The notes below the pieces were generated by a model. That model made no database searches. It saw only the letters and a list, made by a program, of their open reading frames with translations, and was not told the origin of the DNA. DNA of 64,000 nt from Herpetosiphonaceae bacterium (GTDB lineage: Bacteria; Chloroflexota; Chloroflexia; Chloroflexales; Herpetosiphonaceae), in contig JABXJS010000045.1 in the NCBI GenBank assembly GCA_013538855.1, positions 1 to 64,000 of the forward strand, in the 5' to 3' direction. Shown here piece after piece: positions 1 to 64,000 of this stretch. The position numbers and the translations under genes were made by a program. The first letter of the stretch is position 1, and each line of letters starts with the position of its first letter.

Positions 1-164
1 ACGGTTCCTTTCTTGGTTGGCACCACAAAGGATACCGCACGATTCGGCCGCCACACCGTTTACCCTGGCCCCAGGGAGTCCTGTGATCTACTGAATCTCG
101 GTGCTCATCGACGCTGTTTTGACGCAAGATGCTACAGCTCCCAGTATTTAGCGCAGGCAGCGTG

Positions 165-590
165 CTAGAAGCGATGCTCCCACACGGCCTCGCCAGCGCA
201 TATTTTGCGAATCTGGGCTGGAAAGCGGTTGCGATCAATCGGCTTGCCAATGAACGAGTCGAAGCCAGCCTCACGGGCACGCTGAAGCGTTTCGCTGCTC
301 GCCTCAGCGGTAATGGCGACAATGGTTGTGTCAACAAAGCGCGGATGATCACGCAGCTGGCGACAGATCGTGTAGCCATCATCACCAGGCAGCCGAATAT
401 CAAGCAACACAATGTCAATCGTCATCGTCGGATGTTTTGCAATCGCGCTCAGCAGCTCTTTGCCACTTGTCAGGCTTTGATAGTAGCGCACGCCGACTGT
501 CTCGATCAGCAAAATTTCAAATACAAATTGGTTGTGGTGGTTGTCTTCGACAACGAATATCGAGGCTTGGCGGGGATCAACGATCTTCAT
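165..590 (-). CDS. Stand-alone response regulator (receiver domain only)
   Basis: A 141-residue CheY-like receiver with nothing after it. The phosphoacceptor is Asp64 in the LLDIRLPG block. The acidic pair is Glu15-Asp16 (VVEDN), the conserved Thr is Thr94 (VAITAEA) and the conserved Lys is Lys116 (FIGKPID). A longer reading frame extends upstream, but the ATG chosen has AGGAAGG about 10 nt before it and the extra N-terminal residues look non-coding. With no output domain, it should act by protein-protein contact downstream of a histidine kinase that is not in this window. The FIGKPID ending resembles the DivK/CheY-like polar-growth and hybrid-kinase group, but the partner cannot be named. 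Confidence 0.88.
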   Translation of the reverse strand: MKIVDPRQASIFVVEDNHHNQFVFEILLIETVGVRYYQSLTSGKELLSAIAKHPTMTIDIVLLDIRLPGDDGYTICRQLRDHPRFVDTTIVAITAEASSETLQRAREAGFDSFIGKPIDRNRFPAQIRKICAGEAVWEHRF

Positions 591-789
591 AAAACCAGTC
601 CTTCCTGATGTACTACTGCGATAGATGGGCACAGAACATCCATAGAAACGTAGTCGACACAGGAGGTATGTGCCAGCTACACAACAGTACTCCATGGTAT
701 ACTGCCAAACCCTTTCGATCAAGATCCTAGCGCCACTTTAGCACCTGCACGAACGCGAACTGCGAACGCAACAGCAGGATCAGCGGCCA

Positions 790-819
790 AAATAAAAGCG
801 CCCGCTATCAAGCGGACGC
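790..819 (-). terminator. Rho-independent terminator after the beta-propeller gene
   Basis: Read on the minus strand, a 9-bp stem (GCGTCCGCT / AGCGGGCGC, one G-U pair) with a TGAT loop is followed by TTTTATTTT. It lies about 50 nt past the stop of the secreted beta-propeller gene and should end that transcript. Confidence 0.75.
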
Positions 820-871
820 TCAAAGACATCAGCGGGCGAACAGGCGCTCGCGCTATGCGCCTCCGACGATG

Positions 872-2260
872 CTAGCGCCGTAGCACCACAGCAGGTTTGG
901 CGACATAGGGCAGATAGACGCGAATGCTCGCCTCAGCCACCAGCGCGATTACAAGTGTGTTGTTGGCCGGGTTCGTATCAAGCTCTGGGCTAGATACCCC
1001 TAGCATAATCGTCTGCGGCCCAGTGCTCTGCGGCGTAAGCTGCAAGGTCAGCGTGACAGTATCGTCCTTCAGCAGCGTGCCCAGCGTACAGGTGATCAGT
1101 CCAGAGCCACTACAGTCGCCGCGTGGGTTATCGTAGCCAACAAGCTGCATGTTCAGCGGCAGCGTCGCCGTCAGCACAGCGTCGGTTGCCGAGAACGCAC
1201 GGGTCTGGCTCACAATCAGCGTGGTGGTAAACGGCTGGAGCCAAGGGACCGTCAGCGTCTGCGTTGGCAGCTGCGTGTTGGTGATCGTGGAAGTCAGCGT
1301 CAGGTCGGTAATGCGCGGCATGCTCACTTCTTCGATGTAGTGCAGGCTCTCGCTCATCACAATCGTGCGGGTAACTGTGTTGCTGCGAGTTAGCTCGTAC
1401 AGGCCCAAGCCGGTGGCAACCAACAGATTATTGTTGGGCAGATCGTAGACACCGCGATAGGATGGCAGCACGCCATCATCATAGCGCGCCACCAGCGTGC
1501 CAGTCGGTGTGTTTGTGTACTCAAGGATGCCAGTTTGATCGCCAACAAAGTCGGCGACCAAGATGTTGCCGTTGCGCGCCTGCGCGATCTGCTGTGGAAA
1601 GCGGTTAACGGAGCTGAAGTTGCTGATGAATGTCCCATCGAATGTGAACGTCTTGAGCGGCCGAAAGTTATTGACGCCACCGCTGCTCTGCGTTGTAAGC
1701 AGATCATTGTCGCGCACAAAGAGATCGTAGGGGCTATCCAGACCGTTTGTCGGCGAGATCAGCCGACCCTGGTAGGCTCCGGTCTGATCAAACAGAATGA
1801 CGCTGTCGGCATTGGCACCCAGGCCCACCGTTACCGCCATCTGGCCGTTGGGCAGCCAGGTCATCGAGTGCGGCGCGTCCATAATGTCGGCATTCGCACC
1901 GCCCTGCGGTGCCCACACACCTAGATCGTGGCCAGCGAGATCGTAGGCGGTAATAATGTCGTTGAACTGATCGAGCACCAGCACACGCTGGTTATCGGGA
2001 TGCATCAGCGCCTGGCCCGGCGTCGAAAGACCACCGCCAATGTTCACATCCAAGAAATACGGATCGATCACATCGCCGGTCTGCGGATCAAGCACCATAA
2101 TGCTATCTGTTGTCGAGTTGGCAACAAACAGCACATTCATCATTGAATCAGCAGCGCCCGTCGGCTGCGCCAGCGGCGACTGAGCCAGCGCGATGGGTGT
2201 CGATAAGAGCAGAATAATCAGTGCAGCTTGCGCTAGGTAGCGCATGATCTTGGGGTGCAT
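872..2260 (-). CDS. Secreted beta-propeller protein with a DUF11-like C-terminal domain
   Basis: About 462 residues. The N-terminus is a signal peptide: basic start, hydrophobic run near residues 10-24, then an Ala-Gln-type cleavage region. Residues ~45-300 hold repeats of the NHL/SMP-30 kind (for example LFVANSTTDSIMVLD and VLVLDQFNDIITAYD), expected to fold as a beta-propeller. Residues ~320-445 look like a DUF11/CARDB-type adhesion-like domain (TLTSTITNTQ; NPANNTLVI). The protein ends with a YLPYVAK-type tail. The ATG was chosen over a TTG two codons upstream because GGAAGGAG lies 7 nt before the ATG but only 1 nt before the TTG. It probably acts outside the membrane; ligand unknown. Confidence 0.8.
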   Translation of the reverse strand: MHPKIMRYLAQAALIILLLSTPIALAQSPLAQPTGAADSMMNVLFVANSTTDSIMVLDPQTGDVIDPYFLDVNIGGGLSTPGQALMHPDNQRVLVLDQFNDIITAYDLAGHDLGVWAPQGGANADIMDAPHSMTWLPNGQMAVTVGLGANADSVILFDQTGAYQGRLISPTNGLDSPYDLFVRDNDLLTTQSSGGVNNFRPLKTFTFDGTFISNFSSVNRFPQQIAQARNGNILVADFVGDQTGILEYTNTPTGTLVARYDDGVLPSYRGVYDLPNNNLLVATGLGLYELTRSNTVTRTIVMSESLHYIEEVSMPRITDLTLTSTITNTQLPTQTLTVPWLQPFTTTLIVSQTRAFSATDAVLTATLPLNMQLVGYDNPRGDCSGSGLITCTLGTLLKDDTVTLTLQLTPQSTGPQTIMLGVSSPELDTNPANNTLVIALVAEASIRVYLPYVAKPAVVLRR

Positions 2261-2478
2261 TGGCAACTCCTTCCAAGAACTTAAAGAAAGGTTGAGGCGA
2301 GTATAGCCCTAGGGCTAACCAGCGTCAACTATCTGCCCAAAATGAACCCAATCGGCGCTCGAACGGTGTATCTGAAGCATGGTATCATTGCCATACAATC
2401 AGCAGCTTAAGCGCGAATCTTTCCCCGCACAGCGCTGATACCTGCCATGACTACCACAATTAAATCTAAGGATAACGT

Positions 2479-3453
2479 ATGTTTCGACGACTTTTTGGTG
2501 GCGAAGAGCGCACCGAGCAAGAGATCAAGCAAGAAGAGAAAAAAATAGAGCAAAGCGTGCAGAAAACACGCTCCGGGCTGTTTGGGCGCATCTCCCAGAT
2601 GTTCCAAAGCGATGAGCCGATCACGCCAGAGCTATGGGATGAGCTAGAGGAGCTGCTCATCGCGAGCGACGTTGGCGCAGAGACCTCGCTCAATCTCGTT
2701 GAGCGTGTGCGCGAGAAGGCCGATAAAAAAGGCTTGAAGAAAGCCAGCGAGGCGCGCAATCTGCTTAAGACCGAGATGGTCAATATTTTGAAAGTTGATA
2801 CGCCGCAGTACTCCGAACGCTCGACCAAGCCGTATGTCATCCTGGTGGTTGGCGTCAACGGCGTCGGCAAGACGACGCTGATCGCCAAGCTCGCCAACCG
2901 CTATAAAAACCAGCTCAATAAGCGCGTTATTCTTGCAGCGGCCGACACCTTCCGCGCTGCGGCGATCGACCAGCTGCAGCACTGGGCCGAGCGCGTCGAT
3001 GTGCCAGTCATCACCCAGCAGCCAGGCTCTGACCCAGGCGCAGTGGCCTACGATGCAACCCAGGCGACCTATAACCAGCAGGCAGACATTCTCATCATCG
3101 ACACAGCCGGCCGTCTCCAGAGCAAGCACAATCTCATGAAAGAGCTGGAGAAAATCTCCAATGTGGTCAAGAAGCGCTGGCAGTATGCGCCACACGAGGT
3201 GCTGCTGGTGCTAGACGCCACCACTGGCCAGAATGGCCTGATCCAGGCGAAAGCCTTTATGGAAGCGGCCAATGTGACTCATATTGCCCTCACGAAGCTC
3301 GATGGCACAGCCAAAGGCGGCATCGCCTTCGCCATCGTGCCCGAGATCGAGCGCCCGATCAAGTACATCGGCACCGGTGAGACCATGAACGATCTGGCGC
3401 TGTTCGACCCACAAGCGTTTGTCGATGCCCTATTCGAGGAGAACAAAGCATGA
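2479..3453 (+). CDS. ftsY: Signal recognition particle receptor FtsY
   Basis: 324 residues with a short N-terminal basic/acidic region and an N domain (~30-110), followed by the NG GTPase core. The G1 loop GVNGVGKT is at 125-132, DTFRAAA at 156-162, the G3 DTAGR at 208-212, the G4 TKLDG at 272-276, and the closing GTGE motif is near 298. It receives ribosome-nascent chain-SRP complexes at the membrane and hands them to SecYEG. The A domain is short, as in many Gram-positive-like and Chloroflexota proteins. An AAGGA lies upstream of the ATG. The stop overlaps the next start (ATGA), so it heads a translationally coupled chain of small genes. Confidence 0.97.
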
Positions 3454-3635
3454 TTCGCTGTCCTGTTTGTAAGAAAAAGTTGATGCTCAGTCCAACCATG
3501 CAGGTCGGCTCGCAGCTCGGCTGTGTCAACTGCGGAAGTGTGCTCGAAGTTGTGCGGCGCAATCCTGATGAGCTAAAGGCCGTGCCGCAGAGCGCCACGC
3601 ACAACCCCGATAGCAAACCAGAATCCTATGCTTAA
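3450..3635 (+). CDS. Small zinc-ribbon protein (LysW-like fold)
   Basis: 61 residues with two CxxC knuckles: CPVC at 4-7 and CVNC at 25-28. The segment GCVNCGSVLEV resembles the second half of LysW/ArgW-type zinc ribbons. The C-terminal EDWGE of true LysW carrier proteins is absent, so a carrier role in lysine or arginine synthesis is unlikely. It starts inside the ftsY stop (ATGA) and its own stop overlaps the next gene by 8 nt. Function unknown; a small structural or nucleic-acid-binding zinc ribbon is the most that can be said. Confidence 0.75.
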   Translation: MIRCPVCKKKLMLSPTMQVGSQLGCVNCGSVLEVVRRNPDELKAVPQSATHNPDSKPESYA

Positions 3636-4170
3636 TCTGCGACAGAACTGGCGAGGCCGAGTGATCGCGCTCGGCCTCGTGCTCATAGCGCTAAGCGGCT
3701 GCATGCTCGATGTGGCGCGCACCGAAGAGCAGCTGCCCGCCCCCAACGATGGCACCCAGCAGCATGTTAAGTTCTATCGCCTCGACACCAACGGCGAAAA
3801 AGTGCTGCAGACGCTGGACGTGGACTCCCACGCACGCACATTCGATGTCGAGGTCTGGGCGCGCACCACGAGCGGCGAGCTAGAGGTTGAGCTGCTCGAA
3901 GGCAACGATGACAAGGTGGTCTTCGCGCTCAATGCGAACGCCGTTGGGGTGGCACAGACCGCGCAGATTCGCACCAACGATGTTGGCGATATCCATTTTC
4001 GCGTTCGGGCGCTCAACGCCCGCGATGGCGAGTACGCCGTAACCTACGCGCCACCGCCAACACCGACGCCAACGCCGTTGCCCACGCCAACAGCGACACC
4101 AACAGCGACACCAACAGCCACGCCAATACCAGTAGCACCTGAACCAGGAGGAGCAACCCCAACCCCATGA
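3628..4170 (+). CDS. Lipoprotein with a Pro/Thr-rich C-terminal tail
   Basis: 180 residues. A type II signal peptide ends in the lipobox LSGC with the acylated Cys at position 25. The middle (~40-135) is beta-rich and resembles a pre-peptidase or carbohydrate-binding-like sandwich (TFDVEVWART; DIHFRVRALN), but the family is not certain. The last ~40 residues are a Pro-Thr repeat (PTPTPLPT and similar), typical of an extended spacer. It should sit on the outer face of the membrane. It is coupled to the zinc ribbon before it and overlaps the next gene by 4 nt (ATGA). Confidence 0.8.
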   Translation: MLNLRQNWRGRVIALGLVLIALSGCMLDVARTEEQLPAPNDGTQQHVKFYRLDTNGEKVLQTLDVDSHARTFDVEVWARTTSGELEVELLEGNDDKVVFALNANAVGVAQTAQIRTNDVGDIHFRVRALNARDGEYAVTYAPPPTPTPTPLPTPTATPTATPTATPIPVAPEPGGATPTP

Positions 4171-4568
4171 GTCAACGTCTAAGAGTAGGGCTGACCATTG
4201 CTGGCATAGTGCTGGGCCTGATCGTAGCCCTTGTCGCCCGCACTGCTGTGCAGCCAAATGCAGCCGTCGATGCACTAGCACCAAACGTTTGGACTGTGAT
4301 CAGCGTACCGCTAGGGTTCGCGCTGGGCCTGCTGTTCAGCGCACCACGGCGCTGGCCACAGGCGCTAGGCTGGAGCGGCGGTGTGTATTTCTTCAGCCTA
4401 TTTGTGGCAGCCCGCCTAGAGCTGTTGATTCGCGGCGCAGAAGCGGCCCAGAGCAGCGCCCACCAGCTCTATTTTACGCTCGCGCCGTGGGTGCAACTGG
4501 TCGGCGCGCTTGGCGTTGGCTGGTGGCTAAGCAAGCAGCCACCAGTGGAGGTTAAGGAGCGCCACTAG
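4167..4568 (+). CDS. Small membrane protein, unknown
   Basis: 133 residues with about four hydrophobic segments (~8-26, 42-60, 66-84, 104-123) joined by short charged loops. No known family was recognised. The ATGA overlap with the lipoprotein gene suggests that the two are made in fixed proportion and may work together at the membrane. Confidence 0.65.
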   Translation: MSQRLRVGLTIAGIVLGLIVALVARTAVQPNAAVDALAPNVWTVISVPLGFALGLLFSAPRRWPQALGWSGGVYFFSLFVAARLELLIRGAEAAQSSAHQLYFTLAPWVQLVGALGVGWWLSKQPPVEVKERH

Positions 4569-4601
4569 CCGTCTATGTGCCAATAACAAGAAGGAGATGC
4601 C

Positions 4602-5330
4602 ATGGCTCGTCGACGTGATCGGGAAGGAACATCGTTGCGCACAAAGCTGCTGCTCATGCTGGGCGTTGTGCTACTAGGCGTGGTGATCTATGCGCTGATT
4701 GGCCCAAGCGAGGGTGGTGTAAGTGCGAACCTGCTGCCACAGCCAACCTCAACCATCAAGGCTGGACCGCTGGTGATCGAGGCCATTCAGCGCAAGGCCA
4801 AGCTTGAGACGATCAGCATGGAGATCTCCAACGATATCACGATCACTCGTGAGCATGGCTTTCTTGGCGCATGCACCGAAAGCATCACCTATCTAGGCTA
4901 CTATAGCGTTAGCGCTGGCATCGACCTGCGCAACATCAGCCAGGAACAGGTGCAGGTTGAGAACGATGGCTATCCATCTATCGCGAAGGTTGTTATCACC
5001 CTGCCCAGGGCCGAGATCCTGCACAATGAGCTTGATACTGACAACAGCCGCATCGTGAGCCAAGATACGCCGCGCTGGGTACCAGGCTGCTCGCATGAGA
5101 TTGCGGATATGACGCTTGAGGCCCAAAGTAAGCTGCGTGCCTCGGCGCAAGCTGCCGCACTAGAGCGCGGCATTCTCTACGACGCCGAGCAAACAGCCGC
5201 CGATGAACTGACCCAAATCCTGCACGATGCCGGCTATGGCAATGTCATTGTCCAAACCAGCAGCGGCCGTCCTGGCAACCCTAACTCAAGCGCAATCACG
5301 CCGGTGCCCACCGCTCCCACAGAGAACTAA
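4602..5330 (+). CDS. DUF4230 family membrane-anchored protein
   Basis: 242 residues. A basic N-terminus precedes one membrane anchor (~15-34); the rest lies outside. The region ~55-215 fits the DUF4230 pattern: an ELETIS-like strand, a central segment running VVITLPRAEILHNELD, and a helical VQSKLRA-like segment rich in Ala and Glu near the end. The family is widespread in bacteria and uncharacterised. The start has a very strong AAGAAGGAG ribosome-binding site. It follows the ftsY-led chain after a short gap and could share its transcript. Confidence 0.75.
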   Translation: MARRRDREGTSLRTKLLLMLGVVLLGVVIYALIGPSEGGVSANLLPQPTSTIKAGPLVIEAIQRKAKLETISMEISNDITITREHGFLGACTESITYLGYYSVSAGIDLRNISQEQVQVENDGYPSIAKVVITLPRAEILHNELDTDNSRIVSQDTPRWVPGCSHEIADMTLEAQSKLRASAQAAALERGILYDAEQTAADELTQILHDAGYGNVIVQTSSGRPGNPNSSAITPVPTAPTEN

Positions 5331-5369
5331 CGCAGATCAATTACTACCTAGAACCAACGAGGTGCCGAG

Positions 5370-6455
5370 ATGTCCGAGCGCGGAAAAAATGCCGCTCACC
5401 GCTCTGTCCGCCGTCGTATGGAAGAACAAGAGGAGGCGACGCTATCGCCCTATGCCGCCCGCAGCGCCAATGCGGTTCGCGACGTACCCGAGGAGGAGTC
5501 ACCGGTGCGCACCGCTTTTCAGCGCGACCGGGACCGCATTTTGCACTCCAAGGCATTCCGCCGCCTCAAGCATAAAACCCAGGTGTTTATTGCACCGGTC
5601 GGCGACCACTACCGCACGCGCCTCACGCATACACTGGAGGTCACGCAGATTGCCCGAACAGTTGGCCGCGGTCTACAGCTCAACGAAGATCTGATCGAGG
5701 CGATTGGGCTAGGCCATGACCTAGGGCACACACCCTTTGGCCATGCAGGTGAAGCAGCGCTGGCGGTGGCGATGGGGCGCAAATTTCGCCACAACGAGCA
5801 GAGCGTGCGTGTGGTGGAAGTGTTGGAGCACGGATCGGGGCTGAATCTCACCCGCGAGGTGCGCGAGGGCATCTACTCGCACTCCAAGTCGCGCAAGGAT
5901 ATCACCAGCAGCAACTGGGGCATCGCCTCGACACTCGAAGGGCAAATCATCAAGCTCGCCGACAGCATCGCCTATCTCAACCACGACATCGACGATGCCA
6001 TTCGTGCGGGCATTCTGGAGCTGAACGATCTGCCGCAGGAGTACGTGGCGACGCTGGGCATCACGCATGCGCAGCGCATCAACACCATGGTCTGCGATAT
6101 GATCGACTTCAACTGGTGGGCCACCGGCGAGGGCGCGCCGCCGGAAGAAAAAGCCATCGGTATGAGTCCGCGTATTCTTGAGGCAACCAACGGTGTGCGC
6201 GAGTTTATGTACGCCAATGTCTACCTGCGCGGCCCGGCCAAGGTTGATGATGGCAAGGTTCGCTTTATCATCGGCAGGCTCTACGAGCACTTCCTGGCCC
6301 ATCCAGAGCAGCTGCCAGCAGATCTTGTGCGTATCTGTGAGCGGCGCGGCGAGCCAGTTGAGCGCGCGGTCGTCGACTACATCGCCGGCATGACCGACCG
6401 TTTTGCGCTGAAGACGTTCAACGAGCTATTTGTGCCGCGCACATGGGGCGCGTAG
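5370..6455 (+). CDS. HD-domain deoxyguanosinetriphosphate triphosphohydrolase-like protein
   Basis: 361 residues with the full metal-binding HD set: RLTHTLEV (~87-94), then GHDLGHTPFGHAGE (~112-125), and a later SIAYLNHDIDDA (~205). The pattern DRDRILHSKAFRRLKHKTQVF near residue 50 is characteristic of dGTPase-like proteins (Dgt, the shorter ~350-400 residue type). Members convert dNTPs to deoxynucleoside and triphosphate and help control dNTP pools. It is followed by a strong two-way terminator. The exact substrate cannot be read from the sequence. Confidence 0.92.
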   Translation: MSERGKNAAHRSVRRRMEEQEEATLSPYAARSANAVRDVPEEESPVRTAFQRDRDRILHSKAFRRLKHKTQVFIAPVGDHYRTRLTHTLEVTQIARTVGRGLQLNEDLIEAIGLGHDLGHTPFGHAGEAALAVAMGRKFRHNEQSVRVVEVLEHGSGLNLTREVREGIYSHSKSRKDITSSNWGIASTLEGQIIKLADSIAYLNHDIDDAIRAGILELNDLPQEYVATLGITHAQRINTMVCDMIDFNWWATGEGAPPEEKAIGMSPRILEATNGVREFMYANVYLRGPAKVDDGKVRFIIGRLYEHFLAHPEQLPADLVRICERRGEPVERAVVDYIAGMTDRFALKTFNELFVPRTWGA

Positions 6456-6493
6456 CGTAGCACCAGCGCCGGGGGCTAGCGTCGCTCAACACA

Positions 6494-6525
6494 AAACCCC
6501 TTGGCTAGCAGCAGCCAAGGGGTTT
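6494..6525. terminator. Bidirectional terminator between convergent genes
   Basis: A perfect 13-bp stem (AAACCCCTTGGCT / AGCCAAGGGGTTT) with a 6-nt loop. The stem itself supplies A and T runs at its ends. It sits between the stop of the dNTPase gene and the stop of the oppositely oriented DUF6391-like gene, so it can serve both. Confidence 0.85.
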
Positions 6526-6542
6526 ACAGGTGGTTGATTAAG

Positions 6543-7229
6543 CTAGCGCTGTTTTGAGCGCGCCTCAACTGGAACAAACACGTGCTCGCCATAGCGATAG
6601 GGCGTATGATACACGCGCCGCGCTGGCTTCGTGCGAACAGCGAACTCTGCGCCGCCAGCCAGCATCACACCCAGCACCAGCCGCGGCTGGACAAGCTCGA
6701 TAGCCCCAATGCTCATGCCCTTGACATCCATGGAGGTGATGATCCAGCGCTGGAGCCAGCGGCTCAGCTTGGGAGCCAGCGCTACAGCGATCAACAGCGA
6801 GAGCGCAATATTAAAGATTGAGGCGACCTCGGCCACCACGAGGCTCGCGATCAGCAGCGAAGACATAACCAGGTGGCTCGCGGTGAGCGTCGTTGCGCAG
6901 CGCACGTGGACGGCCAGCGCACGATCGCCGCGCTGGAGGCGCAGCAAGCCCTCGCGGGCAGCATCGAGCAGCATCGCCGGGTCGATCGGGCCGCGGATGC
7001 GAAAACCCTCGCTGGTCGAGTAGCCGTCGAGCGCAACGGTGCCGTAGCGCTCCTCGAGAACATTGACGGTGGCATGCTCGATCGCATGATTGCGGCGAGC
7101 AGCGCTTCCTTGCCAAAGGAACAAAGCTTGTCGCGGGACGTTCAACAACGACCACAACGGTTGACCTAGAAACAAGAATAGCAGGGCCAGTGCGCCAATG
7201 ACTCCTAAAATAATGATCGTTGTTGTCAT
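6543..7229 (-). CDS. DUF6391-like membrane protein
   Basis: About 228 residues. One N-terminal membrane segment (~4-25) is followed by a segment with RNHAIEHATVNVLEE, a His-containing motif seen in the DUF6391 family of cyanobacteria and Chloroflexota, then two more hydrophobic segments (~115-155). The motif recalls HExxH-like metalloenzyme helices but lacks that exact pattern, so no enzyme function is claimed. The ATG was chosen over an in-frame TTG 9 nt upstream because the AAGGA lies 9 nt before the ATG and almost touches the TTG. Convergent with the dNTPase gene. Confidence 0.7.
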   Translation of the reverse strand: MTTTIIILGVIGALALLFLFLGQPLWSLLNVPRQALFLWQGSAARRNHAIEHATVNVLEERYGTVALDGYSTSEGFRIRGPIDPAMLLDAAREGLLRLQRGDRALAVHVRCATTLTASHLVMSSLLIASLVVAEVASIFNIALSLLIAVALAPKLSRWLQRWIITSMDVKGMSIGAIELVQPRLVLGVMLAGGAEFAVRTKPARRVYHTPYRYGEHVFVPVEARSKQR

Positions 7230-7462
7230 AAGCTTCAATCCTTCAGCGACTTAACCGCCCCTTAATACACGACGAAAACAGCGTATCACGCGCTAGAGTC
7301 AGCGTCAAGAGAACCATCGTCCTTATTAACACTATGTCACATTGGTTACTACGCATATTGCTTGCAAAGAGTTTGCCAAGAGATCTGAACAACGAGGGGA
7401 AGCGAAAAATGATACAGTTACATTAAACCACACCTATCCAATGGAAGGAAGACCGAAATCGT

Positions 7463-7924
7463 ATGGATCAGCGACAATGTTTATGGTGCGGATACAGTGG
7501 TTCATTGCTAGCCGGAGAGACAGTCAAGCCGGTGAATCCACAAGTTAGTTTACCGCATGAAGTGCGCTATTGTCCACGCTGTCATGAGGCGATGCTCGAT
7601 GTGCGCTGGCCTGATCGGGTGGTGCGGCGCAAAGCGCGCGAGTACAAGCGGCGCTTGCGCAAAGCGCAGTGGGTGGTGATCTACCCCGTGCGCTGTAGCT
7701 GGTGCGACAGCGAGCGCGTGACCGCCTACGAGATCAACGCCACCGTCGCCAACCCGATCAGCGAGCGCTTCAAGTATGACATCTATGCGTGCGAGGACTG
7801 CCAGCGGCCAACCGCAATCTCGTATATGGGCGAGATTCATGTGCATCGTGCCGATCAAGATCGGAAATATCCTGCGTTATGGTATCTTGACCCAGCCGTA
7901 GAGCACAACGAAAAAGGCAGCTAA
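7463..7924 (+). CDS. Cys-rich protein with three zinc-ribbon-like knuckles
   Basis: 153 residues. Four CxxC pairs are visible: CLWC (6-9), CPRC near 37, CSWC near 78 and CEDC near 112. They are spaced as two zinc sites, each made of two knuckles. Between them is a strongly basic helix (~50-68, VVRRKAREYKRRL) that could bind nucleic acid. No family recognised. GGAAGGAAG lies upstream of the ATG at a slightly long spacing. It stands alone, with a consensus-like promoter for the next operon directly downstream. Confidence 0.7.
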   Translation: MDQRQCLWCGYSGSLLAGETVKPVNPQVSLPHEVRYCPRCHEAMLDVRWPDRVVRRKAREYKRRLRKAQWVVIYPVRCSWCDSERVTAYEINATVANPISERFKYDIYACEDCQRPTAISYMGEIHVHRADQDRKYPALWYLDPAVEHNEKGS

Positions 7925-7963
7925 ATAATTAAAATAAGGCTTTAGAAAGCCTTAAAATCGTCT

Positions 7964-7993
7964 TTGACGCTCATCCGTGACGTATGTTACAAT
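7964..7993 (+). promoter_or_regulatory. Sigma-70-like promoter of the Rieske/cytochrome b operon
   Basis: TTGACG and TACAAT are separated by 18 nt, and an untranslated leader of roughly 75-80 nt runs to the Rieske start. It lies in the gap after the Cys-rich gene and points into the respiratory operon. Confidence 0.6.
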
Positions 7994-8076
7994 ACCGAGC
8001 GACCCCGCCCTGATAGCTAGAGCGGTTGTTTTTTGGAATTCGTCGCCAAGATTAACTGGCGATGAGGAGCATTGTG

Positions 8077-8772
8077 ATGGCTGAAAAAGTTAAACAATCT
8101 GGGGGACGCCGCATCATCTCGCAAGCGGAGGCTGATGCTCTCGTCGCTAAGTCTGGTGTCGACCCAACAAGCCGCACGCGCGTAGGCAAGACTCGCGAGC
8201 GTCTGCCTATGAACCGCCGCGAGTTTCTGGCGTATGCCACGGCAGGCTCTCTGGCGGTCTTGACGGCGCTGGGTCTTGGCACGATTGTGTCGCCCAACAG
8301 CGATGACGACCTTGTAGCCCAGCTGCCCGACGATGGCGAGTGGATTCCTGGCGGCTTCGCCTATCCACGGATCAAAGTTGGTGAGTTCGGCGGCAAGTTT
8401 ATTCTTACACGCACGCCTGACAGCTACACAACGGAAGAGGCCCCGGAGCTGAACGCCGCCGGCAAATTCTACGTCGTCAAGGTGCAGAAAGACGATCTTG
8501 TTAGCACCAACAACGGCGATGTCGGCGCAGATCTCGGCGACACCTACCTTCAAGCGATCTACCAAGTCTGCACGCACCTTGGCTGTCTGATCCCCTTCCA
8601 GAGTGCTGAAAATCGTTTTATCTGCCCCTGCCACGGGTCGACGTTCCAGCGCAGCAGCAACTATGTGCTGGGGCCAGCCCCGCGCAACCTGGATCAGTTT
8701 CCTGTGACGATTGAAGACGGAGTGATCGTGGTCGATACCGGTAAAAAAGCCACCGGTCTATCCCACGCCTAA
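8077..8772 (+). CDS. Rieske iron-sulfur subunit of a bc-type complex
   Basis: 231 residues. The 2Fe-2S ligands are in CTHLGC (165-170) and CPCHGS (183-188), including the disulfide Cys pair of the true Rieske fold. A Tat-like twin arginine (NRREFLAYA, ~46-54) precedes the single membrane anchor (~55-72). It oxidises menaquinol at the Qo site and passes electrons to cytochrome c. The start is the second ATG: GAGGAG lies 7 nt before it, and the first ATG overlaps that ribosome-binding site. The long N-terminal part before the Tat motif (about 45 residues) is cytoplasmic and unusual. First gene of a four-gene respiratory operon. Confidence 0.95.
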   Translation: MAEKVKQSGGRRIISQAEADALVAKSGVDPTSRTRVGKTRERLPMNRREFLAYATAGSLAVLTALGLGTIVSPNSDDDLVAQLPDDGEWIPGGFAYPRIKVGEFGGKFILTRTPDSYTTEEAPELNAAGKFYVVKVQKDDLVSTNNGDVGADLGDTYLQAIYQVCTHLGCLIPFQSAENRFICPCHGSTFQRSSNYVLGPAPRNLDQFPVTIEDGVIVVDTGKKATGLSHA

Positions 8773-8799
8773 GCGTATCCTGTCACCGAGGAGATTTGT

Positions 8800-10488
8800 A
8801 TGGCCGTTTCACCTGAAAGCAAGCGCAAGGGGCTAGGCGGGTGGCTAACCGAAGTTGGCCGCTCGTTCTTCCCCAGCATGGGGGCGCGTGAATGGCGTGA
8901 TACGCTGCGTGGCGATCCCGCGCCGCGGCCCAACCCACGCATGCGCGTGCACAGCAACAGTTTCTGGTACCACATTCGTCCACGTTCGCTGCCGGAAGAG
9001 GCCACCGCATGGTACTACACCATGGGCCTGGGCTGGATGTCGTTCTTCTTCTTTGTTTTGGAAGCGATCACCGGCCTCATTTTGATGATCTACTACTCAC
9101 CATCGCCAAACGAGGCGTACCAGTCGATGGTGAAGATCATGAACGACGTGCCGCTCGGCCAGCTTATGCGCAACACGCACCGTCTCGGCGCACACTTTAT
9201 GGTCGCGGTGGTGGTGCTGCATATGATGCGCACCTACTTTACCGCATCCTATAAAGCCCCGCGCCAGTTTATCTGGGTCACGGGCATGGTGCTGCTGCTG
9301 GTCACGCTGCTGCTGTCGTTCTCCGGCTATCTGCTGCCGTGGGATCAGCTGGCCTTCTGGGCGGTGACGATCGGCTCGTCGATGGCCGACGCCGCGCCTG
9401 GCGTTGGTCCGGCGATCGGACGCCTGTTGCGCGGTGGCGCAGAGATTGGCGCAGGCGCGCTGTTACGCTTCTACCTGCTGCACATCTTTATGCTGCCAAT
9501 GCTCACGATCATCCTGATCAGCATCCACTACTATGCCGTGCGCAAGCAGGACATCTCACCAATTCACGAGCTGTTCCGCGATAAAAAACCCACCAAGCGC
9601 AAGATTCCCTTCCTGCCAGATCAGGTCTTTTTTGAATTGGCTGTGATCCTGGTGCTCACATTTGCGTTTATCTTTATCAACAACTTCTTCTGGGATGCGC
9701 ACCTGGAGAACCACGCCAACGCGCTGCAGACGCCGCAGCACACCAAAGCGCCATGGTACTTCTTCTGGCTGCAAGGTATGCTGAAGCTCGGCGACAAGAT
9801 CGTGTGGGGATTGGGCTTCCCAACCATTATCTTTGGTGCGCTGTTCCTGCTGCCGTTTATCGACCGTAATCCGTCGCGGCGGTTTGTTGATCGTAAGTTC
9901 GCTGTGGCAGGCGGCATCATCACCTTCCTGGTGCTGGCTGTGGTCTCCTACGGCGGTCTGCCGGCCTTCGGCATCCAGAAGGTCGCCTCGAACGAGCTAG
10001 CGACCGAGTTTGTGCCGATCGAGACCGAGGGCTATGTTGATGAAGTGCCGTTCGATGAGCTGCCTAATCAAAAGCTCGTGTACAAGCTGTACTTCGATGC
10101 CCAGAAGGGCGAGTATGTCGAAGGCCAGTACGGCATCGCCGAAGGCCCTGCTCCCGAGCAACTGACCGAGGAGACGCGCGAGCTGCTGCTGCAGTTGAAA
10201 GAAGATGTGGCCTACTGGACCGAGTACGACGCTCGCTTTGTGCGCCCGCTGGTCACGTTTACCATCGAGCCATGGCTGCACGGCCAAGCAGACGAGAACA
10301 ACGACGGCATCTTGGAAGCCACCGACACGATCCTGCAAAAGAAAGTGACGCTGGACATCCGCTGGACGAGCGTTCAAGAGGTCGATGGCGAGATTGTCGA
10401 GCAGGACGCCTTCAACACCTACAGCCAGAGCAAGTATATCAACCGCGATGGCAAGGTGGAAATCGGCGCAACGGGACCAACTCAGTAG
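8800..10488 (+). CDS. Cytochrome b, b6-type N-half fused to a subunit-IV-like part, with a C-terminal extension
   Basis: 562 residues. The b-heme ligands are visible as two His pairs. The helix B pair, in NTHRLGA to VLHMM, is 14 apart. The helix D pair, in LLHIFMLP to SIHYY, is 15 apart, which is the b6-type spacing. Residues ~275-400 match subunit IV (PDQVFFELAVI, then about three more helices). The usual PEWY of the Qo site reads APWY. The Cys that holds heme ci in b6f is replaced (YTMGLG instead of YCLGG). After the last helix there is a soluble extension of ~155 residues rich in acidic residues, not seen in ordinary cytochrome b. Strong GAGGAG before the ATG; follows the Rieske gene by 27 nt. 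Confidence 0.93.
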   Translation: MAVSPESKRKGLGGWLTEVGRSFFPSMGAREWRDTLRGDPAPRPNPRMRVHSNSFWYHIRPRSLPEEATAWYYTMGLGWMSFFFFVLEAITGLILMIYYSPSPNEAYQSMVKIMNDVPLGQLMRNTHRLGAHFMVAVVVLHMMRTYFTASYKAPRQFIWVTGMVLLLVTLLLSFSGYLLPWDQLAFWAVTIGSSMADAAPGVGPAIGRLLRGGAEIGAGALLRFYLLHIFMLPMLTIILISIHYYAVRKQDISPIHELFRDKKPTKRKIPFLPDQVFFELAVILVLTFAFIFINNFFWDAHLENHANALQTPQHTKAPWYFFWLQGMLKLGDKIVWGLGFPTIIFGALFLLPFIDRNPSRRFVDRKFAVAGGIITFLVLAVVSYGGLPAFGIQKVASNELATEFVPIETEGYVDEVPFDELPNQKLVYKLYFDAQKGEYVEGQYGIAEGPAPEQLTEETRELLLQLKEDVAYWTEYDARFVRPLVTFTIEPWLHGQADENNDGILEATDTILQKKVTLDIRWTSVQEVDGEIVEQDAFNTYSQSKYINRDGKVEIGATGPTQ

Positions 10489-10554
10489 CATACAATCGGG
10501 CGGGCGGTGAGCAATCAGCGCCTGCCCGGATTGCTGATCGGCAGAGGATCATCA

Positions 10555-11430
10555 ATGACCAAGAATATAGCGATTTCGCTGTTTTTCGCGCTGGCGACCG
10601 TCGCGCTGCTTGGCTATATCTGGTTTGGGCAAACCAACCAGCGGCTTGCAGCGACCAACAACCGCCAGCTCGCTGAACAGATTGAGTTTGGTCAGCGCAA
10701 CTATGAGCAGTACTGCGCCGCCTGTCATAATCTAGACGGCAGCGGTAATGGCCCAGCCTACCCCGCACCTGCGCTGAACCAGCTTCAGGCCACCAAAGGC
10801 CCTGGCACAGAGGCCTACACGACCACCAACGGTATTCAGAAAAAGTACGGCTCGCTGCGCAACTATATTGAGTTCACCATCGCCTATGGCGTGCGCGGCT
10901 CGCCCATGCCCGCCTGGAAGGCCAACGGTATGCGCGACGACCAGGTGCAGGCGATTGCCGCCTATATCATGTCGATGCAGGGTGGCGCTGTCACGCAGGA
11001 CGCCCAGCAGTCCGCCGCCGTCTGGAAAGAGACGGAGGTTGCGAAGCTTCCGCCAACGCCAACGCCAAGCATTCCGAAGCCAGAGGACCCGGTGGCCGCA
11101 GCAGGCTACGATCTGTTCTTCGGCGCTGCCGGCTGCTACGGCTGCCACAATGTTAGCGATAAGCCGCTGGCCGGTCCGGGCCTTGCGGGCCTCTTTGGGC
11201 CAAACGGCACCGCCGCCTATGGCACCACGCTGCCCAACGGCGAGCCAGTGAACGAAGAGAACGTGCATGCCTGGATCGTCAACGGCGGCGGCGGCCCTGA
11301 CGTCGGACCCGAGTCGCAGGACGGCCAGAACTATGGCCCGATGCCCGCTCGCGGCGGCCAGACGGCACAGAGCCTGCCGGATGAGGATATCGATAAAATC
11401 ATTGCGTATCTGAAAACCCTCGAACGCTAA
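10555..11430 (+). CDS. Membrane-anchored di-heme cytochrome c
   Basis: 291 residues. One N-terminal membrane helix (~4-25) is followed by two cytochrome c domains with heme sites CAACH (54-58) and CYGCH (194-198). Likely axial Met ligands are Met118 (SPMPAW) and Met263 (YGPMPA). The domains are joined by a PTPTPS linker. It should take electrons from the Rieske protein, like cytochrome c1, and pass them to an oxidase or a soluble carrier. The ATG was chosen over an upstream GTG because AGAGGA precedes it and the hydrophobic helix then starts at the N-terminus. Third gene of the operon. Confidence 0.93.
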   Translation: MTKNIAISLFFALATVALLGYIWFGQTNQRLAATNNRQLAEQIEFGQRNYEQYCAACHNLDGSGNGPAYPAPALNQLQATKGPGTEAYTTTNGIQKKYGSLRNYIEFTIAYGVRGSPMPAWKANGMRDDQVQAIAAYIMSMQGGAVTQDAQQSAAVWKETEVAKLPPTPTPSIPKPEDPVAAAGYDLFFGAAGCYGCHNVSDKPLAGPGLAGLFGPNGTAAYGTTLPNGEPVNEENVHAWIVNGGGGPDVGPESQDGQNYGPMPARGGQTAQSLPDEDIDKIIAYLKTLER

Positions 11431-11495
11431 CTCACGCTGGCAGGCGGCGATCAGCGATTGCCGCCACGCCACGCTGAATCAAAGGAGCTGTGTCC

Positions 11496-12170
11496 ATGCT
11501 GAAAAAAATGGGCTTTAGTGGCATCGACGTTGCATTATTTGCCGTGTTTGCCATTGTCTACGCGGTGTTCGGGGTGCTCTGGACGCTCAACTTGACTCCG
11601 CTTGGCCCAGCCTCAGAGGCAAACCTGCTTGAGAAAAAAGAGCTGGTTTACTACGGCCTCTGGCTGTGCGCGGTGGCCTATGCGGTGCTGGCAAACTCGT
11701 TTGTCCTGCGCAACAAGTCGCCCAAGGGCGGACTGATCGCCTTTCCGATCACCATCGCCGTTATGGCAGTTGTGTTCTTCGCCCTGACGGCGCTGACTAA
11801 CTGGCTGAAGGACCCAACCACCATCGCGCCTTCAACCAAGATTCTCAGCATCTCCATCGGCGACCTGCTGGTGCTGCTGCCGGTGGTCTCGGCGGTGATC
11901 GTATTCATCATCGCCTGGCTCGGCGCTGGCCTTACCAACCATATGCGCGGCCAGCCAGTCACGCAAGGCTTTATTCGCCTCGGCGTGGCGCTGATGGCCT
12001 TCCCGCTGGTCCAACAGACAGTGCTGTTCTTCTTCCCGCGCTGGGATGACGAGGTGCGCGGCGTCGTGACGGTTGGCGCGATGAGCCTTGGGCTGCTCTG
12101 GGGCCTGTTCCTGGGCGGTGCGATCGGCTCAAACCTGCGCAAGCCGCCGAGCGATCCGGCCAACGCCTAA
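11496..12170 (+). CDS. Polytopic membrane protein of the bc operon, unknown
   Basis: About 224 residues with roughly six hydrophobic helices (~10-32, 52-68, 80-100, 124-146, 164-182, 194-215). No cofactor ligands stand out: there is no conserved His pair or Cys motif. It ends a four-gene unit with the Rieske, cytochrome b and cytochrome c genes and is followed at once by a strong terminator, so a role as an extra subunit or assembly factor of that complex is a reasonable inference. AAAGGAG lies 8 nt before the ATG; an in-frame GTG two codons upstream is too close to it. Confidence 0.75.
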   Translation: MLKKMGFSGIDVALFAVFAIVYAVFGVLWTLNLTPLGPASEANLLEKKELVYYGLWLCAVAYAVLANSFVLRNKSPKGGLIAFPITIAVMAVVFFALTALTNWLKDPTTIAPSTKILSISIGDLLVLLPVVSAVIVFIIAWLGAGLTNHMRGQPVTQGFIRLGVALMAFPLVQQTVLFFFPRWDDEVRGVVTVGAMSLGLLWGLFLGGAIGSNLRKPPSDPANA

Positions 12171-12186
12171 ACACCAGATCACCAGT

Positions 12187-12218
12187 GGCTCCGATCACAT
12201 ATGATCGGAGCCTTTTTT
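12187..12218 (+). terminator. Terminator of the respiratory operon
   Basis: An 11-bp perfect stem (GGCTCCGATCA / TGATCGGAGCC), a 4-nt loop and six T residues, 17 nt after the stop of the last gene of the operon. Confidence 0.92.
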
Positions 12219-12233
12219 ATTAAAATGCTTAAC

Positions 12234-12262
12234 TTGCGGCACACAGAGGGCTGTGCTAGACT
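12234..12262 (+). promoter_or_regulatory. Possible promoter of the apt pair
   Basis: TTGCGG and TAGACT are 17 nt apart, directly downstream of the previous operon's terminator and about 110 nt before the next gene. Four of six bases match in each box, so this is only suggestive. Confidence 0.35.
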
Positions 12263-12370
12263 CAAGCGGAATATCCTCTGATAACAAGCCTATAGGGGCT
12301 TGGACCACCATCACAACACTGATGTAGCCGACACTGGCGTGTCTGAGTCCCCGAGCATGAGGAGATAGCG

Positions 12371-12835
12371 ATGGCCATTACAGATCGCATGTTGATTGGT
12401 GCCATTGCCAGCAATCCCGGCGATTATAATGGTGCTGGTCAGGCGCGCTATTGCTTTAAAGACGAAAGAATCTACTTCTCCAGCGCCGCTGAGCCTGCAC
12501 CGGAAGATGCAAACAATGCCTATATCGACCTACCGGCACTCAACCCCGATGGGTCGAAGAAATTAATTACAGCCTTTCAGCGCTTTATCAAGCGCTGGCC
12601 CGAGGAGCGCCAGGCCGAGCTAGAGCGCTTTGGCCAGCGGCGCGGGTGGGATCTGGCGATGGAGCTGCACTATGGCGGCGGTGCGCTGACCGATGAAGAG
12701 GCCGCCGAGTGGCGCGAAATTGTCGATGGGCGGCTGCGCCAGCTGGTCAACGAGGCCCGTAAGATGATCGAGTCCGGGCCAACTGGCGGCGGCAGCAGCA
12801 GCGGCGGCAGTAAAAAGCGAGGAAAATCTGCATGA
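12371..12835 (+). CDS. Hypothetical protein coupled to apt
   Basis: 154 residues, no recognised family. The N-terminal half (~1-75) looks like a small globular domain (GDYNGAGQARYCFKDERIYF). It is followed by charged helices (~70-130) and a flexible tail of Gly, Ser and Lys (~135-154), which suggests a nucleic-acid or protein-contact tail. GAGGAG lies 6 nt before the ATG. The stop overlaps the apt start (ATGA), which implies coupled translation and perhaps a role in purine salvage, though nothing in the sequence proves it. Confidence 0.65.
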   Translation: MAITDRMLIGAIASNPGDYNGAGQARYCFKDERIYFSSAAEPAPEDANNAYIDLPALNPDGSKKLITAFQRFIKRWPEERQAELERFGQRRGWDLAMELHYGGGALTDEEAAEWREIVDGRLRQLVNEARKMIESGPTGGGSSSGGSKKRGKSA

Positions 12836-13356
12836 GCGAGCAGCCAGCATGGGCCAACCTGATCCGCAATGTCCCCGATTTTCCAGAGCCGGGCGTTCAG
12901 TTTAAGGATATTACGCCGCTGCTCGCAAACGGCGCGGCGTTCCATGCCGTGATCGACGAGTTCATCGCCCGCTACGCCGACCTCCAGATCGATGCAATTG
13001 TGGGCATCGAGTCGCGCGGCTTTATCTTTGGCGCGCCGGTGGCGCACGAGCTAGGCGTTGGCCTGGTGCCAATTCGTAAGCCTGGCAAGCTGCCTGCCGA
13101 CACCATCGGCATCGAGTATCAGCTGGAGTACGGCACAAATCGGCTGGAGATTCACCGCGATGCGCTGCAGCCTGGTGCACGGGTGGTGCTGCTCGACGAT
13201 GTGCTCGCCACCGGCGGCACGATGCTGGCCGCACGCAGCCTGCTGCACAAGCTCAACGTCGAAGTGCTTGAGCATGCCTTCGTCATCGAGCTGGCCTTCT
13301 TGAAAGGCCGTGAGCGCCTGCAGCCCGATCCGATCTTTACGCTGCTCACCTACTAG
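12832..13356 (+). CDS. apt: Adenine phosphoribosyltransferase
   Basis: 174 residues, normal length for Apt. The PRPP-binding motif is VVLLDDVLATGGTMLA (~117-132). The N-terminal NVPDFPEPGVQFKDITPLL and the FIFGAPVAHELGVGLVPIRKPGKLP stretch are diagnostic of Apt. It makes AMP from adenine and PRPP (purine salvage, cytoplasm). It overlaps the hypothetical gene before it by 4 nt, and a two-way hairpin follows the stop. Confidence 0.97.
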   Translation: MSEQPAWANLIRNVPDFPEPGVQFKDITPLLANGAAFHAVIDEFIARYADLQIDAIVGIESRGFIFGAPVAHELGVGLVPIRKPGKLPADTIGIEYQLEYGTNRLEIHRDALQPGARVVLLDDVLATGGTMLAARSLLHKLNVEVLEHAFVIELAFLKGRERLQPDPIFTLLTY

Positions 13357-13373
13357 TCTCGCGCCATTGCTAG

Positions 13374-13419
13374 CGCCAGATGCCGCTCAGCCGTACGCTG
13401 ACGCGGCGTCTGGTGTTTT
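13374..13419. terminator. Terminator between apt and the convergent hydrolase gene
   Basis: A long hairpin: CCAGATGCCGCTCAGC pairs with GCTGACGCGGCGTCTGG, leaving one bulged base and one G-U pair, with a short CGTA loop. TGTTTTA follows on the plus strand. It can stop transcripts from both converging genes. Confidence 0.75.
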
Positions 13420-14077
13420 AGCGAATGCGGCAGAAGGCCGCCAGCAGCGCCCAGATAATCTCCATCTGGTCGACCATGCCATGGTCAGCCTCTAGCAGCA
13501 CGAGGCTGACCGCCGCGCGCTGCTGAGCAAAGGCGACGCTAGCGGTGTAGGGCACGCTCGCGTCGTGCTTGCCGTGGATGATCAGTGTTGGCTGCGGACA
13601 CTCTAGGCCATCAGGGCGGTAGCGCTCGGCATCGGCCAGCAGGCCGTAGTGCACCGGCAGCTCGGCGCTGTCGCGGTAGTTGTAGAACGAGTGCCAGCCG
13701 CTCGTGGCCCAGCTATCTAGCTCGGCGCTGCTCATCTGACGGCGGCGGTTGGCGGCAAAGTCGAGTGCTGGCGCGAGCAAAATCGCCGCTTGCACGTGCT
13801 GCGGCAGCCGGTCGGCGACATGTAGCGCCACTTGGCCACCAAGGCTCGAGCCGATCAGCGCCACCGGCTGATCTGGCTGAGCACACACGAGCGCGCAGGT
13901 CGCGTCGATCATGGCCGTGAGAGTCAGATGGGCGAAGTCAGGCAGATTCAGGTCGGGGATGTGCAGCTCATGGCCATGCTCAGCCAAGCGCTGGGCCAGC
14001 CAGCGGCCCTTGGTGCTGTCCGGCGATGAAGCAAAGCCATGCAGATAGATAAAGCGGGTTTGCGTGGTTCGGCTCAT
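13418..14077 (-). CDS. Small alpha/beta hydrolase (YqiA-like esterase)
   Basis: 219 residues, a compact alpha/beta hydrolase. It starts with the FIYLHGFASSPDS oxyanion segment (~9-21). The nucleophile is Ser96 or nearby in GSSLGG (GxSxGG), Asp lies in HGKHDASVPY (~170) and His in EADHGMVD (~200). This fits the UPF0227/YqiA group of ~190-220 residue esterases acting on small acyl esters. The substrate is unknown. It is transcribed alone and converges on apt. Confidence 0.85.
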   Translation of the reverse strand: MSRTTQTRFIYLHGFASSPDSTKGRWLAQRLAEHGHELHIPDLNLPDFAHLTLTAMIDATCALVCAQPDQPVALIGSSLGGQVALHVADRLPQHVQAAILLAPALDFAANRRRQMSSAELDSWATSGWHSFYNYRDSAELPVHYGLLADAERYRPDGLECPQPTLIIHGKHDASVPYTASVAFAQQRAAVSLVLLEADHGMVDQMEIIWALLAAFCRIR

Positions 14078-14750
14078 AGAACCCCCTGTCGAGAAGTGTG
14101 GTTGATACGCCTGAGCAGCGGCGCGCTAGCACGGAAGAAGTCGCTATGGGGCATGATAGCACCACGCTCCTGGACAAGTGCCATCGCGCACCTGCTCTGC
14201 CCGCTAGCATAGCCACATTGGTATGGCTCATGGTTCATTGCCTATTGTACTTGCATATCACAGTTAGAGTTCAGAGAATTGACCAGCACGGCTTAAACCG
14301 CCCACATCACGATTTCCAGCATTGTTTCATCCCGTTTAGACGTGAACATGCCATATCCTGCGTGCAGAGTAGCATCCTGACAAGGGCTTGGGGCTGCACC
14401 CCGCTCACTCAGGTTGATTCGCAGGAACTGGTATAAGCTAGCATGTTGCACTGTGGTATGGAGAGCAACCTCCAGTACCAGAGAGCACACGTTGGTATGC
14501 AGATGAAGGCAGAGAACCTAGTTCATACAGGGGAACACTGACATTCTGTGCATGAATGTGCTAGTTGGCAATAGAAGATAGAGACACGCGCACCGCGCGA
14601 TTTCTGGTATGCGCCTTAGCGCTCCATATCGCTCCAGGCAGTGTATGCAACCTGGTAGACAACACCAGCAGACGGTTTGTAGGTACAGCGCTCAACACCA
14701 AGGTAGAACGGTGAGGGTGGTTGCCTACCGACTGATCCCGCAAGGAGCAG
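14078..14750. other. Gene-poor stretch, nothing recognised
   Basis: About 670 bp with only short frames, none of which has a convincing ribosome-binding site, domain or codon pattern. Base composition is less GC-rich than the neighbouring genes. It lies between the hydrolase start and a broken small gene, so it may be decayed sequence. Confidence 0.5.
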
Positions 14751-14976
14751 CTAGATCCAAACACCCTCGCGGCCCGGTGTCTGCCGATAGCCCGCTTGAT
14801 CCCACACCTCATACAGCACCCACGGGGCGGATGTTGGCGTGAACTCGTAGGGCATCTGAGCTCGTTACTGGTACCGTCCAAGAACCCTGGTCATTCTCGA
14901 TGAGCAGCGTGGCGCTCAGCACGGAAAAGGGTTGCCACGGCTTGGTATTGGTTATCGTCAGGTAACGCATGTGCAT
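14751..14976 (-). pseudogene. Frameshifted small protein gene (~75 residues)
   Basis: The ATG has AGAAGGG upstream and opens a frame with protein-like composition (LTITNTKPWQPFSVLSATLL) that ends in VTSSDA. From there the +1 frame continues equally well with PYEFTPTSAPWVLYEVWDQ and stops at a TAG. Joining the two parts needs one base change, so this looks like one small beta-rich protein broken by a single-base indel, either real or a sequencing error. No family was recognised. Confidence 0.45.
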
Positions 14977-15119
14977 GATGGCCCTTCTCTCAAGACAATT
15001 GGATTGGATCACGTGTGCTGCGCACACTATAGCAGAGGGCAGGCGGCCTGAACACCATGTTCAAACAAAGCGCGCCGCAGGTAATCACCCACGACACGCC
15101 TTGCGTCAGCAATCAGCGC

Positions 15120-15479
15120 CTAATCGGTCACAACAGCACCGCGCGCCAGCATGCCCAGGCCAGCGATCACAATAAAGATTGGCCAGAGCTTGCCCCAGCT
15201 CAAGTTGAACAGGAAGATCAGCGCCACCGCCAGCGGGGCCAACCCGCCAACAAAGGTGTTGGCCACCTGCGGCGTGATGCGGCCTGCGCGGCGGTAGAAG
15301 TTGTAGGCCGAGGCAAACGCACCAATTGCCGGAATGAGAATAAACAGCGCCCACCAGTTGTCGAGCCTGACGTCGGTGTAGGTGGTCACCAGCAGCACAA
15401 CCCCAACGAGAATTAGGACCAGCCCAATGATCCAGGTGTTGTTGGTGTGCTCACGGCGTGATGGAACAGGGTCTTGCAT
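15120..15479 (-). CDS. Small four-helix membrane protein
   Basis: 119 residues with four hydrophobic segments (~16-34, 42-58, 75-93, 95-112). The first pair with the spacing WIIGLVLILVGVVLLV and WWALFILIPAIG resembles the LiaF/PspC-adjacent TM modules (DUF5668-like), but the match is by eye only. A strong GAGGAGG lies 7 nt before the ATG. The gene stands alone on the minus strand. Confidence 0.75.
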   Translation of the reverse strand: MQDPVPSRREHTNNTWIIGLVLILVGVVLLVTTYTDVRLDNWWALFILIPAIGAFASAYNFYRRAGRITPQVANTFVGGLAPLAVALIFLFNLSWGKLWPIFIVIAGLGMLARGAVVTD

Positions 15480-15601
15480 CAGCGTTCCTCCTCATAAGGT
15501 TCCAGAGTTGAACAAGGTAGGAACATTATCGCACACTGGGCCAACAATTAAGCTCAAAGTACTAGGCGTGAGTATGACCTTTGTCACACCACGCACGTGG
15601 G

Positions 15602-16465
15602 CTAGCCTGGGCGCTGACCGATCGCGACAATCTCTAGGTGCGTGGCAAAGAAATTGGCTTGATTCAACAAGTACACTGGCGAGGCTGGATCGACGAGCAT
15701 CTCAAACGCCGCCTGCGTCTCGGCGTCCATCGAGTCAGCGGCGCGCTGGCGCAGATCGCTTAAGTAGGCGCTGTAGAAGGTGCGCTCATCGGCGCTGAGC
15801 GGGGCCTGGTGGTTGAGCGTGTAGGTCTTAAGTTGGCACTGCGTCAGCCCAGCTAGGTCAAATAGCTCGCACAGGTGGCGGCCAGCGAAAAACTTGGTGC
15901 TGTTGGCGCTGGTGGTCTGCAGATGCTCAAGCTGCGCCTGGCGCACAGCTAGCTCCAGCTCGGCGGGCCAGGGGAGCAGGTGGCTATGCAGCGTGTCGTT
16001 CTCGAGAATCATCACGTGGCCGCCAGGGCGCACAACCCGGCGTAGCTCGCGCAGGGCGCGCAGCGGATCGGGCAGGCTGTAGAGGCTGTGGGCGCACCAG
16101 ACCGCGTCAAAAGTCGCGTCGGCGTAGGGCAGCGCGTTGATGTCGGCCTGCTCCAAACGAATGCGCTCGCGGTTTGGCGCAGACTGCACCGTTTGCGCCG
16201 CAACCTGCAGAAAGGCCGGCGAGAGATCGACGCCGACCACGCTGCCGGTGGGGCCGACGCGCTGCGCCAGCCAGGCGAGGTACACACCGTCGCCACAGGC
16301 CATGTCAAGCACGTTCGCGCCGGGCTGGAGCGGCAGCTCTGCGATGATCGCGTGTAGCTCGCTGGCGCAGGCACGATGGAGGGCGGCGAGCATTGGCGCA
16401 TAGGCGGGCAGCGCATCGTTTGGCAGCCCTGCGCCAGCTTCATTGGAAAAGGCAACAGTGTTCAT
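15602..16465 (-). CDS. SAM-dependent methyltransferase (UbiE/class I type)
   Basis: About 287 residues. Motif I is ANVLDMACGDGVYLAWLA (~49-66), followed by VVGVDLS (~74-80), ADINALPYADATFDAVWCAHSLY (~105-127) and LRELRRVVRPGGHVMI (~136-151). These are the class I methyltransferase motifs of the UbiE/Ubie-like group acting on small molecules. The ATG chosen has GAGGA 4 nt upstream. A longer frame starts within the repeat region beyond and is rejected. The C-terminal 120 residues probably form the substrate lid; substrate unknown. Confidence 0.88.
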   Translation of the reverse strand: MNTVAFSNEAGAGLPNDALPAYAPMLAALHRACASELHAIIAELPLQPGANVLDMACGDGVYLAWLAQRVGPTGSVVGVDLSPAFLQVAAQTVQSAPNRERIRLEQADINALPYADATFDAVWCAHSLYSLPDPLRALRELRRVVRPGGHVMILENDTLHSHLLPWPAELELAVRQAQLEHLQTTSANSTKFFAGRHLCELFDLAGLTQCQLKTYTLNHQAPLSADERTFYSAYLSDLRQRAADSMDAETQAAFEMLVDPASPVYLLNQANFFATHLEIVAIGQRPG

Positions 16466-16569
16466 TGAATCCTCGGCTTGTGTTTGCTTCACGTGCGATA
16501 AGAATTCAATATGCGTGCCAGGATCGGCACTCGCCTGCGGGCTGGCAGTGAAGCTGACACTGTCCATGA

Positions 16570-16869
16570 AAAAACCGCCGATTAAGCACGGCGGTATGGT
16601 TCAACATACTACCAAATAGCGCCACGCTATGTGGACAGCGCGCGCGATCAGCGGCCTGACAGTCGCAACAAAAACCGCCGATTTAGCACGGCGGTGTGGT
16701 TCAACATACTACCAAATAGCGCCACGCTATGTGGACAGCGCGCGCGATCAGCGGCCTGACGCTCGCAACAAAAACCGCCGATTTAGCACGGCGGTGTGGT
16801 TCAACCAGCATCCATTGCGTCGCGCTAGTGGACAGCGCGTGCGATCAGCGGCCTGACAGTCGACAAAAA
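16570..16869. repeat. Three tandem 100-bp repeats carrying a terminator and the 3' end of the glycosyltransferase gene
   Basis: The same unit appears three times with an exact 100-bp period. Units 1 and 2 are nearly identical; unit 3 differs in the middle. Each unit holds a hairpin (ACCGCCG with CGGCGGT) that acts as a terminator on the minus strand, then a segment equal to the last ~15 codons of the neighbouring glycosyltransferase. Unit 3 contains the real 3' end and stop of that gene. Units 1 and 2 are therefore duplicated gene ends plus terminators. Confidence 0.9.
16770..16795 (-). terminator. Terminator of the pterin operon (third repeat copy)
   Basis: On the minus strand, ACCGCCG and CGGCGGT form a 7-bp stem with an 8-nt loop, followed by a T run. 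It sits about 30 nt after the glycosyltransferase stop. Two more copies lie 100 and 200 bp further on. Confidence 0.75.
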
Positions 16870-17919
16870 GCGATCGGCGACATGCTGCCAGTCGAACTGC
16901 CGCACATGGCGCTGCGCGGCCTGCGCATAGGCTCGGCGTAGCTCCGGCTGCTGAAGCTGCTCGATCAGCGCGGCGGCCAAGGCCGGAATGTTGCCAGGGC
17001 CAACCAGCGTGCCCACGACGCCGTGTGGCACAACCTCGGGGATGGCAGCGGCGGATGTGCTGACAATCGGCAGACCGCTGGCCATCGCCTCCAAGAACAC
17101 GATGCCAAAGCCCTCTTGCACGCTCGGCAGGCAGAAGACACTGCTGCGGCGGTACCAAGCGCGCACCGCGTCGTCGCTGGCCACAGCGCCGAGCATGCGC
17201 ACGCTCGCAGTGAGCTGGAGCTGCTGCGCCAGCCAGCGCAGATGATCGTGCTCCGGGCCGTCGCCGATGATCACCAGCTGAGCGGCGGGCACCTGCTGCA
17301 CCACCGAAGGCCAGGCGCGCAGCAGATCGGCGATGTGCTTGCGCGGATACTGGCGCGCCACACACAGCACCGTCGCCGGATCGCGCTGGTCGAGATCGAC
17401 GGGGGCCATCCAGCTGGCAACGTCGATGCCCTCCGGCACGATGGCGATGCGCTCCAGCGGCACGCCGTAGTGGGCGCTGATCTGGCGCTGGCAGTACATG
17501 CTGGTGGTGATGACGAGCGGCGCACGGCGGGCGTTCAGGCGCTCCAGCCGCGAGAGCGACCAGAGGAGCCTGCGCACCGCGCCGCGCTCATGCTGTAGCT
17601 CCTCGGCGATGACGCCCTTGATCGAGCAGACGTAGGGCGTCGTCGAGCGGCCGGCCCAGCGCACGCCGTCAATATCGAAGCCGACGATGAGGTCGTAGTC
17701 GCTGCGCTGGAGGCGAGCGGGCAGGCGCAGGTTATAGAGCATGCGGCGGACGGTGAGATTAGGCGGAACGTTAGTCGTTGGCACAAGGCGGTCGATGTGG
17801 TGGCCGCGCTCGCGCAACGTGCGCGCAAGACCGCCGATGGCGACCGCCGTGCCGCTGCCATCGACCGCCTGATCGAGCCAGGAGTCGAGAAACGCGATGC
17901 GCAAGTGCTGCTCGCTCAT
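16825..17919 (-). CDS. GT4-family glycosyltransferase, probable pterin glycosyltransferase
   Basis: 364 residues with the two Rossmann domains of GT-B enzymes. The C-terminal half holds VLCVARQYPRKHIADLLRAW (~185-205), LVIIGDGPEHDHL (~220-232) and the nucleotide-sugar motif EGFGIVFLEAMASGLPIV (~278-296), typical of GT4. Its start overlaps the reductase stop (ATGA). As the last gene of a tetrahydrobiopterin operon it is best explained as the enzyme that adds a sugar to the pterin, as known for cyanobacterial biopterin glucosyltransferase. The sugar and exact acceptor are inferred from context only. Confidence 0.82.
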   Translation of the reverse strand: MSEQHLRIAFLDSWLDQAVDGSGTAVAIGGLARTLRERGHHIDRLVPTTNVPPNLTVRRMLYNLRLPARLQRSDYDLIVGFDIDGVRWAGRSTTPYVCSIKGVIAEELQHERGAVRRLLWSLSRLERLNARRAPLVITTSMYCQRQISAHYGVPLERIAIVPEGIDVASWMAPVDLDQRDPATVLCVARQYPRKHIADLLRAWPSVVQQVPAAQLVIIGDGPEHDHLRWLAQQLQLTASVRMLGAVASDDAVRAWYRRSSVFCLPSVQEGFGIVFLEAMASGLPIVSTSAAAIPEVVPHGVVGTLVGPGNIPALAAALIEQLQQPELRRAYAQAAQRHVRQFDWQHVADRFLSTVRPLIARAVH

Positions 17920-18617
17920 AGGCGGCCTGCCATATGGCCAATGCTGACCTCATCGAGCTGCACGTGCGGTGGCTGATCGACGACAAACTCGACGGCGGCG
18001 GCCACCTCGGCGGGCTGGAGCATGTTGCTGCGGTTCCACTCGCCGGGGACAGCGCCCCACAGCGGCGTATCGACCGCGCTGGGGATGAGCGTCGTCACGC
18101 GAATGCCGCGCGGGCGCACCTCCTCGCGCAGCGCTTGGCTGAAGCCGATCACGCCAAACTTGGCCGCCGAGTAGGCCGACCACTCAGGAAAGCCGCTGCG
18201 GCCGGCAATCGACGAGATAGTAACCACGACGCTGCCAGCGGCCAGCAGCGGCAGGGCGTACTTGCAGGCCAGGAACGTACCAGTCAAGTTGGCGCGCAGC
18301 GTCGTCTCCCACTGCTCCAGCGTTAGCTCGCTGATCGGGGCGACGCGGGCGACGCCAGCAGCGCAGACGAGCACATCGAGGCTAGGAGCCAGCTCAGCGC
18401 TGATCTGCATGAGCTGGCGCACGGCATCCTCCGCGCCAACATCACAGGCGACGACGTGCGCCTGACCACCGGCGGCCTTGACCTGCTGGGCGACAGCGTC
18501 TAGCTCACTGGATGTGCGTGCGGCGAGAATCACCTGCGCGCCACGGCGACCGAAGGCGAGCGCCACAGCGCGCCCGATCCCGCGGCCAGCGCCAGTTACA
18601 ACAACCGTCTTAGTCAT
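17916..18617 (-). CDS. Short-chain dehydrogenase, sepiapterin-reductase-like role
   Basis: 233 residues, a classical SDR: NAD(P) motif TGAGRGIG (8-15), NAG-like VCAAGVA (~85-91), catalytic Ser in ISSIAG (~136) and YSAAK (~150-154). The pattern AARTSSELD after the second strand suggests NADPH use. Placed between folE and the glycosyltransferase, it is the natural candidate for the reductase that turns 6-pyruvoyl-tetrahydropterin into tetrahydrobiopterin. SDR sequences alone cannot prove the substrate. It overlaps folE by 8 nt and the glycosyltransferase by 4 nt. Confidence 0.85.
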
Positions 18618-19227
18618 GGTCGATGGCTCGCGACAGGTGGCTCATAAACTCGTTGCGGAGCTGGAGATCGCTGCGGAACGCGCCCTGCATCGAGGTGGTG
18701 ACCATGCGGGCGTTGGCCTTCTTGACGCCGCGGATCATGGAGCACATGTGCGCGCCCTCGACGACGACAGCGACGCCGCGGGCGTTGGTGGCCTCGCGCA
18801 CAAAATCGGCGATCTCGGTGGTGAGGCGCTCCTGCACCTGGAGGCGGCGGGCGAACATATCAACGATGCGCGGAATCTTGGAGAGGCCGATGACCTTGCC
18901 CTGGGGCAGGTAGGCGACGTGGGCGGTGCCATAGAACGGCAGCATATGGTGCTCGCAGAGCGACGAGAACTCAATATCGCGCACGATGACCATCTCGTCG
19001 TAGTCGACGCTGAAGATCGCATCGTTGATCAGCGCGACAGGATCGACGTGGTAGCCCGAGGTTAGCTCGGCAAACATGCGCGCCACACGCTCGGGCGTGC
19101 GCACAAGGCCCTCGCGCTCGGGGTCTTCGCCGATCTCGTGCAAGATGGTGCGCACGGCACCTTCGAGGTCAGTGTTGCTTGAATATTTTCCATTGCCATT
19201 ACCATTAATTGTATAGACCATAGCCAT
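18610..19227 (-). CDS. folE: GTP cyclohydrolase I
   Basis: 205 residues. Zinc ligands and catalytic core are intact: [10 protein letters not shown] (~86-95) with Cys and His, [23 protein letters not shown] (~115-137), and [11 protein letters not shown] (~161-171) with the second Cys. It makes 7,8-dihydroneopterin triphosphate from GTP, the first step to both folate and biopterin. The N-terminal ~20 residues are Asn/Gly-rich and variable. It follows the double pyruvoyl-pterin synthase gene by 18 nt and overlaps the reductase gene, so in this setting it probably feeds biopterin synthesis. Confidence 0.97.
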
Positions 19228-19245
19228 TGCTATTGAACCTCGTTT

Positions 19246-20058
19246 CTAGGCATCAGCGGGATAATCGAACACATTGTTGGGCGTTTCCCACAGACGCAAA
19301 TGATGAAGCTGGGCACCAAAAATAGATTGCAGCCGCTGCCAGAGCACCACCACAATGTTTTCCGCCGTTGACGGCTGCGTGGTAAACTCGGGCACCTGGT
19401 GGTCGAGATGTTTGTGGTCGAAGGTGTCTAGCACAGCACCAACCTGCTGATCCATCTGCACCAAATCGATCAACATACCGGTGACCGGATCGACTGGGCC
19501 AAGCAGGGAAACTTCCAACCGATAGTTATGACCATGACCATTGGGATTATTGCACTTCCCGTAGACAGCGCGATTCGCCTCGTCGCTCAGTGCAGGTGCG
19601 TGCAGACGATGGGCCGCAGAGAACTCATAGCGGCGACTGAAGGTGACATAGCCGCCGGTATAGTCGGCATAGAGATCATCGGTTTCGTACAGCCGCAGCC
19701 GATGGAGCCGCACCCCGGACGGAAGCTGCGGTGCAATCAGGCCCCACAGCACCTGGACAATATTCTCGGTGGTGGGGATGCGTTCGCGAAAGTAAGGCGT
19801 GTCTAGGTTGAGATGGCGATGGTCAAACTCTTCGAGCACGCCGCCAACGATGCGCTTGAGATCGGTGATGTTGATCACCATGCCAGTAACAGGATCGACT
19901 GGGCCAGCCACAGACACGTACAGCGTATAGTTGTGGCCATGGCCATACTCGTTCGTGCACTTCCCGAAAACCGCCTGGTTGCGCTCGACGCTCCACTCTG
20001 GGTTCCAGTAGCGATGCGACGCCGAGAAGGAAAACTTACGTGTGGTCAAAACTTCCAT
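19246..20058 (-). CDS. Double-domain 6-pyruvoyl-tetrahydropterin synthase
   Basis: 270 residues made of two complete PTPS domains (~1-130 and ~135-270). Each has the N-terminal zinc His (FSASHRYW; FSAAHRLH), the catalytic Cys followed by five residues and HGH (GKCTNEYGHGHNY; GKCNNPNGHGHNY), the FDHRHLN / FDHKHLD catalytic block and a TENI motif. Cx5HGH is the true PTPS-I spacing, unlike the Cx3HGH of QueD. Both halves look active. It turns dihydroneopterin triphosphate into 6-pyruvoyl-tetrahydropterin. First gene of the operon with folE, reductase and glycosyltransferase. Confidence 0.92.
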   Translation of the reverse strand: MEVLTTRKFSFSASHRYWNPEWSVERNQAVFGKCTNEYGHGHNYTLYVSVAGPVDPVTGMVINITDLKRIVGGVLEEFDHRHLNLDTPYFRERIPTTENIVQVLWGLIAPQLPSGVRLHRLRLYETDDLYADYTGGYVTFSRRYEFSAAHRLHAPALSDEANRAVYGKCNNPNGHGHNYRLEVSLLGPVDPVTGMLIDLVQMDQQVGAVLDTFDHKHLDHQVPEFTTQPSTAENIVVVLWQRLQSIFGAQLHHLRLWETPNNVFDYPADA

Positions 20059-20114
20059 GTCTGATTCCTGAACATAGGCAACACCAGCTGTCGATACATG
20101 AACAATCTGCTAAA

Positions 20115-20143
20115 AGTATGCCACTATTATTGATGATCTTCAA
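20115..20143 (-). promoter_or_regulatory. Probable promoter of the pterin operon
   Basis: On the minus strand TTGAAG and CATACT are 17 nt apart, about 57 nt before the first start codon. Each box matches the consensus at four of six positions, so it may need an activator. Confidence 0.45.
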
Positions 20144-20146
20144 TAT

Positions 20147-20166
20147 AGGTGGACATATGTCCGCCT
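20147..20166. promoter_or_regulatory. 20-bp palindrome next to the pterin promoter
   Basis: AGGTGGACATATGTCCGCCT has a perfect 12-bp core, GGACATATGTCC, and one mismatched pair further out. It ends 3 nt upstream of the likely -35 box, the usual place for an activator's operator. Confidence 0.4.
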
Positions 20167-20335
20167 AGAGAGGCGCTTGCCCACGCGCGAGGCGGGCGCA
20201 GGCCGCGGGCCGATCACGGCAGCGCCGCTGGGTCGGCGCGCCTGCTGTAGTGTACGCGGCCAGGGTAAACCTGGATTAAATCGCCATATGACGCTGCGTT
20301 GATTGTACACGACGATTGCGCACAGCTTGCACGCG

Positions 20336-20361
20336 CAAAAAAAACCGCTCCGAAGAGCGGT
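20336..20361 (-). terminator. Terminator of the GTG-started hypothetical gene
   Basis: On the minus strand ACCGCTC-TTCG-GAGCGGT, a stable UUCG tetraloop hairpin, is followed by eight T residues. It lies about 45 nt after the stop of the gene. The ~170 bp from here to the palindrome hold no gene. Confidence 0.9.
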
Positions 20362-20406
20362 GGATGCGCAGCGCGGCCGCCTAGAGAGCGGCTGCACGGG
20401 CGGACG

Positions 20407-21078
20407 CTAGCGCCGCGACTGTAGCTCTTGGAGCAGCGCGCCGGCCTCGGCGCTGGACAGCTCCTCGACGGTGGCGGTGCCGAAGCGCGAGCGCAGCTCG
20501 TCGGCGAGATCGATGCCGTGCTGGGCGGCGACACGCTGAAGCGCAGCGATCTGGCGGGTGCTCGCTGGGTTGCCAGTGGGCGTGCGAGTGGCCACGGCCT
20601 CGGTCAGCGGCACCTGCTCGCTGCCGGGCGCTGCGCCAACGGCGGTCTCGGCAACCTCGGCGGTGCCGCGCTGATCAAGCTGCTGCTTGAGCTGATCGAT
20701 GATCTCGGAGGCCGCGCCCTTGGTCAGCGTCTCGTAGCTGGCGCTGTGCTCGCGCAGCGTGCGCTGCATCTGCTCGTCAGAGACGTTGAGCGTTGCAATA
20801 AGGTACTCAAGGTACGAGCGCTGCTTGTCGCTGGCCGGCGACTCGGGGTCGAGAATGCGCACCGGGCCAGATGGGTGCAGCTCGCGGATGGCCTGCATCT
20901 GCGACTCGATGGCGGCCTGTTGGGCGCGATAGATGCGCAGACCAGTGTCGACGGCCTGGGCAATGTCGCTGTCGCTAGCTGTCGGCGGCAGGCTGATGGT
21001 CTCTTCGATGGTGATATAGTCTTCGCCAACACGGATTGCGGCACGGTAGGTGCGGGTGACCATTGTTTCTTCTGCCAC
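20407..21078 (-). CDS. Hypothetical protein with two xxxQxxxL/TKxxAxxxI motifs
   Basis: 223 residues. The first ~45 form a small beta-rich domain (TRTYRAAIRVGEDYITIEE). Two later blocks share one pattern: SDKQRSYLEYLIATL with LTKGAASEIIDQL (~82-132), and STRQIAALQRVAAQHGI with LSSAEAGALLQEL (~175-220). Such Gln-containing helix pairs occur in small DUF3072-like and single-strand-annealing-associated proteins, but the link is weak. The start is GTG with GAGGAGG 6 nt upstream. It has its own promoter and terminator, so it is a single-gene unit. Confidence 0.7.
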   Translation of the reverse strand: MAEETMVTRTYRAAIRVGEDYITIEETISLPPTASDSDIAQAVDTGLRIYRAQQAAIESQMQAIRELHPSGPVRILDPESPASDKQRSYLEYLIATLNVSDEQMQRTLREHSASYETLTKGAASEIIDQLKQQLDQRGTAEVAETAVGAAPGSEQVPLTEAVATRTPTGNPASTRQIAALQRVAAQHGIDLADELRSRFGTATVEELSSAEAGALLQELQSRR

Positions 21079-21124
21079 GCTGGGCCTCCTCGGGTTTGGT
21101 TTAGTTGCTCGTTATAATAGCTTA

Positions 21125-21153
21125 ATTATAGCACAAATGTTTTGTTATGTTAA
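21125..21153 (-). promoter_or_regulatory. Promoter of the GTG-started hypothetical gene
   Basis: On the minus strand TTAACA and TATAAT are 17 nt apart, and the start codon is about 46 nt downstream. The surroundings are AT-rich. Confidence 0.65.
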
Positions 21154-21545
21154 GGCCGCGCTGGGCTTGGTGGCGGCCCCACAGACTGGACTGGCGCTTG
21201 ATGGCGCTCACGGCTCTGCTTTATGGGCTGGGCCACTGACGTACAGACCTGCGACTCGCTTCGTGAAAGCAAGGGGCGCGCCGATGGAGGTCGTCCAGCT
21301 CCATCGGCGCTTGAAACCGCAGGAATACGCCTTTGCTTTGGCAAGCACATGGAGAGTAGCACATATGTGTGACAGTGAGTGTCACAACTCCAGGCAGGCT
21401 AGCCCACTGCTGCATTCATCGCACTGGGGCTGAGGGGCGGGGCGGCTGAGCTGCGGGGGAAATGGGCGGGCGGGACGGCAACGGAGCCGGCCCACGCCGC
21501 GCTAGGCATCAACCGGCACGGTGCCGCATCAGCACAACAACGCTG
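21154..21545. other. Gene-free stretch
   Basis: About 390 bp with only short overlapping frames on both strands. A part near 21395-21430 (AGCCCACTGCTGCATTCATC) weakly recalls the GC-rich repeat found at 42.8-45.3 kb. Nothing else was recognised. Confidence 0.4.
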
Positions 21546-21877
21546 CTAGCGGAAGCCGACGGCGAAGGAGACGGCCGCGCTGATCAGACCAAAGGCGACG
21601 AGGTCGTTGCAGCGCAGCTGCTCGCCGAACCCATGGCGCAGCCGCTGAAGACGGCCAACTGGATGAACGACTGGATGCGTTTGTGCTGGGTGGCGGTGAA
21701 GTAGCCGGAGCCGCTGCGGTTGGCCGGAACTTGAAAGCAGCACGCGAAGAAGGCGCGCATCCAGCTGCTGACGCTGATCTTGACCATGGAGCTGGTGTGA
21801 CCAGCGTCCTTGCGGTGTCCGTACCAGGCGAGCGGCATGAATACATTCGAGCACAGCAACAACACGACGGGTTGCAT
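21546..21877 (-). pseudogene. Decayed DUF486 (DMT-like) membrane protein gene
   Basis: From an ATG with GAGG before it the frame reads LLLCSNVFMPLAWYGHRKD, then HTSSMVKISVSSWM and FQVPANRSGSGYFTATQ, the signature of DUF486 small transporters. Near the end of that frame homology jumps to another frame, giving NDLVAFGLISAAVSFAVGFR and a stop. A frameshift therefore breaks the gene, and several usually conserved positions (for example the Tyr in FFEYCFQVP, here FFACCFQVP) are also changed. It appears to be a pseudogene in slow decay. Confidence 0.8.
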
Positions 21878-21938
21878 AGGGGCCTCAGCACACGTGAGTC
21901 GCTGGATTGTACTCACGTTGTGTGAGGCTTGGCAGCGG

Positions 21939-24473
21939 CTAAGGCACGTAGATCAGGTAGACGGCGTCGGAGAGGCCGCTGGTCTCGCCGAAGGGGTCGA
22001 TGCTGATCCTGAGCGGCTCAACATCATCGGCCAGCGGGATGCGCTGTAGGTACCAGCTCGTTGACTGCGTAATCAGCGCCACGAGCGCAGCGCGGCTGGT
22101 ATCAGGCGTGACAAACACATCGCTGACGATGGGCGCAACACCGCCATAGGCGATCGGGCGCTGGCCAAGGCGCTGCTGCGCGCCAGTCTGCCGATCAAAG
22201 CTCACCAGCTCTGCGCTGGCACTGTAGGGCAGGTGCTGCCAGCGCAGCACGCGGGCGCTATCTGACGACCAGAAGAGGTTGTCATCGATCCAGCCGCTGA
22301 CCAGATCGTGCGCCAACACCTGCGCGTCGCCGGTCTGCGTATCGAGCACCAGCAGCGTGCCTTGATCGAGGTCGTCTACAGGCATAAACAGCTCGGGCCG
22401 AATCAGGGCCACGTGGCGACCATCGGGCGCGAGGTGAAACTCTTTCTGGTTGACAAACGGCCCGCGGTAGATAACCTGATCGGCACCAGTGGCAAGGTTG
22501 AGCAGATGCAGCTCGCTGTGCAGCAGTTGGTCAGCAACTGGCTCGTAGAGCAGCATGTCCTGCGCCGCGTAAAACTCGATCAGCGCGCCAGCGTCGGCGC
22601 GCCATAGCTGCGTTAGCTGCGCATCGGGCTGGTTCGGATCAAGCCGCCAGAGACTGAGCGAAATGCTGTCATCGGTAAATGGCTTGTTGGCGACGAGGTA
22701 GAGACCGGACGTGCTCCAGCCAATCAGCGCGCTGTTTGCCAGTTCGGTATTGACGGCGCTGAGACTTATGACGGTCTGGAAGGTCTGCGTCGCGAGATCG
22801 AGCACCACGAGCTGGCGTGCGCCACTGACGCCATCGTTGGCCAGCGGGTCGAGCGTGGTGATCATGGCTAGCTGCTGTCCATCGGGCGAGAGCAGCGCCT
22901 GGCGCTGGGCTGTTTGCAGCTCCAGGTTGGTGGGCTGGTAGGCCGAGCTAGGTATCGGCAGCGGAATGCTGCGCTGCGCCGCGGCATCGACCAGCGCAAG
23001 CTGGCTGTTGGAGCGCTGCAGCAGCAGCGGCGGCTGGCCGGGACGTGGCAGCACATCGACCACATCGGCGGCAAGCACCGCTAGCTCACCATCTGTCGAG
23101 ACCGACTGAACCGGCGCTGCGCCAGTCGTGGTGTTGATCGACCAGATCCAGGCCAGCGGCGCGCTCGCGGCGCGGGCGGTGATCAGCGACGGCGCTGCTG
23201 GCGTATCCGAATTAATCGGCGGCAGCGTTGGTGTCGGCGGCGGACTCGATGGCAGCTGTAGGGTCGGGCCAAGCTCGCTGTGCAGAAAGCGCGCGCTCGT
23301 AACCACATCTTGAGTCGCCCGCGTGTTGTTCGCGCTGTTGTACAGGTAGATGGTTGGCCCAGCGGTGAGCAGCAGATCGCCGCTGGGGTTGAAGTCGAGC
23401 GTGCGCGGGCAGATGCTGCTCGGCGCATCGTCCAGCCGCTGCAGCGTCTCGGTGCGCCGATCAAACATAAACAGCGTGCAGGCCACGCCAAGGTTGCGCC
23501 GGGCAAAAAATACCTGATCAAGGCTCGCGTCGTACTCGCGCACGGACAGCGCCACCTGCTGCCCATCGGCAGAGACAGCCATTGCGGCGACGCCCAGCAG
23601 CGGGCCAAATGTAGGCTGAATATCCAGCGGGTACGTGCGCACCTGCGCGGACTGGACATCGACAACGCGCAGCGTGGGGGTGAGCACGCTATCGACCACA
23701 AACAGCTCGCTGGCGCTGGCGGCCACCTGCAGCGGCACCGACGCCGTGAACACAGTGCTCGACGTGCCGACCGCAGGCTCCACGTGCACGATGGAGTTCT
23801 GATATGCCGAGTAGATATGCTGATCGTCAAACTGCCGCCAGAAGGTAAGCGGCTGATCGCTCGGGCTGTAGGCCATGCTCGTGTCAAGCAGCCGCCCATT
23901 GGTTGGGCTGTAGATATCGACCACGTTTTGCAGCAGCGCAGCGCCGCCAGCAGGCAGCGTGACGCGCTCGCTGTCCTGCGCTAGCTGCGTGGTGATCAGC
24001 GTGAGCTGGGTCGAGTCCCGGCTAAGCGCCAGCTCGGGCAGCGTGACGCCAGGATCGTAGGTGGTGTTGACTCGCACCTTCCACAGCTCCTCGAGCGAGC
24101 GCAGATCAATGGCGCGCAGACGCTGGCCGTCCAGAATAATGATCTGCTGGTGCTGATCATCGACGATAAAAGTATCGCCGCTGCCAAAGTTGTACAGCTC
24201 TTTGAATGTTAGGGCATCGAAGGCTGCAATGTAGGCCTCAATCCGCGGCTGGTAGCGGATCAACTGAGCGTAGACCGTGTTAAACGTTGGCTGCGGTGTC
24301 GGCGCAGGCGTCGGCGCAGGCGTCGCTGTCGGCGTGGCCGCTGGCTGTGGTCGCTGCAGCGCGGCGATGACCAGCAGCACCAGCATGACAGCGCCGAGCA
24401 GTGCAACAAACAACGGCCAACGTGAGCGCTGCCCGCCCACCCGCGTGCGCTGTGACTGTGGTGAGTGTCCCAT
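21939..24473 (-). CDS. Membrane-anchored beta-propeller protein, copy 1 of 3
   Basis: 844 residues. A basic, Arg/Gln/Ser-rich N-terminus precedes one membrane helix (~22-41), a TPTATPAPTP spacer, and then about 780 residues of repeated strands of the PD40/WD40-like type (LSLDSTQLTLI; VSADGQQVALSVREYD; LAPDGRHVALIRPE), expected as one or two propellers outside the cell. The N-terminus is nearly the same as in the next paralogue (SQRTRVGGQRSRWPLFVALL). The start has GAGGAG before it; a longer frame upstream is rejected because it has no such site and reads across the intergenic repeat. Function unknown. Confidence 0.8.
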   Translation of the reverse strand: MGHSPQSQRTRVGGQRSRWPLFVALLGAVMLVLLVIAALQRPQPAATPTATPAPTPAPTPQPTFNTVYAQLIRYQPRIEAYIAAFDALTFKELYNFGSGDTFIVDDQHQQIIILDGQRLRAIDLRSLEELWKVRVNTTYDPGVTLPELALSRDSTQLTLITTQLAQDSERVTLPAGGAALLQNVVDIYSPTNGRLLDTSMAYSPSDQPLTFWRQFDDQHIYSAYQNSIVHVEPAVGTSSTVFTASVPLQVAASASELFVVDSVLTPTLRVVDVQSAQVRTYPLDIQPTFGPLLGVAAMAVSADGQQVALSVREYDASLDQVFFARRNLGVACTLFMFDRRTETLQRLDDAPSSICPRTLDFNPSGDLLLTAGPTIYLYNSANNTRATQDVVTSARFLHSELGPTLQLPSSPPPTPTLPPINSDTPAAPSLITARAASAPLAWIWSINTTTGAAPVQSVSTDGELAVLAADVVDVLPRPGQPPLLLQRSNSQLALVDAAAQRSIPLPIPSSAYQPTNLELQTAQRQALLSPDGQQLAMITTLDPLANDGVSGARQLVVLDLATQTFQTVISLSAVNTELANSALIGWSTSGLYLVANKPFTDDSISLSLWRLDPNQPDAQLTQLWRADAGALIEFYAAQDMLLYEPVADQLLHSELHLLNLATGADQVIYRGPFVNQKEFHLAPDGRHVALIRPELFMPVDDLDQGTLLVLDTQTGDAQVLAHDLVSGWIDDNLFWSSDSARVLRWQHLPYSASAELVSFDRQTGAQQRLGQRPIAYGGVAPIVSDVFVTPDTSRAALVALITQSTSWYLQRIPLADDVEPLRISIDPFGETSGLSDAVYLIYVP

Positions 24474-24630
24474 GAAACTCCTCTGCTTCGTTCTAGTCCA
24501 AGTATCCGGCGCGTGTTCCTGGTCGTCAGCGGCAGCATCGGCAACGTCCGCGGCGACACACAGCCTCAAGGGTAGCACAGTTAAGCAGGTGAAATGATAC
24601 GCCAGCGCTCCGGTTAAGGCCACCTGGGCT

Positions 24631-24680
24631 GGGGCCAGCGGCTCAGCGCCCGGCCGTTGCCTGCGATTGCCGAGCGCTGG
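24631..24680. repeat. Copy of a short intergenic repeat
   Basis: GGGGCCAGCGGCTCAGC is followed by a GC-rich gap and CTGCGATTGCC-AGCGCT. The same order occurs three more times in the next intergenic region of this paralogue cluster. Confidence 0.6.
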
Positions 24681-24697
24681 GCTGGCCCGGCCCAGCG

Positions 24698-27226
24698 CTA
24701 GGGCGCATAGATGAGATAGATTGTGCCCGGCATACTGGTGCCAACGGTCTCCCAAACCTTGAGCATCAGCGGCTCGACTGGATCAGCCAGCGGAATCTGC
24801 TGGAGGTACCAGGCGTCCGGCTGCGACACGAGATTCAGCAGATAGCTGTCATCCAAATACTGCGGCGCATAGGTCATCTGCTCTTCGCTGAAAAATACGA
24901 AGTAGGGGGTGGGCTTATGCGCCAGCACACGCCGTGCGCCGGTTGCCACATCAAAGCTGACCAGGTTGGAGCCAGCGCTTAGGTCCATGCTGCCCTGCCA
25001 CAAGGCGACCTGCGCGCTATCCGCCGACCAGAGCATCCCCCCACCAGCCCAGCTGCTCTGTACATCCTCAGCGAGCGTCTGGGTCGCGCCGCTCGCCAGA
25101 TCAACCACCACCAGCGTGTTGTCGGGGCTGGTCGAGGTTGTCTGAAGATCGCGCGGCTGAATAAAGGCGACCCGCCGCCCATCGGGCGCAAGGCTCAGCT
25201 CATTGCTGTTGATAAAGGTGCCGGCGTAGATCGCCTGATCGGTGCTGGCGTTAAGATCGAGCACGCGCAGCTCGCTGTGGGCCAGCTCGGCGGGATACGG
25301 CTCATAGAGCAGAATGCCCTGCTCAAGATTCATGTCGATGACTGCGCCCTCGGGCACATCCCAGACGCGCGTAGGCGTGCTGTTCGCCGTCGGCGCGACG
25401 CGCCACAGGCTGGTGGGCACTGCCTCGCTGTTGAGCTGCTTCGATGACAGCATGTAGATGCCATCGGCGGTCCAGCCCGCCAAGCCACCGTTGTACAGGT
25501 CAATATCAGCGTCCAGCACATCCATCACCACAGCGACCGACTGGGAGGCAAGGTCGATCACAATTAACTGATGACTGCCCTCGATCGCGTCATTTGGCAG
25601 CGGATCAGCCTGCGTGAGCAGCGCCAGCTGCCGACCGTCGGGCGAAAGCAGCAGCCGTCGCACGTTCATAGCCAAGGGCGGAGCTTGGTTAAAGGCCAGG
25701 CTGGAGACCGGCAGCTCCAGGGTTGTGCTTAGCACCGGATCGAGCAGCCGCAGCTGATTGTTGCTGCTCTGCACCAGCAGCGGCGACTGGCCGGGGCGCG
25801 GCAGCACATCGATGATACCCGTGGCAAGCGGCTCCAGCGTGCCATCGTCCAAGACACGCAGCACCGAGGTGGCATTGTTGATTGGATCGAGCCTCCACAG
25901 CCAGGCCAGCGGGTCGCTGCTGGCCCCAGTGCGCGTGGGCAGCGGCGTTGGCGTGGGCAGCGGATCGAGCGGCAGCAAGGTAGGCGTGGGCGGCAGCAGA
26001 TCGAGCATCTGCAGCGGTGGCCCAAACGCGCTCTGCTGGAACACCTCCTGGTTCAGCACGTTGCGATTGATGGTCGCGCCAGTGTCAGCGCTATAGAGGT
26101 ACAGCGCCGGGCCAGCGGTGAGCAGCAGATCGCCGCTGGCGCTGAAGTCCAGCGAGATCGGGCTGGCGTAGCTTGGCGTGTCCGGCAGCAGCGTCAGCGT
26201 GCCGCTGCCACGATCATAGAGAAACAGCTCGAAGGCGAGGCCGACATTGCGCCGCCCGGCGTAGATCTCATCGAGGCTAGGCAAGTACTCGCGCACCCAC
26301 AGCGCCACCTGCTGCCCATCGGGCGAGACGGCGATCTCCTCAACGCCAAGCAGCTCGCCTGCGCTCGGCGTGATCTCAAGCGGATAGCTGGTTAATGCAT
26401 TCGACTGCGCATCGAGCACATACAGCACCACGCGCTTGCCGTCGCGCACAGCAAACACCTCGGTGGCGGTCGTATCCGCCCGCAGCGGGACCGTCTCGGC
26501 CAGCACCGTTTTGGCCGTGTCGGTTGTGCGGTCGTAGCGCACCACCGTATTCTTCAGCACAGTGTAGTTAATCTGGCCGGCAAACGGCTGCCACAGCAGC
26601 AGCGGATTCGCACTAGACGCGAAAGAGGTGAGCGTCTCGCCAAACGCGCCATCGCTGGTGGCGTAGCGCTCAATCGTGCTCTCCAGGGTTCCCTCGCCGC
26701 CATTGGGCAGCGCTACCCCCTCGCCATCCTCAGCGTTCGTGGTGGCGATCAGCGTCACCGTGTCGGCGGTGGGGTTCAGGTGCAGCGACAGCCGAGTTTT
26801 GAGCGGATTGTATGGCGAGCGCAGCGGCACACGCCAGCGCTCCACAAGCGAGCGCAGATCGACGGCGCGCAGGTGCTCGGCGGTGGCAATAATAATCTGC
26901 TGATGGCCGGGATCGAGCACGAAGGCATCGCCGTTGCCGAAGTTGTACAGCTCGCGCAGGCTCTGCTGGTCGTAGGCGATAATCCGCGCCTGTAGCTCTG
27001 GGTCGTAGCTAAAAACCTTGGCGTAGATCGTCGTCTGCGACGGCTTTGGCGTCGGCGTGAGCACAGGCGAGGGCGTGGTGACTGGTGCGGCGTCAGGCGC
27101 TGGCTTCTGCAGCGCAGTGTAGACCAGCAGCGCCAGCAGGCCCGCGCCAAGCAGCGCAACAAACAGCGGCCAGCGCGAGCGCTGACCACTCACGCGGGTA
27201 CGCTGTGTATGCGGTGAGTGCGACAT
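24698..27226 (-). CDS. Membrane-anchored beta-propeller protein, copy 2 of 3
   Basis: 842 residues with the same plan as copy 1: basic tail (TQRTRVSGQRSRWPLFVALL), membrane helix (~22-40), Thr/Pro spacer, then PD40/WD40-like repeats (VSPDGQQVALWVREYL, LSPDGRQLALLTQ, LAPDGRRVAFIQP). Middle parts carry long Pro/Thr loops (LPPTPTLLPLDPLPTPTPLPT) that probably separate two propellers. It ends in YLIYAP, like copy 1 (YLIYVP). AAAGAGGAG precedes the ATG. The close similarity shows a tandem duplication with copy 1. Confidence 0.8.
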   Translation of the reverse strand: MSHSPHTQRTRVSGQRSRWPLFVALLGAGLLALLVYTALQKPAPDAAPVTTPSPVLTPTPKPSQTTIYAKVFSYDPELQARIIAYDQQSLRELYNFGNGDAFVLDPGHQQIIIATAEHLRAVDLRSLVERWRVPLRSPYNPLKTRLSLHLNPTADTVTLIATTNAEDGEGVALPNGGEGTLESTIERYATSDGAFGETLTSFASSANPLLLWQPFAGQINYTVLKNTVVRYDRTTDTAKTVLAETVPLRADTTATEVFAVRDGKRVVLYVLDAQSNALTSYPLEITPSAGELLGVEEIAVSPDGQQVALWVREYLPSLDEIYAGRRNVGLAFELFLYDRGSGTLTLLPDTPSYASPISLDFSASGDLLLTAGPALYLYSADTGATINRNVLNQEVFQQSAFGPPLQMLDLLPPTPTLLPLDPLPTPTPLPTRTGASSDPLAWLWRLDPINNATSVLRVLDDGTLEPLATGIIDVLPRPGQSPLLVQSSNNQLRLLDPVLSTTLELPVSSLAFNQAPPLAMNVRRLLLSPDGRQLALLTQADPLPNDAIEGSHQLIVIDLASQSVAVVMDVLDADIDLYNGGLAGWTADGIYMLSSKQLNSEAVPTSLWRVAPTANSTPTRVWDVPEGAVIDMNLEQGILLYEPYPAELAHSELRVLDLNASTDQAIYAGTFINSNELSLAPDGRRVAFIQPRDLQTTSTSPDNTLVVVDLASGATQTLAEDVQSSWAGGGMLWSADSAQVALWQGSMDLSAGSNLVSFDVATGARRVLAHKPTPYFVFFSEEQMTYAPQYLDDSYLLNLVSQPDAWYLQQIPLADPVEPLMLKVWETVGTSMPGTIYLIYAP

Positions 27227-27679
27227 GGATCTCCTCTTTAATCTAAAACATGCTGGTGATCGGCCACGGGCGCTGCCAGCCGACGCACGGCAGGCCGCAG
27301 CAGTGCTGTGGAGCGTTGCTGGCGCTTATGCGTCATCCCAGCAACGTTGCGGCCAGCGCCACGGGCAACGCGGCCAGCTAGCTCGCGCCGCCCATGGTCA
27401 CTACGGCTTATTGTAGTGAGAAACCGGCGGCTGCGCCAGCGCCTGGCCTAGTACAAAAACCCATACACCGCTGCGCCTGGACGCTGGTGCAGGCCGCCGA
27501 CGCAGCCGCCAGCGGGCGCTGCGGCCCCACCGCAAGAGCACTGCCGCCAGGGGCAGAAGGTTGCTCCTGATCAAGCTGAATGGATCGTCACTGTGGTTGG
27601 CTCGCTGTACAAGCCGATATCTGTTGTACGCCAGCACCGCCAACCATGTGGCAGCCTAGCCGCTCCCCTTGCGGATTGA

Positions 27680-27999
27680 GACCGTCGTAGCACACAGGGG
27701 GCCAGCGGCTGTCTGCAATTGCCCAGCGCCGTTTGCGGCGACCGAGCTGCTACTGTTGGTGGATCGAGCAGCGCTCTATGTTTTTAGGTCATCTGTTTTG
27801 GGGCCAGCGGCTCAGCACGCGCCTGCCGGCCTGCGATTGCCTAGCGCTTGGTTCGCGGCGACTGGGCTGCTGCTGTTGGTTGATCGAGCAGTGCTCTATG
27901 TTTTTAGGTTATCTGTTTTGGGGTCAGCGGCTCAGCCTGCGCCCGCTGGCGGCGATTGCCCAGCGCCTGGGTTGCGCCGCCCGTCACCTCGGCGCGCCG
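27680..27999. repeat. 120-bp tandem repeats in the intergenic region of the propeller genes
   Basis: In the ~790-bp gap, a unit with GGATCGAGCAGCGCTCTATG, TTTTTAGGT, ATCTGTTTTGGGG and CCAGCGGCTCAGC recurs with an exact 120-bp period, with a third, partial copy on the left. The core is also present between the two preceding genes. No start codon, ribosome site or domain supports the short frames that cross it. The rest of the gap, 27227-27680, shows nothing recognisable. Confidence 0.7.
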
Positions 28000-28012
28000 A
28001 TGGGCTGCGCAT

Positions 28013-30463
28013 CTAGGGCAGGTAGAGCAAGGTGGGGCGGCTGGCGCCCAGCGGCGTGGGCAGCGTCACGCGCTGCTGGGTGTCGGCCCGCAGCAGCAGC
28101 AGGTCGGCGTGCACATTCTCGTACAGCAGCACCACGACAAAGCCTGGATCATTGGCGAGCACATCGATCGGCGTGCCCGGCACGGCATAGCTGGCGATGG
28201 TGCCAAACAGCGCCTGATAGCCGACGGTGCTGACGACCCACAGCCGCTCGCGCTGCGGCGCATCCAGCGGCTCGCGGGTGCGAAACAGCACGGCCCGCTG
28301 ATCGCGCGACCAGAGCAGCGAGCCAGGCACCAGCTCCACGTTCGTCGCCATCAGCTGGTTGATCTGCTCCGGCAGCGAGTAGACGGTCACGTCAACGGTG
28401 TCGCCAGGCAGCGAGGGCGTCTTGCGCGCATAGACGATGGCGTTGCCGTCGGGGGCCACGCGCCACAGGCCCTGCAGCGACTGCGCCGAGTGGTAGATCA
28501 GCACATCGTCGCCAGCGAGCAGATCGCGGTAGCGCAGCGTCGTGCCAGCGTCGGTGGTGTAGAAGACGCGGTCGTGCTGATCGTCGAACGTCAGCCGCTC
28601 GTCTGCGCCGATGGTCAAAAACGGCCGTATCTCCGGCACGCTGAGCACAGGATCGACCTGCCAGAGCGTGCGCCGACCGCCATCCACGACCATGCCATAG
28701 ATGCCGCCGTGGCTCGTCCAGGCCAGCGGCACGCCCAGCAGCTCGGGGTTGATTGGCTGGAGCAGGCGGGTCTGCCCGCTCGCCAGATCAATCAGCGCCA
28801 GCCGCAGCCCGGCCCGACAGACCATCGCCGCATCTACGGCGTGCAGCACACACTGGCGCAGATCAGACTGGCCCAGCGCAAGCGTGCGCCCACTGGTTGG
28901 ATCAAGCAGCGCGAGCGCGCCGTCGGCCTGCGCCTGGAGCAGCAGCGGCGGCGTGCGATAGCGCTCGAGCACCTGCTGCACATGCTGCGCGAGCGTGGCC
29001 TGCGCGCCGCTGGCGGTGAGAGCCAGCACATCGCGGCCCGAGTTCGACGGCTGCTGCAGCCACACCTCCGGCCGCTCCAGCTCCAGCGAGACGGTCAGCG
29101 GCATGTCGGCGCGCGGCGCTGGCAGCAGCGGCAGCACCGGCGCGCCGCGCGGCATCGGCTCGATGGTGCCAGGCGGCGGCAGCAGCGGCAGCACCGGCGT
29201 TGCATTGGGGAAGGGCAGCAGCGGGGCAGCGGTGGGCAGCGGCGGCGGATTGAGGCGAAAGCGCGGCAGCTGCGGCTGGACCGTCGGCAGGCTGATCGGC
29301 TGCGGCTTGGTCGGCCCAGCCAGCAGGCGCTCGATCTGGCCGCCAAGCTTGATCTCCGGCCCATAGGCGCGCTGCTCTAGATCGTACACCAGCAGCCGAT
29401 CAGCGGCGCGCCCGCCAGCGCTCACGCCGAGGTAGAGCTGCGGCGCGAGCGGGCCAAACGCCAGCGCGCGCAGGTGGTCGGGCACGCTCAAGCGCTGATA
29501 GCTGGACGGCTGCTGAAGGTCAAACACAACGACGCTCTCCGGGGGCTGTGCCGACGAGAGCACGGGTGCAACGCCAAAGGCCGCGTGCTGACCAGCACGA
29601 TCCAGCACCAGATCGGTCAAAATCAGCTCTTGGGCCTCCACGGCCGCCAGCGTGCGCAGATCGCCAGGCACCAGCGTGAGCGCATCGAACGTATGCAAGG
29701 TTGGCTGCGGCTGATCAAAGCGGTCAAGGCCATACAGGGTGCGCCCAGCGGGGCCGAGGGTCAGCGGCAGCAGCGTGAGCGGCGCAAAGCCAAGGCTGAG
29801 CGCCTGGCCCGATTCAATCTCCAGCATGCGCACTTCGCCGACCTGATCCACGAGGTAGAGCCAGCCACCATTGGGCGAGGGAATAATCTGGCGGATGTTG
29901 GCACCACTAGAGGGCAGCACAAACTCACCGACGGGCAGGCCCGAGCGGGCATCAAACAGCTGCACGTGCAGCGAGTAGGGCTGCTGGCGCTGGGCGAGCC
30001 AGCCGAGCACAGCCACCTGCGTGCCATCGGGCGAGACCCACAGCGGGCGCAGCAGCTCCGGCAGCGCGAGGCTGACTGTCTCCAGCGGCGTGTGCCACAG
30101 CTCTGTGCCGCTGGCGGCATCGTAGGCGCTGAGCGCGGCATCGTCGTAGGCATAGAGCGTTGTGCCATTCGGGGCGAGGGCGACATCGAGAGCGGGGAAG
30201 GCGTAGAGCTGAGCGCCGCTCTGCGGGTTCAGCGCAACCAACTGGACCGTCTCAGCCGGCGAGCGCACGAGCACATACACGCGCTCGGCGACCAGCTCGG
30301 GCGTTGGCGTTGGCGTAGGCGGCGGCTCCAGCTGGCCAGCCACCGCCAGCAGCGCCAGCAGGCCCGCAGCGGCGAGGGCGATCAGCGGCATCCAGCGACG
30401 GCCGCCAGCAGCCTGTGGGCGGCTGCTCGTATGCGTGCGGCTCGACCAGCGTTTGTCTGCCAT
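28013..30463 (-). CDS. Membrane-anchored beta-propeller protein, copy 3 of 3 (diverged)
   Basis: 816 residues with the same layout: basic N-terminus, membrane helix (~24-42), PPPTPTPTP spacer, propeller repeats (LNPQSGAQLYAF, VSPDGTQVAVLGW, VAPDGNAIVYARK). It is clearly more diverged than copies 1 and 2 and lacks their QRTRV start. It ends in LLYLP. The middle contains a second Pro-rich linker (~395-440). AAGGAG lies before the ATG. It is transcribed away from the divergent VKOR-like gene, so a shared regulatory region of ~120 bp lies between them. Confidence 0.78.
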   Translation of the reverse strand: MADKRWSSRTHTSSRPQAAGGRRWMPLIALAAAGLLALLAVAGQLEPPPTPTPTPELVAERVYVLVRSPAETVQLVALNPQSGAQLYAFPALDVALAPNGTTLYAYDDAALSAYDAASGTELWHTPLETVSLALPELLRPLWVSPDGTQVAVLGWLAQRQQPYSLHVQLFDARSGLPVGEFVLPSSGANIRQIIPSPNGGWLYLVDQVGEVRMLEIESGQALSLGFAPLTLLPLTLGPAGRTLYGLDRFDQPQPTLHTFDALTLVPGDLRTLAAVEAQELILTDLVLDRAGQHAAFGVAPVLSSAQPPESVVVFDLQQPSSYQRLSVPDHLRALAFGPLAPQLYLGVSAGGRAADRLLVYDLEQRAYGPEIKLGGQIERLLAGPTKPQPISLPTVQPQLPRFRLNPPPLPTAAPLLPFPNATPVLPLLPPPGTIEPMPRGAPVLPLLPAPRADMPLTVSLELERPEVWLQQPSNSGRDVLALTASGAQATLAQHVQQVLERYRTPPLLLQAQADGALALLDPTSGRTLALGQSDLRQCVLHAVDAAMVCRAGLRLALIDLASGQTRLLQPINPELLGVPLAWTSHGGIYGMVVDGGRRTLWQVDPVLSVPEIRPFLTIGADERLTFDDQHDRVFYTTDAGTTLRYRDLLAGDDVLIYHSAQSLQGLWRVAPDGNAIVYARKTPSLPGDTVDVTVYSLPEQINQLMATNVELVPGSLLWSRDQRAVLFRTREPLDAPQRERLWVVSTVGYQALFGTIASYAVPGTPIDVLANDPGFVVVLLYENVHADLLLLRADTQQRVTLPTPLGASRPTLLYLP

Positions 30464-30582
30464 ATCTGCTCCTTAGTCCTTGCACTGAGATCGCGCTGTT
30501 CTGTGTAATTGGGCGATGAGCGGGCAGCAGCGGCATAAAGAATGCTCGACCAGCACAAGCAACGTTTACACGAGGAGGAGCC

Positions 30583-31083
30583 ATGCGTCCGAAAGCATTA
30601 AGCCGTCAGCTGCGCACTGCCAACAACCGCTACCTGAATAACCGTCGGCGGGTTGCCGAGCTATCGCTCATATCGCTTGCCGCAATGAGCGGCATCGCAC
30701 TCTACCAGCTCGGCATCATTGACCATCTGCCGGAGCCAGATCTGCCCTGGCTCGACGCCGACAGCGTCGATGCATCTGCCGAAGCCTACGCCAAGTTCAT
30801 GGTGCCGGATGCCTTCTTAGGGCTGGTGAGCTACGCCGGCACCATGGCGCTTGCCGCCATGGGCAGCGCCAAGCGCGAGACAGAGCAGCCGTGGATCTCG
30901 CTGGCCTTTGCCGCCAAAGTCGGCTTCGACAACCTGCAGGCGCTGCGGCTGTTTATTGATCAATGGAGCAAGCACAAGGCTTTCTGCTCGTGGTGTCTCG
31001 TCTCAGCAGGTGCCACATTCGCCACTGCTCCGCAGGCCCTGCCCGAGCTACGGGCGGCGCTCCAGCAACTGCGCTCACGCTAA
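30583..31083 (+). CDS. VKOR-like membrane protein with a CxxC motif
   Basis: 166 residues. Two or three hydrophobic segments (~26-44, 74-94, 104-124) and a CxxC at Cys135-Cys138 (AFCSWCLVSAG). The latter is the active-site motif of vitamin K epoxide reductase-like proteins, which reoxidise disulfide-forming enzymes using quinone. The first part (~45-70) is loop-like and lacks the second, outer Cys pair of canonical VKOR, so catalytic activity is uncertain. GAGGAGG precedes the ATG. Divergent from propeller copy 3. Confidence 0.6.
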   Translation: MRPKALSRQLRTANNRYLNNRRRVAELSLISLAAMSGIALYQLGIIDHLPEPDLPWLDADSVDASAEAYAKFMVPDAFLGLVSYAGTMALAAMGSAKRETEQPWISLAFAAKVGFDNLQALRLFIDQWSKHKAFCSWCLVSAGATFATAPQALPELRAALQQLRSR

Positions 31084-31118
31084 ATCGATCAAGCAGTATC
31101 TGGGCCAGCCAGCGCCTG

Positions 31119-31143
31119 CGCCACCTGTGTTGCACAGGTGGCG
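31119..31143 (+). terminator. Hairpin after the VKOR-like gene
   Basis: A perfect 11-bp stem (CGCCACCTGTG / CACAGGTGGCG) with a TTG loop, followed by TTGCTGT. It is a good candidate terminator for the gene before it, although the T run is weak. Confidence 0.6.
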
Positions 31144-31171
31144 TTGCTGTGTGCGGCAGGTTGGGGTGATT

Positions 31172-31180
31172 TGCTATAAT
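31172..31180 (+). promoter_or_regulatory. Extended -10 promoter of the GT4 glycosyltransferase
   Basis: TGCTATAAT, an extended -10 element, lies 36 nt before the start codon. No clear -35 box is needed or seen. It is directly downstream of the hairpin that ends the VKOR-like gene. Confidence 0.5.
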
Positions 31181-31216
31181 GCTTGCACACCAACACACTT
31201 CAAAGGAGCAAATGCT

Positions 31217-32449
31217 ATGCGGGTTCTGATGCTGTCGTGGGAATATCCCCCGCATTTAGTTGGCGGCATGGGCGTCCATGTGGGCGAGCTAGTTCCAGCC
31301 CTTGATGCCGCTGGAGTGAGCGTGCATGTGCTAACGCCGTGGCTGCGCGGCGGCCAGCAGGAAGAGCGCATTGGCCAGCACTCGCAGATCACGCGCGTCG
31401 AGCCGCCGGTAATGCCAGACTACGGCTTTATCTCGTTTACCCAAGAGACCAACCGCCGCCTTGAGGCGCAGGCACAGCTGCTGGCCCAAGCGCATGGGCC
31501 GTTTGATCTCATCCATGGCCACGACTGGCTCACGGCCTATGCGAGCATTGGGCTTAAGTATAGCTGGCATAAACCACTGCTGACAACCATCCATGCGACC
31601 GAGCGCGGTCGCGGCCGCGGCATGATGAACGGCGATCATGCGCGCACGATCAACGGCCTTGAGTGGTGGGTGGCCCACGAGAGCTGGCGCACGATCGTGT
31701 GCTCGCACTTTATGGCCGATCAACTGCAACAGTTCTTCAAAACACCGCTCAATAAGATCGAGGTTATTCCCAACGGTGCGACGCCACACCGTATTAACTG
31801 GACACACGCCGAGCGCGCCGCCTTTCGTGCGCAGTTCGCCCGCCCCGAGGAGCAGCTGATCTTCAGCATCGCCCGGCTCGTTCACGAGAAGGGCATGCAC
31901 ATCTTGATCGAGGCCATTCCGCAGATTCTCGCTGCGCGCAGCGATGTTAAAGTGGTCATCGCCGGCATCGGCCATCAAAAAGAGGCCCTGCAACAGCGCG
32001 CAGCCGAGCTGCGTATCAGTGAGCGCGTCTTTTTTACTGGTTTCATACCAGATAGTGATCGCGATAAGCTGTATGCCGTCGCTGATGTTGCGGTCTTCCC
32101 CAGCCTCTACGAGCCATTTGGCATCGTGGCGCTGGAGGCGATGGCCGCCCACTGCCCCGTGGTTGTCTCTGACACCGGCGGCCTCAGCGAGGTGGTTGAA
32201 CTGCACGAGACTGGCATCAAAGTCTATCCGGACAATCCGGACTCGCTTGCATGGGGCATCCTCCACACGCTTAACCACCCCGATTGGTCCACACAGCGCG
32301 CTGAGAGTGCGTACAAGGCTGTGACCACAATCTATAACTGGGGCAATCTGGCCCAGCAGACCAAGGCTGTCTACGCGCAGGTTCTGCACGAGTACAACCA
32401 GAGCGATTGGGGTCACAACACAACAGAGGAGTTAGCAAGTAATGGTTGA
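31217..32449 (+). CDS. GT4-family glycosyltransferase, glycogen-synthase-like
   Basis: 410 residues. The N-terminal half opens with MLSWEYPPHLVGGMGVHVGEL, the donor-loop pattern of GT5/GT4 starch-synthase-like enzymes. LIHGHDWLTAY (~100) and LTTIHATERGR (~125) follow. The second half has IPNGATP, SIARLVHEKGMHILI (~225) and the EPFGIVALEAMAAHCPVVVSD motif (~305-325). Enzymes of this kind extend alpha-glucans (for example maltose-1-phosphate synthase, GlgM), but other sugars are possible. AAAGGAG lies 8 nt before the ATG. It overlaps the next gene by 8 nt. Confidence 0.88.
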   Translation: MRVLMLSWEYPPHLVGGMGVHVGELVPALDAAGVSVHVLTPWLRGGQQEERIGQHSQITRVEPPVMPDYGFISFTQETNRRLEAQAQLLAQAHGPFDLIHGHDWLTAYASIGLKYSWHKPLLTTIHATERGRGRGMMNGDHARTINGLEWWVAHESWRTIVCSHFMADQLQQFFKTPLNKIEVIPNGATPHRINWTHAERAAFRAQFARPEEQLIFSIARLVHEKGMHILIEAIPQILAARSDVKVVIAGIGHQKEALQQRAAELRISERVFFTGFIPDSDRDKLYAVADVAVFPSLYEPFGIVALEAMAAHCPVVVSDTGGLSEVVELHETGIKVYPDNPDSLAWGILHTLNHPDWSTQRAESAYKAVTTIYNWGNLAQQTKAVYAQVLHEYNQSDWGHNTTEELASNG

Positions 32450-33878
32450 CGTTCCGCAGCTAATGCAGCAGGCGATGACGGCGCTCAAGAGCGGCGATAA
32501 GGCCCAGGCCAAAGACAAGCTGATGCAGGTGGTGCAGGCCGACGAGCACAATGAGCAGGCGTGGCTCTGGCTCGCTGGCGCAATCGACGACCCGGTGGAG
32601 CAGCGCATCTGCCTAGAAAACGTGCTGCACTTGAATCCCCAAAACACCCGCGCCCAACAGGGCCTCACATGGCTACGCTCAAAGCATCCGCAGGTGTTCG
32701 AGGAGCTGCCTGCCGCACCTGCGCCAGCAGCAACTGGCCCGACGGTCCAGCTCGACGCAAGCGCTGTGCCAGCCGCGCCAGCCGCACCAGCACCGACCAC
32801 AGCTGCCGCACCGGTCATCCCGGCTGCGCCGCCGCCGAACCTGCCTGCCGCCGCCGCGCCGCCGCAGTCGAGCAGCCCGACCTACCAGGTGCCCGCAGCC
32901 GACGGCCGCGCCATTCCTGGGAGTGCCAGCATCTGCCCGCGCTGCGGGCAGCTCGTGCCAATCAAGCGCACCAGCTGCAACAAGTGCGGCCTCTCGCTGA
33001 TGGAGAAGATTCCGCGCGGCAAGACCAATAGCGCGCCAGCCAAGATCGCCGGCATCATGGGCATGCTGCACTCGGTTATTATGTATGTCCTGATCGGCCT
33101 TTTTGCAATGGCGCTGATCTTTAGCGCCTGGAACAAAGCCAAACGCATCGCCATCGCCTCAGCGGGCGAGAATCCAGCGCAGATCAGTCGCGTGGAGGCA
33201 CAGCTCGATCAGTTCTACACGCAGGGCGTAGAGCCAGTCGTAACGCAGATGACGATCTATATCTCCATCGGCATCATCGGCATCGTGATCTGTGTTGGCC
33301 TGATGCGCAGGCGCGGCTGGGCCTACTGGGCTGGGCTGATCTTCTTTGGCCTGCACTTGATCATCTACACGCTGGTGCTGATTCGCTCGCGCGAGTTCTT
33401 TATCCTGATGGAGCAGGTCGCGGCAGGGATGCCACAGATCAACGGCAATCCGGGTGCGCTGGCGACGGTGCAGAAAGTTATTGATATCATGCGCCTGATC
33501 GTCTTCGGCTTCTTTATGTGGTTTTTGGTCATCATGACGATGCTGATTATCTCCTTCAAGGCGTTCACGCGCCAAAAGGTGCGCCTGATCGTCGATGACA
33601 CCAGTGTTGGCGACGCCGAGACGCACTTCAACCGCGGCGTGGCCTACCGCAAGCGCCAGTACTGGTACCAAACGATGCGCGAGTGGGAGAAGGCGGTTGA
33701 TATTAACCCGATGGACGCAACCTATCGCCACGCGCTGGCCATGATCTACGAGCAGCTCAAGCGCCCGGCCGATGCGCTCAATCAGCTCGACGAGGCGCTG
33801 AAGATCGCGCCCGATAATGCCAGCATCAACCAGGATCGCCAGCGCCTCGCAGCAAAGCTGGCTCACGGCGGCGCGTAA
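32442..33878 (+). CDS. TPR / zinc-ribbon / membrane protein, paralogue A
   Basis: 478 residues in this order: two TPR-like helices (~5-75), an Ala/Pro linker (~88-150), a zinc ribbon with Cys165, Cys168, Cys179 and Cys182, about four membrane helices (~205-375), then two or three TPR repeats (~390-478) ending in LAMIYEQLKRPADALNQLDEAL. It overlaps the glycosyltransferase by 8 nt. The closely similar gene that follows makes this a tandem duplicate. Proteins with TPR on both ends of a membrane block usually organise complexes; no enzyme is visible. Confidence 0.78.
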   Translation: MVDVPQLMQQAMTALKSGDKAQAKDKLMQVVQADEHNEQAWLWLAGAIDDPVEQRICLENVLHLNPQNTRAQQGLTWLRSKHPQVFEELPAAPAPAATGPTVQLDASAVPAAPAAPAPTTAAAPVIPAAPPPNLPAAAAPPQSSSPTYQVPAADGRAIPGSASICPRCGQLVPIKRTSCNKCGLSLMEKIPRGKTNSAPAKIAGIMGMLHSVIMYVLIGLFAMALIFSAWNKAKRIAIASAGENPAQISRVEAQLDQFYTQGVEPVVTQMTIYISIGIIGIVICVGLMRRRGWAYWAGLIFFGLHLIIYTLVLIRSREFFILMEQVAAGMPQINGNPGALATVQKVIDIMRLIVFGFFMWFLVIMTMLIISFKAFTRQKVRLIVDDTSVGDAETHFNRGVAYRKRQYWYQTMREWEKAVDINPMDATYRHALAMIYEQLKRPADALNQLDEALKIAPDNASINQDRQRLAAKLAHGGA

Positions 33879-33942
33879 AGATCGAGTACAATACGCCGCG
33901 TGTAATGTTTGGCCACCGCCCCTATGTGAGAAGAGGTTTGTC

Positions 33943-35352
33943 ATGAGCGATCCAACGCACGTTTTAACGAGCGCTGTGCAGGCGTTTCGGCGCGGCGACC
34001 GCAGCCACGCCAAGGCGCTGCTGCAGCAGGTGCTCAGTCTCGATCCAGCCAACGAGCAGGCGTGGCTGTGGCTGGCAGGCTGTGCTAGCACGCCGCAGGA
34101 GCAGCAGCAGTGCCTGGAAAAAGCGCTGAGCATTAATCCGCACAGCCAGCGCGCCCAGCAGGGCCTCGCCTGGCTGCGCACCAAGCACCAGCACAGTGGT
34201 GCCGCTACCGCTGTGGTCGAGCGCGCCGTAGCCGACGAGATGACAGAGCCGCCACTGGCCGCGCTGGCCGTTGGCACACCGGCTTCTAGCCCGGCCGCAG
34301 CTGGCCGAGCGCAAGCCGCAGCGCCAGCGATGCCCGCTGCACCCAGCACCGCAACGCCCAACGTAACCGCGACCAAGTCGCTCGCGCAGGCCGCCGCACC
34401 GCCTGCGAGCACACCGTCCCACCACGAGCAGGTTAACCTGCATACGCTGCAGGCGAGCGCTTGCCCGCGCTGTGGCACCAGCGTCCCGCTCAATCTGAAG
34501 CGCTGCCCAAGCTGCCGTCTCTCGCTGATGGAGCAGTCTGGCGGGGCCAAGCTCAACCGCACGGTGCTCAAAACGGCCGCGAGCATCCTGGCTGTGCTCA
34601 CCTGCCTGATTCTGCTGAGCAGCTATAGCAACGTGATGAAGCTGGCCACCAAGCGCACAACCTTTATGCAAACCATCGGCGTCAGCGCCGATGACAGCAC
34701 TACGCAGACGGATGATTTCCGCCAGGAGCTGGCCAGCGAGTATAATCAGGCGTACAGCAGCGCGCGCACGTTCTACACTGTTGCTGGAGTGGTTGGCGTC
34801 GGTGGGCTGATCATCTGTGCCGGTCTATTTTTTGGCCAGGCGTGGGCCTACTGGAGCAGCTTCGTCTATATTGGCCTGGGCCTGCTGTGGTACACGCGCA
34901 GCTCGCTGTATGAGCACGTTATCGAGAGCACCAACGCCAACCAAGCGGGCCTAGTCGACTTTGGCACGCAGATGATCCAGGTGGCCATGTTTCTCGGCCT
35001 CTGCGGCATTCTGCTGCTGCTGCTCGCGCTTGCGCCAGCCTTTGTGTCCAAAAAGGTGCGCTTTGTCATCGACGATGCGGCGCTGAGCACGGCCCAAGGC
35101 CACTTCTATCGCGGCATGCAGTATCAGAAGCGCCAGTACTGGTACCAGGCGACGGTCGAGTGGGAGCGCGCGGTCACGCTTAGCCCATACGATGTTAGCT
35201 ATCGCCAGGCGCTCGCCGTGCTCTATGAGCAGCTGAAACGGCCCGCCGATGCACTGAGTCATTTAGATCAGGCTCTGCAGATCGCCCCCGATGATGTGGG
35301 AGTACGCCAGGAGCGGCAGCGCCTAGCCGCTGCGCTGGCCCAGAGCCACTAG
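33943..35352 (+). CDS. TPR / zinc-ribbon / membrane protein, paralogue B
   Basis: 469 residues with the same parts and order as paralogue A: TPR-like N-terminus (ANEQAWLWLAGCAS), Ala/Pro linker, zinc ribbon at Cys174, Cys177, Cys188 and Cys191, four membrane helices and C-terminal TPR (QLKRPADALSHLDQAL). The first ~80 residues of A and B are the best-conserved part, the linkers the least. The ATG has AAGAGG before it; a longer frame upstream is not supported. It sits 9 nt before aroC, so the two may share a transcript. Confidence 0.78.
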   Translation: MSDPTHVLTSAVQAFRRGDRSHAKALLQQVLSLDPANEQAWLWLAGCASTPQEQQQCLEKALSINPHSQRAQQGLAWLRTKHQHSGAATAVVERAVADEMTEPPLAALAVGTPASSPAAAGRAQAAAPAMPAAPSTATPNVTATKSLAQAAAPPASTPSHHEQVNLHTLQASACPRCGTSVPLNLKRCPSCRLSLMEQSGGAKLNRTVLKTAASILAVLTCLILLSSYSNVMKLATKRTTFMQTIGVSADDSTTQTDDFRQELASEYNQAYSSARTFYTVAGVVGVGGLIICAGLFFGQAWAYWSSFVYIGLGLLWYTRSSLYEHVIESTNANQAGLVDFGTQMIQVAMFLGLCGILLLLLALAPAFVSKKVRFVIDDAALSTAQGHFYRGMQYQKRQYWYQATVEWERAVTLSPYDVSYRQALAVLYEQLKRPADALSHLDQALQIAPDDVGVRQERQRLAAALAQSH

Positions 35353-35361
35353 GGGGATTGT

Positions 35362-36441
35362 ATGCCAGGAAATACCTTCGGTCGCCTGTTTCGCATTACC
35401 ACGTGGGGCGAGTCCCACGGCCCGGCCGGCGGCGTCACGATCGACGGCTGCCCGGCCGGCCTTGCGCTTGATCTCGCGGCTATTCAGGCGCAGCTCGACC
35501 GCCGTCGCGTCGGCCAGAGCCGCATGACCTCGGCGCGCAACGAGCCGGACCAGGTCGAGATTCTCTCTGGTGTGTTTGAGGGCCGCACCACTGGCACGCC
35601 GATCAGCATGCTTATCCGCAATACCAATGTGCGCTCCAGCGACTACGACGCACTGCGCGATGTGTATCGCCCTGGCCACGCCGACTACACCTACGATGCC
35701 AAGTACGGATTCCGCGACCACCGCGGCGGCGGCCGCTCGAGCGCCCGCGAAACAGCCGCGCGCGTCGCTGCCGGAGCCGTCGCCCGCCAGGTCTTGGCCC
35801 CGCTCGGGGTAACATTTGTGGCCTGGACCCAGCGCCTCGCCGATCTAGAGGCCCAGGTCATCGACGAGCGCACGATCGAGGATAATCCGATGCGCTGCCC
35901 CGACCCAGCTGTCGCCGCTCAGATGGTGGAGCTGGTCGAGGCGGCGCGGCGTGATCGCGACTCGCTTGGCGGCGTGGTCGAGGTGCGCGCCCGCGGGGTT
36001 CCCGCCGGTCTGGGCGAGCCGGTCTTCGATAAGCTCGACGCGCTCATCGGCCATGCGATGTTTAGCATCCCGGCGGTCAAGGCGGTGGAGATCGGGAGCG
36101 GTGTGGATGTGGCGCGCCTGCGCGGGTCGCAAAACAACGATCCGTTCATCCGCGCAGATGACGGCTCCGTTACAACTAGCTCCAACCATGCCGGCGGCAT
36201 TCTTGGCGGCATCAGCACAGGCGCGGAGATTGTGGTACGATTGACGGCAAAGCCACCGGCATCGATCGCCCAAGCGCAACAGACGGTCACCCAGGCGGGC
36301 GAGCCAGCCACCATCGTGGTCAAAGGCCGCCACGACCCGACTGTCCTACCACGGCTGGTGCCAGTTGCCGAAGCGATGCTCGCCCTTGTGCTGGTCGACT
36401 GCTGGCTACAGCAGCGCGCCGCCCGCCTGGCGAGCGAGTAG
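35362..36441 (+). CDS. aroC: Chorismate synthase
   Basis: 359 residues. [17 protein letters not shown] (~6-22), the [34 protein letters not shown] block (~47-80) and [23 protein letters not shown] (~116-138) are all in place, including the flavin/substrate-binding His and Arg residues. It makes chorismate from EPSP, needs reduced FMN, and is the last shikimate-pathway step. No flavin reductase domain is attached, so it is the monofunctional type. It begins 9 nt after TPR paralogue B. tyrA, which uses chorismate-derived prephenate, is two genes downstream. Confidence 0.98.
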
Positions 36442-36473
36442 CCTGTTTGATAAGGAACGCAGCGCCAGACTTC

Positions 36474-37787
36474 ATGGAGCAACACGACGAACAACCGAAA
36501 GCGCCGCGCCCGACGCGCCTGCGCCAGGCTATCGACCGAGCGATCGCCCGGCAGCAGGCCCTCGAGGCCGCCGACGCTCAAGCTGCTGCTGCCGAGCTGC
36601 ACACCCAGGCCGCTGGGCAGGCCGCGCAGCCTAGCACCGCATCCGCCGCCGCTGCACCGACCACCGACCAGGCTGCGGAGTCTCCATCAGCGCACGCCGC
36701 CGCACCAGCAGCGGAATCCACATCAGCTGACGCAGATACGCCCACCCTGCCTGCACCAGCGACTGAAGATCAGCCGGATATTGCAGCAGAAGATGCGCCC
36801 ACACATGCAGCGCCCATCCATCAGCCAGAGCCAGCTGCCGAGCAGCCCGAGCTGTGGCCAACACCGCCACAGCTGCCGCAGCCACGACGTCGCAAGCGCC
36901 GCTACCGCCTCGCTGCCGCACGTGCGCAGCAGCGCGACCGCGCCCAGTTTGCGCCAATCATTCGCACGCTGGAGCCTGTCGATGCCGCCAGCTTAGGCTA
37001 TGAGCGCCCCAATGTGCGCCCGCGCCAGGCAGCGTCAGCGCCTGCCGAGCCAACACCAAGCGCACAGCCAGCCGCTACCGCGCAGCCCGTGCAGCCCGCA
37101 GAGGCCGCTAGCGCGCCGGTAGCCCCAGCGGCAGCCAAGCCCGCCGTAGCAGCCAAAGCGCCGACCAAGCCGCTTGCGCCGGACGTCGCCGCTGCACTCT
37201 CGCTGGAGGCCGCAGCCCCACCTGAAATCCGCCGACCGCCGCTGTGGATCGCGGTTGCCGCCGGGGTGGGCTGGGCCGCGATGCTCGCCTGGATGCTGTT
37301 TGGTCAGCTGGGGCCAGCCGCCACAACGCTCACCCGCATGCTCTATCTCAGCGCGAGCATTGGGCTGGGGCTTGTCACCTGGGTGCCAGTCCAGTGGGCG
37401 CTGCGGCTCAAAGCGCTCACGTGGCGCGGCACGATTGGCTGGACGCTGGTGCTGTGGTGCCTGGCTTTTGTGCAGGCCCCGCAGCGCCGCATCACCGGCA
37501 ACCTGCCGGAGCTGCCAGTGTATCTGCTGTTTCTGCTCGGCGTATTTCTGGCGCTCAGCGCCGTGGTCATGCCGATTCTGTACCTGCGCAGCATTCGGCG
37601 CAGCGGCAATCGGCGCACGCGCTTCGACACGCGCCGCCCGCAGCGCCAGGCCAACGAGGTCGCGCTGTTTATCGCCGTCTGCCTGATCTTGGCAGCGATG
37701 AACGTGTTGGAGCTAACCACGGTGTTGTTAGTAGTTGCAATTCTAACGTTGAGCGAGCTGCTGCTGCTCTCGCTACAACGCACCTGA
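36474..37787 (+). CDS. Ala/Pro-rich membrane protein, unknown
   Basis: About 437 residues. The first ~250 are low-complexity Ala, Pro, Glu and Gln with short basic clusters (RRRKRRYRLAAARAQQRDR ~135-153), probably disordered and cytoplasmic. The last ~180 hold five hydrophobic helices (~255-430). No family was recognised. The start is uncertain: an in-frame TTG lies 27 nt upstream and neither has a good ribosome site. It lies between aroC and tyrA. Confidence 0.6.
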   Translation: MEQHDEQPKAPRPTRLRQAIDRAIARQQALEAADAQAAAAELHTQAAGQAAQPSTASAAAAPTTDQAAESPSAHAAAPAAESTSADADTPTLPAPATEDQPDIAAEDAPTHAAPIHQPEPAAEQPELWPTPPQLPQPRRRKRRYRLAAARAQQRDRAQFAPIIRTLEPVDAASLGYERPNVRPRQAASAPAEPTPSAQPAATAQPVQPAEAASAPVAPAAAKPAVAAKAPTKPLAPDVAAALSLEAAAPPEIRRPPLWIAVAAGVGWAAMLAWMLFGQLGPAATTLTRMLYLSASIGLGLVTWVPVQWALRLKALTWRGTIGWTLVLWCLAFVQAPQRRITGNLPELPVYLLFLLGVFLALSAVVMPILYLRSIRRSGNRRTRFDTRRPQRQANEVALFIAVCLILAAMNVLELTTVLLVVAILTLSELLLLSLQRT

Positions 37788-37799
37788 CAAGGATGCTGT

Positions 37800-38828
37800 A
37801 TGACTCGGACAATCGCTATTTTAGGAACTGGCCTGATCGGCGCATCGCTGGGGTTGGCTGTCGGCACCGCCGATCCTGACACCGCGCCGCTTGGCCGCTG
37901 CCACGTCGTGGGCTACGACGCCGACCGCTCGCAGCTGCGCACCGCCCGCGGCCGCCTGGCCCTGGACAGCGAGGCTCGCTCCGCCGCCGAGGCCGTCAAG
38001 GATGCCGACATCGTGGTGATCGCCACGCCGGTGCAGGCCGTCCCCGAGCTGATGGAGGAGATCGCGCCGCACCTGCGCTATGGGGCCGTCGTCACAGATA
38101 TGTGCAGCACGAAAGCTGTCGTTATGGACTGGGCGCGGGTGCGCCTGCCCACCAGCGTCAGCTTCGTTGGCGGCCACCCGATGGCCGGCAAGGAGCGCGG
38201 CGGGGCCGAGCACGCCGAGATCGACCTGTTTAAAGGCGCGATCTACTGCCTCTGCCCGGCGGTCAACGCCCGCCCCGAGGCCGTCGATATGGTCTCCGCT
38301 CTTGTCGAGACCATCGGCGGCAAGCCGTACTTTATCGATCCCGACGAGCACGACGCCTATGTTGCCGCCGTCAGCCACCTGCCGTTTGTGCTCTCGATTG
38401 CGCTCACCAGCACGGTCACGCGCTCGCCAGCCTGGAAAGAGATGCAGCTGCTGGCCGCCAGCGGCTTTCGCGACATCTCACGGCTCGCCGCCGGCGATCC
38501 AACCATGCACCGCGATATCTGTCTGACCAACCCCACCAGCATCGCGCACTGGATCAACGAAACTATCCGCACGCTCGTCGATATTCGCACTGCGATCAGC
38601 GAGGACCAGGGAGCCAATAGCCAAGAGAACGACGCGGCGCTGCTGGCGCTGTTTCAGCACGCCAAGACCGCCCGCGACCAGTGGCTGCTGGCCCCTAGCG
38701 GCCAGCGCCCCGGCGAGGGCCAGCAGATGAGCCACGAGGAGCTTGCGCCGCCCAGCGTCACCAGCATGCTGATGGGCAATCCGGCCAACTTCATTAAGAA
38801 CCGCCGCAAAAAAGACAAAGACGATTAA
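37800..38828 (+). CDS. tyrA: Prephenate dehydrogenase family protein
   Basis: 342 residues. An N-terminal Rossmann fold with GTGLIGASLG (8-17) binds NAD(P). VVGYDADRSQL carries the acidic residue after the second strand, and VIATPVQAVPELMEEI and FVGGHPMAGKERGGAEHA (~120-137) hold the conserved catalytic His. Family members turn prephenate into 4-hydroxyphenylpyruvate, or arogenate into tyrosine. The C-terminal ~30 residues are basic and variable. Downstream of aroC. It is followed by the B12-binding gene. Confidence 0.92.
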   Translation: MTRTIAILGTGLIGASLGLAVGTADPDTAPLGRCHVVGYDADRSQLRTARGRLALDSEARSAAEAVKDADIVVIATPVQAVPELMEEIAPHLRYGAVVTDMCSTKAVVMDWARVRLPTSVSFVGGHPMAGKERGGAEHAEIDLFKGAIYCLCPAVNARPEAVDMVSALVETIGGKPYFIDPDEHDAYVAAVSHLPFVLSIALTSTVTRSPAWKEMQLLAASGFRDISRLAAGDPTMHRDICLTNPTSIAHWINETIRTLVDIRTAISEDQGANSQENDAALLALFQHAKTARDQWLLAPSGQRPGEGQQMSHEELAPPSVTSMLMGNPANFIKNRRKKDKDD

Positions 38829-38887
38829 AATAGTCATGCGTCTTTAACCCAAGACAATGGGCAATGAGGCCCATAGTGGAGGAACAC

Positions 38888-39307
38888 ATGCAACACGAAC
38901 GACCGATCCGGGTCTTGGTCGCTAAGCCCGGCCTTGATGGACACGACCGCGGTGCTAAGGTGATCGCCCGCGCCCTGCGCGACGCAGGCATGGAGGTGAT
39001 CTACACCGGCCTGCAGCAAACACCCCAGATGATCGTCGAGGCCGCGCTGCAGGAGGACGTCGACTGCATCGGGCTGTCGATTCTCTCCGGCGCACATATG
39101 ACCTTGCTGCCCAAAATCCACCAGCTGCTGGTCGAGCAGGAGGGCGAAGATATCCTGGTCATCGCTGGCGGCATCATCTCCGACGCCGACGCTGCCGAGC
39201 TGAAGAACAACCACGGCATCGCCGCAGTCTTTGGCCCCGGCGCATCCACCCACGACATCATCGACTTTATCCGCGCCCAGGTGCGACCAACAACGGTGGA
39301 AGGGTAG
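38888..39307 (+). CDS. B12-binding protein, methylmalonyl-CoA mutase C-terminal-domain-like
   Basis: 139 residues with the cobalamin motif DGHDRG (DxHxxG, ~18-23), then [10 protein letters not shown] (the SxL strand, ~58-67) and IIVIAGGII-like GG loop (~86-95). It corresponds to the small or C-terminal B12 domain of acyl-CoA mutases, made as a separate chain. GGAGG is 5 nt before the ATG. meaB starts 8 nt after. The large mutase subunit is not in the window, so it should lie elsewhere on the chromosome. Confidence 0.92.
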
Positions 39308-39314
39308 GCGGCGC

Positions 39315-40286
39315 GTGGAATTGGCTACACTGGTAGAAAAAGCGCTCGCCGGCAATCGGCGGGCGCTCTCACGCCTCGTCACTGTGGTTGAGACTGGCGA
39401 TGCGCTGGCGCAGCGTGCGCTGGCCCAAGTATTCCCGCACACCGGCAAGGCGCACATCGTCGGCGTCACCGGCGCGCCGGGCACCGGCAAGTCCACGCTG
39501 GTCAACCAGCTGGCGCTGCACTGGCGGCAGGCCGGCCGCACCGTCGCCATCGTCGCCGTCGATCCGACCTCGCCCTTCAGCGGCGGGGCTATTCTTGGCG
39601 ACCGCATCCGCATGCAGGCGCTCGGCGGCGATCCCGGCTGCTACATCCGCTCGATGGCCAGCCGCGGCAGCCTCGGCGGCCTGGCCCGCGCCACCGGCGA
39701 TGCGATCAAGGTGCTCGACGCCGCAGGCTACGACGTGATCATCGTCGAAACTGTCGGCGCAGGTCAGGCCGAGGTCGAGATCACACGCGAGGCCCATACC
39801 GTCATAGTCGTAGAAATCCCTGGCATGGGTGATGACATCCAGGCTATCAAAGCTGGTATCCTAGAGATAGCCGATGTGTTTGTCGTCAATAAGGCCGACC
39901 GCGAGGGCGTCGAGCGCACGGTGCGCCAGCTGCGCATGATGCTGCACCTCGGCGCTGGCGAGCACCGCGACGGCTGGGAGCCGCCAATCGTGCAGACGGT
40001 CGCCAGCAGCGGCCTGCACATCGCCGAGGCCGCCGCCGCCGTCGAGCAGCACCTTGCGCACTTGCAGCACAATAATCTGCTGCGCCAGCGCGAGAGCCAG
40101 CGCCTGGAGCGTGAGTGGAACACCATCCTGCGTGAGCAGGCCCTCGCCGCGCTCCACGCTCGCGTGCCCGCCGCCGAGTGGCAGCAGCTGCTTCAGCAGA
40201 TGCTCGAGCGCCAGATCGATCCCTACGCCGCCGCCGCCCGCGTGCTCGATCAGGTCTTTCAGCCATCAGATATCGATGTCGTGTAG
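39315..40286 (+). CDS. meaB: MeaB/ArgK-type GTPase chaperone of a B12-dependent mutase
   Basis: About 323 residues. Walker A GAPGTGKS is at 53-60, the DPTSPFSGGAILGDRIRM switch region at ~77-95, IIVETVGAGQAEVEI (G3-like) near 140, and NKADREG (G4) near 190. This is the G3E/MeaB family, which uses GTP to load and protect the B12 cofactor of methylmalonyl-CoA mutase. GTG is the start; upstream codons in frame are not supported. The partner B12 domain is directly upstream, as in other genomes where this pair is found. Confidence 0.93.
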   Translation: MELATLVEKALAGNRRALSRLVTVVETGDALAQRALAQVFPHTGKAHIVGVTGAPGTGKSTLVNQLALHWRQAGRTVAIVAVDPTSPFSGGAILGDRIRMQALGGDPGCYIRSMASRGSLGGLARATGDAIKVLDAAGYDVIIVETVGAGQAEVEITREAHTVIVVEIPGMGDDIQAIKAGILEIADVFVVNKADREGVERTVRQLRMMLHLGAGEHRDGWEPPIVQTVASSGLHIAEAAAAVEQHLAHLQHNNLLRQRESQRLEREWNTILREQALAALHARVPAAEWQQLLQQMLERQIDPYAAAARVLDQVFQPSDIDVV

Positions 40287-40343
40287 TCGATAGCCATCGT
40301 CCCTAGCCCAGCATTGCACCCGTCGTCGTACAGGAGGACACCC

Positions 40344-41582
40344 ATGGTTCGCTCGCTAACGCAAAAAATCATCACGGTTATGGCCGTGTTCTGGGTGTTG
40401 CTGGGGACGATGGCTACCTTGGCGATCTATAGCATCAACGTCAATCGCCGCTCCAATGCCTATCTCACAACCCACACCGCCCAGCTCTCAACCACCAGCT
40501 ACCGCTTCTCCAACGAGCTGTATCGCGCCGTCAAGGAGACCGAGATCTATCTCCTCACCGGCGCGCCAGCCGCCCGCGCCGAGGTCTTCGATGCGCTCGA
40601 TCAGGCCCAGCAAGACCTCGAAGTCCTGCGCCTGCTCAACCAGGAGGATCGCTCGCTCATCGGCCTGCCGCCGCTCACCGAGGGCAGCCAGACTCAGCCC
40701 GTCAATATCTATGCCCTCGTCGATTTTCAGGTTACGCAGACTCTGCGCGCTGTCGATACGGCCGACGAGGCTCAGCGCCAGTCCTTGCTCGCCGACGTCG
40801 GCGCAATCGAGGATCAGCTTGAGCAGTTCGTGGTCGAGAATCAGGCCCAGGTGCAGCAGGAGGTCGATGCCACCAACAGGAAGCTAGAGGGCTTCAACAA
40901 TCGCAGCATCGTCATCGCACCGGTGGTCTTTACCTCGCTGCTCCTGCTCTCGATCCTGCTGGTCTGGCTGCTGCGCCGCGTCGTCGTGCGCCCGATCAAG
41001 CGCCTCTCGCGCATTACCAGCCAGGTCGCCGCCGGCGATCTCGACCAGTCCATCGAGTCAACGTCGCAGGACGAGGTCGGCATGCTCCAGCGCTCCTTCA
41101 GCCAGATGCTCGTTAACCTGCGCGCGCAGCGCGCCCAGCTCCGCGAGCAAAACGCCAACCTCCAGGCCAGCCTGGAAAATCAGCAGCGCCTGTTCGAGAC
41201 GGTCCAGCTGCTCTCTGCGCCGCTGCTGCCCATCCGCGAGGGCGTGATCGTGCTGCCGATCGTCGGCCACGTCGATACGCAGCGCGCCGAGGAGATCACC
41301 AACACCTTGCTCCACGGCATCCAGCAGCGCCGCGCCCACACCGCCATCCTCGATGTCACCGGCATCGCCATGCTCGACACCCACGTGATGAACTTGATCA
41401 TCGGCACCGTCCAGGCCGCGCGCCTGCTCGGCACGCGTGTGTTCCTGGCCGGTATCTCCGCCGAAATGGCCCAGCTGATCGTCGAGCAGGAGATCACGCT
41501 CACCAACATCCAGACCTACCGCGACCTCAGCGCCGCCATCGCCGCCGCCGAGCAGGGCCGCCAGTCGATCGTCAGGCGCTAA
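40344..41582 (+). CDS. Sensor protein: extracytoplasmic four-helix domain, HAMP and STAS
   Basis: 412 residues. TM1 (~10-32), an outer helical domain (~33-190) of the CHASE3-like kind, TM2 (~195-217), HAMP (~218-270, RVVVRPIKRLSRITSQVAAGDLDQ), a coiled coil (~270-295) and a C-terminal STAS domain (~305-405) with VTGIAMLDTHVMN, where the phosphorylatable Ser/Thr of anti-sigma antagonists is expected and a Thr is present (DTHV). There is no kinase or methyl-accepting part. It resembles RsbR-type stressosome proteins made membrane-bound. CAGGAGG precedes the ATG; it converges on an MscS gene. Confidence 0.85.
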   Translation: MVRSLTQKIITVMAVFWVLLGTMATLAIYSINVNRRSNAYLTTHTAQLSTTSYRFSNELYRAVKETEIYLLTGAPAARAEVFDALDQAQQDLEVLRLLNQEDRSLIGLPPLTEGSQTQPVNIYALVDFQVTQTLRAVDTADEAQRQSLLADVGAIEDQLEQFVVENQAQVQQEVDATNRKLEGFNNRSIVIAPVVFTSLLLLSILLVWLLRRVVVRPIKRLSRITSQVAAGDLDQSIESTSQDEVGMLQRSFSQMLVNLRAQRAQLREQNANLQASLENQQRLFETVQLLSAPLLPIREGVIVLPIVGHVDTQRAEEITNTLLHGIQQRRAHTAILDVTGIAMLDTHVMNLIIGTVQAARLLGTRVFLAGISAEMAQLIVEQEITLTNIQTYRDLSAAIAAAEQGRQSIVRR

Positions 41583-42560
41583 CTACTCGCCCTCGCCGTC
41601 ACGGGCGGCGGCGATGCTCTGGCGCAGGGCGCGGCTCAGCGTCAGCGGCGCGGGAACGGGCTGGTTGCCGGCCGGCCAGCCCTCGCGCTGGCGGGCGCGG
41701 TCGCCGTCGGTCGCCTCGGTCTGGTCGTGGAACAGCAGCACCTGCGTCGGGAAGGGCAGGTCGATGCCGTGCGCTGTGAGCGCCTGCTTGATCGCCGTCA
41801 GCACATGGTCGCGAGTGTTCAGCGAGTCGATGCGCCGCGGCGGGATGATCCACCAGCGGATGCGCAGGTTCACCGTCGACTCGGCCAGCTCGTACACGAG
41901 CACGTCAGGCTGTGGCTCGTTGAGCACGTCGGGCAGGCCGCGCAGCGCCTCCAAGATCAGGCGGCGGGCCAGCTCCACGTCGTCGCCGTAGCCGATGCCG
42001 ATGTCATACTCGATGCGCCGCGTCTCGTAGGCGGTGTTGACCAGCACCGACTGCGTGAACAGGTCGCCGTTGGGCACCACCACCAGCCGATTGTCGTAGG
42101 TGCGAATAAAGGTGGCGCGCGTCTGCACATCCTCGACCGTGCCCTCGTAGGAGCCAAAGATGATCTGGTCGCCAGCCTTGAACGGCTCGGTGATCAGCAG
42201 CAAAATGCCCGCCAGAAAGTTCTGCAAAATGTCACGAAAGGCGAAGCCAATCGCCACCCCGCTGATGCCCAGCAGCTCCACCAGCCGCCCGATGGTGAAC
42301 GAGGGAAACACAATCACCAGCGCGATCAGCAGCCCCACCAGGATCAGCCCGGCGCGAGTCAGCCGCCCAAACACCTGCGCGAGGTTGCGGTGGCGGCGGC
42401 GGCGCTGCGTGTAGTGCTCGATCAGCGTGGCCAGCCCGCGCGCCAGCAGCACAAACAGCACAAACACGAACACGCCCACCAGCACAAACGGGATGCGCGC
42501 CACCAGCCCGTCGAACATCGCCTGCAGCGAGTCAAGCGCCGCCGAAAAATCTAAATGCAT
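41583..42560 (-). CDS. MscS-family mechanosensitive channel, copy 1
   Basis: 325 residues. Three N-terminal helices (~20-40, 62-85, 90-115) lead into the pore helix with the pattern SGVAIGFAFRDILQNFLAGILLL (~105-127), then the beta domain GDQI-FGSYEGTVEDVQTRATFIRTYDNRLVVVPNGDL (~138-175), the hallmark of MscS. It releases small solutes when the membrane is stretched. The N-terminus (LDFSAALDSLQAM) closely resembles that of the other MscS copy of this window. GGAAGG precedes the ATG. Confidence 0.93.
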   Translation of the reverse strand: MHLDFSAALDSLQAMFDGLVARIPFVLVGVFVFVLFVLLARGLATLIEHYTQRRRRHRNLAQVFGRLTRAGLILVGLLIALVIVFPSFTIGRLVELLGISGVAIGFAFRDILQNFLAGILLLITEPFKAGDQIIFGSYEGTVEDVQTRATFIRTYDNRLVVVPNGDLFTQSVLVNTAYETRRIEYDIGIGYGDDVELARRLILEALRGLPDVLNEPQPDVLVYELAESTVNLRIRWWIIPPRRIDSLNTRDHVLTAIKQALTAHGIDLPFPTQVLLFHDQTEATDGDRARQREGWPAGNQPVPAPLTLSRALRQSIAAARDGEGE

Positions 42561-42616
42561 AGGGATAAACCTTCCATCGCTAGTCGTGTATCTAGCCCCA
42601 AACTAGCACAGAAGGT

Positions 42617-42656
42617 GCCGGGCAGCGCCAGCAACACCGCTGCCCGGCTGTTTTTT
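42617..42656 (+). terminator. Orphan plus-strand terminator upstream of an MscS gene
   Basis: An 11-bp stem (GCCGGGCAGCG / CGCTGCCCGGC) with a 10-nt loop and a T-rich tail (TGTTTTTT) on the plus strand. The only nearby gene is the oppositely read MscS gene, so this would end a transcript coming from the left or a short unannotated RNA. The remaining ~700 bp up to the cupin gene hold the repeats described next and no gene. Confidence 0.7.
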
Positions 42657-42840
42657 GATGCAGGATTCCCGCCTGCACGTTCAGGCCGAGCGCGCGAAGC
42701 AAGGCGACCACCTAGGTTAAGCATGGTTTTTGATGATTAAGCCTGCGCCGCGTCCCGCCCGCTGTGCTGCCCAGCGCTGCGCTGCTGCCCGCCCGCGCGC
42801 TCATTGGCCCGTCGCCTGCTGGCCGCGCCCCACACCACAG

Positions 42841-42906
42841 TGCGATGGCTTGAGCAGCGCGTTAAGCTGCCCAGCGCCAGGCTAGCCCACTGCTCAAGCC
42901 ATCGCA
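42841..42906. repeat. 17-bp perfect inverted repeat at the edge of the GC-rich repeat
   Basis: TGCGATGGCTTGAGCAG and its exact complement CTGCTCAAGCCATCGCA are 32 nt apart. The right arm also begins the repeated unit; the left arm is missing from the second copy. Confidence 0.8.
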
Positions 42907-43240
42907 CCGGGTACCCCTTGGGTGACGACGGGGCCGTGCCAGCCAGGCCGTGGGGCACATGAGCGGGGGCCGACGCACCAGCGCCCACGCCTTCAGCCGG
43001 GGCCAGCGCACGACCACACGCGCAGCATTTTTTCCATACCGCTGCCGCACAAGAGCGCAGCGCGTTAAGCTGCCCAGCGCCAGGCTAGCCCACTGCTCAA
43101 GCCATCGCACCGGGTACCCCTTGGGTGACGGCGGGGCCGTGCCAGCCAGGCCGTGGGGCACATGAGCGGGGGCCGACGCACCAGCGCCCACGCCTTCAGC
43201 CGGGGCCAGCGCACGATCACACGCGCAGCATTTTTCCCAT
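42855..43240. repeat. Tandem pair of a ~183-bp GC-rich repeat
   Basis: Two copies 203 bp apart share CAGCGCGTTAAGCTGCCCAG, CTGCTCAAGCCATCGCACC, GGGTACCCCTTGGGTGACG, CCACGCCTTCAGCCGGGGCC and ACACGCGCAGCATTTTT in the same order, with few changes. Short frames cross the copies but have no start signals or domains. Confidence 0.88.
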
Positions 43241-43381
43241 CCATGACCGCTGTCCAGCCAACACACAGCTCAATTTATCGCTGTCGATCGTCGCTCAGGC
43301 GGGGCTAGCGGGGGTATACTGCTATGTGCAGCTGGCGAGATTGATACGCCAGCTGCACCAAGATCTGGAAGGAGCATTGGT

Positions 43382-43777
43382 ATGAAGATTACACGCAGTG
43401 GTTCGTTGCCATCGAACGCCGGCCCCGGCGACTGGTTCACAGGCAGTGTGCGGATCGACCCGCTGGTGCAGGCCCCTGCGCCTGCGCGCGTTGGTGCCGC
43501 CAGCGTCACCTTTGAGCCAGGTGCGCGCACAGCGTGGCATACACATCCGCTAGGCCAGACGTTGATCGTCACCTTCGGGCTAGGCTGGGTGCAGCGCGAG
43601 GGCGGGCCGGTCGAGGAGATTCGCCCAGGCGATGTGGTCTGGTTCGAGCCAGACGAGAAGCACTGGCATGGCGCCACGGCGACAACCGCGATGAGCCACA
43701 TCGCCATCCACGAGGCGCTCAACGGCAAGGCCGTGGACTGGCTGGAGCACGTCAGCGACGAGCAGTATCACATGTAA
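43382..43777 (+). CDS. Small cupin protein
   Basis: 131 residues, one cupin barrel. Metal motif 1 is [20 protein letters not shown] (~47-66) with HxH, and motif 2 is [16 protein letters not shown] (~81-97) with the His. The order and spacing match single-domain cupins of the carboxymuconolactone-decarboxylase-associated kind (QdoI/YhhW-like small cupins). Substrate unknown; metal binding likely. GGAAGGAG precedes the ATG. Confidence 0.87.
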
Positions 43778-43858
43778 CCGCGAGCCGCGCCAGCGCTGCA
43801 CGCAGCACAACGGCCAATTCCCTACGCTGAGGACATTAAGCAAGAAAGCATACCGATC

Positions 43859-45025
43859 ATGATCTTCGTCTTAACACTGGTCTTACTGATCTATGGGAGC
43901 ATCAACGCCTACATTGGCCTGCGGACGTGGCAGTGGCTGCAGGTCATCGCCCCGTTCAGCATGCCCAGCCCGCTCTACTGGCTGGTGTTTTGGCTGGTGG
44001 CCTGCTCGTTTCTGCTGGCGCGGCTCGTGGCGGGCCGCGTGCCGCTGTGGCTCTCAAACGTGCTGGCGCAGGTCGGCGGCTACTGGCTGGCGATTATGTT
44101 TTATAGTGTGCCGCTGCTGGTGCTGGTGGACCTGATCCGGCTTGTCGATTATTTTACGGGCCTTCTCGCGGTCGTGCACCTGTCCGCGCTGCCCTTGGTC
44201 GCCATCACTGGCACGCTGATCTGCGCCGTGATCGGCACAGCGCTGATCTATGGCACGTGGCGCGCGCGCAATCCCGTGGTCACCAGCTACGCGCTCACGA
44301 TCCCGAAGCAGGCCGGAGCGTATCAGGAGCTCAACATCGTGCTGGTGTCGGACACACACCTGGGCTACACGAACGGCACCAGCCGAATTCACAAGCTGGT
44401 CGGCATCGTCAATGAGCTTGAGCCGGACCTTGTGCTGATCGCTGGCGATCTGATCGACGATGATCTGCGGCCATTTCTGAGCGCAGACATGGCCACCGAG
44501 CTGAGTGCGCTACGCTCCAAGCTAGGCACGTATGCCATCCTCGGCAACCACGATGCGCGCGCCGAGCAGCTTTCCGCCTACCGCGCCGAGCTAGACCGCG
44601 TTGGCATTCAGCTGCTGATTGACGAAACGGTCATGGTCGATGACAGCTTCATCCTGGTTGGGCGCAACGATACCACGATGCCGCGCGCGTCGTCGGGCGC
44701 TGTCGCACCGCTGGACGCGCTTGTGCAGGACGCCGACCGCGCACTGCCGCTGCTCGTGATGGATCACAACCCGATCCGCTTGGCTGATGCCGTCGCCGTC
44801 GGGGCCGATGTGCAGGTCTCCGGTCACACCCACGCCGGGCAGATGTTCCCGTTTACGCTGATCACCAGCCGCACGTATGGGCAGGACTGGGGCTATCTCC
44901 AGCGCGAATCCACGCATGTCGTGATCTCGTCGGGCTTTGGCACCTGGGGGCCGCCAATTCGCGTTGGGACGCGCCCAGAGGTGGTGCGGCTACAGCTCAC
45001 CTTCGCAGCCCCCGGCGACGCCTAG
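43859..45025 (+). CDS. Membrane-bound metallophosphoesterase (YkuE/YaeI-like)
   Basis: 388 residues. Four hydrophobic helices fill the first ~145. The catalytic domain then follows: SDTHLGY (~166), AGDLIDDD (~195), GNHDAR (~226), DHNPIRLA (~302) and SGHTHAGQMFPF (~323), the full metal-binding set of calcineurin-like phosphoesterases. Family members such as YkuE and LpxG act on lipid or cell-wall phosphates at the membrane; the precise substrate is not clear. It has no close partner gene and is flanked by the GC-rich repeat. Confidence 0.88.
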   Translation: MIFVLTLVLLIYGSINAYIGLRTWQWLQVIAPFSMPSPLYWLVFWLVACSFLLARLVAGRVPLWLSNVLAQVGGYWLAIMFYSVPLLVLVDLIRLVDYFTGLLAVVHLSALPLVAITGTLICAVIGTALIYGTWRARNPVVTSYALTIPKQAGAYQELNIVLVSDTHLGYTNGTSRIHKLVGIVNELEPDLVLIAGDLIDDDLRPFLSADMATELSALRSKLGTYAILGNHDARAEQLSAYRAELDRVGIQLLIDETVMVDDSFILVGRNDTTMPRASSGAVAPLDALVQDADRALPLLVMDHNPIRLADAVAVGADVQVSGHTHAGQMFPFTLITSRTYGQDWGYLQRESTHVVISSGFGTWGPPIRVGTRPEVVRLQLTFAAPGDA

Positions 45026-45052
45026 CTGCACCGTCACCAGCGCACCGCTGAC

Positions 45053-45330
45053 GCCATCGCACCCTTGTTGTGGGGCTGCGCCTGCCCGGCTGTGGTGAGA
45101 ATGAGCGGGCGCAGAACCACCAGCGCCCGCGCCTTCAGCCGGGGCCTGCGCACCGCCACACGCGCAGTATCGCCCATGCGCATACGCTGCGCAGCCAGCC
45201 CACTGCTCAAGCCATCGCACCGAAGTGGCGGGGCTGCGCCAGCCAAGCCCTGTGCAAAACGAGCGTGCGCAGAACCACCAGTGCCCGCGCCTTCAGCCGG
45301 GGCCTGCGCACCGCCACACGCGCAGTATTT
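45053..45330. repeat. Two more copies of the GC-rich repeat
   Basis: Two units 158 bp apart share GCCATCGCACC, a GGGGCTGCGCC stretch, GCGCAGAACCACCAG, CGCGCCTTCAGCCGGGGCCT and CACACGCGCAGTAT in order. They are shorter relatives of the units at 42.9-43.2 kb. The stretch 45331-45478 has no gene and no further repeat. Confidence 0.82.
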
Positions 45331-45478
45331 CACCACAGGCAAACCGCCATCAGTGTGCAAGGTACAGGAAACCGACGGAAGCGGGCCGACAGCGCCGACC
45401 ATGGAGCGGTTTTCTGCGGAAGGCGCAACGCAGCGGCAGCCGCACAGCATGGTTGAAGCTGTGCGGCTGCCGCGTGAA

Positions 45479-46348
45479 CTAATTGCGGCGCGAGTCGGCG
45501 GCGGGCGTCTCGTCGTGGAAGTAGACCGTGCGAATGGGGAAGGGGATCTCGATGCCGTTGGCGTCGAGGGCTTTTTTGATGGCCACGAGCACCGTGTGGC
45601 GCGTCTGCACCAGTTCGCGGCGGGCGGGCGGCGCGATCCACCAGCGCACCAGCAGGTTGACCGACGAGTCGGCGAGCGCGACCATCAGCACCTCGGGCGC
45701 AGGCTCCTGGCAGATCGCGTCGAGGCCAGCGAGCGTGCGCAGGATGACCGCGCGGGCGTGCTCGACATCGTCGCTGTAGCCGATGCCGACCTCGTACTCG
45801 ATGCGGCGCTTATCGAAGGCCGTGTTGACCGTAACGGACTTGGTGAACAGATCGCTGTTGGGGATGACCACGCGGCGATTGTCGTAGGTGCGGATCAGCG
45901 TAGCGCGGGTCTGAATGTCCTCGACGGTGCCCTCGTAGGCATCGACAACGATCTGATCGCCGATCTTGAACGGGTTGGTGAGCAGCAGCAGGATGCCGGC
46001 GAGAAAGTTCTGCAGGATATCGCGGAAGGCGAAGCCGATAGCGACGCCGCCGATGCCCAGCAGCTCGATCAGCCGCCCGAGCGTAAACGAGGGAAACACG
46101 ACCACCAGCGCCACCAGCAGCCCGACAAACACCAGCAGCGAGCGCGACAGCCGCGCGATGACGACCGCCAGGTTCGCGCTCGACGAGCGGCGCCGGATCA
46201 GCCGCTCGATCAGGCGGCTGGCCAGGCCCGACAGCCACCAGAACAGCGCAAAGACCAGCAGGCCGATGACGATGTACGGCAGCTGCGCCAACAGCCCATT
46301 GAGCATGGCTTGAACCGAGCGAATGGCCGCCGAAAAATCAATGCTCAT
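45479..46348 (-). CDS. MscS-family mechanosensitive channel, copy 2
   Basis: 289 residues, about 36 shorter than copy 1, mainly at the C-terminus. Same plan: three helices (~20-115), pore helix GGVAIGFAFRDILQNFLAGILLL (~104-126), beta domain with GTVEDIQTRATLIRTYDNRRVVIPNSDL (~143-170). Its start overlaps the pyrC stop (ATGA), so it is the last gene of the pyrimidine operon and translationally coupled. A link between pyrimidine supply and osmotic control would be new; otherwise it may simply be carried along. Confidence 0.93.
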   Translation of the reverse strand: MSIDFSAAIRSVQAMLNGLLAQLPYIVIGLLVFALFWWLSGLASRLIERLIRRRSSSANLAVVIARLSRSLLVFVGLLVALVVVFPSFTLGRLIELLGIGGVAIGFAFRDILQNFLAGILLLLTNPFKIGDQIVVDAYEGTVEDIQTRATLIRTYDNRRVVIPNSDLFTKSVTVNTAFDKRRIEYEVGIGYSDDVEHARAVILRTLAGLDAICQEPAPEVLMVALADSSVNLLVRWWIAPPARRELVQTRHTVLVAIKKALDANGIEIPFPIRTVYFHDETPAADSRRN

Positions 46349-47766
46349 GCCTCGTCCTCATCGAAGACGCCTGGCAGATGGCCGATGCTGGGCTGCGGCT
46401 GCTGCAGCGAGGTGCCGAAGCCAGCGCGCTGAAAGACGATCTGGCCCTCGGACATCGTGAGCATGACCTGGCCGCGCATCTCCTGGCCCATCAAGGGCGT
46501 GTTCTTGCCCTTCGAGGCCAGGGACTCCGGCGTGACCGTCCAGACCGCATTGGGGTCGTAGATGGTGAGCGTGGCCGGATCGCCGGGGCCGAGCGAGATC
46601 GGCAGCACGTCGATGATCGCGGCGGGGCCGTGGGTCATGCGCGCCACCAGCTCCACCACGTCGATCTGCATGCTGTTGACCAGCGTGAGCAGCATAGGCA
46701 GCGCCAGCTCCAGGCCGGTGAAGCCCGGCGCAGCGTGGTCGAACTCGCACTCCTTATCGACGAGCGTGTGCGGCGCGTGGTCGGTGGCGATGGCGTCGAT
46801 GGTGCCATCGCGCAGGCCAGCGATAAGCGCCTGGACATCCTCGGCGGAGCGCAGCGGCGGGCTAACGCGGGTGCGCGGATCGTAGGGGCGCAGCTGGGCG
46901 GGATCGTAGGGGCCTTTGCCGTCCCACGGCTCCATATTGCCCAGCACCCAGCGGTCGGTCATCACCAGATGGTGCGGCGTGACCTCGGCGGTCACGCGGA
47001 TGCCCATGGCTTTGGCGCGGCGGATCAGCTCGACGCCGCCGGCGGTGCTGAGGTGGCAGATATGCAGGCGGCCGCCGGTCTCAGCGGCGAGGGCGATATC
47101 GCGGGCGATCATGACCTCCTCGCCGGAGGCGGGCCAGCCGGTCAGGCCGAGGCGTGTAGCCACCGGACCGGCGTTCATCACCGCGCCGCGCACGATGCTC
47201 AAGTCCTCGCAGTGGTTCATCACCGGGCGGCCGGTCATCTTGCTGTAGAGCAGCGCCTGGCGCATGATGTGGGCGTCCCAGATCGGCGCGCCGTCGTCGC
47301 TGAAGCCGTGTGCGCCGGCGTCGGACAACTCGGCGAGCGGGGCCAGCACCTTGCCCTCGCGGCCGAGGGTAACAGCGCCGATGGGCAGCACGTGGATCAC
47401 GCCGTGGCGGGCGGCGATATCGTACTGCTGGCGAATCTGCGAGGCCGAGTCGAGGGTGGGGTTGGTGTTGGGCATGGGACAGATCGTAGTGTAGCCGCCG
47501 CGCACCGCAGCGTCCATGCCGGTGGCGATCGTCTCCTTGCCCTCGAAGCCTGGCTCGCGCAGGTGGGTGTGAATATCGATGAAGCCTGGTGTCACAAAGC
47601 AGCCAGTGGCGTCGATGAACTCGGCCTCATCGCCATAGGATGTGGGAGCTGAGGCGAGATCGACGACCTCGCGCACATAGCCGTCCTCGAGCACCAGATC
47701 GCCGACGGTGGCGGTTTTGCGGTCGGGATCGATGATGCAGCCATTTTTAATAATAATCCGCGGCAT
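46345..47766 (-). CDS. pyrC: Dihydroorotase
   Basis: About 473 residues, the class I amidohydrolase type. Metal ligands: GFIDIHTHLREPG (~58-70), the His of VMNHCEDL (~177), LHICHLSTAGGV (~231) and the Asp of AIATDHAPHTL (~310). The Lys usually carboxylated is replaced or not evident, as in many class I forms. It closes carbamoyl-aspartate to dihydroorotate. AAGGAG lies 8 nt before the ATG, 16 nt after the pyrB stop; a longer upstream frame overlaps pyrB and is rejected. Confidence 0.95.
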   Translation of the reverse strand: MPRIIIKNGCIIDPDRKTATVGDLVLEDGYVREVVDLASAPTSYGDEAEFIDATGCFVTPGFIDIHTHLREPGFEGKETIATGMDAAVRGGYTTICPMPNTNPTLDSASQIRQQYDIAARHGVIHVLPIGAVTLGREGKVLAPLAELSDAGAHGFSDDGAPIWDAHIMRQALLYSKMTGRPVMNHCEDLSIVRGAVMNAGPVATRLGLTGWPASGEEVMIARDIALAAETGGRLHICHLSTAGGVELIRRAKAMGIRVTAEVTPHHLVMTDRWVLGNMEPWDGKGPYDPAQLRPYDPRTRVSPPLRSAEDVQALIAGLRDGTIDAIATDHAPHTLVDKECEFDHAAPGFTGLELALPMLLTLVNSMQIDVVELVARMTHGPAAIIDVLPISLGPGDPATLTIYDPNAVWTVTPESLASKGKNTPLMGQEMRGQVMLTMSEGQIVFQRAGFGTSLQQPQPSIGHLPGVFDEDEA

Positions 47767-47782
47767 GAAAACAACTCCTTGG

Positions 47783-48745
47783 CTAGGCGCTAGGCGCTTG
47801 ATCGCGGCTCTCGGCCACCAGGTACAGCAGCGCCATGCGCACGGCGACGCCGTTGGTGACCTGCTGCTCGACCATCGAGTGCGGTCCGGTGGCCACATCG
47901 GGCATAATCTCGATGCCCTCGTTCATGGGGCCGGGGTGCATCACCAGGACCTTGGGCTGGGCGCGGCTGACGCGATCGGCGGTGAGGCCAAAGCGGCGCG
48001 TATACTCGCGCAGCGACGGCAGCAGGCCGCCCTCCATACGCTCGCGCTGCAGGCGCAGGGCCATGAGCACATCCGCGCCCTCGCAGCTCGCGTCGAGATC
48101 GTGGGAGATCGTGACATTGGGCCAGGTGCGCTGCCACTCGCTGGCGGGGCCGATGAGGGTTGGCGGTGCGCAGAGCGTGACATGGGCGCCGAGCGTCGTG
48201 AGCGCCCACAGGTTGGAGCGGGCGACGCGGCTGTGCAGAATATCGCCGACGATCACGATTTTCTTACCGTGCACATCGCCAAGCTGCTCGGTCATCGTAA
48301 AGAGGTCAAGCAGCGCCTGCGACGGATGCGCGTGGCGGCCATCGCCGGCGTTGATCACCGAGCCGCGGAAGTGCTCGGCCACGAGGTAGGGCGCGCCGCT
48401 GCTGGTGTGGCGCAGCACGATATAGTCGGCACCGAGGGCCTGCACCGTGCGCACCGTATCGACGAGCGACTCGCCCTTTTTGACGCTGGTGTCCTTGGAG
48501 CCAACGCTGAGCACATTGGCCGAGAGCGCCTTGGCCGCCAGCTCGAACGAGACGCGGGTGCGCGTGCTCTCCTCCCAAAACATATTCACCACGATTTTAC
48601 CGCGCAGGGTGGGCACCTGTTTGATTGGCCGGGCCAGCACATCTTTCATCTGGGCGGCGGTGGCCAGCACACCGCGCAGCTCAGCGGCGCTCCAGTCGTC
48701 GAGCGCAAGGATATGCCGACGGCGCGGCACAGTCGGTGCATTCAT
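47783..48745 (-). CDS. pyrB: Aspartate carbamoyltransferase catalytic chain
   Basis: 320 residues. The carbamoyl-phosphate motif ESTRTRVSFE (~49-58) and RHTSSGAPYLVAE (~99-111), the aspartate region MALRLQRERM (~217-226) and VMHPGPMNEGIE (~259-270) are all intact. It makes carbamoyl-aspartate, the first dedicated step of pyrimidine synthesis. No pyrI regulatory chain is present, so control is likely through PyrR. AAGGAG lies 6 nt before the ATG; it begins 52 nt after the Clp-fusion gene. Confidence 0.96.
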   Translation of the reverse strand: MNAPTVPRRRHILALDDWSAAELRGVLATAAQMKDVLARPIKQVPTLRGKIVVNMFWEESTRTRVSFELAAKALSANVLSVGSKDTSVKKGESLVDTVRTVQALGADYIVLRHTSSGAPYLVAEHFRGSVINAGDGRHAHPSQALLDLFTMTEQLGDVHGKKIVIVGDILHSRVARSNLWALTTLGAHVTLCAPPTLIGPASEWQRTWPNVTISHDLDASCEGADVLMALRLQRERMEGGLLPSLREYTRRFGLTADRVSRAQPKVLVMHPGPMNEGIEIMPDVATGPHSMVEQQVTNGVAVRMALLYLVAESRDQAPSA

Positions 48746-48797
48746 GTAAAACTCCTTGTGGCTAAAGCACACAGTTGCGCCGCAGCGTGGCGGCGGC

Positions 48798-51794
48798 TCA
48801 ACGGCTATTCAGCTCGCGCAGTGCAGCCTCGATAAAGAGGTCCAGCTTGCCCGCCAGCACATCGCGCGGATTGGGCGTAGACATCGCTGTGCGCGGGTCT
48901 TTGATATACGTGCGCTTTGAAAAGTGATAGGTGCGCACAACCGAACCCCACTCGCCGCCAGCGTCAGCGCGCTCGCGGCCGCCAGCGCCAGCCAAGAGCC
49001 GCGCCTGCAGCAGCAGCAGCGCCAGATCGCGCGCCGCTCGCTCGCTCTGGGCGGTCACGAGTGCGGCCGTGCCGGTGGGCACGTGGATGGCGCGCGCCGA
49101 TCCGCGCAGCCGTCGCAAAAAATGGCCGTTGGCGCGCACAGCGCTGGTCGATGCATCGACCTCGACCAGCGGCAGCTCGGGGGCGTCCTCATCGGGCACG
49201 GGCAGGACGCTCACCTGCACCTGCGTCACCGTCTTGCGGCGTGGCTCGCCGCCCACCTCAGAGATGCGGTGGGTGCCCGCCTCGTGGCGCAGCAGGCCAT
49301 AGAGGCCGGTGCCATTCAGCCGCAGCGTCACGCGCGCCTGCTGGTCCTCGGCGACCGTCTCCTCCAGCACCTCGGCCTCGAAGCGCTTGGAGGCCGCCCA
49401 GCTCAGGTACATGTTGGCCAGCTGGCGCACCCAGCGCAGGCCGTCGCCGGTGCCGCTGGTATGTTCCAAGATGACCAGGGCATCGTGCCAATCCTCGGCA
49501 TCGTGGAAGAACAGCTCTAGCTCGGCGAAGCGCAGATCGCGCTCGAAGCGCCCGAGCGTGCGCACCAGCTCGGGAAACAGCCGCCGCTCGCGGTTCTGCA
49601 CGCGCTGCTCCAGGTGCACAGCCTCGTCGGCCAAGCGCTCCAGATGGTCACAGCGGTCGATGCGATGCGCCACAGCGCTCAGCTCGGCGAGCTTCTCCTG
49701 GGCCTCGGCGGGATCGTCCCAGAAGGCGGGGCCGGACATCTCCTCCAGCAGCGCGGCCTGCTGCTCGCGTGCCTGCGGCACATTCAGGCCCTTGGCCAGC
49801 AGCGCTAGGCGCGCTCTGAGGCTGGCGAGCAGCGCGGTGGCCTCATCGAGCGTCGTTGGAAGATCGGGAGTGGCCGCCGCCTCATCGGGCGAGAGCACCA
49901 CCTCGTCGTCCTCGTTGACCCAGGTAGCCTTGATGTGGTCGCGGGTCGCATAGAGCCGCAGCCAGCCATCGGTGCGCTGTGGCTCGGCCAGCAGGGCGGC
50001 GGCGAGCGGGTAGCTGACCATCTTCTCGATCTGGCGCTTGAGATAGCGCGCGCCATAGCGCACGCTGTAGCCGTGCTTGAGCAGCACATCGAGCACGCCG
50101 TCGTCAAGCTCGACCTGCACATTGCGCCGTGTCAGGCCCTCGCGATCAAACAGCTTGCGCAGCTCGCGGGCGGCGATGCGGCGCATATCGCTCTGCGACA
50201 GCGGCTTGAAGAACGTCACGCCGTCGAGGCGATTGATAAACTCTGGCGAGAAGAACGCCTCGGTCTCGCGCAGCACGCGCCGCTCGACCGCCTCCATGCC
50301 CTCGCGGGCGGTAAAGCCCCACGTCTCGCCCTGGACAATCGACGCGCCAAAATTGCTGGTCATAATAATGATGGTGTTGCGCAGATTGACCTCCTCGCCC
50401 ATCGCGTTGACCAGCAGGCCCTCGTCGAACAGCTGCAGAAAGCGGTTGAAGATCGAGTGGTGGGCCTTCTCAAACTCATCGAGCAGCAGCACAGCGAAGG
50501 GCAGGTTGATCAGCGCCAGCGTGAGCTTGCCGCGGCGCTCGGTGTCGTTATCGCCCCACGACTGGCCGAACAGCTGCATAAAGTCGTGCGGGCCGCTGTA
50601 GTCGGCCATGTTGAAGCGCACAAAGCGATCCTCGCTGCCGAAGAGCGTCGCCGCCAGCGTGCGCGCCAGCTCGGTTTTGCCCACGCCGGTTGGGCCGAGA
50701 TAGAGATAGACGCCCATCGGCCGCGACGGATCGTGCAGGCGGGCCTTGAGCAGCGCGAGCTTCTGCACCATCGCCGCCACCGCTGGCTCCTGGCCCAGCA
50801 CACGCTCGCTGAACGCGCGCCGCAGCGTCGCCTCATCAAAGGGCGCAGCGTCATCGAGCAGCAGCGGCGTCAGGCCAGTGCGATTACGGAAGCACTCCAC
50901 GATATGGCGCGGCTCAAGGCTCGCGGTCGCCTCGCGCTGCGCGGCCATCAGCGCCTCGTCGAGCAGCTCGATGGTCTTGCCAGGAAACGCCTGGTTCAGG
51001 ATAAAGCGCCGCGAGATGTCCAGCACCGTCTGCTGCGTCGCCTGCGGCACGATCACGCCCGAGCGCTCGAAGCGCTGCTCCACCACGTGCTGCACAATCG
51101 ACAGCACCTGATCGGAGCCAAGCGCCGGCAGCGGCAGCGACACAAACAGGCTCGCGAACGAGTCACGGTCGGCGGCCAGCGTCTGCCAGCGATCAGCGCG
51201 CGCCTCGGCGACAACAAACAGCTTGGTATCGGAGAGCACGGACTCCAGCGTGGCCGCGAGATCGTCGTCGTCGTCATCGCCGCGGCGCACGCCAGCGCCG
51301 ACCGCCGTATGCAGATCGCGCAGAAAAATCAGCGCGCGCTGCTGCTCGTTCAGCTGATTGAACAGCGCGCTCACGTTGGCGCGCCAGCCCTCGCCAAACT
51401 GCAGCGAGGCCAGCAGCGCGGAGGGCGAGAACTCATACAGCGCGAGACCTTGCAGCTCCGGCGGGACAGCGCCAAGGCCGATCTCACGAGCGATGGCGCG
51501 TGCCACCGTTGTTTTGCCCGAGCGCGAGCGGCCCAAGATCAGCGGGCGATTGCCAGCGGCCAGCATCTGCAGCGCGGCGCTGACCTCGGACTGGCGCTCA
51601 AACGCCGGCGACAGCTCATCGCGCTCCAGACGGCTGGTCAGATCAATAGCACACCGACTCAACAACTGCGACAGCGATTGATCCATAGTGTCTTGCTCCT
51701 CAAAAGGCGGCGCTGCCCCTCCCTGCTGACGTGCGCGCCGCTGTTGGGCTTGGCGCAGGAAGCGTGAATTGCGGCGATTACGGCGGCGGCTCAC
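48798..51794 (-). CDS. Clp/Hsp100 AAA+ ATPase fused to a GGQ-less release-factor-2-like domain
   Basis: 998 residues in three parts. Residues 1-36 are Arg-rich. Residues ~45-630 form two AAA+ modules without a middle domain. D1 has Walker A GRSRSGKT (88-95) but a damaged Walker B ([15 protein letters not shown], with Arg-Asp for Asp-Glu). D2 is intact: Walker A GPTGVGKT (367-374), Walker [10 protein letters not shown] (435-443), Arg finger in FINRLD (519-524). A TWGF loop (491-494) resembles the VGF loop ClpC uses to contact ClpP. Residues ~645-998 follow RF2: MSGPAFWDD (686-694), the [20 protein letters not shown] helix (781-800), [12 protein letters not shown] (834-845). The SPF decoding loop and the GGQ (site ~885-900, [12 protein letters not shown]) are both lost. 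GTG overlaps pyrR stop; an ATG at 51686 with strong GAGGAG is an alternative start. Confidence 0.88.
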
Positions 51795-52336
51795 GGTGTG
51801 CCTGGCTCTGGCTGCACAATCGAGACAGCATCGACACCGTCGATCGGCTGCACCTGCACGTTAATGCGCTCGTCGGGCGAGGTGGGGATATTCTTGCCGA
51901 CATAGTCAGCGCGGATGGGCAGCTCGCGGTGGCCGCGGTCAACGAGCACAGCCAGCTGAATGGCGCGCGGGCGGCCCCAGTCGGTCAGCTCGTTGAGTGC
52001 GGCGCGGATGGTGCGCCCAGTGTAGAGCACATCATCGACAAGCACGATCAGCCGATCATCGAGCGGCGGCAGGACAGTGCGGCCGAGCGGCGGGGCGGGG
52101 CCGCGCGTCGTCAGATCATCGCGGTAGAGGCCGATATCTAGCTCGCCGACTGGCACCGTAGTTGACTCGGTCTCGGCCAGCAGAGCGGCGAGGCGCTGGG
52201 CGAGAGGCACACCACGGCGGTGAATGCCGATCAGCGTAACATCGGCGACGCCATCATTGCGCTCGACAATCTCGTGGGCGATGCGGGTCAAAATCCGGCG
52301 GATATCGTCGGCGTCCAACAGCTGTTTTGCACTCAT
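51791..52336 (-). CDS. pyrR: PyrR, pyrimidine operon regulator / uracil phosphoribosyltransferase
   Basis: 181 residues, the normal PyrR length. The PRPP-binding motif is [17 protein letters not shown] (~99-115). [16 protein letters not shown] (~35-50) and [16 protein letters not shown] (~64-79) are diagnostic of PyrR. It binds the leader of pyr transcripts when UMP is high and causes termination. A matching PyrR-binding sequence is present in the leader of this operon, two genes upstream. GAGGAG lies before the ATG; its stop overlaps the next gene (GTGA). Confidence 0.96.
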
Positions 52337-52449
52337 AACGTGGTCTCCTCATAATGCCGACTCAGGGCGCTTCCGGCTAGCAGGCACGGCGTAGCACCGC
52401 ATCTCATGCGGCAGTTAAGCCAGGAGGTGCGCTGCGCCAAAAGTGCTGA

Positions 52450-53166
52450 TCAGCCGCCAAGGCGCACGCGCGCTAAGCCTTTGAGATCCTGCCAAGCGGT
52501 TTTGGCAACATTGACCGTGGTTCCAAGGTCCTCGATCCACTCCACCGGCACCTCAAAGATCCGGTAGCCTTGGCGCTCGGCCTTGAGCAGCAGCTCGCTA
52601 TCAAAGAACCACTCGTTATCTTTAACCTGCGGGATGAGCTTGTGGGCTGCCTCGCGGGTGATGGCCTTGAAGCCGCACTGCGCATCGCGAAAGCGATTCC
52701 AGAACATCAAGCGAATGATCATGTTATAGATGCGCGAGATGACCTCACGCTTCCACTGGCGCGTCACAATCGCACCGTGCATCAGCCGCGAGCCAGTGCC
52801 CAGATCGTAGTCGCTGTGGATGAGCGCCGCCAGCATGGGCGGTAGCGCGCGCAGATTGGTCGAGAGGTCAACATCCATATAGCAGAGGATGTCGGCATCG
52901 CTATTGAGCCATGCCGTGCGCAGCGCCCGTCCGCGCCCACGCTGCTCCAGCCGAATAAAATCGACTTCGCCAGGAAAGCGTGCCTTGAGGTCCTGGCAGA
53001 TCTGCGGGGTACGATCCTTCGAGCCGTTGTCGGCCACAACGATGCGCCAGCGGTACGGACATGCCTCATGGAGAAAGGTGCGGAGGGCTAAGACGCTGTC
53101 TTCCAGCTGCTCTTCTTCATTTAATACTGGAATGACGATATCCACCACAGTATCAGAAAAACTCAT
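52450..53166 (-). CDS. GT2-family glycosyltransferase (dolichyl-phosphate-sugar synthase-like)
   Basis: About 238 residues. VDIVIPVLNEEEQLEDSV (~7-24) is the nucleotide-binding strand. VVADNGSKDRT (~42-52) is the second motif, the metal-binding MDVDLSTNLRAL (~94-105) contains the DxD, and DAQCGFKAITREAA (~155-168) is the GT2 lid typical of polyprenyl-phosphate sugar transferases. No membrane segment is attached, so it probably works at the membrane surface. It is read from the PyrR-controlled leader and precedes pyrR by ~113 nt. The ATG chosen has GAGG 5 nt upstream. Confidence 0.85.
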   Translation of the reverse strand: MSFSDTVVDIVIPVLNEEEQLEDSVLALRTFLHEACPYRWRIVVADNGSKDRTPQICQDLKARFPGEVDFIRLEQRGRGRALRTAWLNSDADILCYMDVDLSTNLRALPPMLAALIHSDYDLGTGSRLMHGAIVTRQWKREVISRIYNMIIRLMFWNRFRDAQCGFKAITREAAHKLIPQVKDNEWFFDSELLLKAERQGYRIFEVPVEWIEDLGTTVNVAKTAWQDLKGLARVRLGG

Positions 53167-53179
53167 TGAAACCTCAACG

Positions 53180-53212
53180 AAAAAAACCCCAAGCCTGCCA
53201 AGCGGCCTGAGG
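53180..53212 (-). terminator. Attenuator terminator in the pyr leader
   Basis: On the minus strand CCTCAGGCC and GGCTTGGGG form a 9-bp stem (with G-U pairs) and an 8-nt loop, followed by seven T residues. It lies 14 nt before the first coding start of the operon and about 60 nt after the PyrR site, as in PyrR attenuation. Confidence 0.8.
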
Positions 53213-53274
53213 ATGTCAACACGTTGGCCAGCCTCCATGGCGGCCGATCAGATTCATTGCAGTACCTCCTTTGC

Positions 53275-53287
53275 AGCCTCACGGGAC
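53275..53287 (-). promoter_or_regulatory. PyrR-binding site in the leader RNA
   Basis: On the minus strand GTCCCGTGAGGCT fits the PyrR binding-loop consensus (UCCNGNGAGGYU) and is followed by GCAAAGG, like the known binding hairpin. It sits between the promoter and the attenuator. High UMP should favour PyrR binding and termination. Confidence 0.85.
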
Positions 53288-53308
53288 CACGTTTAAAGGA
53301 TTGCGGCG

Positions 53309-53337
53309 ATTATAGCCCGCGCTGCTGCTGCTGTCAA
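53309..53337 (-). promoter_or_regulatory. Consensus promoter of the pyr operon
   Basis: On the minus strand TTGACA and TATAAT are exactly 17 nt apart, a perfect sigma-70 promoter, placed about 22 nt before the PyrR-binding site. Confidence 0.9.
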
Positions 53338-53461
53338 TCAATCCATCGTGCGCGCAATCTTCATCGTTTATGCGCAGCACATTCACAGATTCTTCATAGC
53401 CCTGGGCTATGCTAAAGCCAGACTAAATCGTAATGCTGTGACGTACAGAAAGGATCATCAA

Positions 53462-54259
53462 ATGCGTACATTACTTGCTACAGTCGCTCGCTGGGGAGCC
53501 ATCGCGGCCATCGCCTTCGGTCTCGTCTTCGCCGGATCGGCGGTGATGAACACCTTTGCCCAAGAGAGCACGCAGACGCCATCAACCGCCGATCAGCCCG
53601 CCACCGCGCCGAACGCCAATCCCAACGCCAATCCAGGCTTCGGCCCCGGTCGTGGCGGCCCTGGTGGCCAGTTCGGCCCTGGCCGCGGCGGCCCTGGTGG
53701 CCAGCGCGGCCCGCGCGACGGCAAGCCGATGCTCAAGAAAGAGCTGATCGAGCACACCGCCGAGCTAACCAATCTCGATGAGCAAGCGGTTGTGAGCCAG
53801 CTGCGCGATGGCGCAACCCTGACCGAGATCGCCACCGCCAACGGTAGCACCGAGCAGGCCGTGATCGACGCCGCCATCGCCTCGGTAGACGAGAAGCTGA
53901 CCCAGGCTGTCGCGGACGAGCGCATCACCGAGGAGCAGAAGGCCACTATGCTTGAGCACGCCAAGACCGAGGCCCCCACGCTGATGAACGAGGCGGGCAT
54001 GCCCAACGCCGGTGGCCCCGGCCCACGCGGCCACGACGGTCGGCGCATGCTCGTCGAGGCCACCGCTGAGGTCACTGGCCTCACCACCGACGAGGTGATC
54101 GCCGAGGTGCAGGGCGGCAAGAGCCTAGCCCAGGTCGCCGAGGCCCACGGCAAGACCGCCGATGACATCATTGAGAACCTGCGCACCAAGGGCCAGGATC
54201 GCCTCGACGATATGCTTGAGCACGCTCGTGAGGCCATCAACACGGTGCCGGGCAACTAG
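53462..54259 (+). CDS. Secreted acidic repeat protein
   Basis: 265 residues. A signal peptide or anchor (~8-30) is followed by a Gly/Pro/Arg-rich linker (~48-82) and two related helical blocks (~86-165 and ~190-265) with patterns such as AELTNLDEQAVVSQLRDGATLTEIA and AEVTGLTTDEVIAEVQGGKSLAQVA. Each repeat pairs a DEVI-type helix with a GxSLAQVA turn, resembling small secreted repeat proteins (DUF2680-like), which are common and uncharacterised. AGAAAGGA precedes the ATG. A strong terminator follows. Confidence 0.78.
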   Translation: MRTLLATVARWGAIAAIAFGLVFAGSAVMNTFAQESTQTPSTADQPATAPNANPNANPGFGPGRGGPGGQFGPGRGGPGGQRGPRDGKPMLKKELIEHTAELTNLDEQAVVSQLRDGATLTEIATANGSTEQAVIDAAIASVDEKLTQAVADERITEEQKATMLEHAKTEAPTLMNEAGMPNAGGPGPRGHDGRRMLVEATAEVTGLTTDEVIAEVQGGKSLAQVAEAHGKTADDIIENLRTKGQDRLDDMLEHAREAINTVPGN

Positions 54260-54313
54260 TAAAAACATAGCGCGACTCACTTTTGCCTAACTTCGCGCAC
54301 ATTAACTCACACG

Positions 54314-54351
54314 ATCACCCCCGCCGACATGCTGCGGCGGGGGTGATTTTT
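54314..54351 (+). terminator. Strong terminator after the secreted repeat protein
   Basis: A 13-bp perfect stem (ATCACCCCCGCCG / CGGCGGGGGTGAT) with an 8-nt loop and a T run. Confidence 0.92.
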
Positions 54352-54395
54352 GCGTCTATAATAAAAAAAGTGAATTATTGAACAGGAGCGCCGCC

Positions 54396-55553
54396 GTGCG
54401 GATAGGGATCAGTGGAACGTTTTGGGCCGAGCCTCACGTAGGCTCTGGGCAGTATGTGCGCCATCTTGTGCATGAGCTGCCCAAGGTGGCCCCGCAGCAC
54501 GAGTACCTCGTTTTTATACCAGCCTACACAAATCCGACGATTCCCAAAATAGCTGGCGTGGCTGTTGACCGGGTGCCAACACCGCTCGATACGCTGCATC
54601 CCAAGCTGGCCAAGCTCTGGTATGAGCAGGTCGAGCTACCACGGGCTGCCGCCCGTCTGGCGGTTGACGTGCTGCATGTGCCCTACTATGCGCCGCCGCT
54701 GCGTCAGCTCACGCCAGTGATCACCACGGTCCACGATCTCATCCCGCTGCTGCTGCCAGACTACCGCGGCTCGCTGGCGATGCGCCTCTACACCAGCCTC
54801 GCCACCCGTGCCGTTTGCCGCAGCCAGCATCTTATAGCGGTCTCGGATCACACCCGGGACGACATTATTGATGTGCTCAACGTCAACGCCCAGCGGGTCT
54901 CGACCGTCTACGAGGGCGTTGACCCCATCTACCAGCCGCAGCCACCAGCGGCGATCGCGGCGGTGCGCGAGCGCTTTAATCTCCAGCGACCCTACTTCTA
55001 CTACATTGGGGGCTTTGACGTGCGCAAAAATCTGCTGACGCTGCTGCGCGCTCTCGGGCGGGTGCGGCGGCGCTACGCTGGCCCGATTCAGCTGGTGATT
55101 GGCGGTCAGCGGCCAACCAGCACAGCCGCGCTCTTTCCAGCGCTTGAGTCCACCATTCTTGACGAGGACCTTGCGAGCGATGTGGTGTTTGTCGGGCGTG
55201 TATCAACTGAAGAGAATGCCGCGCTCTATGCAGGCGCAGAGGCGTTTGTGTGGCCCTCGCGCTACGAAGGCTTTGGCCTGCCGCCGCTGGAGGCGATGGC
55301 CTGCGGCGCAGCTGTGATCGCATCGAACGCCAGCAGTATGCCGGAGATCATCGGCCGCGGCGGGGTGCTGATCGCACCAAATGACACCGAGGCATGGGCT
55401 ACCGCGATGGTGCGCGTGCTGCAAGATCAGCCATGGCGCACAGAGCTACGCCAGCAGGCGCGGGCGCGCGCCGATGACTTCAGCTGGACCAGTTTTGCCC
55501 AGCAGATTGTGCAGGTGTACGAGCGCATTCCCAACCGAATCAAGCTGCTTTAA
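54396..55553 (+). CDS. GT4-family glycosyltransferase
   Basis: About 385 residues. N-terminal domain: GISGTFWAEPHVGSGQYVRHLVHEL (~3-27), then LHVPYYAPP and ITTVHDLIPLLLPDY (~115-130). C-terminal domain: YFYYIGGFDVRKNLLTLLRAL (~195-216), LVIGGQRP, VFVGRVSTEENAALYAGAEAFVWPSRYEGFGLPPLEAMACGAAVIAS (~265-310), the GT4 nucleotide-sugar motif. Similar to mannosyl/rhamnosyl transferases of polysaccharide assembly. GTG is the start, with AGGAG 7 nt upstream; a TTG 18 nt before has none. An AT-rich gap follows. Confidence 0.87.
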   Translation: MRIGISGTFWAEPHVGSGQYVRHLVHELPKVAPQHEYLVFIPAYTNPTIPKIAGVAVDRVPTPLDTLHPKLAKLWYEQVELPRAAARLAVDVLHVPYYAPPLRQLTPVITTVHDLIPLLLPDYRGSLAMRLYTSLATRAVCRSQHLIAVSDHTRDDIIDVLNVNAQRVSTVYEGVDPIYQPQPPAAIAAVRERFNLQRPYFYYIGGFDVRKNLLTLLRALGRVRRRYAGPIQLVIGGQRPTSTAALFPALESTILDEDLASDVVFVGRVSTEENAALYAGAEAFVWPSRYEGFGLPPLEAMACGAAVIASNASSMPEIIGRGGVLIAPNDTEAWATAMVRVLQDQPWRTELRQQARARADDFSWTSFAQQIVQVYERIPNRIKLL

Positions 55554-55922
55554 GCACAAAATTTGCCATGAGTTTTATGGTCAAGATGAGAGTTCTCTCA
55601 TAAAAAAATCACCCAAAGGTTCTTCTATTTAGTAGTACCTAAAATAGTTTTATCCCTTTGGAATACTATAAAACCAATTTATTAAAAAGATTATAAATAA
55701 ATGAGAGCGCAAGCTGATGTCAGCCTGATATTTGCATTTTATTGACAAGTATGTTACCTTCCGCCCGATAAAATGTGATCAGAACATCTACTCTTGATGT
55801 TCGCATTAGGAAGACGTGTTACCGAAAACCTATCTTTATTAAGTGTCCTTTCGGCATTTTGAGCACCACGCTCACGCCTGACACAGACAGGTAACACCCA
55901 AATCAAGGAGGCACAGCAGCAT
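55554..55922. other. AT-rich intergenic island
   Basis: About 370 bp, far richer in A and T than its surroundings, with repeated A and T runs and a TTGACA (55742-55747). It leads to the SH3/NlpC gene and probably holds its promoter, but no well-spaced -10 box was found. No gene is apparent. Confidence 0.5.
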
Positions 55923-57599
55923 ATGCAGAATGCCAAGTCCTCGTTAGATCTGATCCAAGATGATCATGATCTTCAAGACTTCCAGCAACGCGCTGTTGAA
56001 CACGAAGCCCAGGCCGCTCGTTCAGGAGAACGCGTTGCTGCATTGCAGAACCAAGTTCGGCAGAACCTCCGCGCTCTGCCGCAACGAGTGCGCAAACTGC
56101 CAAACCGCTATCTCTTGCACGTGATTGTGCTGCTGCTGTTACCGCTAGGGTTTATTGTCAATGTTGATACCTCGCGGAATGCCTCAGCTGACCAAGAAGG
56201 CGACTCTACCTCAGTAGCATCGACGAATCCGCCGCGGCCTTTGCTGGGCGCAGCCGTGATGACCCACCGTGGCGATCCGGTTCCGCTCAACGATACCCCA
56301 CCAGCGGCGAACACCGAAACCCCCGCAGAACCAGTTGGCGACGCCCCAATCAGCGACCCGGCCTTTGATGAGTCGCTGGTGATTCCTGTGTCGCGCCCTG
56401 CTGCGCCTGTGCGGTCCATTCCCACCGCTTCAATTAATGTTGAGAAAGCCAATCTGCGCTCCGGCCCTGGCACGCAGTACGATCAGCTCGATAAGCTGCC
56501 CCAAGGCACCAACGTGCAGGTGATCGCCCGCCACGAAGATTGGGCGCAGGTGCGCACCGAGGGCGGTCAAGAGGGCTGGCTCGCGCTTGAGTTGATCACG
56601 ATCGACGCCGAGGCCGCCGCCCAGCTGCCCGCCGCCGAGTCAATCCCCACGCCGCCACCAGCGCGCGTCGCCACCATTGTGGAAGATCGCCTGAATCTGC
56701 GCGATGGCCCTGGCACCGAGTACATCAGCGTCAACAAGCTGAGCGCGGGGATGCAGGTCAATCTGCTGGCCAAGTACAACGGCTGGTACCAGATTCAAAC
56801 CGATGATGGCAGTGTCGGCTGGGTCACGTCAGACTATCTGAACATGGAGCCAGGCGTCGACGAGCGCATCGAGCAGGCCGAGACCATCCCCGATGCAAAT
56901 CCAGCGATGGTCGCCTGGGTCAACACCGACAATGTTAATCTACGCTCTGGCCCCAGCACCAAGTACGAGTCACTGGGCAAGCTGGCTGGCGGCGTCGAGC
57001 TGGGCCTGCTGGCGCGCTACAACGACTGGATCAAGGTCGAGACACCGCGCGGCACCAAGGGCTGGATCTCGCTTGAGCTGGTTGATATGTCTAACTTTGT
57101 GCTCCGCCGCGTGCCCTACACCGATAACATTCCCGCGCTGCCCAAGCCCAAAGCAGCCCCAGTGGCCTCGCCGCGCTCCAGCGCGCCTGCGGCTGGTGGT
57201 GGTGGCGGCGGCGGTGTCGCCAGCGGCGATGTCGCTGGCCTCGCCTGGCAGTTCGTCGGCTCGCGCTATGTGTGGGGCGGCGAAAGCCCCAGCGGCTTCG
57301 ACTGCTCTGGTCTGACCCGCTACTTGTACCGCCAGGTCGGCGTCAGCCTGCCGCACAGCGCGGCCGGCCAGTACAGCAGCCGCTACGGCACATTCATCAG
57401 CGGCCTCGACAACCTTCAGCCTGGTGATCTGTTGTTCTTTGTGAACACGGCTGGCCCTGGCATCACCCATGTCGGCATCTACGTTGGCAGTGGGACGATG
57501 GTCAACGCGATGACCCCGGCCTCGGGCGTTGGCGCGGTGAGCATCTACAGCAGCTACTGGCTGAACCACTACTATGGTGCGCTGCGGCCGTACCGCTAA
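55923..57599 (+). CDS. SH3-domain NlpC/P60 cell-wall hydrolase
   Basis: 558 residues. A basic, Gln-rich cytoplasmic start precedes one membrane anchor (~63-80). A Pro/Thr spacer and three bacterial SH3 domains (~168-225, 251-306, 330-388; each with LRSGP or LRDGP) come next, then a Gly-rich linker and the NlpC/P60 catalytic domain (~435-558). The latter has Cys461 in GFDCSGL, His516 in THVGIYV and an Asn near the end. It should cut peptidoglycan stem peptides outside the cell. AAGGAGG precedes the ATG; a hairpin follows the stop. Confidence 0.95.
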   Translation: MQNAKSSLDLIQDDHDLQDFQQRAVEHEAQAARSGERVAALQNQVRQNLRALPQRVRKLPNRYLLHVIVLLLLPLGFIVNVDTSRNASADQEGDSTSVASTNPPRPLLGAAVMTHRGDPVPLNDTPPAANTETPAEPVGDAPISDPAFDESLVIPVSRPAAPVRSIPTASINVEKANLRSGPGTQYDQLDKLPQGTNVQVIARHEDWAQVRTEGGQEGWLALELITIDAEAAAQLPAAESIPTPPPARVATIVEDRLNLRDGPGTEYISVNKLSAGMQVNLLAKYNGWYQIQTDDGSVGWVTSDYLNMEPGVDERIEQAETIPDANPAMVAWVNTDNVNLRSGPSTKYESLGKLAGGVELGLLARYNDWIKVETPRGTKGWISLELVDMSNFVLRRVPYTDNIPALPKPKAAPVASPRSSAPAAGGGGGGGVASGDVAGLAWQFVGSRYVWGGESPSGFDCSGLTRYLYRQVGVSLPHSAAGQYSSRYGTFISGLDNLQPGDLLFFVNTAGPGITHVGIYVGSGTMVNAMTPASGVGAVSIYSSYWLNHYYGALRPYR

Positions 57600-57618
57600 A
57601 ACAACGCTATAGACCGAG

Positions 57619-57653
57619 CCAAGGCGTGCCAGCAGGTGCGCCTTGGTTTGTTT
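57619..57653 (+). terminator. Terminator after the NlpC/P60 gene
   Basis: An 8-bp stem (CCAAGGCG / CGCCTTGG) with a 12-nt loop, followed by TTTGTTT. Confidence 0.65.
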
Positions 57654-57811
57654 AAGCGGTCTTTTTGACGGCGAGCCATTCATCCTTGACAATAGGCGCG
57701 GCCACGGCGACCAGTGCCGCAGGCCATCAGCTACCAACAACACGCCGAGCGAAGCCTCGGCAGCTGTGCGATACATCAAACAATCACCACTTGCGCAAGG
57801 AGGCGTTGTTC

Positions 57812-58879
57812 ATGAAAGGGCTTATTCTTAGCGGCGGCAAAGGCACTCGTCTACGCCCAATCACCTATACAAGCGCGAAGCAGCTCGTGCCAGTCGCTAA
57901 TAAACCCGTGCTATTTCGTGTGATCGAGGCACTCAAGGATGCCGGCATCAATGATATTGGGATCGTGATCGGCGATACCGGCAACGAGGTGCGCAGCGCA
58001 GTCGGCGATGGCTCGCGCTGGAATGTCAACATCACCTATATTCCACAAGAGGCTCCGCTGGGCCTGGCCCACGCCGTTAAAATTAGCCGTGATTTTATCG
58101 GCGACGAGCGCTTTGCCCTGTTCCTTGGCGATAACTGCATCGAGGGCGGCGTGAGCAAGCTGCTCAATGGCTTTGCCGCCTCGGACTGGAACGCACAGAT
58201 TGTGCTTAAAGAGGTGGTTAATCCGCAGCAGTATGGCGTCGCCGAGCTTAAGCATGACGGCAGCATCGAGCGGCTCACCGAGAAGCCGCGCACGCCACGC
58301 TCGAACTTAGCACTTGTCGGGATCTATATGTTCGATCAGCACATTTGGGAGGCGGTCGAGGCGATCAAGCCCTCATGGCGCGGCGAGCTTGAGATCACCG
58401 ATGCAATCCAGTGGCTCGTCGAGCATGGCTATCGCGTCTATCCCTACGTCCACAATGGCTGGTGGATCGACACCGGCAAGCGCGCCGATATGCTCGACGC
58501 CAATCGGCTTGTTTTGGAAGAGCTGGAGCCACGCATAGAGGGCTATGTCGACCGCGACTCGCAGCTGGTGGGCAAGGTGACAATCGAGGCGGGCGCAGAG
58601 ATCATCAACAGCGTGATCCGCGGCCCAGCGATCATCGGCGAGCACACGCGCATTGTCAACTCGTATGTTGGCCCGTTTACATCGATCTATCACCACTGCC
58701 AGATCGAAGAGAGCGAGATTGAGCACTCGATTGTGCTCGAGCACAGCGAGATCGTGCGCATCCCACATCGCATTGAGGATAGCCTGATCGGACGCAATGT
58801 CCAGATCCATACCTCGCCGATGAAGCCCAAAGCCTACCGCCTCATGCTTGGCGATAACTCGGATATTGGTCTGCTCTAG
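57812..58879 (+). CDS. Sugar-1-phosphate nucleotidyltransferase with left-handed beta-helix
   Basis: About 355 residues. The N-terminal nucleotidyltransferase has GLILSGGKGTRLRPITYTSAKQLVPVANKPV (~3-33) with the G-x-G-T-R-L signature, FLGDNCIEGG (~108) and EKPRTPRSNLALVGIY (~155). The C-terminal ~110 residues (GYVDRDSQLVGKVTIEAG...) have hexad repeats for a left-handed beta-helix, sometimes carrying acyltransferase-like or oligomerising roles. The long form resembles glucose-1-phosphate thymidylyltransferases of the StrD type, so dTDP-glucose is the likely product. AAGGAGG precedes the ATG. Confidence 0.88.
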   Translation: MKGLILSGGKGTRLRPITYTSAKQLVPVANKPVLFRVIEALKDAGINDIGIVIGDTGNEVRSAVGDGSRWNVNITYIPQEAPLGLAHAVKISRDFIGDERFALFLGDNCIEGGVSKLLNGFAASDWNAQIVLKEVVNPQQYGVAELKHDGSIERLTEKPRTPRSNLALVGIYMFDQHIWEAVEAIKPSWRGELEITDAIQWLVEHGYRVYPYVHNGWWIDTGKRADMLDANRLVLEELEPRIEGYVDRDSQLVGKVTIEAGAEIINSVIRGPAIIGEHTRIVNSYVGPFTSIYHHCQIEESEIEHSIVLEHSEIVRIPHRIEDSLIGRNVQIHTSPMKPKAYRLMLGDNSDIGLL

Positions 58880-58899
58880 CAGCAGCTTCACGGCCAGAT

Positions 58900-58930
58900 G
58901 GCCCTTTCAGCAGTGGAAGGGCCAGTGTGT
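58900..58930 (+). terminator. Weak hairpin after the nucleotidyltransferase gene
   Basis: A 9-bp stem (GGCCCTTTC / GGAAGGGCC, with one G-U pair) followed by AGTGTGTTTAAT. The T run is poor, so termination may be partial. Confidence 0.4.
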
Positions 58931-58969
58931 TTAATCAGGCCAGCGCCAAGGCGCACGGCTTGAATGCCG

Positions 58970-58978
58970 TGCTATAAT
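58970..58978 (+). promoter_or_regulatory. Extended -10 promoter of the TPR gene
   Basis: TGCTATAAT lies 31 nt before the start of the TPR gene, with no clear -35 box. It is the second extended -10 of this form in the window. Confidence 0.5.
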
Positions 58979-59009
58979 TCCTGAACAACCTCACATCAAG
59001 GAAGCGCCT

Positions 59010-60242
59010 ATGCTCGATAAAATGCAAATCGCCGATCTGCACTATCGTCGCGGGGTTATCCTCGAACAGGCGGGGCGTATTGCCGAGGCGATTGAAGAGT
59101 ACCGGCAGGCCCTTCAGGATAACCCACGCCTGCGTGCAGCCCATCTGGCACTCGCAAACTACTATACACGCAACGGCCTCATCGCTAAGGCAGCTGATGC
59201 TTGGGCCGAGGCAGTTAATATTGACCCGGACTACGATACGCTGGCCAACTTAGCCTCAGCCTACATCGATCTACAGCGCTACGAGGAGGCTCGCGCGATC
59301 TTGCAAGAGTGCCTGCGTTGGATCCCCGACGATGTCTTTGCTAGCTTCGAGCTGGCCTACATCGACTATGTTGAGGGCAACTATCAGGCCGCTCACGACC
59401 AACTCATCGAGCTGCGCCCGCTGTACAACGATGAGTGGCAGCTGCATCATCTTTTAGGCAACAGCCAGGCCCGTCTGGGCCTGTACGATGCGGCGATGGC
59501 CAGCTTTGGGCGGGCCATGCTGCTGACCAGCCAGAGCGAGCATACGGCTGAGCTACAGGCCAGCATCGATATGATTGAGCGCATGCGCGAGTTCCCACAG
59601 CATTCAACGCTCAAAGAGCAGCTCTACGCCGAGCACGGCCTGATCTGCCTCGGCTCAAGCTACGACAACGGCCTCCACATCAACCGTCAAGTTCAGGTCA
59701 ACTGGACGTACTCGATGGTCGCGATGACACTGCAGCGCTGGCTACGGCTTGGGCAGCACGGCCTATGGAGCTGCACGGCCCTGCTGGCGCTCAACCGCAC
59801 GGCCGAGCCGCTCGCACAGGTGCTCAGTCAGCGCCTTAGCGTGCCAATCCGCAGCGCTGCCGAGCTTGGCCCAAGCGATATCGCGCTGGTGGTGTGCGGC
59901 ACGATCGATAACGGCCAGATGCTGCAAACCATCAGCGAGCGCGTCTCCAGCCAGTCGATTGTGCTCGCGCTTACGCTTGGCTGGGAGCCAGAGGCCGACG
60001 ATACGCTGCCTGATGTTATTGGCCTACAGGCCCAGCGCTCAAGCTACCCTTGGAGCACCACGCTGACCGAGCTGCGCCAGCGCGGCGCGCCGTCCACAGA
60101 GATCGACGCGCTCGTCAGGCTGACCACCACCACGCTGCAAACGGCCTGGGACGAGCTGCTACCCGAGACCAACGCCGACGAACAGGTGCGCTGGTACACC
60201 GAGGAACATCGTGCTATTCGGCTGCCTGGCGCTAGCCTGTAG
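59010..60242 (+). CDS. TPR-repeat protein with a C-terminal domain of unknown type
   Basis: 410 residues. The first ~195 hold about five TPR repeats (for example ILEQAGRIAEAIEEYRQAL and NLASAYIDLQRYEEARAIL), a scaffold for protein contacts. The last ~200 (from LICLGSSYDNGLHINRQVQ) form a globular alpha/beta domain without a recognised signature; the VVCGTIDNGQMLQTISERV stretch looks Rossmann-like. Cytoplasmic, no signal peptide. AAGGAAG precedes the ATG, and an extended -10 lies upstream, so it is a single-gene unit. Confidence 0.78.
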   Translation: MLDKMQIADLHYRRGVILEQAGRIAEAIEEYRQALQDNPRLRAAHLALANYYTRNGLIAKAADAWAEAVNIDPDYDTLANLASAYIDLQRYEEARAILQECLRWIPDDVFASFELAYIDYVEGNYQAAHDQLIELRPLYNDEWQLHHLLGNSQARLGLYDAAMASFGRAMLLTSQSEHTAELQASIDMIERMREFPQHSTLKEQLYAEHGLICLGSSYDNGLHINRQVQVNWTYSMVAMTLQRWLRLGQHGLWSCTALLALNRTAEPLAQVLSQRLSVPIRSAAELGPSDIALVVCGTIDNGQMLQTISERVSSQSIVLALTLGWEPEADDTLPDVIGLQAQRSSYPWSTTLTELRQRGAPSTEIDALVRLTTTTLQTAWDELLPETNADEQVRWYTEEHRAIRLPGASL

Positions 60243-60303
60243 CAGCGGTTAGCGCAGGTGGCGCTCCGCTCCGCGAGCCAGAGACAAGCCCTATGACGAG
60301 AGA

Positions 60304-60735
60304 TTAGATCAACGCCTGTGCCGCCAAGGCCACCACACAGTAGCGCCCAAGCTTGCCCACACTGATCCAGAGCATGCACGGCCGCACCGGCAGACGCATC
60401 GCGCCGGCAACGCCGACGAGCGCATCGCCAACCAGCGGCACCCAGCCCCCTAGCAGCAGCGGCGGCCCCCAGCGCTCTAGCCAGCGCTGCGCCTGAGCAA
60501 GCCGCTGCGCGGTGCGCGGCGTCGCCTGCTGCATCCAACTGCGGGCGCGCCAGCCAAGCCAGAAGGTCGTGGCCGAGCCAAGCACATTGCCAAGCGTTGC
60601 CACGAGCACCGGCAGCACCAGCGCCTCGTGGTACACAACCAGCCCGGCTAGCGCTGCCTCGGAGCTGAACGGCAGCACCGTTGCGGCCAAAAAACAGAGG
60701 CTGAATAGTCCAATATAGCTGATCAGCACACTCAT
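60304..60735 (-). CDS. YqaA-like (DedA/SNARE-associated) small membrane protein
   Basis: 143 residues with three or four hydrophobic helices and the VLPFSSEAALAGLV motif near the N-terminus (~20-33) typical of YqaA relatives, plus a NVLGSATTFWLGWRAR amphipathic segment (~50-65). Members are linked to lipid or undecaprenyl-phosphate movement. Its start overlaps the MurJ-like gene stop (ATGA), so both may serve envelope lipid transport. Confidence 0.8.
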   Translation of the reverse strand: MSVLISYIGLFSLCFLAATVLPFSSEAALAGLVVYHEALVLPVLVATLGNVLGSATTFWLGWRARSWMQQATPRTAQRLAQAQRWLERWGPPLLLGGWVPLVGDALVGVAGAMRLPVRPCMLWISVGKLGRYCVVALAAQALI

Positions 60736-62249
60736 GGCTCACCTGCTGAGGATTGGCGCAGGGCAAGCCTACGCCGGAACCAGCGCCAACCTGTGCGCCA
60801 CTCATCAATCTGACCTACGCTCAGCACCAGCCCATAGACGACCAGCCCACAGACACTGCACCCGCTGAGGTACAGCAGCAGCGCCAGCGATCCCTGCGGC
60901 GTAGGCAGTAGATGGCGCAGGCTCATAACCATGGCCGCCGTCGCGAGCAGCGCACCAATCAACACCAGCCAGAAACGCAGATCAATGCGCAGCGACAGCT
61001 TAAAGTGCCGGTAGGCGACAGCGATCAGGGCCAGCGCCTCCAGCCACACCACAATGCTGCTGGCCAACCCAAGGCCCAGCAGCCCCCAGCGGCGACTCCA
61101 GAGCGCTAGTCCGATATGCAGCAGCGTGCCCACCACGCGGATCACACTGGGCCACCACGTGTCACCAACAGCATAGTTGAAGCGCATCAGCAGCACCGCC
61201 AGCGCCAGCGCCGGCAGCGTCGGCATCACCGCAGCCAGCGCCGTCGCTGTTGGCACCACCGCCGCCGGATCGAACGCGCCGCGCTGAAGCAGCAGCTGCA
61301 CAATCGGCGTCGCCAGCAGTATGCCCATCACGGTGAGGGGAGCCAGCGCCAGCAGCGTCACACGCACACATAGATGCAGCAGCTGCACCATGCGCACGGT
61401 CTGCTGCGTGAGCACGAGCTGCGTCAGGCTTGGAAAAATTGTGCGTGCCACGACCTGCGGCACCACCATCACCGGCACATCAACAATGCGGCGGGCGTAG
61501 GACAGCGCCGTCACAGCTCCTGAGCTAAGCGTCGAGGCGATCGCCGTCTCGACCACGCCCATCAGCTGCAAGGAGATACCAGCGGTGATCAGCAGGGGCA
61601 GCGCCGCTCGCAGCACCTCACGCCAGTGTGGGTCAAAGCGTAGCCGCGGACGCAGCGGCAGGCGTACCAAGCCCAGCATGAGCGCGCGCATCCCCGCGCC
61701 CACAACAACGCCCCAGGCCAGACCCGTGAGACCGCCAAGCAGCGCGAGGCCCAGCAGCGGCCCCAGCTTCAAGAGCAGATCGGCCACAGCTGGGCGCACA
61801 AAGTGCTGCTGCGCGTGATGCCAGCCGGTCCACACCGCCGCCAGCGCCAGCGTCGGCAAGCTGAGCACACAGATACGCACAATCTGGGTTGTGAGCTGCA
61901 GCGTGTGCGCATCGAAGCCCGGCCCAAACAGCCGCGCTACGCCGCTGGCGCTGCGGTAGCACAGCCATGTCAGCGGCAGCGTGCAGAGCAAGACCCACGT
62001 AGCGGTGTTGGCCAGCGTGCGCGGCGCTGTGCTTGGATGCGCCAGCAGCACAGGGATGAGCGCTGGGCCGATCACATCGGTAATCAAAAACCCAAGCAGC
62101 AAGATTGCGCCAGAGCCAGCCACATAGGCATCCGACTGCGCGCCAAGGCCAAAGGCCGCCGCCAGCACCACCTTCTCGGCAAAGCCAAGCAGTTTGTACA
62201 TCATCATTAGGCCAACCAACAGCGCCGATGTTCGCCAAATTTGCTTCAT
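60732..62249 (-). CDS. murJ: MurJ/MviN-like lipid flippase
   Basis: 505 residues with about 13-14 membrane helices. GFAEKVVLAAAFGLGAQSDAYVAG (~22-45) matches the MviN N-terminal motif, with the SYARRIVDVPVMVVPQVVARTIFPSL segment (~250-275) characteristic of the family. It should flip lipid-linked cell-wall precursors (lipid II) or related polyprenyl sugars across the membrane. GAGGATCT precedes the ATG. The YqaA-like gene follows with a 4-nt overlap. Divergent from the PNPOx-like genes. Confidence 0.9.
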   Translation of the reverse strand: MKQIWRTSALLVGLMMMYKLLGFAEKVVLAAAFGLGAQSDAYVAGSGAILLLGFLITDVIGPALIPVLLAHPSTAPRTLANTATWVLLCTLPLTWLCYRSASGVARLFGPGFDAHTLQLTTQIVRICVLSLPTLALAAVWTGWHHAQQHFVRPAVADLLLKLGPLLGLALLGGLTGLAWGVVVGAGMRALMLGLVRLPLRPRLRFDPHWREVLRAALPLLITAGISLQLMGVVETAIASTLSSGAVTALSYARRIVDVPVMVVPQVVARTIFPSLTQLVLTQQTVRMVQLLHLCVRVTLLALAPLTVMGILLATPIVQLLLQRGAFDPAAVVPTATALAAVMPTLPALALAVLLMRFNYAVGDTWWPSVIRVVGTLLHIGLALWSRRWGLLGLGLASSIVVWLEALALIAVAYRHFKLSLRIDLRFWLVLIGALLATAAMVMSLRHLLPTPQGSLALLLYLSGCSVCGLVVYGLVLSVGQIDEWRTGWRWFRRRLALRQSSAGEP

Positions 62250-62318
62250 AGATCCTCATCTGCGGGCAAGGGTGTTTATCACGTATAATAGAGCAAGTCA
62301 TCTACACAGCGAAGGCAT

Positions 62319-62792
62319 ATGCAACGTTTGAATGATACAGCCATCTGGCAATTTTTTAATGAGGTTGTCGTCGGCCGCCTCGCAACCCACGATCATGAGA
62401 CCGGCGTCAGCGAGCTGACACCTGTGCTGTTCGCCCACGATCATGGCCGAATTTACTTTATGACTCAGCCAGGGCGCAAGCTCACCTTGCTGCGGCGCTA
62501 TCCGGCCGGCGTCGGGCTACAGTGCGACCAGCAGCAAGGCCCCAACTGGGTTAGCGTCTACGGCTGGGGGCGCTACCGCGACGTGACGCCAGGCCGCGAG
62601 TTTGCCCGCGCATCATGGCTACTGGCGCGCAAGTATCAGATTAACTTCGTCAATCAGGTGATGCAGCAAGCGCGTAAGGCACTCAGCGAGGGGCCACAGG
62701 GCGTCGTGCAGGCGCTGATCGGGGCCACCACCGGATGCATCGATCTTGAGCGCGTCGGCGGGCGCTCGTGGAGTCGCTATGAAAGTGCTTGA
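62319..62792 (+). CDS. PNPOx-like split-barrel flavoprotein, copy A
   Basis: 157 residues. RLATHDHETGVSELTPVLFAHDHGRIYFMTQPGRKLTLLRRYP (~20-62) is the six-stranded split-barrel pattern of pyridoxamine-phosphate oxidase-like proteins that bind FMN or heme. YFMTQPGRKL is close to the FMN-phosphate-binding strand of that fold. The true enzyme motifs for PNP oxidation are absent. A TATAAT (62284-62289) upstream may be its -10 box. It overlaps the next gene by 14 nt. Confidence 0.8.
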   Translation: MQRLNDTAIWQFFNEVVVGRLATHDHETGVSELTPVLFAHDHGRIYFMTQPGRKLTLLRRYPAGVGLQCDQQQGPNWVSVYGWGRYRDVTPGREFARASWLLARKYQINFVNQVMQQARKALSEGPQGVVQALIGATTGCIDLERVGGRSWSRYESA

Positions 62793-63189
62793 CGCTCACA
62801 GCGCGTTTGAGCTGCTCACGCAGCTGCCGATCATCCGCGTCGCTGTCTTTGATCAAGAGCGCGCGGCGATGTACGCAGTACCGCTGGCTTTCGTGGCCGC
62901 GCCAGATGAGCAGGCCCTGACGGTGGCGATCAACGCCGAGGGACGGCTGGCCCAAGCGCTGCAAGCGCAGAGCAGTGGCATCTGTGTCGAGGCCGACGAG
63001 GTGCGCGCTGACCTGAGCTACCGCTCGGTCATCGGCACGGCCACGGCCACGCCGCTCGCCGCGGCGCTACCAACGCTGACCGCGCTGGCGCAGCGCTATG
63101 GCCAAGACTGGCCTTGCTGGCGGCCGCACGAGCCAACGCTCGCCGTTCAGCTGCGCTTTATCAGCCTACAAGGGCGCTCGACGCTCTAG
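62779..63189 (+). CDS. PNPOx-like protein, copy B
   Basis: 136 residues, shorter and more diverged than the gene before it but with the same start-of-barrel pattern (FELLTQLPIIRVAVFDQERAAMYAVPLAFV, ~8-37) and a middle VEADEVRADLSYRSVIGTATAT (~75-95). The ATG has GGAG 5 nt upstream and begins inside the previous gene, 14 nt before its stop. The pair may form a heterodimer or a degenerate duplicate. Confidence 0.75.
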   Translation: MKVLDAHSAFELLTQLPIIRVAVFDQERAAMYAVPLAFVAAPDEQALTVAINAEGRLAQALQAQSSGICVEADEVRADLSYRSVIGTATATPLAAALPTLTALAQRYGQDWPCWRPHEPTLAVQLRFISLQGRSTL

Positions 63190-63305
63190 AACCGAGCCAC
63201 ACCACCACTGCTTCCACTGTCCTGTTTGGAACATCAGCGGCCGAGGCTCCACCTCGCCCACTCAGCGCCCACTGCCAATAGCGGGCGGCCTGCGGAGGTT
63301 TTTTT

Positions 63306-63752
63306 ATGATTGCAGTTACTCGCCAGCGGCGTATGCCCTATGCCCTCCCCACAGTGTTTGCTGTCTTGGCAGAGCCAAGCAATCTGCCGCGGGTGCTGCC
63401 GCGCATCACCGACGTGACTGTCAGCCCGGCCACGCCGGAGGGTATCCCGATGCAGCTCACCTTTAACTTCGGCTCACGGCTTGGCCGCCGCAGCGCACCA
63501 GGTATCTTCACCGTCGAGGAGCAGCAAACGGTCGCCTTTCGCTGCCGCGAGCCGATGCCAATCCTCGCCCGCTGGAGCCTGCAGACAATCAACGCGACCA
63601 CGCATGTGATCGCGCTGCTGGAGTTTGATCTCAAGCCAATGCTCGGCCCGCTCGCCATGATGGCACCACAGACGCTGATCAAAAATAGTGTCAGCAACGA
63701 GCTTGAGCAGGCGTTGCTGCGCGTCGAGGAGCTGCTTTCAGCAACGGTGTAG
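63306..63752 (+). CDS. SRPBCC/START-like ligand-binding protein
   Basis: 148 residues. TRQRRMPYALPTVFAVLAEPSNLPRVLPRITDVTVSP (~5-42) and the later IALLEFDLKPMLGPLAMM (~100-117) fit the helix-grip fold of polyketide cyclase/dehydrase-like SRPBCC proteins. No signal peptide. It probably carries or handles a hydrophobic ligand. GGAGG lies 7 nt before the ATG. The next gene starts 2 nt after its stop. Confidence 0.8.
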   Translation: MIAVTRQRRMPYALPTVFAVLAEPSNLPRVLPRITDVTVSPATPEGIPMQLTFNFGSRLGRRSAPGIFTVEEQQTVAFRCREPMPILARWSLQTINATTHVIALLEFDLKPMLGPLAMMAPQTLIKNSVSNELEQALLRVEELLSATV

Positions 63753-63754
63753 GT

Positions 63755-64000
63755 GTGGAGTACGTCCAAGTTGCCCTCAATGCCTTTCTGGCCGCCAATA
63801 CCGAGGCTGTGCTAACCTACAGCGTGCCGCAGCTGCTGCGCCCGCTCGAGGTTGGCAGCCTCGTGTGGGCACCGCTCGGGCCACGCCGCGTGCAGGGGAT
63901 TGTGCTGGAGCGCCAGCTGCAGCGCCCGCAGGGCTTTAACATTCGCGACCTCAGCGATCGCGCCGATCCAGAGGCAGTTGTCCCGCCACCACAGCTGGCG
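63755..64000 (+). CDS. priA: PriA, primosomal protein N' (5' part, cut by the window)
   Basis: 82 residues up to the window edge. The opening YVQVALNAFLAANTEAVLTYSVPQLL, then VGSLVWAPLGPRRVQGIVLERQ, is the 3'-binding domain of PriA (compare the pattern V-ALP----YTYSVP and VPFG-R--GIV). GTG is the start and follows the SRPBCC stop by 2 nt, which suggests coupled expression. The helicase domains lie outside the window. PriA restarts stalled replication forks. Confidence 0.8.
   Translation, partial: MEYVQVALNAFLAANTEAVLTYSVPQLLRPLEVGSLVWAPLGPRRVQGIVLERQLQRPQGFNIRDLSDRADPEAVVPPPQLA

What the first reader, a model, noticed from the sequence alone, without database searches (positions are those of the whole stretch)
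48798..51794. Clp AAA+ ATPase fused to a release factor 2-like domain without GGQ or SPF, inside the pyrimidine operon
Seen: a single frame with two AAA+ modules and then a region matching RF2 from its N-terminal FWDD-type motif to its last helix (RTYIKDPRT). The GGQ needed for peptide release and the SPF used to read stop codons are both missing, so it cannot be a normal release factor. Known: Clp/Hsp100 ATPases unfold or remove proteins; RF2 folds bind the ribosomal A site. Inference: the dead RF2 part docks on the ribosome, perhaps on stalled or collided ones, and the ATPase pulls on the nascent chain or a ribosomal protein. D1 has lost the Walker B glutamate, so D2 would do the work. A TWGF loop may allow handover to ClpP.
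Basis: partly seen in the sequence, partly recalled or inferred. Interest (0 to 1): 0.92.

Follow-up and report, generated by a model that had tools for sequence, protein, structure and literature searches.

The report
Clp-type ATPase with dead release factor
A protein-remodelling motor of the Clp family is permanently joined to a worn-down copy of the factor that normally ends protein synthesis; the pairing arose once, is kept in scattered bacteria of about six phyla, and has apparently not been described, so its job is unknown but testable.

Summary
The ORF at 48798-51794 (-) encodes 998 aa: two Clp/Hsp100 AAA+ modules followed in frame by a full-length RF2 homologue (PCRF E 6e-20; prfB model E 3e-44; Foldseek matches RF2). 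It is not a mis-join: 33 fusions from about six phyla (Chloroflexota, Planctomycetota, Acidobacteriota, Bacteroidota/Rhodothermota, Pseudomonadota, Eisenbacteria) form one clade in the AAA tree and one in the RF tree, so the fusion probably arose once. GGQ, SPF and the helix-5 codon-reading tip are gone in every member; the GGQ domain was deleted outright twice. The RF half is under purifying selection, and bona fide RF1/RF2 sit elsewhere in the genome. A motif census of 36 AAA members is all-or-none: D1 keeps Walker A and an aromatic pore loop but has lost Walker B and arginine fingers; D2 keeps all ATPase motifs and a ClpP-type IGF loop but has lost the GYVG pore loop. So D2 is the motor, but canonical D2 threading is unlikely. 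The pyrimidine-operon setting is confined to Herpetosiphonaceae; no neighbour recurs. I favour a translation-targeted, ClpP-compatible remodeller (0.4).

The parts
48798..51794 (-). Whole fusion gene (998 aa plus stop), GTG start overlapping the pyrR stop by 4 nt
51687..51794 (-). Basic N-terminal tail (aa 1-36); an 'RRxxxSRFL' motif is shared with Herpetosiphonaceae, which supports the GTG start
50871..51614 (-). AAA+ module D1 (aa ~61-308): Walker A GRSRSGKT intact, Walker B replaced by LIFLRDLH, arginine fingers lost, aromatic pore loop LQFGEGW kept
50208..50843 (-). AAA+ module D2 (aa ~318-529): Walker A GPTGVGKT, Walker [10 protein letters not shown], arginine finger EFINRLD intact
50523..50567 (-). 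D2 pore-loop site: [15 protein letters not shown] in place of Clp 'GSPPGYVGYGEGGQL'
50313..50324 (-). TWGF, at the position of the ClpA/ClpC IGF (ClpP-docking) loop
49917..50207 (-). D2 small/lid domain (ClpB_D2-small) with sensor 2 YGARYLKR
49491..49829 (-). RF2-like domain 1 (helical; in RF2 the L11-stalk-facing domain), contains FWDD
   Evidence: domain role from PMC5378476
49185..49490 (-). RF2-like domain 2; helix-5 tip (GGTEAQDW) and SPF loop lost, core 'E-x-G-x-H-R' kept
48945..49184 (-). Degenerate RF2-like domain 3 remnant without GGQ (low model confidence); deleted in types B and C
48801..48944 (-). RF2-like C-terminal strand and helix, '[18 protein letters not shown]...FIEAAL'; the switch-loop Trp (WGSVVRTY) just before it is kept in type A
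51791..52336 (-). pyrR-like phosphoribosyltransferase, upstream neighbour
47783..48772 (-). pyrB (aspartate carbamoyltransferase), downstream neighbour; pyrC-like dihydroorotase follows at 46345-47898

Best explanation
It is a non-canonical Clp/Hsp100 ring ATPase whose C-terminal part is a pseudo-release-factor: an RF2 that has lost peptide release and codon reading and now serves as a fixed docking or sensing module. Shown by sequence: the fusion, its single clade in both halves, the motif losses, purifying selection. Inferred from the motifs: the protein forms a Clp-type ring in which D1 binds ATP without hydrolysing it and presents aromatic gripping loops, D2 hydrolyses ATP, and the conserved IGF-type loop lets the ring meet ClpP. 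Inferred and uncertain: the RF2-like module, through domain 1 (the L11-stalk contact in RF2) and the domain 2/4 core, brings this ring to translation complexes. There it would remodel or hand to ClpP a loosely folded client near the A-site entry, such as the L11/L12 stalk region, a stuck factor, or a released peptide, without terminating translation and without robust D2 threading.
For: Full-length RF2 homology of the C-terminal part by HMM, PDB sequence and fold. Every subtype matches an RF1/RF2 profile (hhalign A 100%, B 98.8%, C 99.7%, D 100%). Fusion RF parts form one clade, 100/100; AAA parts form one clade, 100/99. dN/dS of the RF half 0.02-0.05 in Herpetosiphon and 0.29 in a wider pair. 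Motif census of 36 members: D1 Walker A 36/36, D1 Walker B DE 0/36, D1 arginine fingers 0/36, D1 pore aromatic 35/36, D2 ATPase motifs 36/36, D2 GYVG aromatic 0/36, IGF-type loop 36/36 while the ClpB control lacks it. 18 of 19 fusion genomes tested have a strong ClpP match. N-terminal regions vary (hydrophobic segment, helical, HicB-like, basic tail) while D1-D2-RF is constant, so the RF module belongs to the core machine. Domains 1 and 2/4 are always kept while domain 3 was lost twice. Precedent that RF2 can sit on the ribosome without SPF contacts: ArfA-RF2 (PMC5378476).
Against: No direct evidence of ribosome binding. Most polar RF-conserved residues are gone (type A 9/33, B 4/33 kept); those kept in all types (E, H, R, D of 'ExGxH' and 'VRxY..D') may be fold-core. 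No recurring translation gene nearby. ClpP is near-universal, so its presence discriminates little. The IGF-type loop might serve another contact.
Confidence: 0.4

Rival explanations
1. The RF2 fold has been reused as a plain protein-protein or oligomer-regulating domain of a Clp-like remodeller, with no remaining link to translation.
For: Codon, PTC and many other conserved polar residues are lost; domain 3 is dispensable; D2 pore loop lost, as in torsins, which are Clp-related remodellers without aromatic pore loops (PMC5425593); many members begin with a hydrophobic, probably membrane-spanning, segment; no translation neighbours.
Against: Domains 1 and 2/4, the L11-stalk and decoding-side parts of RF2, are kept across phyla; type A keeps the switch-loop Trp that stacks on A1492 in RF2 complexes (PMC5378476).
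Confidence: 0.35
2. The RF2-like module is an RNA-binding domain, as in chloroplast PrfB3, and the AAA+ ring remodels an RNP or protects or exposes RNA.
For: PrfB3 is an RF2 paralogue that lost both SPF and GGQ and binds the petB 3' UTR (PMC5897788): the same two losses as here.
Against: PrfB3 is a land-plant protein without an AAA+ partner; no RNA gene or conserved neighbour accompanies the fusion; polar residues are depleted.
Confidence: 0.15
3. It is a pyrimidine-operon regulator or stabiliser acting with PyrR/PyrB in Herpetosiphonaceae.
For: Translationally coupled to pyrR and followed by pyrB in the window, L009 and L010; a sub-threshold PyrR-binding leader lies upstream in the window.
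Against: Fusion genes of the other Chloroflexales and of all other phyla examined are not next to pyr genes; the leader was not found in L009, L010, L012.
Confidence: 0.05
4. Assembly or annotation artefact: two genes joined by error, or a decaying pseudogene.
For: None beyond the motif losses.
Against: Same single frame in at least 33 independent genomes, including cultured strains; dN/dS well below 1; coding periodicity throughout.
Confidence: 0.01

Closest known systems
ClpC/ClpA/ClpB (Hsp100, two-AAA class)
   Same: D1+D2+D2-small architecture; D2 ATPase motifs; IGF-type loop as in ClpA/ClpC; fold search matches ClpC/ClpB/ClpA chains.
   Different: D1 Walker B and arginine fingers lost, D2 GYVG pore loop lost, no Clp_N domain match, C-terminal RF2-like module; separate clade from Clp proteins.
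Release factor 2 (prfB)
   Same: Whole-length homology and fold of domains 1-4; switch-loop Trp kept in type A.
   Different: No GGQ, no SPF, no helix-5 codon-reading tip; fused to an AAA+ ring; outside the RF1/RF2 clade.
Chloroplast PrfB3
   Same: RF2 paralogue that lost both SPF and GGQ and gained a non-termination role (PMC5897788).
   Different: Stand-alone plant protein with an RNA role; no AAA+ modules.
Torsins
   Same: Clp-related AAA+ proteins lacking aromatic pore loops, proposed not to thread (PMC5425593).
   Different: Torsins lack their own arginine finger and have one AAA module; here there are two modules and D2 keeps its arginine finger.
PrfH and ArfB/YaeJ
   Same: Bacterial RF-derived factors beyond RF1/RF2 (PMC6514570).
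   Different: Both keep the catalytic glutamine; PrfH lacks domain 1 and ArfB is the GGQ domain plus a tail, the reverse of this family.

Membership tests
Class-I release factor RF2 | PCRF domain and full-length RF2 fold | tested here: met
Class-I release factor RF2 | GGQ peptide-release motif | tested here: not met
   absent at the aligned site in the window and all fusions; domain deleted in types B and C. GGQ strings found in three members are elsewhere (two lie in the C-terminal end motif).
Class-I release factor RF2 | SPF codon-recognition loop and helix-5 tip | tested here: not met
Class-I release factor RF2 | Groups with RF2 in phylogeny | tested here: not met
   fusions form their own clade, 100/100
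Hsp100/Clp two-AAA ATPases | Two AAA+ modules plus D2-small domain | tested here: met
Hsp100/Clp two-AAA ATPases | ATPase motifs in both modules | tested here: not met
   D1 Walker B DE 0/36 and arginine fingers 0/36; D2 intact 36/36
Hsp100/Clp two-AAA ATPases | Aromatic GYVG pore loop in D2 | tested here: not met
   0/36 against 6/6 Clp controls; 0 of 36 against 10 of 10
ClpP-partner unfoldases (ClpA/ClpC/ClpX) | IGF-type loop | tested here: met
   36/36, type A as WGF
ClpP-partner unfoldases (ClpA/ClpC/ClpX) | Physical ClpP docking and degradation | not testable with these tools
   ClpP gene strongly matched in 18 of 19 fusion genomes; one (G160) gives a weak hit only
Torsin-like remodellers | No aromatic pore loop and no own arginine finger | tested here: not met
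   D2 loop lost but arginine finger kept 36/36; D1 aromatic kept 35/36
PrfB3-like pseudo-RF2 | SPF and GGQ lost, RNA binding gained | tested here: inconclusive
   losses met; RNA binding not testable

The most novel reading that the evidence does not exclude
A new class of translation-targeted Clp machine: a ring that uses a codon-blind, catalytically dead RF2 to dock at the ribosomal A site or L11 stalk of stalled, idle or membrane-bound ribosomes and passes a client to ClpP, giving bacteria a direct link between the ribosome factor site and ATP-dependent proteolysis.
Probability: 0.25. Interest if true: 0.93.

Novelty: new variant of a known kind. Interest (0 to 1): 0.74.

Why it matters
No Clp ATPase that I could find in the literature carries a ribosome-factor module, and a dedicated census of release-factor families (PMC6514570) lists only RF1, RF2, ArfB and PrfH in bacteria for this fold. 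A single fusion kept under purifying selection in scattered genomes of about six phyla, with an all-or-none pattern of motif losses, points to a specific unknown machine. If the RF module still binds ribosomes, it would tie proteolysis or remodelling to the ribosomal factor site; if not, it is a clear case of a translation factor turned into a motor subunit. Herpetosiphon species are cultured, so the gene can be tagged or deleted.

Tried and rejected
Mis-join or pseudogene: rejected by conservation in at least 33 genomes, dN/dS and codon periodicity. Conserved operon partner: all-against-all BLAST of flanking ORFs and Pfam scans of 129 neighbours found no recurring family outside near relatives; in G+C-rich loci some of the ORFs scanned are surely spurious, so a partner could have been missed. 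General link to pyrimidine genes: only Herpetosiphonaceae; PyrR leader sub-threshold in the window and not seen in relatives. Known defence system: PADLOC hits are only AAA-module matches to the ATPase. Plasmid-borne copies: the listed hits are ordinary prfB or unannotated RF-only matches. Planctomycete tandem paralogues L018 P1/P2: in the AAA clade, but their C-termini show only a short 'EEGLHRF' motif and no significant RF match, so they are not counted as RF fusions. GGQ strings in L016, L066, L159 and an SPF string in L162 do not align to the functional sites. A first AAA tree was spoiled because D1 was cut out for five rows and was rebuilt.

Full report
What is there. The minus-strand frame 48798-51794 is a single 998-codon gene that starts at a GTG overlapping the stop of the pyrR-like gene. 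The conserved N-terminal 'RRxxxSRFL' segment in Herpetosiphonaceae supports that start. Pfam finds AAA, AAA_2, ClpB_D2-small and PCRF in order, and the NCBIfam prfB model aligns over its whole length to residues 658-993 (E 3e-44). The C-terminal third alone finds E. coli RF2 in the PDB at E 4e-31, and its predicted structure, made without any true RF in the alignment, matches RF2 structures, free RF2 1GQE with TM 0.62. The N-terminal two thirds match ClpB/ClpC/ClpA by sequence and fold. Codon periodicity is continuous across the junction.

It is a family, not an oddity. A collection scan gave full-length relatives (about 63%) in Herpetosiphonaceae and fusions of about 30% in Rhodothermaceae, Saprospiraceae, Woeseiaceae, Luteimonas and Eisenbacteria. 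Profile searches of whole genomes gave 14 of 158 in class Chloroflexia, including 8 of 9 Herpetosiphonaceae; a further Chloroflexota family (3 genomes); about 34 of 246 in Planctomycetota; 7 of 247 in Acidobacteriota; 4 of 47 in the Eisenbacteria phylum; 4 of 346 in the Bacteroidota-type sample; 1 of 321 in the Gammaproteobacteria sample. Distribution is patchy. The Acidobacteriota and extra Chloroflexota hits were scored by profile but not read through individually.

One origin. RF parts of 33 fusions form one clade with 100/100 support, apart from 21 true RF1/RF2 rows. The D2 modules form one clade against Clp proteins with 100/99 support. Each subtype's RF part matches an RF1/RF2 profile on its own (A 100%, B 98.8%, C 99.7%, D 100% hhalign probability). 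'One origin' means the data fit a single fusion; they do not prove it.

Subtypes. A (window, Herpetosiphonaceae, two other Chloroflexales) has a basic or unstructured N-terminus and keeps RF domains 1-4. C (four other Chloroflexales) has an N-terminal extension with a weak HicB-like hit (E 1.6e-4 in L067) and no RF domain 3. B (several phyla) mostly has an N-terminal hydrophobic segment and no domain 3. D (Planctomycetota) keeps a domain 3 remnant. On the AAA tree domain 3 presence needs two changes, best read as two losses.

What was lost and kept. In the RF part the GGQ, the SPF loop and the GGTEAQDW helix-5 tip are gone in every member; the 'ExGxH' and 'VRxY..(V/I)(R/K)D' core is kept in nearly all; type A also keeps the switch-loop tryptophan. 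Of residues at least 85% conserved in true RFs, type A keeps 9/33 polar or charged and 16/30 others; types B and D keep 4/33 polar. Much of this loss is in domain 3, so it is not clean evidence against ribosome binding. In the ATPase, a census of 36 members (two of them the L018 paralogues without a proven RF part) is all-or-none: D1 Walker A lysine 36/36, D1 Walker B DE 0/36, D1 arginine fingers 0/36, D1 pore aromatic 35/36, D2 Walker A, Walker B, arginine finger and sensor 2 36/36, D2 pore aromatic 0/36, IGF-type G-[F/L] 36/36. The own-genome ClpB lacks the IGF-type loop while the ClpC-like paralogues have it.

Selection and housekeeping. dN/dS for the RF half is 0.02-0.05 between Herpetosiphon species and 0.29 between L063 and L064; it evolves faster than D2 but is constrained. 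The window genome has its own true RF1 and RF2, and 9 of 12 fusion-family genomes tested have prfB over the curated cut-off; the other three (G061, G053, G030) are fragmented assemblies of 84-88% completeness. So the fusion does not replace RF2.

Context. In the window the order is glycosyltransferase, pyrR, fusion, pyrB, pyrC; pyrR-fusion-pyrB also holds in L009 and L010. A PyrR-binding leader scores below Rfam's threshold (46.8 against 54 bits, E 5e-4) upstream of the glycosyltransferase and was not seen in three relatives. Elsewhere the fusion has no recurring neighbours.

Mechanism. Firm by motif: D2 is the only module that can hydrolyse ATP in the standard way; the RF part cannot release peptides or read stop codons by the known residues. 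Likely: a Clp-type ring with a gripping but non-hydrolysing D1 and a hydrolysing, loop-less D2, able to meet ClpP through an IGF-type loop. Torsins show that a Clp relative without aromatic pore loops exists and is proposed not to thread (PMC5425593). Open: what the RF part binds. ArfA-RF2 shows RF2 can occupy the A site without SPF contacts, with domain 1 on the L11 stalk (PMC5378476); PrfB3 shows an RF2 without SPF and GGQ can become an RNA-binding factor (PMC5897788). I put translation-complex docking at 0.4, a non-translational protein module at 0.35, RNA binding at 0.15. Pulling a nascent chain specifically is less likely, because an RF2-like dock places the ring at the A-site entry and D2 has no GYVG loop; both steps are inference.

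Novelty. Full-text searches for the fusion found nothing, and the 2019 census of RF families has no AAA+ fusion in its bacterial RF section (PMC6514570). Only open-licence papers were searchable, so prior mention in subscription journals or database architecture lists is possible.

Noticed in passing
window 53177-53303 (-): PyrR-binding leader (RF00515), E 5e-4, 46.8 bits against a gathering score of 54, just upstream of the glycosyltransferase-pyrR-fusion-pyrB run; suggests PyrR control of the operon in this genome.
   Followed up: partly
L018:1595-10345: Three tandem genes of the same AAA family in a Planctomycetaceae MAG; the two read through share the lost D2 pore loop and D1 degeneration but have C-termini without a significant RF match. 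Possible hetero-oligomer and either a pre-fusion or a highly diverged branch.
   Followed up: partly
L164 (genome G1120, Acidobacteria MAG): AAA-AAA frame of about 785 aa that ends right after D2, with no RF part; candidate unfused relative (could also be an ordinary Clp paralogue).
   Followed up: no
L014, L016, L019, L144-L150, L159, L161: Type B fusions begin with a hydrophobic, probably transmembrane, segment, which would place this RF2-like ATPase at the membrane.
   Followed up: no
L067:11405-11507 (-), N-terminus of a type C protein: Weak UPF0150/HicB-like hit (E 1.6e-4) at residues 13-45 of the N-terminal extension; similar segments in L065, L066, L068.
   Followed up: no
L162:8312-12865 (-): A fusion frame of 1517 aa from the Bacteroidota-type sample with a much longer N-terminus (start uncertain); its RF part matches RF only through domains 1-2 (98.4%).
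   Followed up: no
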